A stretch of DNA of 47,494 nucleotides. It comes from Anabaena subtropica FACHB-260 (lineage in GTDB: Bacteria; Cyanobacteriota; Cyanobacteriia; Cyanobacteriales; Nostocaceae). The stretch is taken from positions 1-47,494 of the forward strand of contig NZ_JACJRF010000043.1 in assembly GCF_014697105.1 (NCBI RefSeq). Direction: 5' to 3'. The notes below the pieces were generated by a model. The model searched no databases. It was given only the letters and a program-made list of their open reading frames with translations, and was not told the origin of the DNA. Below, one piece after another: positions 1 through 47,494 of this stretch. Both the position numbers and the translations under genes were made by a program. Numbering within the stretch: the first letter of the stretch is position 1; each line of letters opens with the position of its first letter.

Positions 1-1
1 A

Positions 2-97
2 CAACAACTATTCGAGCAATTAACATTTGAGCAGGTAATGTCTATCTCCTCTTATAACTTTATTTTAGAAGCTCTTTTCTATGCAGCTTCATATTAA
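2..97 (+). CDS. possible 3' end of an upstream gene (partial)
   Basis: One plus-strand frame stays open from the window edge to a TAA at 95-97 and would encode about 31 residues rich in hydrophobic amino acids, ending in ALFYAASY. It could be the C-terminus of a gene that begins outside the window. The stretch is too short to recognise a family, and an open frame of this length can occur by chance, so this is a weak call. Confidence 0.3.
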   Translation, partial: QQLFEQLTFEQVMSISSYNFILEALFYAASY

Positions 98-104
98 ATT
101 GGTA

Positions 105-270
105 TTAGTAGTGCAGAAAACTTTTTTGAGTCTCACGATGGACAGCCTGGAAGGTCAAAATAGCGGCTAAAACCCAATGCCCTCGTTCGATTTTTTGAGG
201 AAGCTCAAAATTGCCGTTGCGTTGATAATCCTTTATTAATAAGGGTTTCAAGGCTTTTTCGCACTACTAA
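105..270. mobile_element. MITE-like inverted-repeat element upstream of tilS
   Basis: The ends at 105-114 and 261-270 are perfect 10-bp inverted copies of TTAGTAGTGC. The similarity continues inward with a one-base gap (GAAAA follows on both sides). The enclosed ~146 bp contain no complete gene. However, the minus strand is open for about 53 codons and its TAA stop lies exactly in the left terminal repeat. Size, terminal repeats and lack of transposase fit a miniature inverted-repeat element or the remnant of an insertion sequence end. The element sits about 90 bases before the tilS start and may carry or displace its promoter. Confidence 0.55.
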
Positions 271-363
271 GCTTTTCGAATTCCAATGAAGACACACAAA
301 TTGCATGAGTTGTTTCGGCTATTTCCCCTATACCCCTACACCCTACTCAGCACTCAGTACTCT

Positions 364-1377
364 ATGGTATGGACTGACCTTCATGCAAAAATACATCGTA
401 CCATCCGCTCGCGCCATTTATTTGAGCGTAACCAACGGCTATTAGTCGCAGTGTCCGGTGGACAAGATTCTCTGTGTTTAATCAAATTATTGTTAGATTT
501 ACAACCAAAATGGGGATGGCAATTAGGTATTGCTCATTTTGATCATTGCTGGCGTGTAGACTCCCAAGCCAATGCTGATCATGTAAAAAATTTAGCTGAG
601 AATTGGGGTGTTTCTTTTTACTTAGAAACAGCCAATAAACCTGTAAATAGTGAAGCTACGGCTCGTGAATGGCGATATCAAACATTAGGTGCGATCGCCC
701 AAGCCAACAATTACCAATATATAGTCACAGGACACACAGCCAGCGATCGCGCCGAAACTTTCCTCTACAACTTAATGCGCGGTACTGGTGCTGATGGCTT
801 ACAAGCGTTAACCTGGCAACGTCCACTAACTGGACATATTTTGTTAGTGCGTCCATTATTAGAAATTACTCGCAACCAAACAGAGCAATTTTGTCAAGAG
901 TTTCAGCTACCAGTCTGGGAAGATTCCACCAATCAAGACTTAAAATATGCCCGTAATCGTATCCGTCAAGAATTAATTCCCTATTTACAAACAAATTTTA
1001 ATCCCCAAGCGGAATTAGCCATAGCCCAAACCGCCGAACTACTACAAGCAGAAGTAGAGTATTTAGAACAAGCAGCCCAGCAGTTGCGAAAAGAGGCGAT
1101 GAAATGGGGAGTGGGGAAAGATGGGGAAGAATTTTTATCTCCCTCATTTCCCTTATCTCCACTACGGCTTAACCGTCAGGTATTGCAGAAAGCACCATTA
1201 GCGCTGCAACGTCGGGTAATGCGACAGGTACTACAAGAAATACTTGCCGATGCTCCTAATTTTGAACATATCGAGAAATTAACAGCTTTAATTACAGCCC
1301 CCAACCGTTCGCAAACTGATCCTTTTCCTGGTGGAGCGATCGCTCAAGTCCAAGGCGATTGGATATGCTTACAATAG
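364..1377 (+). CDS. tilS: tRNA(Ile)-lysidine synthase TilS
   Basis: TilS attaches lysine to C34 of the CAU-anticodon tRNA-Ile in the cytoplasm, using ATP, so that it reads AUA instead of AUG. The N-terminal PP-loop ATPase motif SGGQDS lies near residues 31-36 and is followed by typical TilS blocks (FDHCWR, TGHTASDRAETFLYNLMRG). The DSTN...ARNRIR segment near residues 190-202 is also characteristic. I choose the ATG at 364, giving 337 residues, because the 26 codons before it in the same frame come from repeat-like DNA and match nothing in the family. Residues around 248-267 come from a 60-bp repeat-like insertion (separate entry). The gene converges with hmpF, ending 53 bases from it. Confidence 0.92.
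   Translation: MVWTDLHAKIHRTIRSRHLFERNQRLLVAVSGGQDSLCLIKLLLDLQPKWGWQLGIAHFDHCWRVDSQANADHVKNLAENWGVSFYLETANKPVNSEATAREWRYQTLGAIAQANNYQYIVTGHTASDRAETFLYNLMRGTGADGLQALTWQRPLTGHILLVRPLLEITRNQTEQFCQEFQLPVWEDSTNQDLKYARNRIRQELIPYLQTNFNPQAELAIAQTAELLQAEVEYLEQAAQQLRKEAMKWGVGKDGEEFLSPSFPLSPLRLNRQVLQKAPLALQRRVMRQVLQEILADAPNFEHIEKLTALITAPNRSQTDPFPGGAIAQVQGDWICLQ
1104..1163. repeat. in-frame repeat insertion inside tilS
   Basis: A purine-rich arm built from GGGGA-type units (about 1104-1128) is followed by a pyrimidine-rich arm (about 1138-1163) that is its imperfect reverse complement. This resembles the tandem-heptamer repeats between genes elsewhere in this window. It adds about 20 codons rich in G, K, E, S and P to the linker between the catalytic core and C-terminal domain of TilS without breaking the frame. 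Confidence 0.5.
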
Positions 1378-1430
1378 TGCTGTGGAGTAATTCGTACCTA
1401 AAAAAGTAATTTGGCATAACTCAGCACTTT

Positions 1431-3182
1431 TCATGATGCTAACAATTCAGGCTGACATAGAAAACTATTAATAGTCTGACGAATTTCGGCGATAGTTTGT
1501 AATTGATAATCCCCTGTTTCTTGGACTTGAGCTAAAGATTCTCCAATTCCTTGCAGCTTTTGCCTTAACTCATCCACGCAATCCTGGATTGGTTGTAATG
1601 CTTCTTGATAGAGATTTATTCGACTCCAGCATTCAGCAGTTGCTGTTTTTAGGGAAAGTAAGTCAGACTCTATAGTTTTCAGTTCTTGCTGCTTTTCTTC
1701 GAGGTCGTGGGCTTGATTATCAATCATCCCTTGATCTAGCTCAATAGCAGAACGCATTTGTTCAATTTCTCTTTCCAGTTGCTGTAATTCCTGGGATTGT
1801 TTTTGTCGCTGAGTTTCGATTTGTAACAGAAGTGGGCTAAAATCAACGCTGTTATCTTCTTCGGTATTGGCAACAGGTTGCCCTTGTCGCTTTAGCAGTA
1901 TATTTTGGTGTTGCTGAATCAACTTTTGCCTAGCTAACAAATTGCGCCTTTGTCCGACCAAAGTTTGATTGAGCATCTGATACAGGTCTTGTTCATCTGC
2001 CAATTCCATCTGCAAATTAACTAAATCTTGCTCGGATGCTTGGTTAATTTTTTGTTGCAGTTCGTCTATGGTTTGTTGTTTATATGTCAGTTCTTGTTCC
2101 TGGTCATGAACAAAGCTAGAATCTATTCCCAACTTATCTGTTAAGTCTTGAATGATCTTTTGTAATTCATCTAAGGGCATTTTTTCTAGCGCTTGGACAT
2201 CAACTTTCTGGTTAGGCATCACGTTACCAGAAGTAGCAGCCAGAGAATTAATTTGTTGATATAAAGCTTCTTGAGATTGTAACTGCTCTTTTACTATACG
2301 AATATGTTCTTCTTTGCCTACAAGAGAGGCTGTATTCACTTTTAATTGAGCAGTTTGCTGTTGTAAAGAATCTTGTGCTTGTTTTAATGAATTTTGGCGA
2401 TCGCTGTATGTTTGTGCCAGCTTATCAGCTTCTTCTTGCTTTTGATTAACTAAAGTTTTTTGTTGTTCTAGATTTTGCCAATGGGGATTAAGAGTAGCTT
2501 GCTGTTTTTCGATTAATTCAACAGCTAGATGTAGATGTTCGCGCACTGTTTCTGTAGGAGCAATGCGAGTAGACAAGCGATCAAGTAATTCACTCATCGC
2601 CTGACTTTGTGATGCGTCCAAAACATTACCTTCTTGCAAACGCTCCTCTAGGCGACGTTGCTCACCCCGCAGATGCTCCCAAGCTCCTTCTAATTCTTGA
2701 CGATTACGTTCAATTTCTCCTTGTAATTGATCAATTTGTTCGCGGGATGTGTCCACTTCCTGTTTTTGGGCTTCCAGGCGTTGAAACTCATCTTCCATTT
2801 CGTGCAACTGTTCCAGTCGCGCCTCCATATCCATTTCCCGGCGATTCAACTCCTGCGCCTGGAATGTCAGAGACTCTTTCCATTGGTCAATTTCATCTTC
2901 TTTGAGCTTATATTTTTCCAACTGGCGGGAAAAATTTTGCAAAATGTTAACGAGCGGCCTGCCCGCTTCTTGAATCCTCTGCACTTGACGATTTGGCGTG
3001 AGTTCTACCAAAACCAGTGCGCCATCATTTAATTTGCTGGCTTCCTCGGCTGCGATTACTTCTTCCGACACAGTACTCCAATTCTGGTCGGTTCGCTGAC
3101 AAGCTAGCAGTTTTAATTCGGTTTTGGAACTACCACTCAGTAAGCCGCCTTTCTGCTTTTGTACTTCTGCTAAATACAGCAC
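1431..3182 (-). CDS. hmpF: HmpF, coiled-coil pilus motility taxis protein
   Basis: The 583-residue protein has an N-terminal globular part of about 90 residues (MLYLAEVQKQKGGLLSG...), followed by almost continuous coiled coil rich in Q, E, L and K, with heptad-like patterns from about residue 90 to the C-terminus. There is no signal peptide and no membrane segment. The start motif, length and divergent position next to the hmp chemotaxis-like genes match HmpF of Nostoc punctiforme. That protein is known to localise dynamically to cell poles and to be needed for type IV pilus activity and directional hormogonium movement. The gene is transcribed away from hmpA across a 363-bp intergenic region. 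Identification rests on architecture and context, since coiled coils resemble each other in composition. Confidence 0.85.
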   Translation of the reverse strand: MLYLAEVQKQKGGLLSGSSKTELKLLACQRTDQNWSTVSEEVIAAEEASKLNDGALVLVELTPNRQVQRIQEAGRPLVNILQNFSRQLEKYKLKEDEIDQWKESLTFQAQELNRREMDMEARLEQLHEMEDEFQRLEAQKQEVDTSREQIDQLQGEIERNRQELEGAWEHLRGEQRRLEERLQEGNVLDASQSQAMSELLDRLSTRIAPTETVREHLHLAVELIEKQQATLNPHWQNLEQQKTLVNQKQEEADKLAQTYSDRQNSLKQAQDSLQQQTAQLKVNTASLVGKEEHIRIVKEQLQSQEALYQQINSLAATSGNVMPNQKVDVQALEKMPLDELQKIIQDLTDKLGIDSSFVHDQEQELTYKQQTIDELQQKINQASEQDLVNLQMELADEQDLYQMLNQTLVGQRRNLLARQKLIQQHQNILLKRQGQPVANTEEDNSVDFSPLLLQIETQRQKQSQELQQLEREIEQMRSAIELDQGMIDNQAHDLEEKQQELKTIESDLLSLKTATAECWSRINLYQEALQPIQDCVDELRQKLQGIGESLAQVQETGDYQLQTIAEIRQTINSFLCQPELLAS

Positions 3183-3545
3183 ACCGTTCTTCCTCTTGTG
3201 TACTTGATGTCTATGTTTTGAGATATACCTTATACAATTCTGCTAAATTGTCTTATTTCACCTAAATTAAGTGAAAACAGACGAACAAAACTATTTATAG
3301 ACGTAAAATATATCGTCCCGATATTTATAACAGCAAATTACTTGTTGTCTTTAATATTTTGTACTGATGGCAGTTATGATGACTTCCGTGTTATCACTAA
3401 CTTTATCTGAAAATTATTAAGGAAATTTACAGTTTATCTCTCAATGTATTCTCTAAAAAATGGGGATCAGGGAGCAGGGGGAGATAATTAACAACTAACA
3501 ACTATTGACTGTTGATTCGTGACTATTGACTCTGGACTAAACTAA
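3183..3545. promoter_or_regulatory. divergent hmpF/hmpA intergenic region
   Basis: The 363 bp between the divergent starts of hmpF and hmpA must hold both promoters. The part nearest hmpF (3183-3450) is AT-rich. No confident -10/-35 pair can be assigned by eye. In N. punctiforme, hmp genes are under the hormogonium sigma-factor cascade, so an alternative-sigma promoter is expected here; that is inference. The last ~60 bases before hmpA are heptamer repeats. Confidence 0.4.
3487..3542. repeat. heptanucleotide tandem repeat before hmpA
   Basis: Units of the form ACTNNNG (ACTATTG, ACTGTTG, ACTATTG, ACTCTGG) recur with 7-base periodicity up to a few bases before the hmpA ATG. This is the short tandemly repeated repetitive (STRR) type known from heterocystous cyanobacteria. 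No Shine-Dalgarno sequence is visible between the repeat and the ATG. Confidence 0.6.
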
Positions 3546-4751
3546 ATGCAGGGAAATTTACAGGAAATTGACATTCGCAGTATCCTGCAATTGATTGAAT
3601 TAGGGCAGCGAACTGGACAACTTTTGATCGAAGCTCCTAGCTTATACAAGTGTGATACAAGCGTTCAAGAATATTTAGGGGAGCCTGATTATTTGAAGAA
3701 CTGCCAACAACAATATTGGCTGATCTTTTTTCTGAATGGTCAAATTATTTATTGCCAAAAAGGAGATGATAATTTGTTGCGGATTGATGATTATTTACGT
3801 CATCATCGCGTAGAAATGCGTCTAGACAAAGAACATCTAGCTGATTTAGGTAAACTAAATTCTTCAGAATATGGCTATCTTTGGCTGTTATTAGAGACAA
3901 ATCTTATTAATCCTAAGATATTTGAAAATATTATCTACCGCTTAGTTTGTGAGACATTGTTTGACTTGTTGAGATTAAATCAAGGTAGCTTTATCTTTTG
4001 TCAGGATACAGCGATCGCACCCCAATTAACTAGTTGGGAGATTTCGCCATTAGTCACTCAAATCACCCAACAATTACAAGAATGGCACCAGCTATCTCCC
4101 TATATTCAGTCTCCAGAACAATTACCAGTCCTTGCTGATAAAGTTCACTTACATTCATCACTTCCAGAAGCCACCATGAATAAACTCAAGCAATGGGCTG
4201 ACGGGAAAACCCCCTTACGGCAACTGGCGCGTCATCTCAACCGAGACATTTTGACAGTCGCCAAAGTCATTTATCCTTATGTACAGCAAGGTTGGTTAAA
4301 ACTAACCTATCCAGAAACAAGTAATTCTCCGACAAATATCCATGTAGTAGGGAATAAAAAGAAAGCAAAAATACTATGTATTGACGATACAACCAGTATT
4401 TGTAAAACTGTAGAGTCTATTCTGCAAGCACAAGAATATGAAGCGATGGGCTACGCTCTACCGGAGATAATCGCTTTAAGCAATCCCCTAGAAGCTCTAA
4501 GTCTAATTTTTCAACTCCAGCCAAATTTAATTTTATGTGACATCGCTATGCGGGAACTCAATGGTTATGAGATTTGTTCCATGCTGCGCCAATCTCAAGT
4601 ATTTCGGTATATACCGATGATTATGTTGAGTAGTAAAGATAAATTTATAGATCAAATCAGAACTAGAATGTACGGAGCAACAGACTATCTCACAAAACCT
4701 TTTCATGATCATGAATTACTCATGCTCATCACAAAATACATAAATGTCTAG
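3546..4751 (+). CDS. hmpA: PatA-like response regulator HmpA (PATAN + REC)
   Basis: The first ~260 residues match the PATAN (DUF4388-like) region of PatA-family regulators, beginning MQGNLQEIDIRSILQLIE, and are followed by a C-terminal receiver domain (about residues 275-401). In the receiver the acidic pair is in ILCIDDT, the phosphoacceptor Asp is in LILCDIAM and the conserved Lys is in DYLTKPF. PATAN-REC proteins act as output regulators in cyanobacterial pilus chemotaxis and in heterocyst patterning. As first gene of the rightward hmp operon it matches HmpA by position. The receiver carries an apparent 8-residue insertion around residues 300-310, created by a small inverted repeat (separate entry). 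Whether phosphorylation still works cannot be told from sequence. Confidence 0.85.
   Translation: MQGNLQEIDIRSILQLIELGQRTGQLLIEAPSLYKCDTSVQEYLGEPDYLKNCQQQYWLIFFLNGQIIYCQKGDDNLLRIDDYLRHHRVEMRLDKEHLADLGKLNSSEYGYLWLLLETNLINPKIFENIIYRLVCETLFDLLRLNQGSFIFCQDTAIAPQLTSWEISPLVTQITQQLQEWHQLSPYIQSPEQLPVLADKVHLHSSLPEATMNKLKQWADGKTPLRQLARHLNRDILTVAKVIYPYVQQGWLKLTYPETSNSPTNIHVVGNKKKAKILCIDDTTSICKTVESILQAQEYEAMGYALPEIIALSNPLEALSLIFQLQPNLILCDIAMRELNGYEICSMLRQSQVFRYIPMIMLSSKDKFIDQIRTRMYGATDYLTKPFHDHELLMLITKYINV
4441..4476. repeat. small dispersed repeat inserted in frame in hmpA
   Basis: AAGCGAT at 4441-4447 and ATCGCTT at 4470-4476 are perfect 7-bp inverted arms around a 22-bp GC-richer core containing GGGCTACGCT. 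The encoded residues (MGYALPEI) interrupt what would otherwise be a standard receiver stretch running from YEA into IALSNPLEAL. Size and frame-neutral insertion (about 24 bp) fit the small dispersed repeats (SDRs) described in Nostoc genomes. The family assignment is inference. Confidence 0.5.
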
Positions 4752-4940
4752 GGACTGAAGATTAGAGGCTAAGGACTAGGGGCTAGTCAAGAAATAAAAA
4801 CTTTCTGTCTCCTACTTTTCCCAACTAGAACCTCTCAGGCAAAAGCCCACGATGAAGAAATAAAAACGTTTCTTCTCTAGCCTCCAAGCTCTAGCTTCTA
4901 ACCTCCAGTCTCTAGCCTTTAATCCCTAGTCCCTATTTAG
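4749..4940. repeat. heptamer-based inverted repeat between hmpA and hmpB
   Basis: The left arm (about 4749-4786) repeats units such as GACTAGG and GGCTAG, and begins at the hmpA stop codon. The right arm (about 4872-4938) carries the complementary units (CTAGCCT, CCTAGTC). The arms also share an AAATAAAAAC block, so the region can fold as a long imperfect hairpin in RNA. It could act as a processing or attenuation element that uncouples hmpA from hmpB; that is inference. The remaining ~180 bases before hmpB hold no gene. Confidence 0.55.
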
Positions 4941-5103
4941 ACTTGTTGATTCCATAAAAAATCGAGTAAAAAATGTTATCACAGAATGAACCTAACTCCA
5001 AGACAAAGTATTATCTAGACAATTAACCAAAAAAATAGAATTAATTTATACAGTAATTTTTGTGGGGAGATCAGGGAATGTTCCAAACAGGAACGTCTAC
5101 ATC

Positions 5104-5110
5104 AGGAGGT
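5104..5110 (+). promoter_or_regulatory. strong Shine-Dalgarno sequence of hmpB
   Basis: AGGAGGT lies 12 bases before the hmpB ATG at 5123 and fixes that start. It is stronger than anything visible before hmpA or hmpE, which suggests that the small CheY-like protein is made in excess over the other Hmp proteins. Confidence 0.6.
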
Positions 5111-5122
5111 AGATAGCCATTT

Positions 5123-5488
5123 ATGAGTACAGTTCTGATTGTGGAAGACAGTCTTGCACAGAGGGAGATGATTACAGACCTCCTGAAAGCCAGTGGCTTA
5201 ACAGTCACCCATGCGACTGACGGATTAGAAGCATTAGAGGCGATTAAAGTAGAACCTCCCGATCTAGTCGTCTTAGATATTGTCATGCCCAAAATGAATG
5301 GCTACGAAGTTTGTCGTCGATTGAAGTCAGATCCGAAAACCCAAAACGTCCCTGTAGTCATGTGTTCTTCTAAAGGAGAAGAATTTGACCGCTACTGGGG
5401 GATGAAACAAGGTGCGGATGCTTACATAGCAAAACCGTTTCAACCAACCGAATTGGTAGGAACAGTCAAACAACTACTGCGAGGATAA
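5123..5488 (+). CDS. hmpB: CheY-like response regulator HmpB
   Basis: This is a single receiver domain of 121 residues with the complete set of receiver residues: acidic pair E8/D9, phosphoacceptor D52 (LVVLDIVMP), Ser in MCSS near 82 and K104 in AKPF. There is no output domain, so it should work by protein contacts, receiving phosphate from HmpE. It corresponds to PilG/PilH-type regulators of type IV pilus chemotaxis. It is followed by hmpC after 13 bases, so both are surely co-transcribed. Confidence 0.88.
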   Translation: MSTVLIVEDSLAQREMITDLLKASGLTVTHATDGLEALEAIKVEPPDLVVLDIVMPKMNGYEVCRRLKSDPKTQNVPVVMCSSKGEEFDRYWGMKQGADAYIAKPFQPTELVGTVKQLLRG

Positions 5489-5501
5489 GGATGAAAACAA
5501 C

Positions 5502-6032
5502 ATGGTCAGCAAACCGGACTTTTTAAATGGCAGTGGTCAAGATCATTTCCGTCCTGAATTACAAGTAGAAAGTCCCGAAGGTGAGTTACATTTACGGTTT
5601 TACATTCCCTCGCATCAGGAGTTTGCACTACCCGCAACTGGTATTCGAGAGGTGATGGAACTAAGCCCCGATAGAATCACCCCGATTCCTAATGCTTCTC
5701 CTTTACTTTTGGGTACTCTAAATTTACGAGGTCGAGTAATTTGGGTGGCAGATTTGGGTCAATTTCTAGGAGAAGCAACTCCTTTAAACACAGACCGAGC
5801 AGAGATTCCGGTGATTGCTGTTCAAGAGCAAGACACAACTGTGGGTTTAGCAGTGGACGCAATTGGTGGTATGGATTGGCTAGATGTACAAAACCTCATG
5901 CCACCTACAAACACACCGGATACTATGGCTCCCTTTTTGCGGGGAGAGTGGTTATTAGAGCCTAAAAACAACCAATCTCTAAGACTACTCGACCAAATGG
6001 CAATTTTGCGGAGTGCAAGGTGGGCAGGATGA
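5502..6032 (+). CDS. hmpC: CheW-like adaptor HmpC
   Basis: The 176-residue protein contains a single CheW domain. It shows the typical [12 protein letters not shown]-like opening strands, the GIREVMEL segment, [23 protein letters not shown] (residues ~65-87) and the later TVGLAVDAI strand. CheW links the receptor HmpD to the kinase HmpE in the cytoplasmic array. The N-terminal ~25 residues are polar and probably flexible. It lies 13 bases after hmpB, and its TGA is followed 17 bases later by the hmpD ATG. Confidence 0.88.
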
Positions 6033-6049
6033 AATTGGGAGGGGAGCAA

Positions 6050-8971
6050 ATGGCAGCAAGTATAGACGAATACCTCGAAAAATATCAGCAGGCTTGTACA
6101 GCCTACGCGCAACAAAAATATGAAGTTGCCGCTAGTTTAGTTGATCTGGTCGTGCAGAATGTGCCAGATGATCCTAACTGCCATTTACTACGGGGTCACG
6201 TCTACTATGTTTTGCAACAGTTTGATGTGGCAACCGGAGAATACGAAAAAGTAATGGAGTTGACGGATGACTTTGAGCTGATTGGCTTTGCCCAAAATGG
6301 TCTGGAAAATATTAGCCAATATCAACAATCAGTTCCCGAACAGGCTGATAGTGTGGACAATGATGAGTCAATAGATTTAGGTGCATTTGCATTTAAGGAA
6401 GAAGATTTAGATTTGGGGTCAATTGGAGATTTTGATAGCAACTTTGATTTAAATGCTTTAGAAGAACAGCAATCATTAGGAGATACAGATGAATTGTCTT
6501 TAGATAATCCATTTGAAACGCCTACAGATAGCATTTCTTTTAATAAAATCCCAGAATCTGTAGAATCCATCCCAGCCTTTAGTGATGATCCTTTTGCCTT
6601 AAATATTGAGCAGACAGAAGCAGAGCAGAATGCAGACTCAGACTCTCACCACGGGCAGGAAGCATTAGAGTTACCTCTATTTTGGCAAGAAGAGAGTCTT
6701 GACCAACCACAGACTGATAATAATTTATTAGATAGTGGCAAAGATTCGTTAAGCGATGACCAAGGGTTGGTCATAGACCATCGCCAAAGTAATATAGATT
6801 CACCTTTTGCAGAATTTGACACAACAAACAGTTTTATTGGGCAAGCTTCTGTAACTGAATTCTTAACAAAAAATAGTCAAGAAGCAAGTACTCAAGACTT
6901 GGAATTAGTCAAAAATAGCCAAGAAAGTCAAAATTCATCAACTGGTAAAGAAGAACTCAGAAATGGTGCAATTCCCTTAGAAAAGTTACCTAACGATAGT
7001 CAAGATAATCTTGCTCATTCTGATTCAAATAATTGGTTACAAGAAATAGCTTCTCAAGAAGAAATATTAGGATCATCAGCATCTGTTAATAGTGATTTTA
7101 CTTTGAAATCACAATCATCTCCTAATAGTATCAAAGAAGAGATGGGTGACTTTGATGTTGATGAAAGCTTTGATTTTGAAGCATTTGAATCGGCTTTTGG
7201 GTCAGAAAGTGCGGCAATAGATGAAGATACAGGCGTTATCTTCAATAAAGAAAATTCTAAAAGTAATATCGAGTTTTTAGACGACTTTGACGAATTTGAC
7301 GATTTAGGTAATATTCCTGGATTTGATTTGGCAGAAGCAGATTCCAGCTTCAGTGATGTCATGCTTTCTAGTTCTACGGAAATCAATAGCACCCCACTGA
7401 GCAAAGTTGCAGAAAGTACTGCAAATGCTACAGACCGGGACGAGGAGCTATTTAGCATCACTGGCTCTCAAGAAGCAGTACCAATCTTTAGCCAAACAGA
7501 TGCTCCCAAGGTAGAAGCTAACGTCAACGTCGAACAAGGATGGTTAGCGCCATTAGAAAATGCTTCCCTAGACAAAAAACCTTGGGTAGTCGCTGGTACG
7601 GTTGGGGTTTTCTCTGCTTTGGTTGTTGCCACAGTTGGCTTTACCGCCACTAACTTTTCTCCTCCCGAACAACGGGAATCTTTACGCAATACAGGTTGGG
7701 CGATGTCTTTGGCAGCCGGGATTACAGGTTTTGCCGCAGCCGCTTTCATGGGGAACGTCACCCTCAAGCAAATGCGCCGCACCACCAAGGATTTACAAGC
7801 ACAATTTGATGCCGTTCGTCAAGGCAGTTTGAATGTGCAAGCCACGGTGTTTTCCGAAGATGAACTAGGGCAGTTGGCGGCTGGCTTCAATGAAATGGCG
7901 CGGGTAATTTTTACTACCACCAATGAAGCCCAACGCAAAGCTGATGAACAAGAGGAAGCCAAAGAAAACCTCCAACGTCAAGTAATTCGCTTACTGGATG
8001 ATGTAGAAGGGGCGGCTAGAGGTGATTTGACAGTACAAGCGGAAGTGACAGCCGACGTACTGGGAGCTGTCGCCGATGCCTTTAACCTGACAATTCAAAA
8101 CCTCCGGGATATTGTCCAGCAGGTGAAAGTGGCTGCTAAGGAAGTAACCAAAGGTGCAACTAATTCGGAAACCTTTGCTAGAGCCTTATCTAGTGATGCC
8201 TTGCGTCAAGCCGAAGAGTTGGGAGTCACCTTAAATTCTGTGCAAGTGATGACTGATTCAATTCAACGAGTGGCGGAAGCAGCACGGGAAGCGGAGAAAG
8301 TGGCGCGCGATGCTAGTACGATCGCTCTCAAAGGTGGAGAAGCTGTAGAAAATACTGTGGCGGGTATTTTGGAAATTCGGGAAACTGTAGCGGAAACTAC
8401 CCGGAAGGTGAAACGCTTGGCGGAATCTTCTCAAGAAATTTCTAAGATTGTCGCCTTGATTTCGCAAATTGCCTCCCGTACTAACTTACTCGCACTCAAC
8501 GCCAGTATTGAAGCGGCGAGAGCGGGAGAGGCCGGAAGAGGGTTTGCCATCGTAGCCGATGAAGTCCGCCAGTTAGCGGATAAATCAGCCAAATCCTTAA
8601 AGGAAATTGAGCAAATTGTGATGCAAATCCAGAGCGAAACAGGCTCAGTAATGACCGCAATGGAAGAAGGTACACAACAGGTAATCAAAGGCACAAAATT
8701 GGCAGAAGAAGCCAAGCGATCGCTGGAAAATATCATTCAAGTAGCGAATCGCATCGATAGTTTGGTGCGCTCAATCACCAGCGATACCGTAGAACAAACA
8801 GAAACATCCCGCGCCGTCGCTCAGGTAATGCAATCGGTGGAATTGACAGCTCAAGAAACTTCTCAGGAAGCACAACGAGTTTCCGGCGCTCTGCAAAACC
8901 TAGTTGGTGTGTCCCGCGACTTGATTTCTTCCGTAGAACGTTTCCGCGTGGAAACAATGGAAACAAGGTAA
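6050..8971 (+). CDS. hmpD: methyl-accepting chemotaxis protein HmpD
   Basis: I choose the ATG at 6050 (973 residues) because GGAGG at 6038-6042 stands 7 bases before it. The N-terminus (about 1-100) is helical and TPR-like. Residues about 100-505 are an acidic, Ser/Asn-rich linker. Two hydrophobic segments follow (about 511-535 and 546-568) with only a short loop between them, so there is no large periplasmic sensor. Then come one or two HAMP-like units (about 570-695) and the signalling coiled coil, whose hairpin tip [20 protein letters not shown] lies near residue 820. It is the PilJ-like receptor of the hmp system. With no periplasmic domain, the input is likely cytoplasmic or from membrane partners. 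That is inference. Confidence 0.88.
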
Positions 8972-8976
8972 TTAGT

Positions 8977-9068
8977 CAAGAGTCCAAAGTCCAAAGTTCA
9001 AAGTTTACCTAATTAACTATTGACTAATGACTGTTGACTGTTGACTGTTGACTACTGACTATTGACTA
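8977..9068. repeat. heptanucleotide tandem repeats before hmpE
   Basis: Two runs lie between hmpD and hmpE: AAGTCCA-like units (about 8980-9005), then ACTGTTG/ACTATTG units (about 9017-9068) reaching to within eight bases of the hmpE ATG at 9076. They replace any recognisable ribosome binding site. They are the same STRR class found before hmpA. Confidence 0.6.
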
Positions 9069-9075
9069 AAAAACT

Positions 9076-12000
9076 ATGCTACCGGAACAACAACAGAGGA
9101 TTTTAGGTTACTTTATTGAAGAAGCCAGAGACCACCTGAATACAATCGAACAGGGGTTACTCAATCTTCAGAGTACCTTAAACGACCCGGAAATGATCAA
9201 CGAAGTTTTCCGGGCGGCTCACTCCATTAAAGGGGGAGCAGCAATGCTTGGCTTAACTAGCATTCAGCACACCTCTCATCGTTTAGAAGATTGTTTTAAA
9301 GTTCTCAAAGAGAATCCGATTCAGGTTGACCAAAAATTAGAGTCGTTATTTCTTGGCGTTTCCGATACCCTGAAGGCGCTATTAGAACAGTTAAGCGGGC
9401 CGTTCGGTTTATCGGAAGAAGTTGCTAATACTTTGATGTCGGAAACAGAGCCAGTTTTTCAATGGCTACATGAGCATTTGGAACAACTCGTACAAAAAGG
9501 TGGTGCTGGCGAAGTTGGTGATCATGCAGTCAATCAACCAAACCCAGCAGATAGCGTGGGTACACTCACAGAAATCTTCTTTCGCCAAGATGTTTCAACT
9601 ACAAAAGAAGAAACCCACCAAACAACTCCAGTTCTACCAACATATTCCCCAGTTGTTGCGACAGCTAATGATCAGTGGAGCGAGTTTCAAGTCCAAGTGT
9701 TACAAACACTCAGGGAAATGTTGCAATTATTTAAGCAACCAGCAACATCAGCATCTAGGCAAGATTTACAAGACTGCTGTAATCAGTTAGTCAAACTGGG
9801 AAAAACATGGAATTTGCCTAACTGGTCTAATTTATGCAAAGCCGCAGCCAGCGCGATCGCTAATCAAGAAAATACATATCTCACTTTAGCTAAAATCGTC
9901 ATTACGGAAATTAAACAGGCCCAAGAATTAGTCCTGCGAAGCAGGGAAACCGAAATCACAATAAGTCATCGGCTAGAAGCACTCTGGGGCTTTCCAGAAA
10001 TGCCATTGTTAGAAGTAGCTCAAAATTTACTCGGTGACGTTCCAACTTCTGTCACTCAATCATTTATAGCACCAGTAATTTATGAACCTAAATCTACCAT
10101 TACTGAAAATAGTGAACCTCTGATTGAATCACCAACAGATAGCGTAACTAGCCTAACTGAAATATCTGAGCAACTTTATCCCCAGACAGTAATAGCAGAA
10201 AAAGCTGAAACTGAAGATATTCTATTTAATAACGAAGACCATACATCACAGAGTAGCAGCAAAATCCACACCCACGGACCAGAAGTAGGATTAGCTGAAT
10301 TAAATACGCTTGCTGATTTGTTTGAAGGTGAGACACCAGAACTAGATGAAACATGGCAACAAGAAGAAATTCTAGATATCACAGATGGTAATGACTTGGG
10401 AGTAGATATCAGTGACAGTAATAATGAAGAAAATGATAATGATATCGCTGATTTCTTATCCCTAGATGAAGATAAAAAAGAAATACCAACTACTTCCCAT
10501 AATACAGAAGATTTAAGCTTATTATTTGGTGAAAACTTCTTAGGTAAAGATAATTTAGAATCACAAGATTTCTTTAAAGCTCCTATTACTGCTAGTGAAA
10601 TATTACAAGAAAATAGAGAAAAAGCTGGCAGTCTACCAGATAATTCTGATGTTATAGAGGATTTATTGGCATTAAAGCTTGATGAAATTATACAGTCTGA
10701 CAGTAAGGTAAATCTGCCAGAGGTCTCAAGTAATTTTGATGATTTATTCTTGGATACTGATATAAATACAGATAGTTTAGAAGAAATTAAACTACCTAAT
10801 GTTATAGAATCTAAGCTAATAAATATACCAGAAAGTTTATCCTTAAATAATCTATTTAATGATTTGGAAGAAAGTACACAATTATCTTCAGACGAATCAG
10901 AAATTAGCGATTTATTTGATTTACCACCAGCAACAGTATTAGGTTTTGATCAAACAGAAAATGATTTGGGAAATTTCTGGAACTCAGAAACTGAAGTCGA
11001 ACCAGATCAAAGATTAGAATCTATCTTAGAGCAAGATATAGTTCAGGCTTTAGAGGAAAGTTTGTTTGCAGCTGCGTCTTCCGGTGAAATTTTTGGTGAA
11101 AATCAACAGCCTACATCATCCTTGGCGGAAAATTTAGAACCAAAAGATTTAGATATTCAGCAGTTAGATTTGGTATTCTCATCAGAGATTGAAAACGAAT
11201 TGTTTGGAGAACTTACAGAAAATGATTCCAGTATTCATAGTATTAGCGATGAACTCCAGTCACTGGGGGACTGTCGGGAACTTTTTCTACCGGAAAATCA
11301 TGGTTTTTCACAACAACCAGAAGTATTAGATTTTATTCCCGAATTTACTACCCAATCCCAAGAATTATCCTCTATAGATTCATCCCAGCCATTTGCTGAA
11401 TCGGAGGTTGATTTATTTGACGATATTTATGAAAATAGCCATTCTTTAGTAATAGAAAGTATAGAAAATTCAGAAAATAATAACTTATTCGCCACTACAA
11501 GCAGATTAAATTTACAACATCCAGAAACAGTTATTGATTTTTCTGATGCAACAGTTGCAGAAACTAGTGAACTTGAATTAGATGATGATTTATCAGCGTT
11601 AACCAATGAGTTGATAGATATTGCTGTTGAAGAAATTGATGATTCTGGTAGTTTAGAAACAGTTATTGATTTTTCTGATGTAACAGTTGCAGAAACTAGT
11701 GAACTTGAATTAGATGATGATTTATCAGCGTTAACCAATGAGTTGATAGATATTGCTGTTGAAGAAACTGATGATTCTGGTAGTTTAGAAACAGTTATTG
11801 ATTTTTCTGATGTAACAGTTGCAGAAACTAGTGAACTTGAATTAGATGATGATTTACTGATTACAGATTCAGATTTATCAGCGTTAGCCAATGAGTTGAT
11901 AGATATTGCTGTTGAAGAAACTGATGATTCTGGTAGTTTAGAAACAGTTATTGATTTTTCTGATGCAACAGTTGCAGAAACTAATGAACTTGAATTAAAT

Positions 12001-15000
12001 GATGATTTACTGATTACAGATTCAGATTTATCAGCGTTAGCCAATGAGTTGATAGATATTGCTGTTGAAGAAACTGATGATTCTGATAGTTTAGAAACAG
12101 TTATTGATTTTTCTGATGCAACAGTTGCAGAAACTAATGAACTTAAATTAGACGATGATTTATCAGCGTTAACCAATGAGTTGATAGATATTGCTGTTGA
12201 AGAGACTGATGAACTTGAATTAGATGATGATTTATCAGCGTTAACCAATGAGTTGATAGATATTGCTGTTGAAGAGACTGATGATTCTGATAGTTTAGAA
12301 ACAGTTATTGATTTTTCTGATGTAACAGTTGCAGAAACTAATGAACTTGAATTAGATGATGATTTATCAGCGTTAGCCAATGAGTTGATAGATATTGCTG
12401 TTGAAGAAACTGATGATTCTGATAGTTTAGAAACAGTTATTGATTTTTCTGATGTAACAGTTGCAGAAACTAGTGAACTTGAATTAGATGATGATTTATC
12501 AGCGTTAACCCTAGATGAGTTAATCACGGAAACTCATGACTTCACAGATTTTGAAGTTGAGGAAAGTACTCCACCTACTCCAGAATCTAGTGAATTGATG
12601 CTAAGTCTGACAACTGATGAAAGTCCAGAAACCATAAGTCCTGAAGTCTCAGAAGACATAGCAGATTTATCATCGCTTTTAGTAGATATAACTCCAGCAT
12701 CGGAAATTGTAGCAGAGGCTGCTACCCCTACAACAGTAGAGATACCAGAGTCAGTAAGCTCGGATACCTATATTCAAGATGAATTTGCTGATCTAGAAGC
12801 ATTGTTAGAAGTAGAAGTGACATCCAGTGCTAATAGTGCTTCCATAGCAGCAAATGACTTTGCAGCCTTAGAAGCGCTGCTGGGTGAAGATAATCTTGAG
12901 ACAGCGACTGATGAGCAGCAACCTGCTGTAGCAAAAAATAGACAAACTAATTCTAGTATTCCTACAACATCATTCGACTTAGGAGATGAATTTAGTGATC
13001 TGGAGAAACTCTTAGCAGAAGCAGACCAAACCATCTCCCTCTCATCGCCAACTAAACAAACCATAGGCAAAACTCCACGTAATTCTAATCGGCGGACGGC
13101 GAGATTTGAAGAAACGATGAAAGTGCCGGTCAAGCAGTTGGATGAAATGAGCAATTTGGTGGGTGAATTGGTAGTCAACCGCAACACCTTAGAGCAGGAT
13201 CATGAAAAACTGCGACAATCATTAGATAACTTGCTGGTTCAAGTGCAACAGCTCTCAGATGTGGGCGCGAGGATGCAGGAATTATATGAGCGATCGCTCT
13301 TAGAAGCTTCTTTATTAGCAAGTCGGAAAACTAGAGAACCTGTCTACGAAGCACCCGATGCAAATAGCGATCGCGGTTTTAGTGAATTAGAAATGGATCG
13401 CTTCACCCCCTTCCACACCTTGTCTCAGGAAATGATCGAACTCATCGTCAGGGTGCGGGAGTCAGCCAGTGACATTGATTTTGTCACCGAAGAAACCGAA
13501 CGAGTCGCTAGACAATTCCGTCAAGTCACGACTCAACTGCAAGAAGGGTTGACAAAGGCGCGCATGGTGCCATTTTCTCAGACGATTGACCGCTTGCGGC
13601 GAGGGGTGCGCGACAATGCTATCAAGTTTGGTAAACAGGTGGAATTAGTGATTGAAGGTGGCGATACCCTGATTGACAAGATGATTTTGGATCATCTCAA
13701 TGACCCACTCACGCATATGCTCAACAATGCGATCGCTCATGGTATCGAAACTCCAGAAATTAGGGAAGCAGGCGGTAAACCACCAGTGGGAACCATTACC
13801 ATCCGCGCCTTTCACCAAGGAAACCAAACTGTAATTTCTGTGGGTGATGACGGTGCAGGTATCGATACAGAACGCATCAAAGCCAAAGCTGTTAAATTGG
13901 GCATGATGACACCAGAACAGGCAAAAACCATTTCTCGCCTGGAAATCTATGACCTACTGTTCCAAGCCGGTTTTAGTACCAAAGATGAAGCTGATGAAAT
14001 TTCTGGACGGGGCGTGGGAATGGATGTGGTACGTTCCGAAATCAGCGAAATTCGCGGGGCGGTGAATACAGATTCGACTGTTGGTAAGGGAACCACCTTC
14101 ACAATTCGCCTACCGTTGACCTTAAGTATTTGTAAGGCTCTGTGCTGTGTCTCCGATAAAGCCCGGATTGCCTTCTCGATGGATGGTGTGGAAGATACCC
14201 TAGATATACCAAGCAAAAACGTCCAACATAATGCCGATGGACAATCATTCATTTCTTGGCGAGATACAGTCTTACCTTTCCGACCGTTGAAAGACCTACT
14301 AACCTTCAATCGTCAACTCGGTCGCGGTAATGTCTACGGAGGTACTAGAGATGATGATATGATTTCCGTCGTCGTCGTGCGATCCGGTAATACTTTAATA
14401 GCTCTCCAGATTGACCAAGTATTGAGTGAGCAAGAAATTGTTATTAAACAATTTGAAGGGCCAGCACCTAAACCAATAGGTGTAGCCGGTGCTACAGTCT
14501 TGGGTGATGGTCGTATCATGCCCATAGCTGATGTACTGGAAATTATCGATATCTTCCAAGGACGGATGTCCAAACACGCTGGTGGCACACTTTGGCAACA
14601 GACACCGCCAGTGGCGATCGAAATCCCGGCTGTGAAGATTGACCCAACTGTACTAATTGTGGATGACTCCATCACAGTCCGAGAGTTGCTATCGCTCACT
14701 TTCAACAAAGCAGGTTATCGCGTTGAACAAGCTCGTGACGGTCAGGAAGCTTGGGACAAACTCCGCTCTGGTCTACCTTGCGATATCGTCTTCTGCGACA
14801 TCGAAATGCCCCGTTGCGACGGACTAGAGTTGCTCTCACGTATCCAAAAGGACTCCACGCTCAACCACTTACCTATTGCTATGCTCACCTCAAGGGGTGC
14901 GGATAAACACCGACAAATGGCAATTCAACTCGGTGCTAGTGGTTACTTTACCAAACCTTACCTGGAGGAAGCTTTGTTAGAAGCCGCAGTGCGGATGCTG

Positions 15001-15036
15001 AAAGGTGAGAAATTAGTTAGTCACAGTAACGCTTAA
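9076..15036 (+). CDS. hmpE: hybrid CheA histidine kinase HmpE (1986 residues)
   Basis: Domains in order: N-terminal HPt with phosphorylatable H49 in AAHSIKGGAAMLG; a second helical HPt-like segment about 195-310 without such a His; an acidic linker to about 1340 that includes tandem repeats at about 817-1145; the CheA dimerisation helices from MKVPVKQLDEMSNLVGELVV (~1348); the ATPase with N-box LTHMLNNAIAHG (~1547), G1 box GDDGAGID and GRGVGMDVV (~1645); a CheW-like domain (~1690-1840); and a C-terminal receiver with D1908 (FCDIEMP). It is the PilL-type kinase of pilus chemotaxis, phosphorylating HmpB and perhaps HmpA and its own receiver. Most of the size excess over ordinary CheA is linker. 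It ends the operon before a strong hairpin. Confidence 0.9.
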   Translation: MLPEQQQRILGYFIEEARDHLNTIEQGLLNLQSTLNDPEMINEVFRAAHSIKGGAAMLGLTSIQHTSHRLEDCFKVLKENPIQVDQKLESLFLGVSDTLKALLEQLSGPFGLSEEVANTLMSETEPVFQWLHEHLEQLVQKGGAGEVGDHAVNQPNPADSVGTLTEIFFRQDVSTTKEETHQTTPVLPTYSPVVATANDQWSEFQVQVLQTLREMLQLFKQPATSASRQDLQDCCNQLVKLGKTWNLPNWSNLCKAAASAIANQENTYLTLAKIVITEIKQAQELVLRSRETEITISHRLEALWGFPEMPLLEVAQNLLGDVPTSVTQSFIAPVIYEPKSTITENSEPLIESPTDSVTSLTEISEQLYPQTVIAEKAETEDILFNNEDHTSQSSSKIHTHGPEVGLAELNTLADLFEGETPELDETWQQEEILDITDGNDLGVDISDSNNEENDNDIADFLSLDEDKKEIPTTSHNTEDLSLLFGENFLGKDNLESQDFFKAPITASEILQENREKAGSLPDNSDVIEDLLALKLDEIIQSDSKVNLPEVSSNFDDLFLDTDINTDSLEEIKLPNVIESKLINIPESLSLNNLFNDLEESTQLSSDESEISDLFDLPPATVLGFDQTENDLGNFWNSETEVEPDQRLESILEQDIVQALEESLFAAASSGEIFGENQQPTSSLAENLEPKDLDIQQLDLVFSSEIENELFGELTENDSSIHSISDELQSLGDCRELFLPENHGFSQQPEVLDFIPEFTTQSQELSSIDSSQPFAESEVDLFDDIYENSHSLVIESIENSENNNLFATTSRLNLQHPETVIDFSDATVAETSELELDDDLSALTNELIDIAVEEIDDSGSLETVIDFSDVTVAETSELELDDDLSALTNELIDIAVEETDDSGSLETVIDFSDVTVAETSELELDDDLLITDSDLSALANELIDIAVEETDDSGSLETVIDFSDATVAETNELELNDDLLITDSDLSALANELIDIAVEETDDSDSLETVIDFSDATVAETNELKLDDDLSALTNELIDIAVEETDELELDDDLSALTNELIDIAVEETDDSDSLETVIDFSDVTVAETNELELDDDLSALANELIDIAVEETDDSDSLETVIDFSDVTVAETSELELDDDLSALTLDELITETHDFTDFEVEESTPPTPESSELMLSLTTDESPETISPEVSEDIADLSSLLVDITPASEIVAEAATPTTVEIPESVSSDTYIQDEFADLEALLEVEVTSSANSASIAANDFAALEALLGEDNLETATDEQQPAVAKNRQTNSSIPTTSFDLGDEFSDLEKLLAEADQTISLSSPTKQTIGKTPRNSNRRTARFEETMKVPVKQLDEMSNLVGELVVNRNTLEQDHEKLRQSLDNLLVQVQQLSDVGARMQELYERSLLEASLLASRKTREPVYEAPDANSDRGFSELEMDRFTPFHTLSQEMIELIVRVRESASDIDFVTEETERVARQFRQVTTQLQEGLTKARMVPFSQTIDRLRRGVRDNAIKFGKQVELVIEGGDTLIDKMILDHLNDPLTHMLNNAIAHGIETPEIREAGGKPPVGTITIRAFHQGNQTVISVGDDGAGIDTERIKAKAVKLGMMTPEQAKTISRLEIYDLLFQAGFSTKDEADEISGRGVGMDVVRSEISEIRGAVNTDSTVGKGTTFTIRLPLTLSICKALCCVSDKARIAFSMDGVEDTLDIPSKNVQHNADGQSFISWRDTVLPFRPLKDLLTFNRQLGRGNVYGGTRDDDMISVVVVRSGNTLIALQIDQVLSEQEIVIKQFEGPAPKPIGVAGATVLGDGRIMPIADVLEIIDIFQGRMSKHAGGTLWQQTPPVAIEIPAVKIDPTVLIVDDSITVRELLSLTFNKAGYRVEQARDGQEAWDKLRSGLPCDIVFCDIEMPRCDGLELLSRIQKDSTLNHLPIAMLTSRGADKHRQMAIQLGASGYFTKPYLEEALLEAAVRMLKGEKLVSHSNA
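11524..12510 (+). repeat. 132-bp coding tandem repeat in hmpE
   Basis: Units begin with GAAACAGTTATTG at 11524, 11656, 11788, 11941, 12094, 12298 and 12430. Spacings are 132, 132, 153, 153, 204 and 132, so the base unit is 132 bp (44 residues). Two units have a 21-bp insertion (residues LLITDSD) and one is followed by a 72-bp partial copy. The last copy breaks down near 12510. Copies differ at only a few positions, which points to recent duplication. Each unit encodes ETVIDFSD, ELELDDDLSAL and ELIDIAVEETDD, so it is strongly acidic with regularly spaced hydrophobic residues. Confidence 0.92.
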
Positions 15037-15042
15037 ATTTGG

Positions 15043-15077
15043 AGATGGGGTAGGGAAAAATTTTCTACACCCCATCT
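15043..15077 (+). terminator. hairpin terminator of the hmp operon
   Basis: AGATGGGGT at 15043-15051 pairs perfectly with ACCCCATCT at 15069-15077 (9 bp, GC-rich), just after the hmpE stop codon. No long T-tract follows, so it may act as a 3' stabilising or pause hairpin rather than a classic intrinsic terminator. Confidence 0.6.
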
Positions 15078-15285
15078 GCAAGTAAGAAAGCTAATTCAGC
15101 AAGAATCAGATTATTTACCTCAAAATCTTCATTTATAGGGCTTTCATCCGCCGCAACTGAGCAAGGAAGTTGCGGCTATGCTACATTCTTAAACAGGAGA
15201 CTGATATTTATAGTAGATACTTGTAAAAAAATACCTTAAAAGAGCTAAGTAGGTAGACACAATTAAATATAAAATAAAGTTTTGT

Positions 15286-15342
15286 TTGTAGTGAGCGATT
15301 TATTGCTCACTTACCAGGTTTTAAAGGGCTAAAGCCCTTACT
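15286..15342. repeat. paired-hairpin dispersed repeat
   Basis: Two adjacent hairpins lie between hmpE and the MscS gene: AGTGAGC/GCTCACT (15290-15296 and 15305-15311) and AAGGGCT/AGCCCTT (15324-15330 and 15333-15339). A related pair occurs before the prolyl oligopeptidase at about 20153-20201. Such hairpin pairs are dispersed through Nostoc-type genomes. The remainder of 15078-15378 holds no gene. Confidence 0.5.
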
Positions 15343-15378
15343 ACCAACTTTTATTTTATTAAGCCTTTCTACTTAGTA

Positions 15379-16953
15379 TCAATTTTTGGAAAAACCGCAA
15401 ATTTCAATTTCTTCTTCGCTAAAAGTATCTTTCAGTATCTTGCGGAGAACACGCTGAATATGAAGGTGTTTTCCCGGCTTGACTTTTGTCAGCGTCAGCA
15501 GCAATAGATGATTCTCACCAAAATTTTCTAGTCCAGCTACTCGTGTGGGTTCTAAAACATCATGTTCATCCAACTTTAACTGCTGTCCAACCTTCTCAAC
15601 TACTCTATACACATGATCTAAATTGGAGTTATATGAAACGCTAACTTCTACTCTTGCATATATATACTGCTTGGAGAAGTTGATGATTGATCCAATATCT
15701 CCATTGCGAATAATCTGCAATTGACCATCAGGATGACGGATATGAGTGGTTCGCAGTTCAATCGCCTCTACAACCCCCTCAACACTTCTCTCTTCCATTT
15801 TTCCAGCTTCGACATAATCACCAACCAAGTAATAGTTTTCAAACAGAATCAAAAACCCACAAACGACATCATTAATCAGGTTTTGCGCCCCAAGACCAAC
15901 TGCTATACCCACAATTCCTGCACCTGCTAAGATAGGCGCAGGATCAATACCAATCAACTTGAGTATAGTAACTCCGGCAGTAAAATAAATGAAATATTTT
16001 GCGAAACTCCGCATTAAAGGAATCAGTGTCAGCCGTTTCTGTTGCTGTGATTCATTTGTATTTGTAGTTTTTATGTAAAACTCATCAAGAAGGAAATAAG
16101 CAACTTCAATCAAAACATTGCTAATAAAATAAACCCCAATAATCTGCACAATATTAGGGGTATAAGCACTTATCCAAGCGATAGGTTCTATTTCTGGAAC
16201 AACAAGATTGATTATGCCAAGATAGAGGATGTATTCCAAACATTTTTTAAAAAGGGGGATTAAGTGGCGTAAACGTTGGTATAAACGTAGTAAATCGTTA
16301 GAACTGGAGTATTTAAGACTTAGGGCATCAAGAGTATCAACGATAGTAGCAACAGCTTTAACAATAAGTAAGCCAACTGTGACAATAATGTATATTTTTA
16401 AGATAATGTAAAGATATTTGGTAACGATTTCTGGGAGGTAGAGAAATTTAGCACATAGGATAACAGAAGATATCCAGAGAGTATTAATAATAACTCTTTT
16501 TAGTAGTTTAAAAAAAGCTTCGATACTTTCATCATTAGCTTTGATTTGATCTGCTTTCTTGGCATAATCACAGACCAAATCTATACCCTGGCTTAAGAGT
16601 GGGATGCTAAATTTAACTAGCAATAGCAAACTCACACTTTTTAAGCTTGCCGTAAAAATATTGATCCAAAATTGGGTAGGAAGACTGCGAATTAGATTAA
16701 CTTGAAATTCCTGAACGTTTCCACGTCGATAAATCACCATCCCATTCACACCAATTAGCCCAAGGCACAGAATCACACAAATCAAAATTAGAAGTCTGCT
16801 GATATTCCGGCGAAGAAAGGTGATATTTGCAGTTCTTCCTTGCAGCCAAGAAACTTTAGTGACCTGCTTAAAGATGATGCCAATCACCCAGTTAAACACC
16901 GAGAAAATTAGTATTAAAAATATGACTTCGCCCAGGATAATTAGTATATTCAT
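15379..16953 (-). CDS. MscS-family mechanosensitive ion channel
   Basis: The 524-residue membrane protein has about six hydrophobic segments before the family core. The pore-lining helix and beta-domain start are clear: AGAGIVGIAVGLGAQNLIND then FENYYLVGDYVEAGKMEERSV, with the following I.LRTTHIRHPDGQLQIIRNG strand region typical of MscS. It probably opens under membrane tension to release solutes on osmotic down-shock, from the inner (or possibly thylakoid) membrane. The long N-terminal region (about 300 residues) makes it larger than E. coli MscS and more like the extended MscS/YnaI-type channels. No neighbour suggests a special ligand. It converges with hmpE and has no tight partner. Confidence 0.88.
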   Translation of the reverse strand: MNILIILGEVIFLILIFSVFNWVIGIIFKQVTKVSWLQGRTANITFLRRNISRLLILICVILCLGLIGVNGMVIYRRGNVQEFQVNLIRSLPTQFWINIFTASLKSVSLLLLVKFSIPLLSQGIDLVCDYAKKADQIKANDESIEAFFKLLKRVIINTLWISSVILCAKFLYLPEIVTKYLYIILKIYIIVTVGLLIVKAVATIVDTLDALSLKYSSSNDLLRLYQRLRHLIPLFKKCLEYILYLGIINLVVPEIEPIAWISAYTPNIVQIIGVYFISNVLIEVAYFLLDEFYIKTTNTNESQQQKRLTLIPLMRSFAKYFIYFTAGVTILKLIGIDPAPILAGAGIVGIAVGLGAQNLINDVVCGFLILFENYYLVGDYVEAGKMEERSVEGVVEAIELRTTHIRHPDGQLQIIRNGDIGSIINFSKQYIYARVEVSVSYNSNLDHVYRVVEKVGQQLKLDEHDVLEPTRVAGLENFGENHLLLLTLTKVKPGKHLHIQRVLRKILKDTFSEEEIEICGFSKN

Positions 16954-17025
16954 CTTGTGAGTATCTGTTGGCTCATTTATTGAATTTGAGCAGGGAACTA
17001 CTGCAAAAGTGCCTGAAAGTAGCTT

Positions 17026-18357
17026 TTATCTGTGTGCATGGATATAGTCCACAAAATAAAATCTCGGACTAAGCCAGAATCTCAGCCAAGCATAAGCTCC
17101 TAGACCTAGTAGTGCGATCGCAATTAAGGGTAAACCTATCTGAAGTTGCAATCCATCGGGAAGGAGAGCAACAACGCAAACAGTAATAACAGAATAGATT
17201 AAAAGCGCTGCTTGTAAGCGTTGCACAACCAAAAGTGCTTCTCGACAGCTACGACAATGTTTGGTGTGTTGATTGTAGCGATCAAGCATTTGTTGGCGAT
17301 CATTATTGATATTCAATATTGCTGGAACATTGATTCCCACTTCGCTCCAAGGTAGTTGTCCGTGACAATAGCGATCAAACCAATTCCTAAACTCAATTAC
17401 TAAACGGTCTGCACTTGTGGGTAGCTGATAGGCAGTTTTCCAGCTAGTGGTAGATTTTCTTTCTTGGAGAAAATACTCTTGCTGCTGTAGAAGAACCATA
17501 TCTCCATCAATAACCAGATTGCGATCGCTGATATGATCCCACCAACGGGGTTTGAGATGATAGAGAGTTTTGGCAAAGTTACGGGCAAATTGAATCACAA
17601 TTCTAGACTTACCTGGAGACACAGGTATACAGTAGCTGACAAATCCAAACTGTTTACTGTTATCGCCAAAACTAAACGCATATTCCAAGCGACAAGGTGG
17701 TTCAAAAGTGATTGTTCTGTGAAAAGGCCCAACTGTTGTCGCTTCAATCAAATTGGGTGTTGATTGCACAATGTTGAACGCAATCGGTCTTGCTTTTGAG
17801 CGATCGCCCTGCACACCGTGATGAGAAAAAGGAACATGACTCGGATCTGCCACATTTTCTACAAGAGTTTGCCAGTCATATTCTAAATCCCTTACAAAAG
17901 AAGACCAAACAAAGCCTTTAGTTGCATCTACTTGCGATGATAAAGGTAAGGGTGTACTAGCAGCTTGTTCGTTTGATTTTGCATCTGGCCAAACCCAGAG
18001 TAAATCCTGTTGCTGACGAACTGGTAGTGCTACAGTACATAGATTTTCTTTATTCTTGCTTACAAGTTCGGGATTTTCTGTTTGGGGAATATGAGTACAA
18101 ATTCCCTGTTCATCAAATTGCCAACCATGATAGCTACACATTAAATTCCCCGTTTTATCATCAATGCGTCCTTCACTTAGGGGAGCAAGGCGGTGGGGAC
18201 ATTGATCTAAAAACACCCGGAAAGTTTGAGATGATTTGGGTTTCCAGATCACTAAACGCAGTCCTAGAAGTGTTACTGAAGTTGGTTGTTTAGGATCTAA
18301 GTCTTCGACTGGCGAAATAGGATACCAATGCTGAAAAAAATTAAATTCCGGTTTCAT
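17026..18357 (-). CDS. Rieske oxygenase of the PaO/Tic55/PTC52 type
   Basis: The Rieske [2Fe-2S] ligands are C53/H55 and C74/H77 (CPHRLAPLSEG and CSYHGWQF). The mononuclear iron site is visible in NVADPSHVPFSHHG (about residues 160-175). A C-terminal CRSC (CxxC) motif is followed by two hydrophobic helices, the layout of pheophorbide a oxygenase, Tic55 and protochlorophyllide-a oxygenase relatives, where the CxxC can be a thioredoxin target. At 443 residues it has full length for the cyanobacterial members. The substrate is probably a chlorophyll derivative or another ring compound at the membrane, but it cannot be named from sequence. It stands alone, 72 bases upstream of the MscS gene on the same strand. 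Confidence 0.85.
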   Translation of the reverse strand: MKPEFNFFQHWYPISPVEDLDPKQPTSVTLLGLRLVIWKPKSSQTFRVFLDQCPHRLAPLSEGRIDDKTGNLMCSYHGWQFDEQGICTHIPQTENPELVSKNKENLCTVALPVRQQQDLLWVWPDAKSNEQAASTPLPLSSQVDATKGFVWSSFVRDLEYDWQTLVENVADPSHVPFSHHGVQGDRSKARPIAFNIVQSTPNLIEATTVGPFHRTITFEPPCRLEYAFSFGDNSKQFGFVSYCIPVSPGKSRIVIQFARNFAKTLYHLKPRWWDHISDRNLVIDGDMVLLQQQEYFLQERKSTTSWKTAYQLPTSADRLVIEFRNWFDRYCHGQLPWSEVGINVPAILNINNDRQQMLDRYNQHTKHCRSCREALLVVQRLQAALLIYSVITVCVVALLPDGLQLQIGLPLIAIALLGLGAYAWLRFWLSPRFYFVDYIHAHR

Positions 18358-18587
18358 TTGCCAAAAAATTAGGGTGTCGGGGGTAGGGTATAGGGAAAGA
18401 AAAAGACCTATAATTGAGTGAATTTAGAGCCGTCCCGAATGGCACGAAGAAAAGGTAAATGGGGATGTCTTTATTTCAATCCCAATCCGCCACGAACTTT
18501 ATAGGTGCTTGCACTCTATTTGTGTGTGAGTTCCCACACCCCAACCCCTCTGAATCAATCTGATAGGTATTTTCGGCTTCTACTCAA

Positions 18588-19079
18588 TTAAGATAAAACC
18601 TCAGTCTGTAGTAGCGCTTTACGTAATGCGGTTACTGCTTCTTCTGTTTCTATCAACCTATTGAGAGCAAGCGCAATATCATCTTCAACCTTCAGCAGTT
18701 TAGCTGCTTTTTTTACAGCTTTTTGCTCTTCAAGTGAGTAATCGCCATCGGCACGAGACATTTGAATTGCATGGTACAACAATGATCTTGATTTTGACCA
18801 AGTAGAAACATCAACTGAAATCTTCGTCAGTAGGGTTTCTAAATCAGTATTTTTGTATGCAAATGTTTTATATTTTTCTATTACCTCTTCAGGAGCGCCA
18901 GCCAAGCGCTGATGATTTACTAACCAGTTAAATTCGGCTTCTGAAACCTCACCATCTGCTCCAGCAATAGCGAGCAGTGCATATCCATAGTTAAGGTATG
19001 CTTCAAGGGGAATTTCGGAAATACCTAAGTTTTTTTTCAGAAATTCTGAAGCAGGCAGTACTTCTTTAATCTTGCTCAC
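18588..19079 (-). CDS. TerB-like protein
   Basis: This all-helical 163-residue protein matches the TerB family (first described with tellurite resistance). It shows the family pattern of repeated acidic helix ends: AIAGADGEVSEAEFNWL near residues 37-53 and QMSRADGDYSLEEQKAV near 107-123, where Asp/Glu residues can bind metal. The start is GTG at 19079, supported by GAGGT five bases upstream. No other ter gene is nearby, so a direct role in tellurite resistance is not implied. In cyanobacteria such proteins are usually of unknown, possibly stress-related, function. Confidence 0.75.
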   Translation of the reverse strand: MSKIKEVLPASEFLKKNLGISEIPLEAYLNYGYALLAIAGADGEVSEAEFNWLVNHQRLAGAPEEVIEKYKTFAYKNTDLETLLTKISVDVSTWSKSRSLLYHAIQMSRADGDYSLEEQKAVKKAAKLLKVEDDIALALNRLIETEEAVTALRKALLQTEVLS

Positions 19080-19745
19080 AAATTACCTCTTTGATATTTT
19101 TGAGAATTTACTATTTAGTGGATGCTATCTACAAATGTAAAAATCGTTTTCCAGGTTTCTAATTAGTGTCTATCCATGAGAATCCTTGGAAGATTATTGA
19201 TTATTACTATTGGGATAGATGCCTTCAAATACTCTCAGCATCAGAGCAAAAATGCAAGGACAGTTAAGACAGTTAAGACCGTTAAGAAATTAATAATTAA
19301 TTTGTATTGATAGTTGATTTTTTCATAAGTATTAATTAATTAATACTTAATTCTTTGTGAAAAAGAATCTTACCTAGACAACTTGGTAAAAGAAAAAATC
19401 TGATGATGGGTTACAAACTCGAATATAAATTTTGGCGTTTAACCACCCTGTAGCTTAATTGACCGTGAAGAGAATGCACATTACAGTTCAAATGACTATA
19501 AGGTATTATTGAGGACAATTAGCCGCGACTTTGCAATAGAGATGCACTGTCACAGTAATCTTGGAAAAATCTAAGTTTTCTCTCCGGGTAGTAAGAAACC
19601 ATTACACTATAATTTCTTACTACCCAAATCATTAAATCAAGCTATTGACTGTCTAGCATATTGATCAAATAGGTCAAGACTAATCATAAAATCCTGCTAC
19701 CAAGAGAATTGTTAAGTCTATCCTTTGTCCCAATATACTGCTAAC
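19080..19745. other. 666-bp non-coding region with tandem repeat and long hairpin
   Basis: No gene is apparent. Three imperfect copies of ACAGTTAAG lie in tandem at 19260-19286, and an AT palindrome rich in TTAATTAA follows at about 19329-19345. A perfect 13-bp hairpin stem, GGGTAGTAAGAAA (19586-19598) with TTTCTTACTACCC (19613-19625), encloses a 14-base loop. The hairpin lies 121 bases downstream of the small ORF at 19746-19949 and could end its transcript, although no T-tract follows on either strand. Confidence 0.55.
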
Positions 19746-19949
19746 TCAATCCTCGAAATCTTTATTAATCCATTCACGTCCAGCTTGTTCAGCTGCTTGG
19801 GCTGTGAAATATATCTTGCGTTCTCCAAATACAGCGCCACCCAAACTGAGAAACCGGAACTGCCAGCAATCAGTTTCTGTGTAGAAAACCAATAAAGTCA
19901 ACCCCCTGATCCCAACAAGTAGGTGAATTTGGACTTGGTTGTCTGTCAT
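19746..19949 (-). CDS. small hypothetical protein (67 residues)
   Basis: I do not recognise a family. The protein begins with ATG, is soluble in character, mixes hydrophobic strands (LTLLVFYTE, WQFRFLSLGG) with a C-terminal helix (AAEQAGREWINKDFED), and could form a compact alpha/beta fold. The repeated FYTE/IYFTAQAAEQAGREW ending is reminiscent of small conserved cyanobacterial ORFs. It lies alone between long non-coding stretches, and codon use looks ordinary. Coding potential is plausible but not proven. Confidence 0.5.
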   Translation of the reverse strand: MTDNQVQIHLLVGIRGLTLLVFYTETDCWQFRFLSLGGAVFGERKIYFTAQAAEQAGREWINKDFED

Positions 19950-20152
19950 TATTCAGCTGCTATGCCTCATTAGCAATTTAGCTATTAATTATGGCAAAGT
20001 ACTTGATTAACGACGACTGTACAAGCAATGCTCGATATTTTACAGGTAAAACAGCCTTTTTGCTGTGTAAATACTCCGAAAATACGGAATGAGAAGTGCT
20101 GAGTAAAAATTCTAGTGGTCTATCACATTAATTTTCAGGGGTAAATGTGTTC

Positions 20153-20201
20153 GTAGTCAGGACTTTAGTCCTTTAAGTTCTAAGCGCTAAAGTGCTTACC
20201 C
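20153..20201. repeat. paired-hairpin dispersed repeat upstream of prolyl oligopeptidase
   Basis: AGGACT/AGTCCT (20159-20164 and 20167-20172) and AAGCGCT/AGTGCTT (20082+100: 20182-20188 and 20191-20197, one G-U pair) form two neighbouring hairpins. The arrangement parallels the pair at 15290-15339. The rest of 19950-20283 shows no gene. Confidence 0.5.
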
Positions 20202-20283
20202 CAAAAGTATGAAACATCCAAAATTTTGTGGCTCGGTGGAAACGCCTTGTACTATGGAAAGTAGAACTTTTCACATAATAATT

Positions 20284-22353
20284 ATGCCTTATTCTGAAAA
20301 ACTTATGAACTACCCACCTACCCGCAAGGGCGATCAAGTTGATGATTACCACGGTACTTTAGTAGCAGATCCTTATCGTTGGTTGGAAGACCCTGATTCA
20401 GAAGCAACTCAGGCTTGGATTGAGGCACAAAATCAAATTACTTTTGCTTATTTAGGTGAAATTTCTATTAGAGATAAAATTCAACAGCGTCTTAATAAAA
20501 TTTGGGACTATGAGAAGTATGGTATTCCATTTAAAGAAGGGAAAAATTATTTTTATTTCAAAAATGATGGATTACAAAATCAAAATGTTCTTTATACTTT
20601 GAAATCCCTTGATGCTGAACCAAGAGTTTTACTCGATCCCAACAAACTTTCTGCTGATGGTACTGTTGCTCTTTCGGGTTTAGCTATTAGTGATAATGGG
20701 AATCTTTTAGCTTATGGTTTATCCACTTCTGGTTCTGATTGGCAAGAATGGAAAGTTCTGGATGTGGACACTGGTGAAGACTTGCCAGATTATTTAAATT
20801 GGATTAAATTTTCTGGTGCATCTTGGACAAATGATAATCAAGGTTTTTTTTATAGTCGTTATGATGAGCCAAATGAGAAAACTAAATTAGAAGATGTCAA
20901 CTATTATCAAAAGCTTTACTATCACCGATTGGGTACAAACCAATCTGAAGATATACTAATTTATCAACGTCTTGACCAAAAAGAATGGGGGTTTAATGGT
21001 GGTGTTACAGAAGATGGACGCTATTTAATAATTTCAGTTTGGTTGGGGACTGATTCCAGAAATTTAGTCTTTTATAAAGATTTAACTAATCCCAACTCTG
21101 AAGTAATAGAACTAATTAATCAATTTGAAGCAGATTATAGTTTTATTGATCATGATGATAGTGTGTTTTATTTTCGTACTGATTTAGATGCGCCAAGAGG
21201 TAGAGTAATTGCCATTGATACTGCAAATCCAGATAAGGAAGCATGGCAAGAAATTATTCCGCAAACTGAAGCTACATTGGAAGGCGTCAATATTTTAAAT
21301 AATCAGTTTGTTGCTGATTATTTAGAAGATGCTCGCTCGCAAGTCAAGATATTTGACCTCCAGGGTAACTTGATTCGTGATGTGGAATTACCGGGACTTG
21401 GTTCTGTAGGTGGCTTTGGTGGTAAGCGTTACGATACAGAGACTTTTTATAGTTTCACTAGTTTTACTACAGCAGGAACTATTTATCGTTACAATATGGT
21501 CACAGGAGAAAGTGAGGTTTTTCGACAAGCAAATGTAGATTTTAATCCTGATGATTACGAAACTAAACAGGTCTTTTATCAGAGTAAAGATGGTACACAA
21601 GTACCGATGTTTATTACCCACAAAAAGAGCATTAAATTAGATGGAAATAACCCTACTTATCTTTATGCTTACGGTGGTTTTAATATCTCATTAACGCCAA
21701 ATTTTTCTGTGAGTATGTTAGTGTGGATGGAGATGGGTGGCGTTTATGCGATGCCAAATATACGCGGTGGTGGTGAGTATGGGGAAGAATGGCATCAAGC
21801 AGGAATGAAGGATAAAAAGCAAAATGTCTTTGATGATTTTATTGCGGCGGCGGAATGGTTGATTGCTAATAATTATACACAGCCTGCAAAACTAGCGATC
21901 GCTGGCGGTAGTAATGGCGGTTTATTGGTAGGTGCTTGCATGACTCAGCGTCCGGAGTTATTTGGTGCAGCTTTACCCGCAGTCGGTGTGATGGATATGT
22001 TGCGATTCCACAAGTTTACTATCGGCTGGGCTTGGACTGCTGAATACGGTTCACCAGATAACCCGGAAGAATTTCCCACACTCTATGCTTATTCACCACT
22101 GCACAATCTCAAGCCAGGTACAGCTTACCCAGCTACTTTAATTACCACAGCAGATCATGATGATCGCGTTGTTCCTGCCCATAGTTTCAAATTTGCGGCA
22201 GCTTTGCAAGCGGCTCACAATGGTAATACACCAGTGTTAATTAGAATTGAAACTAAGGCCGGGCATGGTGCAGGTAAACCCACGGCGAAAATTATCGAAG
22301 AAGCCGCAGATAAATGGGCTTTTTTGGTGCGGACTTTGGCTATTGATGTTTAG
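20284..22353 (+). CDS. prolyl oligopeptidase (S9A family)
   Basis: This serine peptidase cleaves short peptides after proline. With the ATG at 20284 it has 689 residues, the family's usual length, and begins MPYSEKLMNYPPTRKGDQ followed by the conserved YHG and DPYRWLED. The beta-propeller covers about residues 75-410. The alpha/beta hydrolase domain carries the triad: Ser in GGSNGGLL (~541), Asp in DDRVVPAHS (~625) and His in GHGAGKP (~661). NIRGGGEYGEEWH is also typical. No signal peptide is seen; a prolyl endopeptidase is known from Anabaena variabilis. In-frame codons before 20284 derive from repeat-rich upstream DNA and are unlikely to be translated. It is monocistronic. Confidence 0.93.
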   Translation: MPYSEKLMNYPPTRKGDQVDDYHGTLVADPYRWLEDPDSEATQAWIEAQNQITFAYLGEISIRDKIQQRLNKIWDYEKYGIPFKEGKNYFYFKNDGLQNQNVLYTLKSLDAEPRVLLDPNKLSADGTVALSGLAISDNGNLLAYGLSTSGSDWQEWKVLDVDTGEDLPDYLNWIKFSGASWTNDNQGFFYSRYDEPNEKTKLEDVNYYQKLYYHRLGTNQSEDILIYQRLDQKEWGFNGGVTEDGRYLIISVWLGTDSRNLVFYKDLTNPNSEVIELINQFEADYSFIDHDDSVFYFRTDLDAPRGRVIAIDTANPDKEAWQEIIPQTEATLEGVNILNNQFVADYLEDARSQVKIFDLQGNLIRDVELPGLGSVGGFGGKRYDTETFYSFTSFTTAGTIYRYNMVTGESEVFRQANVDFNPDDYETKQVFYQSKDGTQVPMFITHKKSIKLDGNNPTYLYAYGGFNISLTPNFSVSMLVWMEMGGVYAMPNIRGGGEYGEEWHQAGMKDKKQNVFDDFIAAAEWLIANNYTQPAKLAIAGGSNGGLLVGACMTQRPELFGAALPAVGVMDMLRFHKFTIGWAWTAEYGSPDNPEEFPTLYAYSPLHNLKPGTAYPATLITTADHDDRVVPAHSFKFAAALQAAHNGNTPVLIRIETKAGHGAGKPTAKIIEEAADKWAFLVRTLAIDV

Positions 22354-22572
22354 AGTTGGATGGAACCTAATACCAATTCATAATTCACAATTAAAAAACT
22401 TAGATGCAGCAAGGCTTTTAGGTTTTACATTTGTATCATGTTTTTCGTGAAATGGTATAACGCCAACGCAGTTCGCAATTAAGAATAGAAATTGCAGTGG
22501 AGTTTATATAACTTCACGATTTCACTATGCTTGCAGAAGCAACGAAGGGAGGAAAGTCGTAGAAACAGTAAT

Positions 22573-22914
22573 ATGAAAATTCCACCTGATGCTATTATTG
22601 CCGACGAAAAAATTACCCTCTACTTATTAGTACCGAGAGAACAAGATGATAAATCAAAGTTTCTCGCCCAAGCTGGATTTACACAAGACAACCCAGAACT
22701 ATTGAAAGCAGCAATTTGGCAACTGGCAAATTCAACAGAAGCAATACAAGATAGAGATAATGAATATGGGGTGTTCTATCGCGTCACTGGTGAATTAATC
22801 AGTTTAAAGGGGCGAAACTTAGCAGTGATTACAGTTTGGCTGCAAAGGGCTGTTGATGGTAAGTTTCAGTTTATCACTCTCAAACCTAACAAGGAGTCTA
22901 AAAATGAACTTTGA
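22573..22914 (+). CDS. DUF6883 domain protein
   Basis: This 113-residue protein matches the DUF6883 pattern throughout: MKIPPDAIIADEKITLYLL at the start, DDKSKFLAQAGFTQDNPELL (about 28-47), NEYGVFYRVTGEL and a final VITVWL...FQFITLKP strand pair. The start at 22573 follows a GGGAGGAAAG ribosome-binding region. No enzymatic motif is known to me. DUF6883 domains often occur as small cassettes or as C-terminal domains of larger, sometimes toxin-like, proteins. Here it overlaps the next gene by 11 bases, so the two are translationally coupled and probably act together. Confidence 0.8.
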   Translation: MKIPPDAIIADEKITLYLLVPREQDDKSKFLAQAGFTQDNPELLKAAIWQLANSTEAIQDRDNEYGVFYRVTGELISLKGRNLAVITVWLQRAVDGKFQFITLKPNKESKNEL

Positions 22915-23149
22915 ACTATACCAGCGTGTTGCTTTAAATCAAGACTTGGATGAATATCAATTAAAAAAAGGTGATGTAGCAACTTTAATTGATTTTATTC
23001 CTCATCCCAGCAATGGCGAACAAGGGTGTGTTCTAGAAGTATTCAATGCAACTGGTGAATCAATAGCTGTTGTCATCGTTCCCATAACTGATATTAAATC
23101 ACTGCAAAATCACGAAATTTTAAGCGTTCGCTCGTTGGTGGAAATTTAG
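22904..23149 (+). CDS. DUF4926 domain protein
   Basis: This 81-residue protein has the DUF4926 pattern: LYQRVALNQDLDEYQLKKGD near the N-terminus, a middle GEQGCVLEVFNATGE and a final strand of VIVPITDIKSL. The ATG at 22904 is fixed by AAGGAG seven bases upstream, inside the preceding gene. The fold is probably a small SH3-like barrel. Its function is unknown. The fixed pairing with DUF6883 and the overlap suggest a two-component cassette, perhaps a toxin/immunity or toxin-antitoxin-like pair, but this is inference. Confidence 0.82.
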   Translation: MNFELYQRVALNQDLDEYQLKKGDVATLIDFIPHPSNGEQGCVLEVFNATGESIAVVIVPITDIKSLQNHEILSVRSLVEI

Positions 23150-23185
23150 ATTACTCAAGTTTTGATATACAACCTTACCTTGGGA

Positions 23186-26100
23186 TTAGATTTTCACCTG
23201 CTCATTAGGGGTAGTTGTTTTGTTGGGGGTTGGTGGTGATTTACGTCCCGAAACATCATGCAGTAAACCCATAAGTGCGGGAACAACGGTAGGAGTCAAG
23301 ATAGTGGAAAACGCTAAACCGCCAGTCAAGACAATACCTAAGCCTTGATATAGTTCTGAACCTTGACCGGGAAGAACTGCCAGTGGTAACATCCCTAACA
23401 CACTAGTGCCGGCAGACATGAAAATAGCACGTAGGCGATCGCGCGTGGCATTATAAAGGGAAGCGTCATAATCTTCCCCTGCTTGCTGGAGTTGCAAGGC
23501 TCGATCAACTAGTAAGATGGCATTGTTAACTACCACACCTGTAAGAATGATAAAGCCTAAGGCTGTAATCATATCTAACGCTACATTCATCCCCGGAATC
23601 TGGTTGGCAATCACTAGACTTAATAGTGCGCCACTCATCCCCATTGGTACAGTTGCCATAATTACCACTGGATAAAGGAATGAGCGATATAGTGCCACTA
23701 GTAATAGATAAGTGATAAAAATGGAAAATGCAAAGGCGCTGGCTAGTTGAGTTACAGTTGCAGCTAACTGATCCGCAGAACCAGCTAGATTCAACCTATA
23801 ACCTGGAGGTAAATTGGTACGTAAAGGTGCAAGAATTTCGGTGTCTGCTCGTTCTACTAATGTACTCAATGGAGCGTCAGGTGCTAGGGAAACGGTGAGA
23901 CTAATTGAACGTTCTAAATTGACGTGATTAATCACATCTGCACCTGTAGTTTCTTGCAATTCGGCGACATCACCTAACTGCACCTGTCGTCCTCCTGCAT
24001 ATAGAGGTAATTGCCGTAGTTGTTCTGGTGTTTCCACCGCCGTATTCTGTAATTCTACGGAAACGTCTAGTTCTTCTTTGCCATCAATGTAGTTGGAAGC
24101 AATCCGACCACCCAGAGCAGCTTCCACCATTGAGCCAATTTCTGCTTCCGATAGTCCTACCTCTGCAATGCGTTCTCGGTTAGGAATGACTTGCAGTTCT
24201 GCGGCTCCCATAACAAAGTTAGAACGGATGTTCCGCACGCCTGTAAGCTGGCGCAATTTGCCTGTGATTTGTTTCTCTAAGTCGCTTAACTGATCGAGGT
24301 CATCACCAATAATATCGATTTCAAATTCCTTACCAGGGTCGCGGAAGATGGAAATCCGCGTTGGTACGATAAATCGATATCCAGCAAAGTTATTGCTTTG
24401 AGCGCGTAACCTATCTACCATCTCTGCTAGTCCAGTAGTGGTGGCAAACTCTGGCTTTAAGATGGTGGCGATACCCCGCAAAGCCCCTGGACGGTCAACA
24501 TACATGATCCGGTCTACTTCTGGTTGCGATCGCAAGAATGCCTGGATAGATTCAGATTGACGAATTGCTTCTGGTATGCTGGTTCCTGGTAAGGGTTCTG
24601 CTCGTAATACAACTAGGTTACGATTCCCTTCTGGTAAATAATCCGCAGGGGGTAGCAGCAACACGCTGATGACAAGTAAACCTACAGGAATCGACAAAAC
24701 TATTAACCTGCGACCAACCCGCTTCCGTCCCAATGACCAACTCACACTAGAGGCGAGAAATTCTTCTAGTTTGCCTTGGAAATGACGAAACACGACAGAA
24801 GTCTTAGCTACTCCTCTCTCTAACCAATTACCGCCACGATATTCGCCGCCCTCCATCATTTGCATCGCTTCCGATTGCTTGAGGAATAATCCCGATAGCA
24901 TGGGTACTAAAGTTAAGGCTGCAAATAGGGAGAATAGGGAAGAAGCCGAAAGAGCGATCGCCATATCGATGTAAAGTTGTCCAGCTTCCCCTGTCACCAT
25001 CGCTAGAGGAACAAATACTACAACGTTGGTTAAGGTAGAACCAAGCATTGCTCCCCAGACTTCTTCTGTACCATCAATCGCAGCCCGCAGAGCATTTTTA
25101 CCTTGCTGCATATGGGTGAAGACATTCTCAATCACCACGATCGCATTATCTACAATCATCCCCACAGCAAACGCCAGCCCTGCCAAACTGATAATGTTTA
25201 ATGTGCGTCCTAATGCAGACATGACAATAAACACCATAATCAATGTTGTAGGAATGGTGATGGCTACCACCGCTACAGTCCGCATGGAACCAAGGAATAA
25301 AATCAGAACTACTGTAGCCAGTAGCGCCCCACTCACCAAGTTACCTTGGACAAAGTTGACGGATTGATTGATGTACTGGCTCTCATCATAGTTGTAGACA
25401 AAACGAATCCCCTGGTTTTGTCTGTCGAACTCAGCTTGTAAAGCCGTAATTTCTGCTCGAATACCCTTAGCAACTTCTGGCACATTCGCCCCAATTTGAC
25501 GAATCACACCCACAGCAGTCCCTGGCTTGCCGTTAAATATCAAAGCACTATCCTGGGGTTTGCGTCCCATCTGCACTTGTGCCACATCCCGCAGATAAAC
25601 GGTGCCGGATTGATCGCGCCGCAATACAAAGCCCTCAATTTGAGATAAATCCTGCGAGCGGCTGACGGTGCGGACTCGGTATTCTCTGCGTCCTAAAATT
25701 AACGGCCCGCCCCGAATATCGCGGTTGTTTTCCCGCAGTACCTGTACCACATTCCCAATAGTCAGATTGCGATCAGATAAAGCTTTCGGGTCAACCCTTA
25801 CCTCTACTTCCCGTTCTTGTCCACCAACCACGAGGAATTGTCCTGTTCCTTGCACCCGTCGCAAGCGCGGAATAACTACTTCTTCCGCTAAATCTCGATA
25901 GCGGTCAGCATCCGGTTGGAATCCATCCTTCGTATCAAAGGGAATCCACATCATCGGGGAGCTATTGCCACCCACCAATTCCACACTCGATTCCTGAGCT
26001 TCTGGTGGCAAGCTGCTCACCTGCTGCAAACGGTTGATCACATCAATCATCCGTTCTTGCACATTGGTATCTTGAGTAAACTCCAGAGTAATACTACTGC

Positions 26101-26362
26101 GTCCAGCACGAGAACTACTGGAGATTTCCTGAACCCCCAGCACTTCTTCCATTTGCTCTTCAATTGGGCGCGTAATCAGGTCTTCTACTTCCGTCGGCCC
26201 TGCCCCAGGATAGGTAGTGGTAATTGTAATTTCCGGGCGATCGCCTCCTGGTTGCAATTCTAAAGGCAGTTGCAGCAGGGAAAACACACCAAATATTGCT
26301 AACAGGCAAAAGAGAACAAAAGTACCATGCCGCCAACGGACAGCAGTTTCGATAAAGCTCAT
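23186..26362 (-). CDS. RND efflux transporter permease (AcrB/HAE type)
   Basis: This 1058-residue protein has the full RND layout: a first transmembrane helix, a periplasmic porter domain, helices TM2-TM6, a second porter domain and TM8-TM12. The proton-relay segment of TM4 is visible as GMIVDNAIVVIENV, and the N-terminus (LPLELQPGGDRPEITITTTY) is typical. It should export hydrophobic compounds with proton antiport, working with the adaptor encoded 94 bases upstream on the same strand. No outer-membrane TolC-like gene is in the window, so an unlinked one must be used. Substrate cannot be deduced. The adaptor comes first in the transcript. Confidence 0.92.
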   Translation of the reverse strand: MSFIETAVRWRHGTFVLFCLLAIFGVFSLLQLPLELQPGGDRPEITITTTYPGAGPTEVEDLITRPIEEQMEEVLGVQEISSSSRAGRSSITLEFTQDTNVQERMIDVINRLQQVSSLPPEAQESSVELVGGNSSPMMWIPFDTKDGFQPDADRYRDLAEEVVIPRLRRVQGTGQFLVVGGQEREVEVRVDPKALSDRNLTIGNVVQVLRENNRDIRGGPLILGRREYRVRTVSRSQDLSQIEGFVLRRDQSGTVYLRDVAQVQMGRKPQDSALIFNGKPGTAVGVIRQIGANVPEVAKGIRAEITALQAEFDRQNQGIRFVYNYDESQYINQSVNFVQGNLVSGALLATVVLILFLGSMRTVAVVAITIPTTLIMVFIVMSALGRTLNIISLAGLAFAVGMIVDNAIVVIENVFTHMQQGKNALRAAIDGTEEVWGAMLGSTLTNVVVFVPLAMVTGEAGQLYIDMAIALSASSLFSLFAALTLVPMLSGLFLKQSEAMQMMEGGEYRGGNWLERGVAKTSVVFRHFQGKLEEFLASSVSWSLGRKRVGRRLIVLSIPVGLLVISVLLLPPADYLPEGNRNLVVLRAEPLPGTSIPEAIRQSESIQAFLRSQPEVDRIMYVDRPGALRGIATILKPEFATTTGLAEMVDRLRAQSNNFAGYRFIVPTRISIFRDPGKEFEIDIIGDDLDQLSDLEKQITGKLRQLTGVRNIRSNFVMGAAELQVIPNRERIAEVGLSEAEIGSMVEAALGGRIASNYIDGKEELDVSVELQNTAVETPEQLRQLPLYAGGRQVQLGDVAELQETTGADVINHVNLERSISLTVSLAPDAPLSTLVERADTEILAPLRTNLPPGYRLNLAGSADQLAATVTQLASAFAFSIFITYLLLVALYRSFLYPVVIMATVPMGMSGALLSLVIANQIPGMNVALDMITALGFIILTGVVVNNAILLVDRALQLQQAGEDYDASLYNATRDRLRAIFMSAGTSVLGMLPLAVLPGQGSELYQGLGIVLTGGLAFSTILTPTVVPALMGLLHDVSGRKSPPTPNKTTTPNEQVKI

Positions 26363-26456
26363 AGGATTGGGGAAAGAATTAGGAATTGGGCAGGGAGCAG
26401 GGGAAAGGGAGAGAGTCTTTGAGTGAGTTCTTACCTCATCTACCTCATTCCCAACC

Positions 26457-27836
26457 TCATTTAACTACTTTCACGGTTGCACCATCTTGTAAGCCATCAC
26501 TGCCCCGTAGGACGATGTTTTGACCAGTGCGTAAGGAGGGGTTATAAATGGCTACGTCTTTACCCATGTCGGCAATCATCTCTATCTCTACCTGTTGGGC
26601 TTTGCCATCAGCGACAGTGAAGACTAACCACTGATTTTGTCTTCTGGTTAAGGCATCTCTTGATACCACAAAGCTGGAACGATTGGAGGGGAGGTTTAAG
26701 TTACCAGCGATCGCCATTCCTGGTAATAATCCCGCCGGAGGTTTGTCAATTTGGACGCGCACCCTTTGGCGGCGGGAGGCGGTATCGGCAGAAGGTACTA
26801 CAGCTGTGATGTTTGCCCGTTGCTTCCACTGGGGTAAGGCGCGAGCTGTCAGGTCAATTGTCATACCTGGAGTAACTTGACTACTGAGTTCTTCTGGTAA
26901 CTCTAGAAAAATATCAAAGCGATCGCCTGCTACTAAGGTGACAATGGAGCTAGAACTCTGCACTAAGTCACCATTGCTAATATGCCGCGTCTGTACTACA
27001 CCTGATTGCGATGCTCTAATTTGAGTACGTTGCTGTGCCAGTTCGGCTTGTGCTAGGTTGGCTTTGGCTGCTTCTACATTTGCTCGTTGAGCAGCGATTT
27101 CTTCCCGAATCGGCCCGGCTTTGGCTTCCGCGAATTCAGCTTCTGCTTGTAAGCGTTCTCCCTGAATATCATCTAATCTCGCCTGCGCTTCTACTAACAA
27201 TCTTTGAGATAAAGCTCCTTCTTTAACTAGATCGCTGGTGCGCTTGAGGTTATCTTCAGCTTCCCGTTCCCGCGCCTTAGCAGATGTTACAGTTGCTTGT
27301 CGTCGAGCCATAATTTCTGGACGAGTACCGACTTCCAGCCGTGCTAGGTTGCTTTGTTGTTGCGCTAGTTGCGCCCTAGCTTGAGAGATTGCCAATTGCT
27401 GATCAGTATCGTCTAGTACAGCAATTACCATCCCTGTTCGCACGCGATCGCCTGGCTGTACTAAAATTCTTTCAACAATGCCACTGGTTTGAGCGCGTAG
27501 TGTTGCTTGTTGCGTTGCTTCTACTTGCCCCAGAAGCTGTACATTTCTAGTAGCAGTTCCAGTGGCGAGAGCGATCGTTTCTACAGCCCGTGGGGGTGGT
27601 GCTGGTTGCTGTTGAGCAACAGAACTCTGCGATGTGCCAGCAGGAGCCAGCATCCGCCAAAGGATAATCCCCCCAGTTGCCACAAACAAAATAAATAATG
27701 TCCGCAACCAGGGTTTGCCGGAACGGGTAGGCACTAACTCAGAGGGTACAGAACTGTCTGATTGGGTTTCAACTGTGGAAACTGGAGTTTCAGAGGTATC
27801 CATAGGGGTTGATGGCAGGCTATTCAGGGTTAACAT
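26457..27836 (-). CDS. RND periplasmic adaptor (membrane fusion protein)
   Basis: This 459-residue adaptor has a short cytoplasmic N-terminus and one membrane anchor at about residues 46-64 (LRTLFILFVATGGIILWRML). A first lipoyl/barrel-sandwich half follows (VEATQQATLRAQTSGIVERI). A long helical hairpin rich in A, Q and R comes next (about 145-260), then the second half (IRASQSGVVQTRHISNGD), and finally beta-barrel and membrane-proximal domains. It bridges the RND pump to an outer-membrane channel. The 94-bp spacer to the pump gene is repeat-like, and both are likely one operon. Promoter elements would lie in 27837-28087. Confidence 0.9.
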   Translation of the reverse strand: MLTLNSLPSTPMDTSETPVSTVETQSDSSVPSELVPTRSGKPWLRTLFILFVATGGIILWRMLAPAGTSQSSVAQQQPAPPPRAVETIALATGTATRNVQLLGQVEATQQATLRAQTSGIVERILVQPGDRVRTGMVIAVLDDTDQQLAISQARAQLAQQQSNLARLEVGTRPEIMARRQATVTSAKAREREAEDNLKRTSDLVKEGALSQRLLVEAQARLDDIQGERLQAEAEFAEAKAGPIREEIAAQRANVEAAKANLAQAELAQQRTQIRASQSGVVQTRHISNGDLVQSSSSIVTLVAGDRFDIFLELPEELSSQVTPGMTIDLTARALPQWKQRANITAVVPSADTASRRQRVRVQIDKPPAGLLPGMAIAGNLNLPSNRSSFVVSRDALTRRQNQWLVFTVADGKAQQVEIEMIADMGKDVAIYNPSLRTGQNIVLRGSDGLQDGATVKVVK

Positions 27837-27984
27837 TTAACGGTTGACAACAAAAAAGCAGCCGTTAACTATTCGCCATTAACGGTCAAACAATTTTGGA
27901 TTCTAAATTGCAGGATCAATTTGGGAGACTATTGGTCAATAATTTGACCTAATCCAAAAATTATCTTGTCTGTATTTTGATATG

Positions 27985-28036
27985 TAAATATGACAAAGTA
28001 ATGTCAGATTGTATATTTTAATAAATAAATATGACA
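27985..28036. promoter_or_regulatory. direct repeats upstream of the efflux operon
   Basis: TAAATATGACA occurs exactly twice, at 27985-27995 and 28026-28036, starting 41 bp apart (about four helical turns). It lies 150-200 bases before the adaptor start, in a region where nothing else is coded. Direct repeats on the same helix face are the usual form of OmpR-family binding sites. A regulator of that type is encoded nearby at 29000. The link is inference. A separate hairpin (CCGTTAA/TTAACGG) lies at about 27862-27885. Confidence 0.35.
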
Positions 28037-28087
28037 TTTTACGAAAAATAGGGGACAATCAATTAAAAATACAAAAATTTTTAGCAA

Positions 28088-28528
28088 CTAATCTTGATGA
28101 TCCACCGGTCGATAGCGAATAAGTTCCTTAACTCGTTCCGGTGACAAACCCAACTCTTGAGAGAGCTTGGCTTCTAGTTTGCTCGGTTCGGTGATCGCAA
28201 ACTCAAACATCATAGTTTTGAGCGTTGAGTGATTCGTTTTCACCCTTACCAGGGAAATTCCTGTTTGCGGCAGAATTTCTACATCAATCGCCACTAGCTT
28301 TCGCTTCATCTGCCATGCCATTTGGGTATCAGCTTGGAGCGATTTTTTGTGATCGTAGTCTCGACTGAGTATTTTATCGCCGACAAAGCTACTTCCCAAC
28401 CAAAAAATCAACCCAATCAATGGCAAAGACAACCAAAACACGAAGCCTAATGTTCGTAACACTGGAAAAATTTGAAGTTGAGGCATGACAAGGGTGTAGA
28501 GTTTTAAGGATAGTGTATTCATTTCCAT
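28088..28528 (-). CDS. small membrane-anchored hypothetical protein
   Basis: This protein of up to 146 residues has one hydrophobic segment (about 25-50: LGFVFWLSLPLIGLIFWLG) and a soluble domain after it. The domain contains a beta-strand pair (KLVAIDVEILPQTGISLVRVKT) and a C-terminal helix-turn-helix-like end (LSQELGLSPERVKELIRY). I do not recognise the family. The in-frame ATG at 28522 is an equally possible start. It lies on the same strand as the RND operon 250 bases downstream, and diverges from the two-component pair. A role as a membrane partner of either is possible but unproven. Confidence 0.65.
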   Translation of the reverse strand: MEMNTLSLKLYTLVMPQLQIFPVLRTLGFVFWLSLPLIGLIFWLGSSFVGDKILSRDYDHKKSLQADTQMAWQMKRKLVAIDVEILPQTGISLVRVKTNHSTLKTMMFEFAITEPSKLEAKLSQELGLSPERVKELIRYRPVDHQD

Positions 28529-28535
28529 GACATTT

Positions 28536-28915
28536 TTATTTTTTAATAAATAAAACTGCTACCTCATACTCAATAAATTTAGCGTCAGAAGTAACCAAAA
28601 CCATTTTTTCTAGTAATGCTTGCCCTATCAACAGTCAGTCAAAGGGGTCTTTATGATAGTCAGGAAGGGAAGCTGATTTTACAGCGTGTTTTTACGTTAT
28701 TGATAAAAATTTAAATTGAGTATGAATAATAGCTTCTAATAGGTTTTCTGGTGTGTTAAGCTGCTTTTTTTTCTTTTTATTTCTATTTCCCAAACACTTG
28801 CCGCGCTCCCAAATACTTCATTGGATGGATCTGAAATTTGCTGACGACCTTCCGCTAAGAGATAAGTGATATCTTCAAGCGACCATATCAAAGCACAGGA
28901 ATCAAGTATAAACCC
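28536..28915 (-). pseudogene. degenerate VapC-type PIN-domain toxin gene
   Basis: On the minus strand, PIN-toxin motifs are readable across three pieces. FILDSCALIWSLED (from 28912, first catalytic Asp) continues to SAASVWEIEIKRKK (about 28770). A frameshift at an A-run near 28765 then leads into LNTPENLLEAI. After a TAA at 28692-28694 it continues as SLPDYHKDPFD, a TGA at 28635-28637 stands where Arg is expected, and LLIGQALLEKMVLVTSDAKF follows to a TAA at 28536. The start codon is missing (an in-frame TAG sits at 28916-28918), and no antitoxin gene remains upstream. VapC toxins are RNases neutralised by a VapB partner. This copy is dead by at least three lesions. The remainder of 28529-28936 holds nothing else. 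Confidence 0.75.
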
Positions 28916-28999
28916 CTAATTTTATTACTGACATTTTTGTGTCACTGTTTTAGCTTAATCTTAAAAATTAAGAAGCGAAAATTACAGCAAGCAAATCTG

Positions 29000-29677
29000 A
29001 TGTTGATCTTACTGGTGGAAGACGATCCAGCACAGTTGGAACCATTACGGACAGCATTATTAAAGGTTGGGCATACAGTTGATGCGATCGCCGATGGAGA
29101 AACTGCTCAATGGTTCGCCTTTCGCAAGGATTATGACTTGCTGATTTTAGATTGGATGTTGCCCAAGGTGAGTGGGATAGAACTTTGCCAAGTATATCGA
29201 CGAGCTGGTAAAGTGGCTCCCGTGCTAATGTTGACGGCAAAAGATACAGTTTCCGATAAAGTGGTGGGTTTGGATGCTGGAGCTGATGATTACTTGGTGA
29301 AACCTGTGGATGTGTTAGAGTTGTTGGCGCGAGTGCGGGCATTAGGTAGGCGATCGCCTATGTGGCAAGGCGATAAAATTAGCTTGGGCAATTTACATCT
29401 GCATTTATCCAACTTGACAATTGAACTTAGTTCAGTCACTACTCAGCTTTCCAGTCGGGAGTTTCAACTAATGGAATATTTGATGCGTCATCCCCGGCAA
29501 ATTTTATCCCATGACCAAATTGAGCAAGCCCTGTGGAGTTGTGGAGATGAACCCGAAAGTAACGCAGTCACAACTTTAATTCGTCGCCTACGTCAACGTC
29601 TGCAAGTAATTGGTGCTAGAGATTGGATAGAAACAGTGCATCGTGTTGGCTATCGCTTAAATCCGCCAAGTTCTTAA
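29000..29677 (+). CDS. rppA: OmpR-family response regulator (RppA-like)
   Basis: Residues 1-120 are a receiver with acidic residues in LVEDD, phosphoacceptor D51 (LLILDWMLP) and the Lys in YLVKPVD. The C-terminal winged-helix DNA-binding domain (about 130-222) ends with NAVTTLIRRLRQRL and WIETVHRVGYRL. The ATG at 29000 gives the normal start MLILLVEDD; earlier in-frame codons are non-conserved. It forms a pair with the kinase at 29807 and resembles the RppA/NrsR group, which in Synechocystis responds to redox state or nickel. The signal here is unknown. Its TAA stop is the first three bases of a mobile-element end, so the original C-terminus may have been slightly different. Confidence 0.82.
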   Translation: MLILLVEDDPAQLEPLRTALLKVGHTVDAIADGETAQWFAFRKDYDLLILDWMLPKVSGIELCQVYRRAGKVAPVLMLTAKDTVSDKVVGLDAGADDYLVKPVDVLELLARVRALGRRSPMWQGDKISLGNLHLHLSNLTIELSSVTTQLSSREFQLMEYLMRHPRQILSHDQIEQALWSCGDEPESNAVTTLIRRLRQRLQVIGARDWIETVHRVGYRLNPPSS

Positions 29678-29781
29678 GGGACTTCCAAATAAAAAATAAG
29701 CAATCGCTTTGGTGAGCAGAAATTTTTGATTTTTGTAGGCGCAAGCCTTCTCTAAGATGGCCTTAGCCTAGCCGTAGGCTA
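29675..29781. mobile_element. solo MITE end plus palindromic repeat between rppA and rppB
   Basis: TAAGGGACTTCCA at 29675-29687 is identical to the terminal repeats of the complete element at 46558-46678, but no matching right end is present. Further right, TAGCCTA (29764-29770) pairs with TAGGCTA (29775-29781) around a 4-base loop, within a sequence of the type dispersed in Nostoc genomes. Together they fill the unusually long 129-bp gap between the two genes and place a hairpin 25 bases before the kinase start. Confidence 0.6.
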
Positions 29782-29806
29782 TTTTGAATTGATAATCCCC
29801 ATTCCT

Positions 29807-31165
29807 ATGTTTGATCGCAGTCGCCGTAATCTTGCTCACTGGTTTGCCCTATCAATGGGCGGAATTTTGTTTGCTTTTGCAGGAGTGGGTTACTGTTTAA
29901 ATGTGGAAGAACAGTTGCGATTTTTTGATGATGAACTCTTTCACCAAAGTAAAACCTTCGCAACAAAAACTCAGTATTCACTTTATCAAAGTCAATGGCA
30001 AAAACAAATAACTCCGACTCCCATAGAAAATGGTGTGTCATTGAATGGTGGATTGCTTTATGCTCGATGGTATAACGCTAACAAGCAACTTGTGCAGTTT
30101 ATGGGTTCATCTGGTAATAAACAGTTAAGCATAGAACCCAGATTTCAAACTTTGCAAGTACCCGTTGCATCAGACAAATCCCCCATTAGAACTAAATGGA
30201 TTCGCCAAGTCACTATTCCCGTTTTGAAGGATAAGGTATTACTTGGTTATTTCCAAGCTGCCGCCCCAATGGACTCTCTACGTGGCAGTTTAAATCAAGC
30301 CCGCTTGTTTTTAGCTTTGGGTGTGCCAATTACTTTTGGGGTGATTGGTATTACTGGTTGGTTTTTAGGTGGACTGGCGATGCGTCCTAGCCATCTGGCT
30401 TACCAGCAATTACAGCGATTTACAGCAGATGCTTCTCATGAACTCCGCACACCTGTAGCAACAGTACTAAGCAATGCTCAAGTGGCGCTGATGCCACCGG
30501 AAGATACTATTGAACAAAGACAGCGATTACAAAAAATCGCTGAAACCGCCAAGTCAATGAGTACGCTGATCAATAATTTACTCTTCCTGTCACGTCATGA
30601 TGTTTCCCTGGCAGAAACTACATTAAGACCTGTTGATTTGAGTGAAATGCTGCGATCGCTAGCTTTGGAAGTCACTCCCCAAGCTACTGCTCAAAATCTC
30701 TCTTTTCACATCCAAATTCCAGACCAGCCTATTGTGATACACGCTGATGCTAACTTGCTCAGACAAGCTGTGATCAATCTTTTAAGCAACGCTTTCAAAT
30801 ACACAGCAACAGCAGGTGAGGTAAAATTGCGGCTTTTTACCCAGTCTCACCGCGCCATAATTCAAGTGGAAGATAACGGGATTGGCATTCCTGACAGCGA
30901 TTTACCATACATCTTTGATCGTTTCTATCGAGTAGATATGGCTCGTTCTCGTCAAACTGGCGGCTTCGGACTAGGACTAGCGATCGCTCAACAAATTGTA
31001 CAAGCACACCAAGGACAAATTTCTGTCAAAAGTCTTCTAGATGAAGGTTCTACTTTTCAAATTGAACTGCTATTGAAATTAACTAAAGCAAGAGAAGCCC
31101 GATTTGAAAGGTGCAGAGTTTTGAGAAAAATCCTGAATCAGGGCAAATATAGGCAAGGTAAGTAA
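29807..31165 (+). CDS. rppB: sensor histidine kinase (RppB-like)
   Basis: With ATG 29807 the protein has 452 residues. It shows a membrane helix at about 12-35 ([18 protein letters not shown]), an extracytoplasmic region of about 120 residues and a second helix at about 166-190. The HisKA segment with phosphorylatable His in [16 protein letters not shown] follows, and then HATPase boxes: N ([17 protein letters not shown]), G1 ([10 protein letters not shown]), F (IFDRFYRVD) and G2 ([14 protein letters not shown]). It lacks an obvious HAMP domain. It surely pairs with the regulator encoded upstream. The last ~25 residues after the ATPase domain are basic. The sensed signal is likely periplasmic. 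Confidence 0.85.
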
Positions 31166-31180
31166 CATTAAATCTAGATT

Positions 31181-32452
31181 TTATCGGGCTATGGACAAAA
31201 TTTGTTTGGTAATCACAACTGATGTCACTCCAATCATGGCGATCAGTGTCAAATACCCCCCAGGAACTAACATTTGATGAATATAATTTGAGTTTTGGCG
31301 TTGTTTCCAAGTCATCAAGGCGGGAATTATTCCCCCCAATACGGAAATACTGAAAGTGCCAGCGAAATCTAGTGCTGTTAAGAAAATGTGGGGATTCACC
31401 ACTCCTAAACCCATAGGAGGTAACAAAATCAGTGAATAAAGCGGCAAACTTTTATTCGTTTCACCCTGAGAAACTACAAAAATATCTTGGAAAAAATCGA
31501 GTAAACCGTAAACAAAACCAATAAATGATGTAGCGATCGCAAATTCCGAGAAGATAGATACCAACACTCCTAACCATTTTCCACCACCACCAACCCGGAG
31601 AATTTGCAATGGGTCAAAAGTAATCTGTTTTTGTACTAAATCAGGAGTCACGCTACCTAAAATCACCATATTCCACGCCAAAAACATGATTAGAGGAATT
31701 GCCGAACCCATGAAAATTGACTGGCGAATCTTGCGGCTATCTCCTTCTAATTGAGTTACAACTACAGGCACAACGTTATGGTAAAAAAGTGCTACTAACA
31801 TTACAGATACAGCACTTCCCAACGCACTCCAATCTTGAACGAAAAATTGTACGCTTTTAACTTGCCCTGCGCCTAGCAGTAAAAGTCCTAAAAATGAGGT
31901 GATGACAATGGCAACAAAAACGCTGTTTAATTTTGCAACAAACTTTTCTCTTCCAAAATATAAAATGCTCCCCAATAATAGGGTGAAAACTGTACCACCT
32001 AGCCATGTAGGGAGTTCTGACATTCTCCCAATTTGGGCGATCGCAGAGATTAAAATATCACCGCCTTGGCTGACATAAGCCACAAGCAAAGCATAATGCA
32101 GAAACAAATATGCCCCACCTGCAATTCTCGCTCCTAGTTTACCCAGGTTACGTTCCACCATTGCCAATAAGCCAACACTCCAACGTCCCTCTAGACGCAT
32201 TGAGTTTAAACTCACTTCTGCAATTAACAGTCCGGAAATTAAGGCATATAACCAAATAGCAATCAGCAATACTGTAGATGGCACAATTCCCGAAGGCATT
32301 GTCACCGCAGGTAATGCCAAAATACCAGCGCCAACAGTTGTCCCGGCTACAAGTGCGGTACTGCTTAACACACTACCCGGTTGATGGGTTAATTTGTGGC
32401 CATCGGTTTCGAGGCGAGAAAACAAGCGTGAAACTTCTGGTTGAGAGGTCAT
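31181..32452 (-). CDS. aromatic amino acid permease (Trp/Tyr permease family)
   Basis: This 423-residue protein has about eleven hydrophobic segments. The opening helix motif LVAGTTVGAGILALPAVTMPSG (about residues 36-57) is diagnostic of the tryptophan/tyrosine permease family (HAAAP, proton symporters of the cytoplasmic membrane). I choose the ATG at 32452; a TTG four codons earlier is less likely. It converges with the kinase gene (15 bases apart) and follows the dehydratase gene on the same strand by 54 bases, so those two may be co-transcribed for amino-acid uptake and breakdown. Exact substrate is not determined. Confidence 0.85.
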   Translation of the reverse strand: MTSQPEVSRLFSRLETDGHKLTHQPGSVLSSTALVAGTTVGAGILALPAVTMPSGIVPSTVLLIAIWLYALISGLLIAEVSLNSMRLEGRWSVGLLAMVERNLGKLGARIAGGAYLFLHYALLVAYVSQGGDILISAIAQIGRMSELPTWLGGTVFTLLLGSILYFGREKFVAKLNSVFVAIVITSFLGLLLLGAGQVKSVQFFVQDWSALGSAVSVMLVALFYHNVVPVVVTQLEGDSRKIRQSIFMGSAIPLIMFLAWNMVILGSVTPDLVQKQITFDPLQILRVGGGGKWLGVLVSIFSEFAIATSFIGFVYGLLDFFQDIFVVSQGETNKSLPLYSLILLPPMGLGVVNPHIFLTALDFAGTFSISVLGGIIPALMTWKQRQNSNYIHQMLVPGGYLTLIAMIGVTSVVITKQILSIAR

Positions 32453-32506
32453 GCCAAGATGCAAATGTTAAGTTAAGTAAACATTTTAACAAACACCTTG
32501 AATTTA

Positions 32507-33490
32507 CTATTTTGTCCGCATTTCTACAGCCAACAATTTACTAATTTGCGTTAAATCTACATTTCCACCACTGATAATTACACCAATTCTCATTCCTGGT
32601 GCTGTGATGACACCTTCGAGTAAAGCGGCGGCTGCTAATACTCCTGTGGGTTCAACGACAATTTTCATCCGTTCCCAGAGGAAAAACATGGTGCGAAGAA
32701 TTGCTTCCTCGGAGACTGTCACCATATCATCGACGTATTGTAAGACTAAGGGAAAAGTAATCTGTCCAAGGCTGGGAGTACGCGCACCATCGGCAATTGT
32801 ATGAGGATTTTCGACGGTTTGTAGGGTTTTGGTATAAAAAGAACGGGTGGCATCATCGGCTAGTGCTGGTTCTACGCCAATTACGCGCAAATTGGGTAAC
32901 AGGGATTTAGCCGCGATCGCACAACCGGAAATTAATCCCCCACCGCCACAACAAACCAACAGCAAGTCTAATTCTCCAACTTCCTGCACCAATTCTAATG
33001 CTGCTGTACCTTGCCCAGCAATCACATGGGGATGATCATAGGGGGGAATGAGAGTTAAACCGCGATCGCTTGCCAGATTTTGGGCTAATTCTTCTCGCTT
33101 GGTTTCCTGTCGATTATATAAAATTACCTCTGCACCATAGCTTTCAGTAGCAGTTTGCTTGACGGTAGGGGCATCATCAGGCATAACAACAGTTGTGGGA
33201 ATGTTGAGTAATTGCCCTGCTAAGGCGATCGCTTGCCCATGATTACCAGATGAAAAGGTCAACACGCCTTTGTCTTTTTTTGCTGCTGATAGCTGTGCTA
33301 GGGCGTTATAAGCACCCCTAAATTTAAAAGATCCTGTGCGTTGAAAATTTTCGCACTTGAAAAACACCTCATTATGAGTGCGAGCGTTGACAATCCGAGA
33401 AGTCAATACAGGCGTGCGATGGGCAATACCAGCAAGACGCTGCTGTGCTGCTTGCACATCGTTTATGGTGACAGAGCTAAACTGTAACAT
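32507..33490 (-). CDS. threonine dehydratase / serine racemase-like PLP enzyme
   Basis: This 327-residue fold-type II PLP enzyme has the Schiff-base Lys in TGSFKFRGAYNAL (about residue 56), the substrate-binding SSGNHGQA (about 80) and the phosphate-binding glycine loop CCGGGGLISG (about 181-190). It lacks the C-terminal ACT regulatory domain of biosynthetic IlvA, so it resembles catabolic threonine dehydratase, hydroxyaspartate ammonia-lyase or serine racemase. It converts threonine or serine to a 2-oxo acid plus ammonia, or interconverts serine isomers; sequence alone does not decide. It is probably in one transcript with the downstream permease. Confidence 0.85.
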   Translation of the reverse strand: MLQFSSVTINDVQAAQQRLAGIAHRTPVLTSRIVNARTHNEVFFKCENFQRTGSFKFRGAYNALAQLSAAKKDKGVLTFSSGNHGQAIALAGQLLNIPTTVVMPDDAPTVKQTATESYGAEVILYNRQETKREELAQNLASDRGLTLIPPYDHPHVIAGQGTAALELVQEVGELDLLLVCCGGGGLISGCAIAAKSLLPNLRVIGVEPALADDATRSFYTKTLQTVENPHTIADGARTPSLGQITFPLVLQYVDDMVTVSEEAILRTMFFLWERMKIVVEPTGVLAAAALLEGVITAPGMRIGVIISGGNVDLTQISKLLAVEMRTK

Positions 33491-33600
33491 TTATAGCAGT
33501 TTTTTAAAGAGATTTACTCTTCATTGTCAGACGAAAGAGTATCACTGCCAATCATTCATTCAGCAGAGGAGCAGGGAAAATATTTCTCACTCATCAATAC

Positions 33601-34803
33601 CTAAACAAATCTTTGATTAAATTCATAAATTAAATCTACCCTTCCCTTCCGCAACATTGCCGGATCTAATCTTTCTGTGGTGTTGCAAGTCATTAAAACA
33701 ACTAAACGCTGCTTGAGATGAATACCAGCTTCATCAATGACACTTTGGTATAAAGTCCCATCTAATAAACTTAAAATATGCTCTGTTTTGTTGTTATATT
33801 GAGCCACTTCAGAGGCACGATTTTGTGCTAAGTTATCCGCTTCATTGATGATGATGCAAATTCTCTCTAAGTAAGTTGGTGGGACAAAGTTGGTAATAGC
33901 ATCATGATCCAAAATAAAAATTACATACCCTAAAGGTACAAGAATTTCTTTGGCTACTGCTTGTGTCCATGCGGTTTTTCCTGTTCCCGGTTCTCCATGA
34001 ACTACAACTGCTAGTTGATTTTGATTGAGAATAGCCTGCTGTACTGCATCAGTAAAGCTTTGAATATCTGCGGGAAAAGTCCGAATGGGAAATTGGCTAT
34101 GAACTTTGCCGACACGGCTTTGATAACCACTCAGCATTACGGCTAAATCTTGAGTGGCTTTGTTAACTAATGGAGAAAGATTTTTGGACATTAAAGTATA
34201 TTGTCTTCGTCCGCGATCGTAGGCTTCAACTTGCAGCCAAATATCATGTTTTGACCAGTAAGCATACACAGTGTTGACAACGTCTATACGTTCCCAATTA
34301 ATAAATTTTTCAACAGGGTAATAAAAATCTCTTTCTGAGTAATATTGAGTTATGATATCGGGACGGCTTAACAACTCTAAAAGGCGCAAGACTGTAATTT
34401 CTTGCAGTCTGTTGAGAACATAATCAATAGGAATGCTGTTGCGGCTGACAAATTGGAGTATAGGTGTTTCTGTACTCAAAATATCCTTATATCGATGATC
34501 TGGTGATTGAGGATCGGGTGTAATATAATTCCAATATTTTTCTATTTCGTAGCGGGTATTTTCCGATACCAGATTTAATAAATTAGCCCACCATGTAAAA
34601 TTTTTTCTGCCTAAAACTTCGGCAAAATTACTAGCTATACTTAAAGATTTTTGAGTTAATTCTTGTGTATCACTGTGTAGTATTTGCCATAAAAAACCCC
34701 AGTCTAAGTCTCGGTTTAGTGGTCGCCAACCACTGGCGAGTAAATTTTGCCGATTTTGATTATTATTACTATTATCGTTGCTTCTAAAGTAATCAAATTC
34801 CAT
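33601..34803 (-). CDS. AAA-family ATPase with unusual N-terminal region
   Basis: The C-terminal ~150 residues form an AAA module: Walker A GEPGTGKTAWTQ (about 268-279), Walker B-like CIIINEADNLAQ, sensor 1 VLMTCNTTERLDPAML and the arginine-containing RKGRVDLIYEF. The Walker B acidic pair is NEAD rather than the usual DEAD/DEID-type. The N-terminal ~240 residues, with many aromatic residues (DRDLDWGFLWQIL, ERDFYYPVEKFINWERI), match nothing I know and may bind a client. The protein probably remodels a partner using ATP. Neighbours give no partner; a 933-bp empty region lies upstream. Confidence 0.7.
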   Translation of the reverse strand: MEFDYFRSNDNSNNNQNRQNLLASGWRPLNRDLDWGFLWQILHSDTQELTQKSLSIASNFAEVLGRKNFTWWANLLNLVSENTRYEIEKYWNYITPDPQSPDHRYKDILSTETPILQFVSRNSIPIDYVLNRLQEITVLRLLELLSRPDIITQYYSERDFYYPVEKFINWERIDVVNTVYAYWSKHDIWLQVEAYDRGRRQYTLMSKNLSPLVNKATQDLAVMLSGYQSRVGKVHSQFPIRTFPADIQSFTDAVQQAILNQNQLAVVVHGEPGTGKTAWTQAVAKEILVPLGYVIFILDHDAITNFVPPTYLERICIIINEADNLAQNRASEVAQYNNKTEHILSLLDGTLYQSVIDEAGIHLKQRLVVLMTCNTTERLDPAMLRKGRVDLIYEFNQRFV

Positions 34804-35736
34804 ATTTTATCAGCAGTGAATATTTACTAATTTTTAAAAAATTTATTCTTGATTTATTACCAATTACTTGTTACCTACCTCTACGTGTAATTTCATCTCT
34901 ATCACACTAATTGTTTGTTAGTGATTATTTGCTTATGCCATTGTGTATTTTTGATGGAAAATGGAGAAATTTTAGGGATTATGAATGTTGATTTTTCTGG
35001 TTATGCTCACTACTATTGAATTGAAAAGTTGCCCAATATCCCTGATTGGATTTTATGTTTACCTCTGTTGATATGAGCTTATCGCTAGTTAGGGATATGG
35101 TAATTAAACTAGTACAGAATGTAAAGGCGAATAAAAAATTTATACTGTAGACTTGTTACCACTTCTCAAAGGCGTATTGATTTTTTCTATACCATATTAG
35201 TTATGCTGTTTTCTAGATTAAGTAATATTGTAATACAAATACTACAGAAAATCAATGAACAAGAACTTACAGCACATTTTCTCTGGATAATTTCCATATC
35301 TAGCATCACTCCTCGATGAAAGTATACTGCACCAAACCGAGAAACGCTTTATTTTAGAGGTTGCTATTGGATAGGAAAAAATAATTAAGTAAATACGTGG
35401 TAATTTATTACAGCTTCATTAGGGATTTTTACTTATGATGATGTAGCCTTAATTTTACTGAAATCAATAACACTAAGGATGACAGAGTAAAATAGAATTT
35501 TGTATAACAAGTTATCATGAAGTTAATGAGAAATATTTCTGTAGGTTTGCGTATAATCAATTCCATAGGTATTTATTCAACTGATAAAAGCAAAGTTCTT
35601 GTACCTGTTGGCTAGTTGTATTAACAAAAATGTCTAAATTGGCAACAGCAAAATATCAGCCAGTCTGAAAACTTAGCTCTATCCCATCCTTTACGAGATA
35701 TTTTGTCTGTTTACACAAGAATGATGATAAATTCCA
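34804..35736. other. 933-bp AT-rich region without a visible gene
   Basis: Stop codons interrupt all frames and no RNA gene is recognised. The stretch contains the promoter region of the leftward AAA gene and of the rightward response regulator. Short runs such as AAAAATGTCTAAA (about 35628-35640) recur before the FG-GAP gene at about 39045-39057, but I cannot show function. A small RNA or degraded genes cannot be excluded. Confidence 0.5.
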
Positions 35737-36213
35737 ATGGCATCTTCTGGAGAAGAAATGTATCTAACAAATTCATTCATAAGTGATGACAAGAAGCACT
35801 ACTCTCATCAGCCTTTAGTTTTAGCAGTTGAAGATCATGATGACAGTCTATTGCTGATTAGTTATGCCCTTGAGTCACTTGGCTGTAGATATATTTGCCA
35901 AAAAGACAGTTCTGCAACTGTACTGGTGGCAAAAGAGTATCAGCCTGATTTAATTATGTTAGATATCTTATTACCAGGCTTAAATGGACTTGAGGTTGTA
36001 CGTCATCTTAAGGAAGAACCTCTGACTCAGGAAATTCCAGTACTCGCTGTCACAGCTTTAGCTACTAGAGAGGATCAAAACAAAATTATCAGAGCAGGCT
36101 TTGATGAATACATCTGTAAACCCTACATGATTGAAGACTTAGAAGCAGTAATACACAAACTTTTATGTGGTAAGTTCCATGCAAAATCAGCTTATCAGCT
36201 ATGTCAAGAGTAG
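35737..36213 (+). CDS. single-domain response regulator
   Basis: This 158-residue protein has an N-terminal extension of about 28 polar residues and one receiver domain. The acidic residues are in AVEDHDD, the phosphoacceptor Asp in LIMLDILLPG, the Thr in VLAVTALAT and the Lys in YICKPYM. The VTALA and CKP segments resemble receivers that serve hybrid kinases or DivK-like phosphorelays. With no output domain and no cognate kinase nearby, it must act by contacts with unlinked partners. Confidence 0.82.
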   Translation: MASSGEEMYLTNSFISDDKKHYSHQPLVLAVEDHDDSLLLISYALESLGCRYICQKDSSATVLVAKEYQPDLIMLDILLPGLNGLEVVRHLKEEPLTQEIPVLAVTALATREDQNKIIRAGFDEYICKPYMIEDLEAVIHKLLCGKFHAKSAYQLCQE

Positions 36214-36294
36214 GATTTAGGGGAGCAGGGAAGCAATTGTGGAATTTTGAATTGACTAGTCCCTTGCTAATCTGTGCTACGCAGTTCATCACAG

Positions 36295-36858
36295 CTACTT
36301 GTTGAATCTACGATATTCCCAAGGATTGACAAATTGAGGATCTCCCCAAATTCCTAGTTGTTGCTGTTGAGCTTTGGCTTCAGCTTGCTGCACTATTTCT
36401 TTACTTGGACACCGATTTAAATAGGGACGATATACTTTAGCTAAACCTTCTTGTAGTAATACTTGTTGTACAAAAGTACCATCCTTTAATCGTACTTCGG
36501 CAACCTTACGCCCATAACGATCGCTATCAGTAATATTCAAGGTTACAAGATCACCACCTTGTTTCACCAATTGCTGCACCCGTTCTTGTGCTTTTATACC
36601 CCAACTAAATTGATTGCGATCGCTAGTGCGTTTACTTTGCTTTTCCTTCCTAGAATGGGCAATTTCCGGCGCATCCATACAAGCAAAGCGTATAGTAACC
36701 TTATTTCCCTTGGCATCTTTCACAACCAATGTATCACCATCGCTAACTCGTTCCACCGAATCCCCACTCGCACCAAAAAAGTTATCACAACCCATCAAAC
36801 ACAACAGAATAATACCTAAACTTAGTAAAATCAGCACCCTTTTAATTAACTTATTCAT
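36295..36858 (-). CDS. thermonuclease (SNase-like) lipoprotein
   Basis: This 187-residue protein has an N-terminal lipoprotein signal: basic MNKLIKR, a hydrophobic core, then lipobox LMGC with C24 as the lipidated residue. The staphylococcal-nuclease domain follows. It contains VSDGDTLVV, the catalytic-region RFACMDAPE, DRYGRKVAEVRL and a final GLAKVYRPYL plus GIWGDP. It should cut DNA or RNA in the periplasm or on the outer face of a membrane, perhaps for nutrient scavenging or defence against incoming DNA. It is single-gene and converges with the response regulator. Confidence 0.85.
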   Translation of the reverse strand: MNKLIKRVLILLSLGIILLCLMGCDNFFGASGDSVERVSDGDTLVVKDAKGNKVTIRFACMDAPEIAHSRKEKQSKRTSDRNQFSWGIKAQERVQQLVKQGGDLVTLNITDSDRYGRKVAEVRLKDGTFVQQVLLQEGLAKVYRPYLNRCPSKEIVQQAEAKAQQQQLGIWGDPQFVNPWEYRRFNK

Positions 36859-37203
36859 CTCAACTATATATCGGTGGTTATTTGCATTTAATTATTTGAG
36901 TGGGGAGTACTGATACCAATTCAAAATTCGTCTTGAAAAGTTTCCTACGGCGGGAAACCCGCCTACAGAACTTTCCGCAAAATTCAAAATTAGGAAAGCC
37001 TAACAGAATAAGGATATGTCAGTATGTATCTGTCGCATTCTTTTTTCAAATTGGAATGAGTGAAAAAAGTTGATTTTCATTAACCCACCTGCGGGTGAAT
37101 CCTTCTCTGACGAGACGCTAACACGAACGGATACGCTGTGCGATCGCGGTAGACTCCCGTACCGTAGGGAAAGATCAACTAAAGCTACATCTCTCCCAAC
37201 CTC
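36859..37203. repeat. intergenic cluster of dispersed Nostoc-type repeats
   Basis: The 345-bp gap between the nuclease and aminopeptidase P genes holds repeats instead of genes. One is a compact hairpin GGCGGG/CCCGCC (36949-36954 and 36958-36963) with flanking TTTCC arms. Another, at about 37095-37170, contains CTTCTCTGACGAGACGC and a HIP1-like CGATCG, resembling the highly iterated CCTTCTCTACGAGACGC elements of these genomes. Confidence 0.5.
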
Positions 37204-38514
37204 CTAACGTTCTACCTCATCCACTTCCTTGGGAACTCCAGCTGTTAATACCTCATGTCCCGTAGATGTTACTAAAACATCATCCTCAATGCGAATCCCA
37301 ATCCCCACCCAGCGCGGGTCAGTTTCTGGTTGGTCTTCTGCTAATTTTGTATCTGGGACAATATACAATCCTGGCTCTACTGTCAGTACTTGGCCTGGTT
37401 GTAAAATCTGCGGTTTATCGTCACCGTGTTGGTAAACTCCCACATCATGGACATCCAATCCTAACCAATGGCTAGTGCGGTGCATATAGTAAGGTTTATA
37501 TTTTTCTTCCTCAATTAATTTATCAACTTCGCCCTTGAGGATACCAATTTCTACCAAGCCTTCTGTGAGGACGCGCACAGCTGTATCGTGGACTGATTTA
37601 AATGAGTTTCCCGGTTTTACTTGAGCGATCGCTTGTTTTTGCGATTCCAGTACAATTTCATATAGTATTTTTTGCTCTGGCGTAAACTTACCGCTTACTG
37701 GGAATGTGCGGGTAATATCTGAGTTGTAATATCCATAAGCACAACCAGCGTCAATTAATAGCAAGTCTTCATCTTGCATCTGACGATTATTTTCGATGTA
37801 ATGCAGAACGCAAGCATTTACACCAGAAGCCACAATCGATGGGTAAGCAGGCCCCATCCCCCCCCGCAGGCGAAAAATATGTTCGATTTCTGCTTGAATT
37901 TCGTATTCATAACGTCCGGGTACAGCCGATTGCATGGCCTTATTGTGAGCTTCAGTGGCGATCGCCGCAGCTTGACGCATCTGGACTAATTCTGCTTCAC
38001 TTTTAATTAGCCTCATGCTGTGCAGAATCGGGCCTGTATCTTCTATCGCTATTGGCCCTGTACCCCGCTTGGGATAAGTCCGCAGCAGTTGTTGGTAATG
38101 TCTGAGGATGTTGTCATTAAAAGTGCGATCGCGTCCTAAATGATAATAGATGCGATCGGCTTTTTCTAAATACTGGGGTAATTTTTCTTCTAATTCCGAT
38201 ATGGGGTAAGCCTCATCTGCACCATAAATCTCCTTAGCTGCATCTACCCCACACAAATAACCAGTCCACACTTCTTTTTCCCTGTCCTTGGGTTGGACAA
38301 ATAACACAAACTGATGTTCTGGATGATGCGGCGCTAATACAGCTACAGCTTGCGGTTCGTTAAAACCAGTCAGATAGAAAAAATCACTGTCTTGGCGATA
38401 AGTGTATTCGACATCGTTGTGCATTACCGCCATTGGTGCACTGCGAAAAATCGCGGTACCATTGCCAATTTTTGCCATTAATTGCTCACGACGCTGCCGA
38501 TATTCTGCTTGCAT
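37204..38514 (-). CDS. pepP: Xaa-Pro aminopeptidase (aminopeptidase P)
   Basis: This 436-residue M24B metallopeptidase removes the N-terminal residue from peptides with proline second. Its creatinase-like N-domain covers about 1-165 (YRQRREQLMAKIG...). The pita-bread catalytic domain follows, with metal ligands visible: Asp in LLIDAGCAYGYYNSDITR (two Asp), His in SHWLGLDVHDVG, Glu in LTVEPGLYI and Glu in GIRIEDDVL. Length and motifs are standard. It is alone and should act in the cytoplasm in peptide turnover, complementing the prolyl oligopeptidase in this window. Confidence 0.92.
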   Translation of the reverse strand: MQAEYRQRREQLMAKIGNGTAIFRSAPMAVMHNDVEYTYRQDSDFFYLTGFNEPQAVAVLAPHHPEHQFVLFVQPKDREKEVWTGYLCGVDAAKEIYGADEAYPISELEEKLPQYLEKADRIYYHLGRDRTFNDNILRHYQQLLRTYPKRGTGPIAIEDTGPILHSMRLIKSEAELVQMRQAAAIATEAHNKAMQSAVPGRYEYEIQAEIEHIFRLRGGMGPAYPSIVASGVNACVLHYIENNRQMQDEDLLLIDAGCAYGYYNSDITRTFPVSGKFTPEQKILYEIVLESQKQAIAQVKPGNSFKSVHDTAVRVLTEGLVEIGILKGEVDKLIEEEKYKPYYMHRTSHWLGLDVHDVGVYQHGDDKPQILQPGQVLTVEPGLYIVPDTKLAEDQPETDPRWVGIGIRIEDDVLVTSTGHEVLTAGVPKEVDEVER

Positions 38515-39212
38515 AACTGTTAATTTTGATTCTTTTGTATGATTTTACACTAGTAACAACTAGTATTAGCATATTTTCAGTGGTTGCTAATTTAAGTATT
38601 TTAACTAATATTTATTGAAACTCAAGTTTAGTCATCAAAGTTGAGACATCTTTTCAGGTACTCAATAAACTCCAGCTAACTTTAAATAGTTTACAAGTTT
38701 CATGAAAGATTGTTGATATAAATTATATTCGCGTTAATTTCACAAAATAATCAGAATAAATGTTTGTCTCTAACCATTTATATCCTTTGTCAGCGAATCA
38801 TTTTAATTGATGAAAAACTGGGGAGATAATATATAGCCACAGTTATGAATCCATGATTCAAAATAGCCTACAGCCAGGTTAATGGCGGACGATACCTACA
38901 GAATTAAAATCGCCTTTCTGCTTGGCTTTGAGACTTGGATGGTGTACTTGATTATTTAGGAATCTACTATATGTCTAAATATGTTGACATTGTTTACCCC
39001 ATTCAGGAGTTTTAAAATTGTTCAAAACACCCTTGTTTTTTTGATAAAAATGTCTAAAATTAGCCCAGAAAATATATGAAAATCTAACATTCCAGAAAAA
39101 GTATTAGGTGTTGATACAAGAATATTCAAAGTTTAAAGAATGTTATTAACTAACAGAAATTGACCTAAATTATCAGTTAAAACTTTTATGACAGCAAGTT
39201 TAAAAACCCACC
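38515..39212. other. 698-bp intergenic region
   Basis: No gene is visible between aminopeptidase P and the FG-GAP protein. The stretch is AT-rich and must contain both divergent promoters. A less AT-rich block at about 38845-38945 may be repeat-derived but has no convincing terminal repeats. No RNA gene is recognised. Confidence 0.5.
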
Positions 39213-40442
39213 ATGCCAGAACAACAAAGCTTTTCTCAAAGAATAGATAACGCCCTTAAAACATCTTTTGCAAGATCAGCATCTTTAGTATCGAGTGCTT
39301 ACATAAATGATTTAAATCCATCTTCACTATTCACTAGTAGTTCCTCATCAATACAAGCAGAATTACCAATTAACATACCTACAGGTATTAGTGTCAACCC
39401 AAATCCTAATCCTTACTTAACTAGTGCAGCGATTTCACCTGATTTCAATGGTGATGGTAAGGCAGATAAAATTTGGGTGAACACTCAAACAGGTGAGATT
39501 AGAGTTAGGTTGATGAATGGAGCTACCACCCTAGAAGAAGCTTCTCTTGGGCAGTATGACCTAACCACCTGGACTTATGATATTGCTGACTTTAATAGTG
39601 ATGGCAAAACAGACTTCCTGTTGCGGAATAATGCCACAGGTGAAAATGCGATCGCAATTATGGATGGAACCAGAGTTGCTAACTTTGTCTATTTAGATAG
39701 AGTTGATCCAGGTTGGAATGCCAGCATTGGTGATTTTAACGGCGATCGCAAGACCGATATCTACTGGCATAATGCACAAACAGGTCAAAATGCGATTTGG
39801 CTCATGGATGGTACAAACGTTATCAGTGCTAATGTCCTAGATACCGCAGCTGCTGGCTTAACTACCACTATTGTTGATTTTGACGGTAACGGTAAGAGTG
39901 ACATTTTCTGGCGCAATGAAGCCACAGGAGAAAACGTCGTTTGGTTCATGGATGGCGCACAACCCACCAAGTTCGCCCTACAAGCACAAGACCCATCTTG
40001 GACTTATACCCTTGGTGATTTCAACGGTGACTTCAGAACTGATATTCTCTGGCGCAATACCAGCACCGGCGAAAACAAGGTTTGGACAATGAATGGTATC
40101 TTCGTAACTGAAGCTACTTTAAATACTCTTAGCCCTGAGTGGACATCCAGTATTGGTGATTTCAATGGAGACGGTAAAACTGATATCCTATGGCACAACC
40201 AAGCAACTGGTGAAAATACCGCTTGGTTGATGGATGGTACATCAGTCATTAGTGAAGCCTTCCTACCCAGTAATGGTGCAGGCTCCAGAGCATACATCGG
40301 CGATTATAACGGTGATGGCAAGTCTGATATCTACTGGCGCGATCAGGCAAGTGGTACAGACACAATCTGGACTATGGATGGCACAAGAGCGGCTGAAAGC
40401 CCTGTTGTCGATGCTCTAACTCCAGAGTGGTACACTGCATAA
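39213..40442 (+). CDS. FG-GAP/VCBS-type repeat protein
   Basis: The 409-residue protein has a ~75-residue Ser-rich N-terminus, followed by seven ~47-residue repeats. Each starts with a calcium-binding-loop-like D-F-N-G-D-G-K-x-D and continues IxWRN...TGENxxWxMDGTxV. Seven such blades could close into a beta-propeller of the integrin alpha-chain FG-GAP kind. No classical signal peptide is present, so if secreted it would need type I or another non-Sec route. Likely roles are adhesion or cell-surface binding, but none is demonstrated. No secretion gene is adjacent. Confidence 0.8.
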   Translation: MPEQQSFSQRIDNALKTSFARSASLVSSAYINDLNPSSLFTSSSSSIQAELPINIPTGISVNPNPNPYLTSAAISPDFNGDGKADKIWVNTQTGEIRVRLMNGATTLEEASLGQYDLTTWTYDIADFNSDGKTDFLLRNNATGENAIAIMDGTRVANFVYLDRVDPGWNASIGDFNGDRKTDIYWHNAQTGQNAIWLMDGTNVISANVLDTAAAGLTTTIVDFDGNGKSDIFWRNEATGENVVWFMDGAQPTKFALQAQDPSWTYTLGDFNGDFRTDILWRNTSTGENKVWTMNGIFVTEATLNTLSPEWTSSIGDFNGDGKTDILWHNQATGENTAWLMDGTSVISEAFLPSNGAGSRAYIGDYNGDGKSDIYWRDQASGTDTIWTMDGTRAAESPVVDALTPEWYTA

Positions 40443-40511
40443 ATTTTAGAGAGTTGGGAGTTGGGAGTTGGGAAGGATAAATTTACCCAATTCCCAATTC
40501 CCCATCCCTAA

Positions 40512-41279
40512 CTAAAACTTGTAACTCAAAACTTGAACTGTACTACTATCAGGCAAGTTACCAGAAGTAATATTAATACTGTCACTATTACTACGACGCA
40601 CAGTTACGCCTTGCATTAAGGACAGAAATTCATCTAGTGGGGCAATATCGCAAGCCGCAGCATCAGCAGCTTGTGTACGGTAATGTGTAGGAATTACCAG
40701 TTTGGGATTTAATACCTCAACTGCCTGCTTTGCTTCTTGAGCATTGTAGGCTTTATCACTGCCTCCCACGGGTACTAACAAAATATCAGGTCGCCCCATA
40801 AGGATTTTCTGTTCAATAGAAATGGGTGCGGCCGCCCCTCCCAAATGCAGGATATTGACTCCACCCTGTGTCCATTTCCATGCAGTATTCATCCCGAATT
40901 GCCTGCCACCTTTGCGATCGTGGGCTATAGAGATTCCCTGAAATTGTATACCTTGAAACTCGTAAACTCCGGGTTCATATACAAGCTTAGGATTACCAGG
41001 TAATCCATCAACTGCGCCTTCATCTAACAATTGACTACTAATTAATACTAAATTTGCTGTAACTCTTGGTGGACGATAACCAGCCGTACAACCAACTGTC
41101 CGAAATGGATTGACGAGAATTTTCGCCCCACCGCCAGTAAACAGAAAACTGGTATGACCCAACCACTGCACCGATACACCGCTAGATTGTGCATCAGCTT
41201 GGAGATGTGAACCAAGGGTAGAGACAAAAGCTGTGGCTAATCCCGCCCCAGCATAGCCTAGCAACTGTCGTCTTTTCAT
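40512..41279 (-). CDS. UlaG-like metallo-beta-lactamase-fold protein, degenerate metal site
   Basis: The 255-residue protein begins MKRRQLLGYAGAGLATA, a twin-arginine-like signal for export of a folded protein. The rest has the beta-lactamase-fold pattern of UlaG-like proteins (VQWLGHTSFLF, ILVNPF, later IPTHYR). The HxHxDH motif that should follow the second strand is replaced by LISSQLLDEGAV, and the later Asp-bearing loop reads LHLGGAA. At least half of the usual metal ligands are therefore missing, and classical hydrolase activity is doubtful. It starts three bases after the trpG/pabA stop, so both are one transcript. Confidence 0.75.
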   Translation of the reverse strand: MKRRQLLGYAGAGLATAFVSTLGSHLQADAQSSGVSVQWLGHTSFLFTGGGAKILVNPFRTVGCTAGYRPPRVTANLVLISSQLLDEGAVDGLPGNPKLVYEPGVYEFQGIQFQGISIAHDRKGGRQFGMNTAWKWTQGGVNILHLGGAAAPISIEQKILMGRPDILLVPVGGSDKAYNAQEAKQAVEVLNPKLVIPTHYRTQAADAAACDIAPLDEFLSLMQGVTVRRSNSDSINITSGNLPDSSTVQVLSYKF

Positions 41280-41282
41280 TAA

Positions 41283-41882
41283 TTATTCTCGTAACTGTAA
41301 CTGTTCCAGAAAATTCCGCAATAACTGTTTTCCTGAGGATGTAAGAACACTCTCTGGGTGAAACTGGACTCCTTGAATGTGAGGATAGTTCCGGTGTCGC
41401 ACTCCCATAATCGTACCATCATCTACCCAAGCAGTAATTTCTAACACTTCGGGGCAAGTTTGGCGGTCAATTACCAGACTGTGATATCTGGTGGCAATCA
41501 TAGGATTTTCTAATCCTTGAAAAACCCCAACCCCAGCGTGAGTTACCTGAGAAGTTTTGCCGTGCATTAACTCTGGAGCAGAGACAATATTACCACCAAA
41601 CACCTGACCAATGCTTTGATGTCCCAAACATACGCCTAAAATTGGCAAGTTAGTGCCTAATTCTTCAATTAAATTCAAAGATATACCCGCATCTTCTGGA
41701 CGACCAGGCCCAGGAGAAATGACGATCGCATCAGGATTTAATGCCCGAATCTCGTCTAAAGTTATTTTATCGTTGCGAAAAACTTGGATTTCTGATGCCA
41801 CGGGAAACTCAGATGCCAGTTCTCCCAAGTACTGCACCAAGTTGTAAGTAAAGCTGTCGTAATTATCGATGACTATAATCAC
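41283..41882 (-). CDS. trpG: glutamine amidotransferase of anthranilate/aminodeoxychorismate synthase
   Basis: This 199-residue class I glutamine amidotransferase carries the triad C85 ([10 protein letters not shown]), H175 and E177 (VQFHPES), and the family opening [18 protein letters not shown]. It releases ammonia from glutamine for TrpE (anthranilate, tryptophan pathway) or PabB (aminodeoxychorismate, folate pathway); a single protein often serves both, so pabA is an equally valid symbol. No trpE or pabB lies in the window. It follows dgkA by 176 bases and precedes the UlaG-like gene by three. Confidence 0.9.
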
Positions 41883-42058
41883 AGCGCCTATAGCTCCTGG
41901 TTACTATTCTTCTCATGTTTAGTTTTCACCAGATTTGAGCTGCTGTAAATGTCATCCCCATAAATGAGGGACTGGGAAGAGAGATTTTTATTTCTTATTT
42001 GTCAGTTTTTAAGCGTGATTGTCTATTTTAAAAATAGGCAAGAGGTTATAAATCAGCT

Positions 42059-42514
42059 CTAGAAAGCTGACATAATTAGAACTACCAAGGGTGGTAGCAA
42101 GAGGATTGCAGCAACTAACACGGCTACCAAGGCGGAAACTAGTACTGCACCAGCAGCACAGTCTTTGGCAATTTTGGCTAATTCGTGGTATGTCTGTTTT
42201 ACAGTCAAGTCAACAAGAGACTCGATTGCTGTATTTAGTAACTCCATCACCAAGACTAAACCGCTAGTGATACCGATAACTGCTATTTCTACTGCTTGCA
42301 GATGTAGGAAAATGCTTAAGGCGATCGCTAAAGCACAAACACTGATATGAATGCGAAAATTACGCTGAGTTTGAAAACTATAGGTAATTCCAGCCCAGGC
42401 ATATTTAAAGCTAATAAATAAATTAGTGGCAACTTGCCAAGAAAGTTCCCGTTCTTTCATTACTAGTGATGGTAGGCTGTTTGGGGTTGGTGGCTGGGAA
42501 ACTTGTTGGGACAT
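42059..42514 (-). CDS. dgkA: diacylglycerol/undecaprenol kinase
   Basis: This 151-residue integral membrane kinase has an N-terminal ~30-residue polar extension, the family opening SFKYAWAGI, hydrophobic helices and the signature ELLNTAIESLVDL (about residues 90-102), followed by a long C-terminal hydrophobic segment. It phosphorylates diacylglycerol or undecaprenol at the cytoplasmic membrane for lipid recycling. It sits 138 bases after ybeY, as in many cyanobacteria where ybeY, dgkA and trpG/pabA follow each other. Confidence 0.88.
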   Translation of the reverse strand: MSQQVSQPPTPNSLPSLVMKERELSWQVATNLFISFKYAWAGITYSFQTQRNFRIHISVCALAIALSIFLHLQAVEIAVIGITSGLVLVMELLNTAIESLVDLTVKQTYHELAKIAKDCAAGAVLVSALVAVLVAAILLLPPLVVLIMSAF

Positions 42515-42652
42515 AGGCTTAAAAATAAAATATGTGGATAGGTCAGTGATAAATCTTCGCCGATTTTAATCTGCTATGTGCTTTTAGGCAATTTTCTCTA
42601 AAAGTATTATAAAAGCATGGCTCAGAATGAATACTGACAGGGATAAAAATAT

Positions 42653-43183
42653 TTAATAATTTAGGTTAATATTAATACCAACAGATTCTAGTAATATTAC
42701 TTGTTGTTTTAGCATCACCATTAAACTTGCTTCATCAGGATGATCCCAGCCCAACAGATGTAGTAAACCGTGAGCTGTTAACCAAGCTAACTCAGTTGAC
42801 AAACTATGATCCTGCTGATTAGCTTGACGTTGTGCCGTATTGATAGAAACAACGATATCACCTAGATACAAAGGTTCAGCCACCATTTCCGGATTTTGTG
42901 GCAAATCTACCTCTAAAGCGGCAAATGCTAAAACGTCTGTAGGTTTGTTTTGTTGACGATATTGGGCATTAATTACTTGAATTTCTGTATCGTCGGTTAA
43001 CCGCAAACAAATTTCATAGCTTGGTGCAGGTGGAAGATGGGAATCAAGAATATCTAACCAGCGACGAAACCAGTCTTCCCAAGTGGCAGAAATAATTTGA
43101 CTATCCACATATCCAGAAGCTTGAGCTGCTTCCGGGGAAAGTTCAAAGAAACAATCTTGTACATCTAGTTCAACTTGTACCAA
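42653..43183 (-). CDS. ybeY: endoribonuclease YbeY
   Basis: The metal-binding motif of this 16S rRNA maturation and ribosome quality-control RNase is intact: [12 protein letters not shown], in which three His bind zinc. The flanking [14 protein letters not shown] and LGDIVVSI segments are standard. At 176 residues it is of usual size, with a ~35-residue N-terminal extension common in cyanobacteria. The start is TTG at 43183, with AGGAG nine bases upstream. Its neighbours are a DUF3285 gene upstream and dgkA downstream. Confidence 0.9.
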
Positions 43184-43222
43184 ATACCCATTCTCCTCAG
43201 CACTTGAGATTGTTGCTTACAA

Positions 43223-43378
43223 TTAGCGAGTTAAATAAGCAAGTCCCACAAGGACAGCTAAAAGACCTACGGCAGTCAAGACAAAATGTTTTGCAGAAGT
43301 GCCGCCCTTACGTACCATATTCCGCATGGCAAGCTTGACGTAACTGGGTTGAGATTCTGTTGAAGGGGGGTTACTCAT
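43223..43378 (-). CDS. DUF3285 small membrane protein
   Basis: This 51-residue protein starts MSNPPSTESQPSYVKLAMRN and ends with a single hydrophobic helix (FVLTAVGLLAVLVGLAYL), the DUF3285 layout found in cyanobacteria. The ATG at 43378 is chosen because sequence further upstream in the frame is heptamer repeat. It lies between prfB and ybeY, a place it often holds in cyanobacteria. Function is unknown. Confidence 0.8.
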   Translation of the reverse strand: MSNPPSTESQPSYVKLAMRNMVRKGGTSAKHFVLTAVGLLAVLVGLAYLTR

Positions 43379-43451
43379 AATGATTGAATCAAAAAACGCT
43401 TTTATATATAAATCTAACAGGTCATGGTAAAGAGTGGGAGTTGGGGAAGAG

Positions 43452-43493
43452 TAATGAGTAATGAGTAATGAGTAATGAGTGGTGAGTGATGAG
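43452..43493. repeat. heptanucleotide tandem repeat (TAATGAG)
   Basis: Four perfect copies of TAATGAG (43452-43479) are followed by TGGTGAG and TGATGAG. GGTGTGGGG runs continue to about 43510. It lies in the prfB to DUF3285 spacer and is of the same heptamer class as the repeats in the hmp locus. Confidence 0.75.
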
Positions 43494-43632
43494 GGGTGTG
43501 GGGTGTGGGGAAGATACAGCCCCAACAAAGCGCATCGTTTGAAACCCCATACAAGTTAAGACGATAGCATTGCTGGAGAATTGAAACTCTGACAAATGAC
43601 GGATTCACTACACCCTACACCCTACCCCCCAA

Positions 43633-44755
43633 TTAAGCAGACTCCCCTTCTACGATTTGATTTTCCTGGCGTAGATAGGCTTGAATGAACATATCGAGTT
43701 CACCGTTCATGATATCGGCGATCGCAGTTGTTTCCGCATTGGTACGCAAATCCTTTACCATCTGGTAAGGATGGAATACATAGTTACGGATTTGATTACC
43801 CCAAGAGGCTTCCACCATATCGCCGCGAATTTGGGCGATTTCCTGGGCTTTTTGTTCCTGGGCAATGACCATCAACTTGGCTTTGAGACGAGCGAGGGCT
43901 TTTTCCTTGTTTTGCAACTGGGAACGTTCTTCAGTACAGCGTACAGCGATACCTGTGGGCAGGTGAACCACTCGCACGGCTGTTTCTACTTTGTTGACGT
44001 TCTGTCCACCCTTACCACCAGAACGAGTTGTGGTAATTTCCAAGTCCTTTTCGGGGATATCCAACTGTACAGTGTTATCCAACTGCGGCATCACTTCCAC
44101 CCCAGCAAAACTAGTTTGCCGCTTGCCATTGGCATTGAAAGGTGAAATCCTCACTAAACGATGAGTTCCTGTTTCTGACCGTAAGTAACCATAGGCATAA
44201 CGACCAGTGATTTCCAAGGTGGCTGATTTAATCCCCGCTTCGTCGCCCTCCGATTCTTCGGCTAAAGCTACCTTGTAACCTTGGGCTTCAGCCCAACGGG
44301 TGTACATCCTCAACAGCATAAATGCCCAGTCTTGAGCATCTGTTCCACCAGCACCAGCGTTAATTGTTAATACTGCCCCTTCCGCATCGTAAGGGCCAGA
44401 CAATAACTGCTGTAATTCCCACTGATCGAGATCACGATTGAGCTTGGTAATTGTAGTTTCCGCTTCTTGCAATAGTGCTTCGTCGGTTTCCAATTCCAAC
44501 AACTCAACCACAGCCCTAGTATCTTCTAGATTGGCGTGCCACTGATGATACTGTTCCAGGTGGGCTTTGAGGTCGTTGAGTTCTTGCAGCGTTTTTTGGG
44601 CTTGGTTTTGGTCATCCCAAAATTCTGGCTGTGCTGCTATTTGTTCCAGGTCTTGAATTTTGGCATTGAGTGCAGGTACGTCAAAGATAGTCCTGGGTTT
44701 TACCCAGGCGGCTAGACAACGTTTCAATTTCGCGTTTCAGTTCTAAAACTTCCAT
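43633..44755 (-). CDS. prfB: peptide chain release factor 2, with programmed +1 frameshift
   Basis: RF2 ends translation at UGA and UAA. The true start is the ATG at 44755, beginning [19 protein letters not shown]. After 24 codons an in-frame TGA (44681-44683) stops the zero frame; slipping one base at CTT-TGA-C joins the frame that runs to 43633 (codons from GAC at 44682), giving 373 residues. The codon-recognition tripeptide SPF (204-206) and catalytic GGQ (249-251) are intact. The frameshift is autoregulatory: low RF2 favours slippage and more RF2. Programs that start at the internal ATG 44727 give a wrong N-terminus. It diverges from the repeat protein at 45109. Confidence 0.93.
44680..44696 (-). 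promoter_or_regulatory. prfB frameshift site
   Basis: On the minus strand the site reads CCAGGACTATCTTTGAC. The slippery CTT precedes the TGA stop, and C follows it, a weak-termination context. An AGGA element stands upstream, as a weaker version of the AGGGGG Shine-Dalgarno stimulator in E. coli. Confidence 0.88.
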
Positions 44756-45108
44756 AAAGCTTGCTCAGAATACAGCGCTTTGGATGATATTATATTTTAC
44801 TTTCTGATTTTAGCGGTAATTGGTCAGATTCTTTCGTCACAAAGATGAACCCAGAGCAGATTCTGGCGCTCAAGAAAGAGTCAAAATGATTTTATGTTGC
44901 TGTTACTTGCAGATGATTTTTCTTATGAAGACAAATTTTATTTTAGTTATCAACTAAGAAAAATATTTGTTATGGGTATGAAAATTTAATACAAGATAAT
45001 AGTTAGCGATCGCATCTTTAGTTTGTATATTATTTGAGATATTTTTTTGATCAAAAATTATTTTTATGATAAATTCACTAAATCAACTCGATTTTAGAAG
45101 TTAATGAT
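44756..45108. promoter_or_regulatory. divergent intergenic region prfB / repeat protein
   Basis: This AT-rich 353 bp between divergent genes must hold both promoters. No gene, RNA or repeat of note is visible. A HIP1-like GCGATCGC lies at about 45006-45013. Confidence 0.4.
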
Positions 45109-46299
45109 ATGTCTCTAACTATCTCAAGCGTGCTTGACAGTAATTTCTATCGTGTAGCGAATCCTGACTTAGCTGGTTTGAATGATGCTCAAGCTTTGTC
45201 TCATTTTCAAGCTAGGGGTATAAATGAAGGTCGTTTATTCTCACCATTGATTAGTTTGAGTTTCTACCGATCTAGTAATTCTGACTTGGCAAACTTAAAT
45301 AATAATCAACTATTAAATCATGTAGTCAATCATGGAATCGCTGAGGGACGTATATTTTCTCCTATAGTTAATCTCGACTACTATCGTGAGCGTAACAATG
45401 ATATTGCCAGCTTTAACAATGAGCAATTATTTACTCATTTAAAAAATTCTGGTATTTCTGAAGGACGGGTTTTTTCTCCAATTTTTAATTTCGGTTATTA
45501 TAAAAGTCCTAATTCGGATTTGGCTTCCTTAAATAACTCTCAACTGTTAAATCATTTTGTCATCAATGGCATAAATGAAGGACGTAAGTTTTCATCATAT
45601 TTTGAATTTGATTACTATCGATCTAATAATCGAGATTTAGCTAATTTTAGTAATAATCAGTTATTAAATCATTTCACAATCTATGGGATAGACGAAGGTC
45701 GTAAATCTTCATCTGCCTTTGATGCTGGATATTATAAAAGAAATAATCCAGACTTAGCTACTTTGCGAGGCTTTAATTTAATAGACCACTTTGGGAGATT
45801 TGGTATCCTCGAAGGCCGCCAAGCTACTAATGACTACGCCGGAAATACATTCGCTACTGCTCGTCAAATTACCATAGGTGCAAATTACACTCACATATTT
45901 GAACACGTTGGCACATCTGATGCTTATGACTACTATCGGTTTGATTTGAATCAGGCTAGTAATATTAGACTAGATAACGTTAGTTTTTCCAGAAGTGTAA
46001 TTGAACAAGTCCTTGATAGTAGAGGTAATATTTTAAGTTCTAGAAATACCGCCGTTAGAGGTTCTAGTGCTAATCCTGTCCAAAACTTGCAATTGTCTCC
46101 AGGAACTTACTATATACGCATCCAGCCGCAACAGGGGAATACAATTTACTCTCTGTGGCTTTCTACTAACAATAACTCTGGAAGTACATTAGAACAGTTG
46201 TTATTAGAGGCACAATTGCAGGCAGAGTTGTTGGAGATAATGAGACGAGGTTATTCTAACCTTCTAGACATATCAAGAGGACTAATAAACGCGGTTTAA
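45109..46299 (+). CDS. repeat protein with C-terminal PPC-like domain
   Basis: The 396-residue protein has six ~36-residue repeats (about residues 9-240) of the form YYxxxNxDLAxLNNxQLLxHFxxxGIxEGRxFSP. Repeats of this sort occur in large RTX or hemolysin-type and surface proteins. A pre-peptidase C-terminal-like beta domain follows (about 245-355), with the typical YDYYRFDLNQASNIRL and LSPGTYYIRIQPQ blocks. The last ~40 residues are an L/E-rich helix. There is no peptidase domain, no RTX nonapeptide and no Sec signal peptide. It may be a surface or secreted binding protein. The gene is monocistronic with a divergent prfB neighbour. Confidence 0.75.
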   Translation: MSLTISSVLDSNFYRVANPDLAGLNDAQALSHFQARGINEGRLFSPLISLSFYRSSNSDLANLNNNQLLNHVVNHGIAEGRIFSPIVNLDYYRERNNDIASFNNEQLFTHLKNSGISEGRVFSPIFNFGYYKSPNSDLASLNNSQLLNHFVINGINEGRKFSSYFEFDYYRSNNRDLANFSNNQLLNHFTIYGIDEGRKSSSAFDAGYYKRNNPDLATLRGFNLIDHFGRFGILEGRQATNDYAGNTFATARQITIGANYTHIFEHVGTSDAYDYYRFDLNQASNIRLDNVSFSRSVIEQVLDSRGNILSSRNTAVRGSSANPVQNLQLSPGTYYIRIQPQQGNTIYSLWLSTNNNSGSTLEQLLLEAQLQAELLEIMRRGYSNLLDISRGLINAV

Positions 46300-46557
46300 A
46301 TAATTAACGATGTGTATAGGAATCCGGAATCATTCGTGAGAAAAGCGCATTAGACTATAAAACAAAGGAATTTTTCATTTACAAGGCAAAAAAACTCATT
46401 CCGAAACTACAATTGATTTCTTAAAATATTTTCAATCATTACGTCCTCAAACCAGTGTGTTTTAGATGAAGGCAGAGTATCAGAGAAATTCATATAAAAT
46501 CAAGGCCTATTCTGTATAAACAATCTTCAGTGGCTGATTATGCAGAATTTTTTCGTA

Positions 46558-46678
46558 TAAGGGACTTCCAGAAAATCAATTATCCCATTTACTCAGATAA
46601 TATTTTGTTGTCTTCCCCCTGCTTCCTGCTCTCCTGCCTACCCAGTGATAGGATATTTTTTTAGTTGGAAGTCCCTTA
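46558..46678. mobile_element. 121-bp MITE with 13-bp terminal inverted repeats
   Basis: TAAGGGACTTCCA (46558-46570) and its exact inverse TGGAAGTCCCTTA (46666-46678) bound 95 bp without coding capacity. Eleven bases inward both arms also share ATCC. A solo copy of the same end lies at 29675-29687. No transposase is encoded here, so it must be moved by one elsewhere. It lies in the 430-bp spacer after the repeat protein, which otherwise holds no gene. Confidence 0.8.
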
Positions 46679-46729
46679 CCAGAGCTTAGGAAGAGTATTG
46701 TCGTGTCGTAGACATTGCTCTTTTTTCAA

Positions 46730-46942
46730 TCATTCTGGGCTAATCACGGTAAAGTCACCTAAAATCAATGACACTACAACATCAGACGAATCGGCATTCT
46801 CTACTTGAATCAACCAGCGTTGGTTTGCTTGACTATCTGAGTTTGACTCTCGACCACGGACTAACCCATATTTTCCTGCTACATAGGAAGGACTTAAAAT
46901 CAACACTCTATCTCCTAGTTGAATATGCTCTGAGTTTTGCAA
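46730..46942 (-). CDS. small SH3/KOW-like hypothetical protein
   Basis: This 70-residue protein starts at a TTG (46942) with AGGAG five bases upstream; no ATG lies in the conserved frame. Sequence such as IQLGDRVLILSPSYVAGKYG and the closing strand WLIQVENADSSDVVVSLILG suggest a small beta-barrel like SH3 or KOW domains. The function is unknown, and I recognise it only as a type common in cyanobacteria. It is isolated, facing a MITE. Confidence 0.65.
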   Translation of the reverse strand: MQNSEHIQLGDRVLILSPSYVAGKYGLVRGRESNSDSQANQRWLIQVENADSSDVVVSLILGDFTVISPE

Positions 46943-47404
46943 GATTGCTCCTAATGCTATTGGCTTTGATAAAGAATAAAACTGGCTTATCTACTAATTT
47001 TTAAATTAAATTAACTAACTGATAATCTTTTTTTAACCTATTTAGGTAACTTATTTTTGGCTACGAGAATTTTTGCACCAAAGCAAGAATAGTTTTTGGC
47101 GTTATTCCAGCAGCTTTCTAAATTAATGCGAGCTTCCCATTTAGATAAGCTAAGAATTAGCTATACATAAAATCGTTCTTTACAAAAGGATTTCTATTCT
47201 CGTAAAAAATGTATAAAATTTAACTACATTAATCCGACCAATTAGGTGTAGTATAACATTCAATTGGTGTGGTGTAGATACTTAGCAGTCAATTATTTAA
47301 CTGCACTAATTAACACATCTCGCTTCTGTCTTATTGGTTTAGTTTGAGTTGTGCAATCTCAAGTAGTCTGCATTCACGATAATTACAACAATACCTTTGC
47401 CAAA
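46943..47404. other. non-coding AT-rich region at right edge
   Basis: No complete gene, tRNA or convincing repeat is seen in this 462-bp stretch. It presumably contains the promoter of the small leftward protein and the 3' flank of the partial frame at the window edge. Confidence 0.45.
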
Positions 47405-47494
47405 TTACGAGGGTTCAACGCCCGTAGAAACGGGATGAATACGTCCTAAAGAAGTAAGCTTGGCAAAAATCTGGTTTAATAAAATAGGCTCAGG
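47405..47494 (-). CDS. possible C-terminal fragment of a gene running off the window
   Basis: The minus strand is open from the window edge (first full codon at 47492-47494) to a TAA at 47405-47407, giving 29 residues that include PILLNQIFAKLTSLGRIHPV. The composition looks protein-like and the codon use resembles neighbouring genes, but the fragment is too short to name a family. Confidence 0.4.
   Translation of the reverse strand, partial: PEPILLNQIFAKLTSLGRIHPVSTGVEPS

Follow-up and report, generated by a model that had tools for sequence, protein, structure and literature searches.

Why should a CheA-type kinase keep its phosphotransfer (Hpt) domain about 1000 residues away from its dimerisation domain, and why should part of that distance consist of near-identical tandem repeats? 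The question is raised by hmpE of Anabaena subtropica FACHB-260, located in the 47,494-nucleotide stretch of contig NZ_JACJRF010000043.1 that was analysed as a whole and is here called the window. The features on which the analysis relies are the following.

1431..3182, minus strand: hmpF (NCBIfam NF038350, 776.9 bits against a cut-off of 200)
3546..6032, plus strand: hmpA (DUF4388-REC), hmpB (REC) and hmpC (CheW), domains by Pfam, names from order and domains
6020..8971, plus strand: hmpD, an MCP with an acidic region of its own of about 405 aa (Pfam)
9076..15036, plus strand: hmpE, a hybrid CheA-type kinase of 1986 aa (ORF list and Pfam)
9100..9396, plus strand: Hpt (P1) domain, residues 9-107 (Pfam)
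10006..13095, plus strand: acidic linker, about residues 311-1340 (composition)
10255..10392, plus strand: best conserved island, residues 394-439, core GPEVGLAELNTLADLFEGETPELDETWQQEEIL (family alignment)
10420..11370, plus strand: nine more islands, mainly acidic-hydrophobic, residues 449-469, 473-497, 550-562, 583-601, 603-619, 625-641, 649-674, 698-714 and 740-765 (family alignment)
11523..12515, plus strand: array of seven tandem units, each about 44 residues long apart from length variants, about residues 817-1147 (TRF, unit alignment)
12763..13065, plus strand: three islands past the array, residues 1230-1251 (DEFADLEALL), 1254-1276 (DFAALEALLGED) and 1299-1330 (DEFSDLEKLLAEADQTIS) (family alignment)
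13111..14550, plus strand: CheA core, H-kinase_dim 1346-1402, HATPase_c 1543-1682 and CheW 1688-1825 (Pfam)
14650..14985, plus strand: C-terminal receiver (REC), residues 1859-1970 (Pfam)

All HmpE domain calls were made with Pfam at E 0.01. The domain order of CheA kinases such as that of E. coli, namely Hpt, H-kinase_dim, HATPase_c and CheW, is present in HmpE with each domain over the Pfam cut-off. Hybrid CheA-REC kinases occur in type IV pilus systems, and HmpE resembles them in having a REC as well; CheA-type domains are cytoplasmic. An HSIKGG box was spotted by eye inside the Hpt domain, and H49 is invariant in 41 aligned rows; kinase and phosphotransfer activity are predicted. When the N-terminal part was compared by sequence with known structures, Hpt chains were the sole matches, covering roughly residues 7-108. 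Unlike CheA, HmpE has an acidic linker of about 1030 residues with a tandem array between the Hpt and dimerisation domains and lacks a P2 domain detectable by Pfam, residues 107-1346 giving no match at the threshold used; residues ~200-310 are conserved, without a domain name.

The gene order in the window, hmpA-E with hmpF divergent upstream, equals that of the Hmp system of Nostoc punctiforme (hmpA-E, Npun_F5960-F5964; hmpF, Npun_R5959; PMC10581220), with fitting domain types and HmpF assigned by NCBIfam. In N. punctiforme, this system is reported to control HmpF localisation and type IV pili (PMC12288463, PMC9239167), and the accessible portions of these three reports make no mention of a repeat array or arm (PMC10581220, PMC12288463, PMC9239167). 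Relatives of HmpE were found in at least 205 of 217 family genomes.

The long acidic linker between Hpt and CheA core (about residues 310-1340) described in the initial annotation is borne out by ORF, Pfam and composition. It carries a net charge of -0.24 per residue, and a charge-hydropathy plot places it among disordered sequences; judging from this composition, the arm is probably disordered. Within it, TRF reported an array at 11523-12510 with a period of 132 and 7.6 copies, its units starting at 11524, 11656, 11788, 11941, 12094, 12298 and 12430. Spacings are thus 132, 132, 153, 153, 204 and 132 bp, in full agreement with the earlier description of about seven near-identical 132-bp units with two gains of 21 bp and one of 72 bp. 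With inserts left aside, any two of the six full units show 1-7 differences over 132 aligned bases, the two 153-bp units differ from each other at 4/153 bases, and comparison of the partial last unit with the rest gives 3-7 differences over 87 bases. The exact copy number could have been collapsed or expanded by assembly, since the draft genome is split into 104 contigs. A single unit searched against its own genome gave eight matches, all within C43:11523-12524, and a spreading mobile repeat was discarded because these matches are confined to hmpE. A second copy of the 394-439 island was not found in the same genome.

To place the array among relatives, 80 named loci, 100 fetched family stretches and the window were pooled into 133 distinct loci, one genome per species. 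The fetched stretches were drawn from the matching family genomes (at least 205), and 12 belong to the genus of the window. Both linker ends are present in 124 distinct loci, 121 of which keep the frame, a share that is no estimate for the family because non-genus genomes with a short or contig-cut frame were mostly skipped in sampling. The 12 loci left out of the composition counts comprise nine without a kinase core in the stretch and three out of frame, one through an N run (2121 N in the linker) and two through short indels (L039 and L122). In the remaining 121/133 the linker is open, in frame and 420-1443 aa long, so that a pseudogene with relaxed frame was rejected for the window and for the 120 other loci. 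Net charge per residue is almost constant in these linkers (-0.211, sd 0.016), and the Uversky plot places 121/121 on its disordered side. The long linker had been regarded as exceptional in this strain; this was not confirmed, as many N-terminal matches in a class sample sit in frames of 1300-2700 aa.

Arrays (TRF, period ≥36) were detected in 76 of the 121 linkers and account for about 80% of the variance in linker length, the length minus array keeping 0.196 of it. Repeat periods are multiples of three in 130/131 cases, and therefore unit gain or loss preserves the frame. The best-scoring array begins 450-650 aa into the linker in 64/76 loci, the other 12 lying elsewhere. In a comparison of units from 64 arrays, the units fall into 17-22 families. 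A unit is closest to the array it comes from in 50 of 64 arrays; in 3 another genome is equally close, and in 11 another genome is closer. Linker length differs by at least 20 aa in 9/15 species pairs with at least 97% core identity; in a hand-chosen pair with cores 97.8% identical, L069 has about two unit copies and L071 about four. Turnover is not fast everywhere, because in 11/64 arrays a unit is nearer to another species than to its own array and L103 and L105 (99.7%) have equal linker lengths. On the kinase-core tree, array presence or absence switched at least 17 times, against at least 30 in each of 100 label shuffles. As a control, 38 of the 80 named loci have an array (period ≥36, copies ≥2.4) in the hmpE linker (200 kb), and the remaining 1013 kb of the same loci gave six TRF rows, two of them overlapping.

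These comparisons support the recent expansion and turnover proposed in the initial annotation: when related hmpE genes were aligned and their units counted, unit number, length and sequence were found to differ between the closest species, with conserved flanking domains. The polymorphism is thus documented between species, and the opposite pattern, equal copy number and divergent units in all close relatives, was not encountered, nor was evidence that the array is produced by assembly.

Constraint along the protein was estimated as dN/dS, which amounts to 0.041 in the core, 0.168 in the N-terminal part and 0.33 in the pre-array linker (60 pairs each), and to 0.48 when units within a single array are compared (60 arrays). 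The pN/pS observed between units (0.49, i.e., 0.0464/0.0939) lies below the range obtained by neutral simulation (0.58-0.93), and constraint on array units is weak. The family alignment revealed 13 conserved islands, ten before and three after the array, indicating that the linker is more than a spacer or tether. In 20 stretches from other families, picked largely for long frames and with one incomplete, the 394-439 island is present in 19/19 linkers, the stretch 453-492 in 5/19 and the stretch 653-668 in 0/19; the post-array islands 1230-1251, 1254-1276 and 1299-1330 were matched in 19, 16 and 18 of 19, with overlapping matches as the three resemble one another. With one of the six stretches sought absent from these linkers and one found in five, some of the islands are not old. 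The motif [DE][LF]xx[LF][LF] occurs 177 times outside arrays in 48 divergent linkers against 34 in shuffles, counts that are inflated by the common descent of those linkers.

We favour, with somewhat better than even confidence, the reading that the linker is a disordered, multivalent arm containing a hotspot at which in-frame expansion is tolerated. The Hpt domain would hang off the kinase core by a long, acidic, disordered arm, a string of short conserved islands, many with an acidic-hydrophobic core. These islands would most likely bind putative partners weakly and many at once. Response regulators, receptors or neighbouring kinases would thereby be kept close to the polar motility machinery, and the arm would allow the phosphotransfer domain to reach many targets. 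The hotspot lies between the tenth and eleventh island; there, replication slippage or unequal recombination would time and again have copied and removed a resident segment of typically 28-62 residues without breaking the frame. The length of the arm may then drift within wide limits because, as we propose, composition and fixed islands rather than residue number carry the function, so that changes in length would be tolerated. An extension of this reading, which we regard as a rather unlikely one, is that each array unit adds an acidic-hydrophobic binding site. Slippage would then decide how multivalent a signalling assembly at the pole, possibly a condensate, becomes; lineages would adjust Hmp clustering by unit number, and the arm would be an intracellular counterpart of the periscope proteins of bacterial surfaces.

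Adaptive tuning, as in the earlier proposal, supposes that copy number sets arm length and through it phosphotransfer distance or array assembly, with selection changing it between lineages or within populations. The length differences between close species, the concentration of arrays in hmpE and the frame kept in 121/124 loci all agree with it. A simple polymer estimate, however, gives a shift of only about 3-fold in the effective concentration of the tethered domain from 743 to 1443 aa, so that tuning of phosphotransfer distance is not supported in the form proposed, and TRF found no array with a period of ≥36 in 45/121 loci. Nor does the receptor change in parallel: the HmpD acidic region measures 408 aa (sd 19, 81 loci) and is uncorrelated with the length of the HmpE linker (rho -0.006, n = 73), which also removes a tether length matched to the receptor. 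We consider adaptive tuning rather unlikely.

If the arm were instead an inert spacer and the array slippage noise without function, the poor conservation of array columns (mean identity 0.22) and a unit dN/dS only somewhat under the neutral simulation would be expected. The 13 family-conserved islands, one of them in every other-family linker, the near-constant charge and the occurrence of long frames across the class sample argue against this explanation, which we judge improbable.

Creation or miscounting of the array by assembly is very unlikely. The window genome is a draft, and nine of the 133 loci have a stretch without the kinase core, with three out of frame, one of which carries the N run; yet 28/37 loci whose assemblies count at most about ten contigs (rounded counts) have arrays, five of the 28 coming from assemblies listed with one contig, and the units in the window differ mutually, which pure duplication error would not give. 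An artefact is thus discarded as the general cause. Least likely of all, and barely credible, is a contingency locus in which frame-breaking array changes switch HmpE off reversibly (phase variation): L039 and L122, from few-contig genomes, do have short frame-breaking indels inside the array, but these may be sequencing errors in the repeat, and with 130/131 periods a multiple of three, adding or losing a unit leaves the frame intact.

If the multivalent-arm reading is true, HmpE would be a signalling kinase in which one region gains or loses tens to hundreds of residues from one close species to the next, whereas the catalytic domains and a set of small motifs remain fixed. Among the best-ranked open-licence literature, no description of the HmpE arm or of a CheA linker containing a repeat array was found. 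Periscope proteins, as outlined in the accessible part of PMC8201768, are surface proteins of variable length with folded repeat domains; HmpE shares with them tandem units of very similar DNA sequence and a unit number differing among relatives, known for HmpE between species. It would depart from them as a cytoplasmic-type kinase whose linker and arrays are disordered-like by composition, and it is not classed among them. A further analogy is offered by the C-terminal linker of FtsZ, to which HmpE does not belong: disordered, about 50 residues in E. coli, required for function and adjoining a conserved short binding peptide (PMC12607630). Variable length beside conserved short motifs is common to both, whereas the FtsZ linker is hypervariable in length, sequence and also composition, and the portion of that source available mentions no tandem array (PMC12607630).

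As to the neighbouring receptor, the acidic regions of HmpE and HmpD do not share the [DE][LF]xx[LF][LF] motif, because counts in the window HmpD are not raised (0 seen, 0.28 expected). In the same protein [DE][LF][LF] occurs three times against 2.1 expected, and only [DE]F[DE] is raised, with 6 against 1.3.

The hmpE gene (9076-15036) encodes a kinase of 1986 residues and is the last gene of a row coding for DUF4388-REC, REC, CheW and MCP proteins, with hmpF located upstream in divergent orientation (NF038350 match, 776.9 bits). The same arrangement of hmpA-E and hmpF has been described in Nostoc punctiforme (PMC10581220), which gives the name HmpE a good foundation on the level of gene order. 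The following domains were assigned by Pfam, while no family matched the acidic linker, or arm (residues ≈311-1340), at E 0.01.

Residues 9-107, Hpt domain
Residues 1346-1402, dimerisation domain
Residues 1543-1682, ATPase domain
Residues 1688-1825, CheW-like domain
Residues 1859-1970, receiver domain

Immediately before hmpE, a 7-bp direct repeat (ATTGACT, 8.1 copies) occupies nt 9012-9068, and at least four heptamer-like words were detected in the hmpD-hmpE gap of 13 out of 81 loci. Other direct repeats in the window are found at nt 43449-43493 (7 bp, GAGTAAT, 6.4 copies), 19259-19287 (9 bp, 3.2 copies) and 4875-4935 (21 bp, 2-3 copies).

The initial annotation described a tandem array of near-identical 132-bp units with length variants in the linker, and this description proved accurate. 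Seven units start at nt 11524, 11656, 11788, 11941, 12094, 12298 and 12430 (spacings 132, 132, 153, 153, 204 and 132 bp). The six full units show 1-7 pairwise differences per 132 aligned bases, inserts left aside, and the partial seventh differs from them at 3-7 of 87 bases. A search of the same genome with one unit retrieved no copy outside the array. In the comparison of units between loci, the window unit scored 0.93 within its own array and at best 0.71 in other genomes. The genome is in draft state and the exact copy number of its array could differ.

Using HmpE residues 1-310 as query, matches were obtained in 205 of 217 family genomes (E 1e-60), in 372 of the 388 genomes sampled from the order (1e-30) and in 163 of the 195 sampled from the class (1e-40). 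Among the matches listed, many lay in open frames of 1300-2700 residues, making the giant arm a widespread trait of the Hmp system; the others, mostly weaker, were in short frames, either cut off or probably belonging to other proteins. In Nostoc carneum NIES-2107 (L152) the homologue lies on a record titled plasmid1 (553,734 bases). Twelve family genomes gave no match at 1e-60 (G189, G190, G195, G056, G062, G063, G067, G070, G079, G093, G121 and G204), 11 of them not exceeding 5 Mb and four being less than 90% complete; a weaker match is present in G062, G063 and G079, and hmpE was possibly lost or diverged in some of these lineages.

The family comparison included 133 distinct loci, 121 with an open, in-frame linker, a proportion that is no family-wide estimate, as short or contig-end-cut frames outside the genus were mostly passed over. 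In these 121 loci the linker measured 420-1443 residues (median 885), with 23.9% acidic and 2.8% basic residues and a net charge of -0.211 (standard deviation 0.016, range -0.255 to -0.138), and all fell on the disordered side of a charge-hydropathy plot. Twenty stretches from other families of the order, chosen largely for long frames, yielded 19 linkers, one stretch being incomplete, with 586-1693 residues between the two anchors, a charge of -0.18 to -0.26 and, in 8 of 19, repeats of period 36 or more. The longest arms measured (1582-1693 residues, repeats of 45-288 bp) came from three members of a single other family (f12; L219-L221).

Of the 121 family linkers, 76 contained tandem arrays with periods of at least 36 bp, and in 64 of these the best-scoring array began between residues 450 and 650 of the linker. 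Without arrays, the median length was 743 residues (quartiles 697-761) and 0.196 of the length variance remained. Periods were divisible by three in 130 of 131 repeats, the only exception (22 bp, 1.9 copies) being weak. The units of 64 arrays fell into 17-22 families, depending on the threshold, one of which comprised 33; the mid-array unit was most similar to its own array in 50 of 64, tied in 3 and closer to another array in 11. The nearest relative (L039, 90.7% kinase-core DNA identity) carries a 108-bp unit in 19.2 copies, and L040 (Nostoc parmelioides FACHB-3921, L139) a composite 108/132-bp array.

Nine of 15 pairs with core identity of 97% or more differed by at least 20 residues in linker length, with a median difference of 63 residues overall and of 4 when arrays were left out. 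Cores of L069 and L071 are 97.8% identical, with ≈2 and ≈4 unit copies, respectively, but L069 (Desmonostoc geniculatum, L149) comes from a metagenome assembly and a stretch after its array is also missing. Against fast change everywhere, linkers of L103 and L105 (99.7%) are equal. On the kinase-core tree, array presence or absence required at least 17 changes, fewer than the 30 or more obtained with shuffled labels, thus indicating that arrays are in part inherited, in part formed anew. Variable-length repeat proteins are already known among bacterial surface proteins (PMC8201768), and hypervariable disordered linkers in FtsZ (PMC12607630); among the open-licence papers listed by the literature searches, none describing such an array within the linker of a CheA protein was found.

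As to an assembly artefact, arrays were present in 28 of 37 loci whose assemblies comprise at most about ten contigs. Among 80 named loci, 38 linkers (200 kb) contained arrays of 2.4 copies or more, compared with six TRF rows, including two that overlap, in the remaining 1013 kb. The linker is out of frame in three assemblies of few contigs, due to short indels in single units (L039, L122) or with a run of 2121 N (L121), which may be either real or sequencing errors. The acidic region of HmpD, by comparison, measured 408 residues (standard deviation 19, range 359-460, 81 loci) and its length did not correlate with that of the HmpE linker (rho -0.006, n = 73); expansion is therefore a feature of HmpE and not general to the acidic regions of the cluster. 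HmpD in the window (nt 6020-8971) shows a weak TPR match under the Pfam cut-off and ≈405 acidic residues, followed by an apparent pair of membrane helices, judged by eye and separated by a very short loop, and by HAMP and MCP domains; no periplasmic sensor domain was found by Pfam.

Mean column identity was 0.81 over residues 1-310 and 0.52 over residues 311-816, fell to 0.22 in the array, and rose again to 0.61 over residues 1231-1335 and 0.90 over residues 1341-1986. With islands defined by an 11-residue mean identity of 0.62 or more, a cut-off of our own choice, ten were found before the array (alignment of 41 rows, window included) and three after it (second alignment, 40 rows). The strongest (residues 394-439) had no second match in its own genome. 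When six island stretches were sought in the 19 other-family linkers, 399-434 was present in all, the three post-array stretches, which resemble each other, in 19, 16 and 18, 453-492 in five and 653-668 in none; some islands are thus old and others family-specific. Many share acidic-hydrophobic cores (e.g., DLF, DLSLLF, DLEALL), and [DE][LF]xx[LF][LF] occurred 177 times against 34 in shuffles (48 divergent linkers, arrays excluded), a ratio raised by common descent. The looser [DE][LF].{1,3}[LFI] reached 4.52 per 100 residues in array units versus 3.60 in the rest (66 arrays).

Many weak binding motifs on a disordered arm would keep partners close to the kinase, and the arm would bring receiver domains within range of the Hpt domain. 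Arm length would be loosely constrained, and a hotspot would gain and lose units by slippage or unequal recombination. By a polymer scaling law, the effective concentration is estimated at ≈37 µM for 743, 20 µM for 1030 and 11 µM for 1443 residues. Over this range, encounter rates would thus change only about threefold, so that fine tuning of phosphotransfer by arm length, as initially proposed, is possible without being compelling. Reportedly, the Hmp system governs HmpF positioning at the leading pole and thereby type IV pili (PMC12288463, PMC9239167), which is compatible with a possible role in polar assembly.

Values of dN/dS rose from 0.041 (core) through 0.168 (N-terminal part) to 0.33 (linker before the array), with 60 pairs each. 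Between units within one array it reached 0.48 (60 arrays), compared with a pN/pS of 0.58-0.93, varying with transition weight, in neutral simulation; array units are therefore at most weakly constrained.
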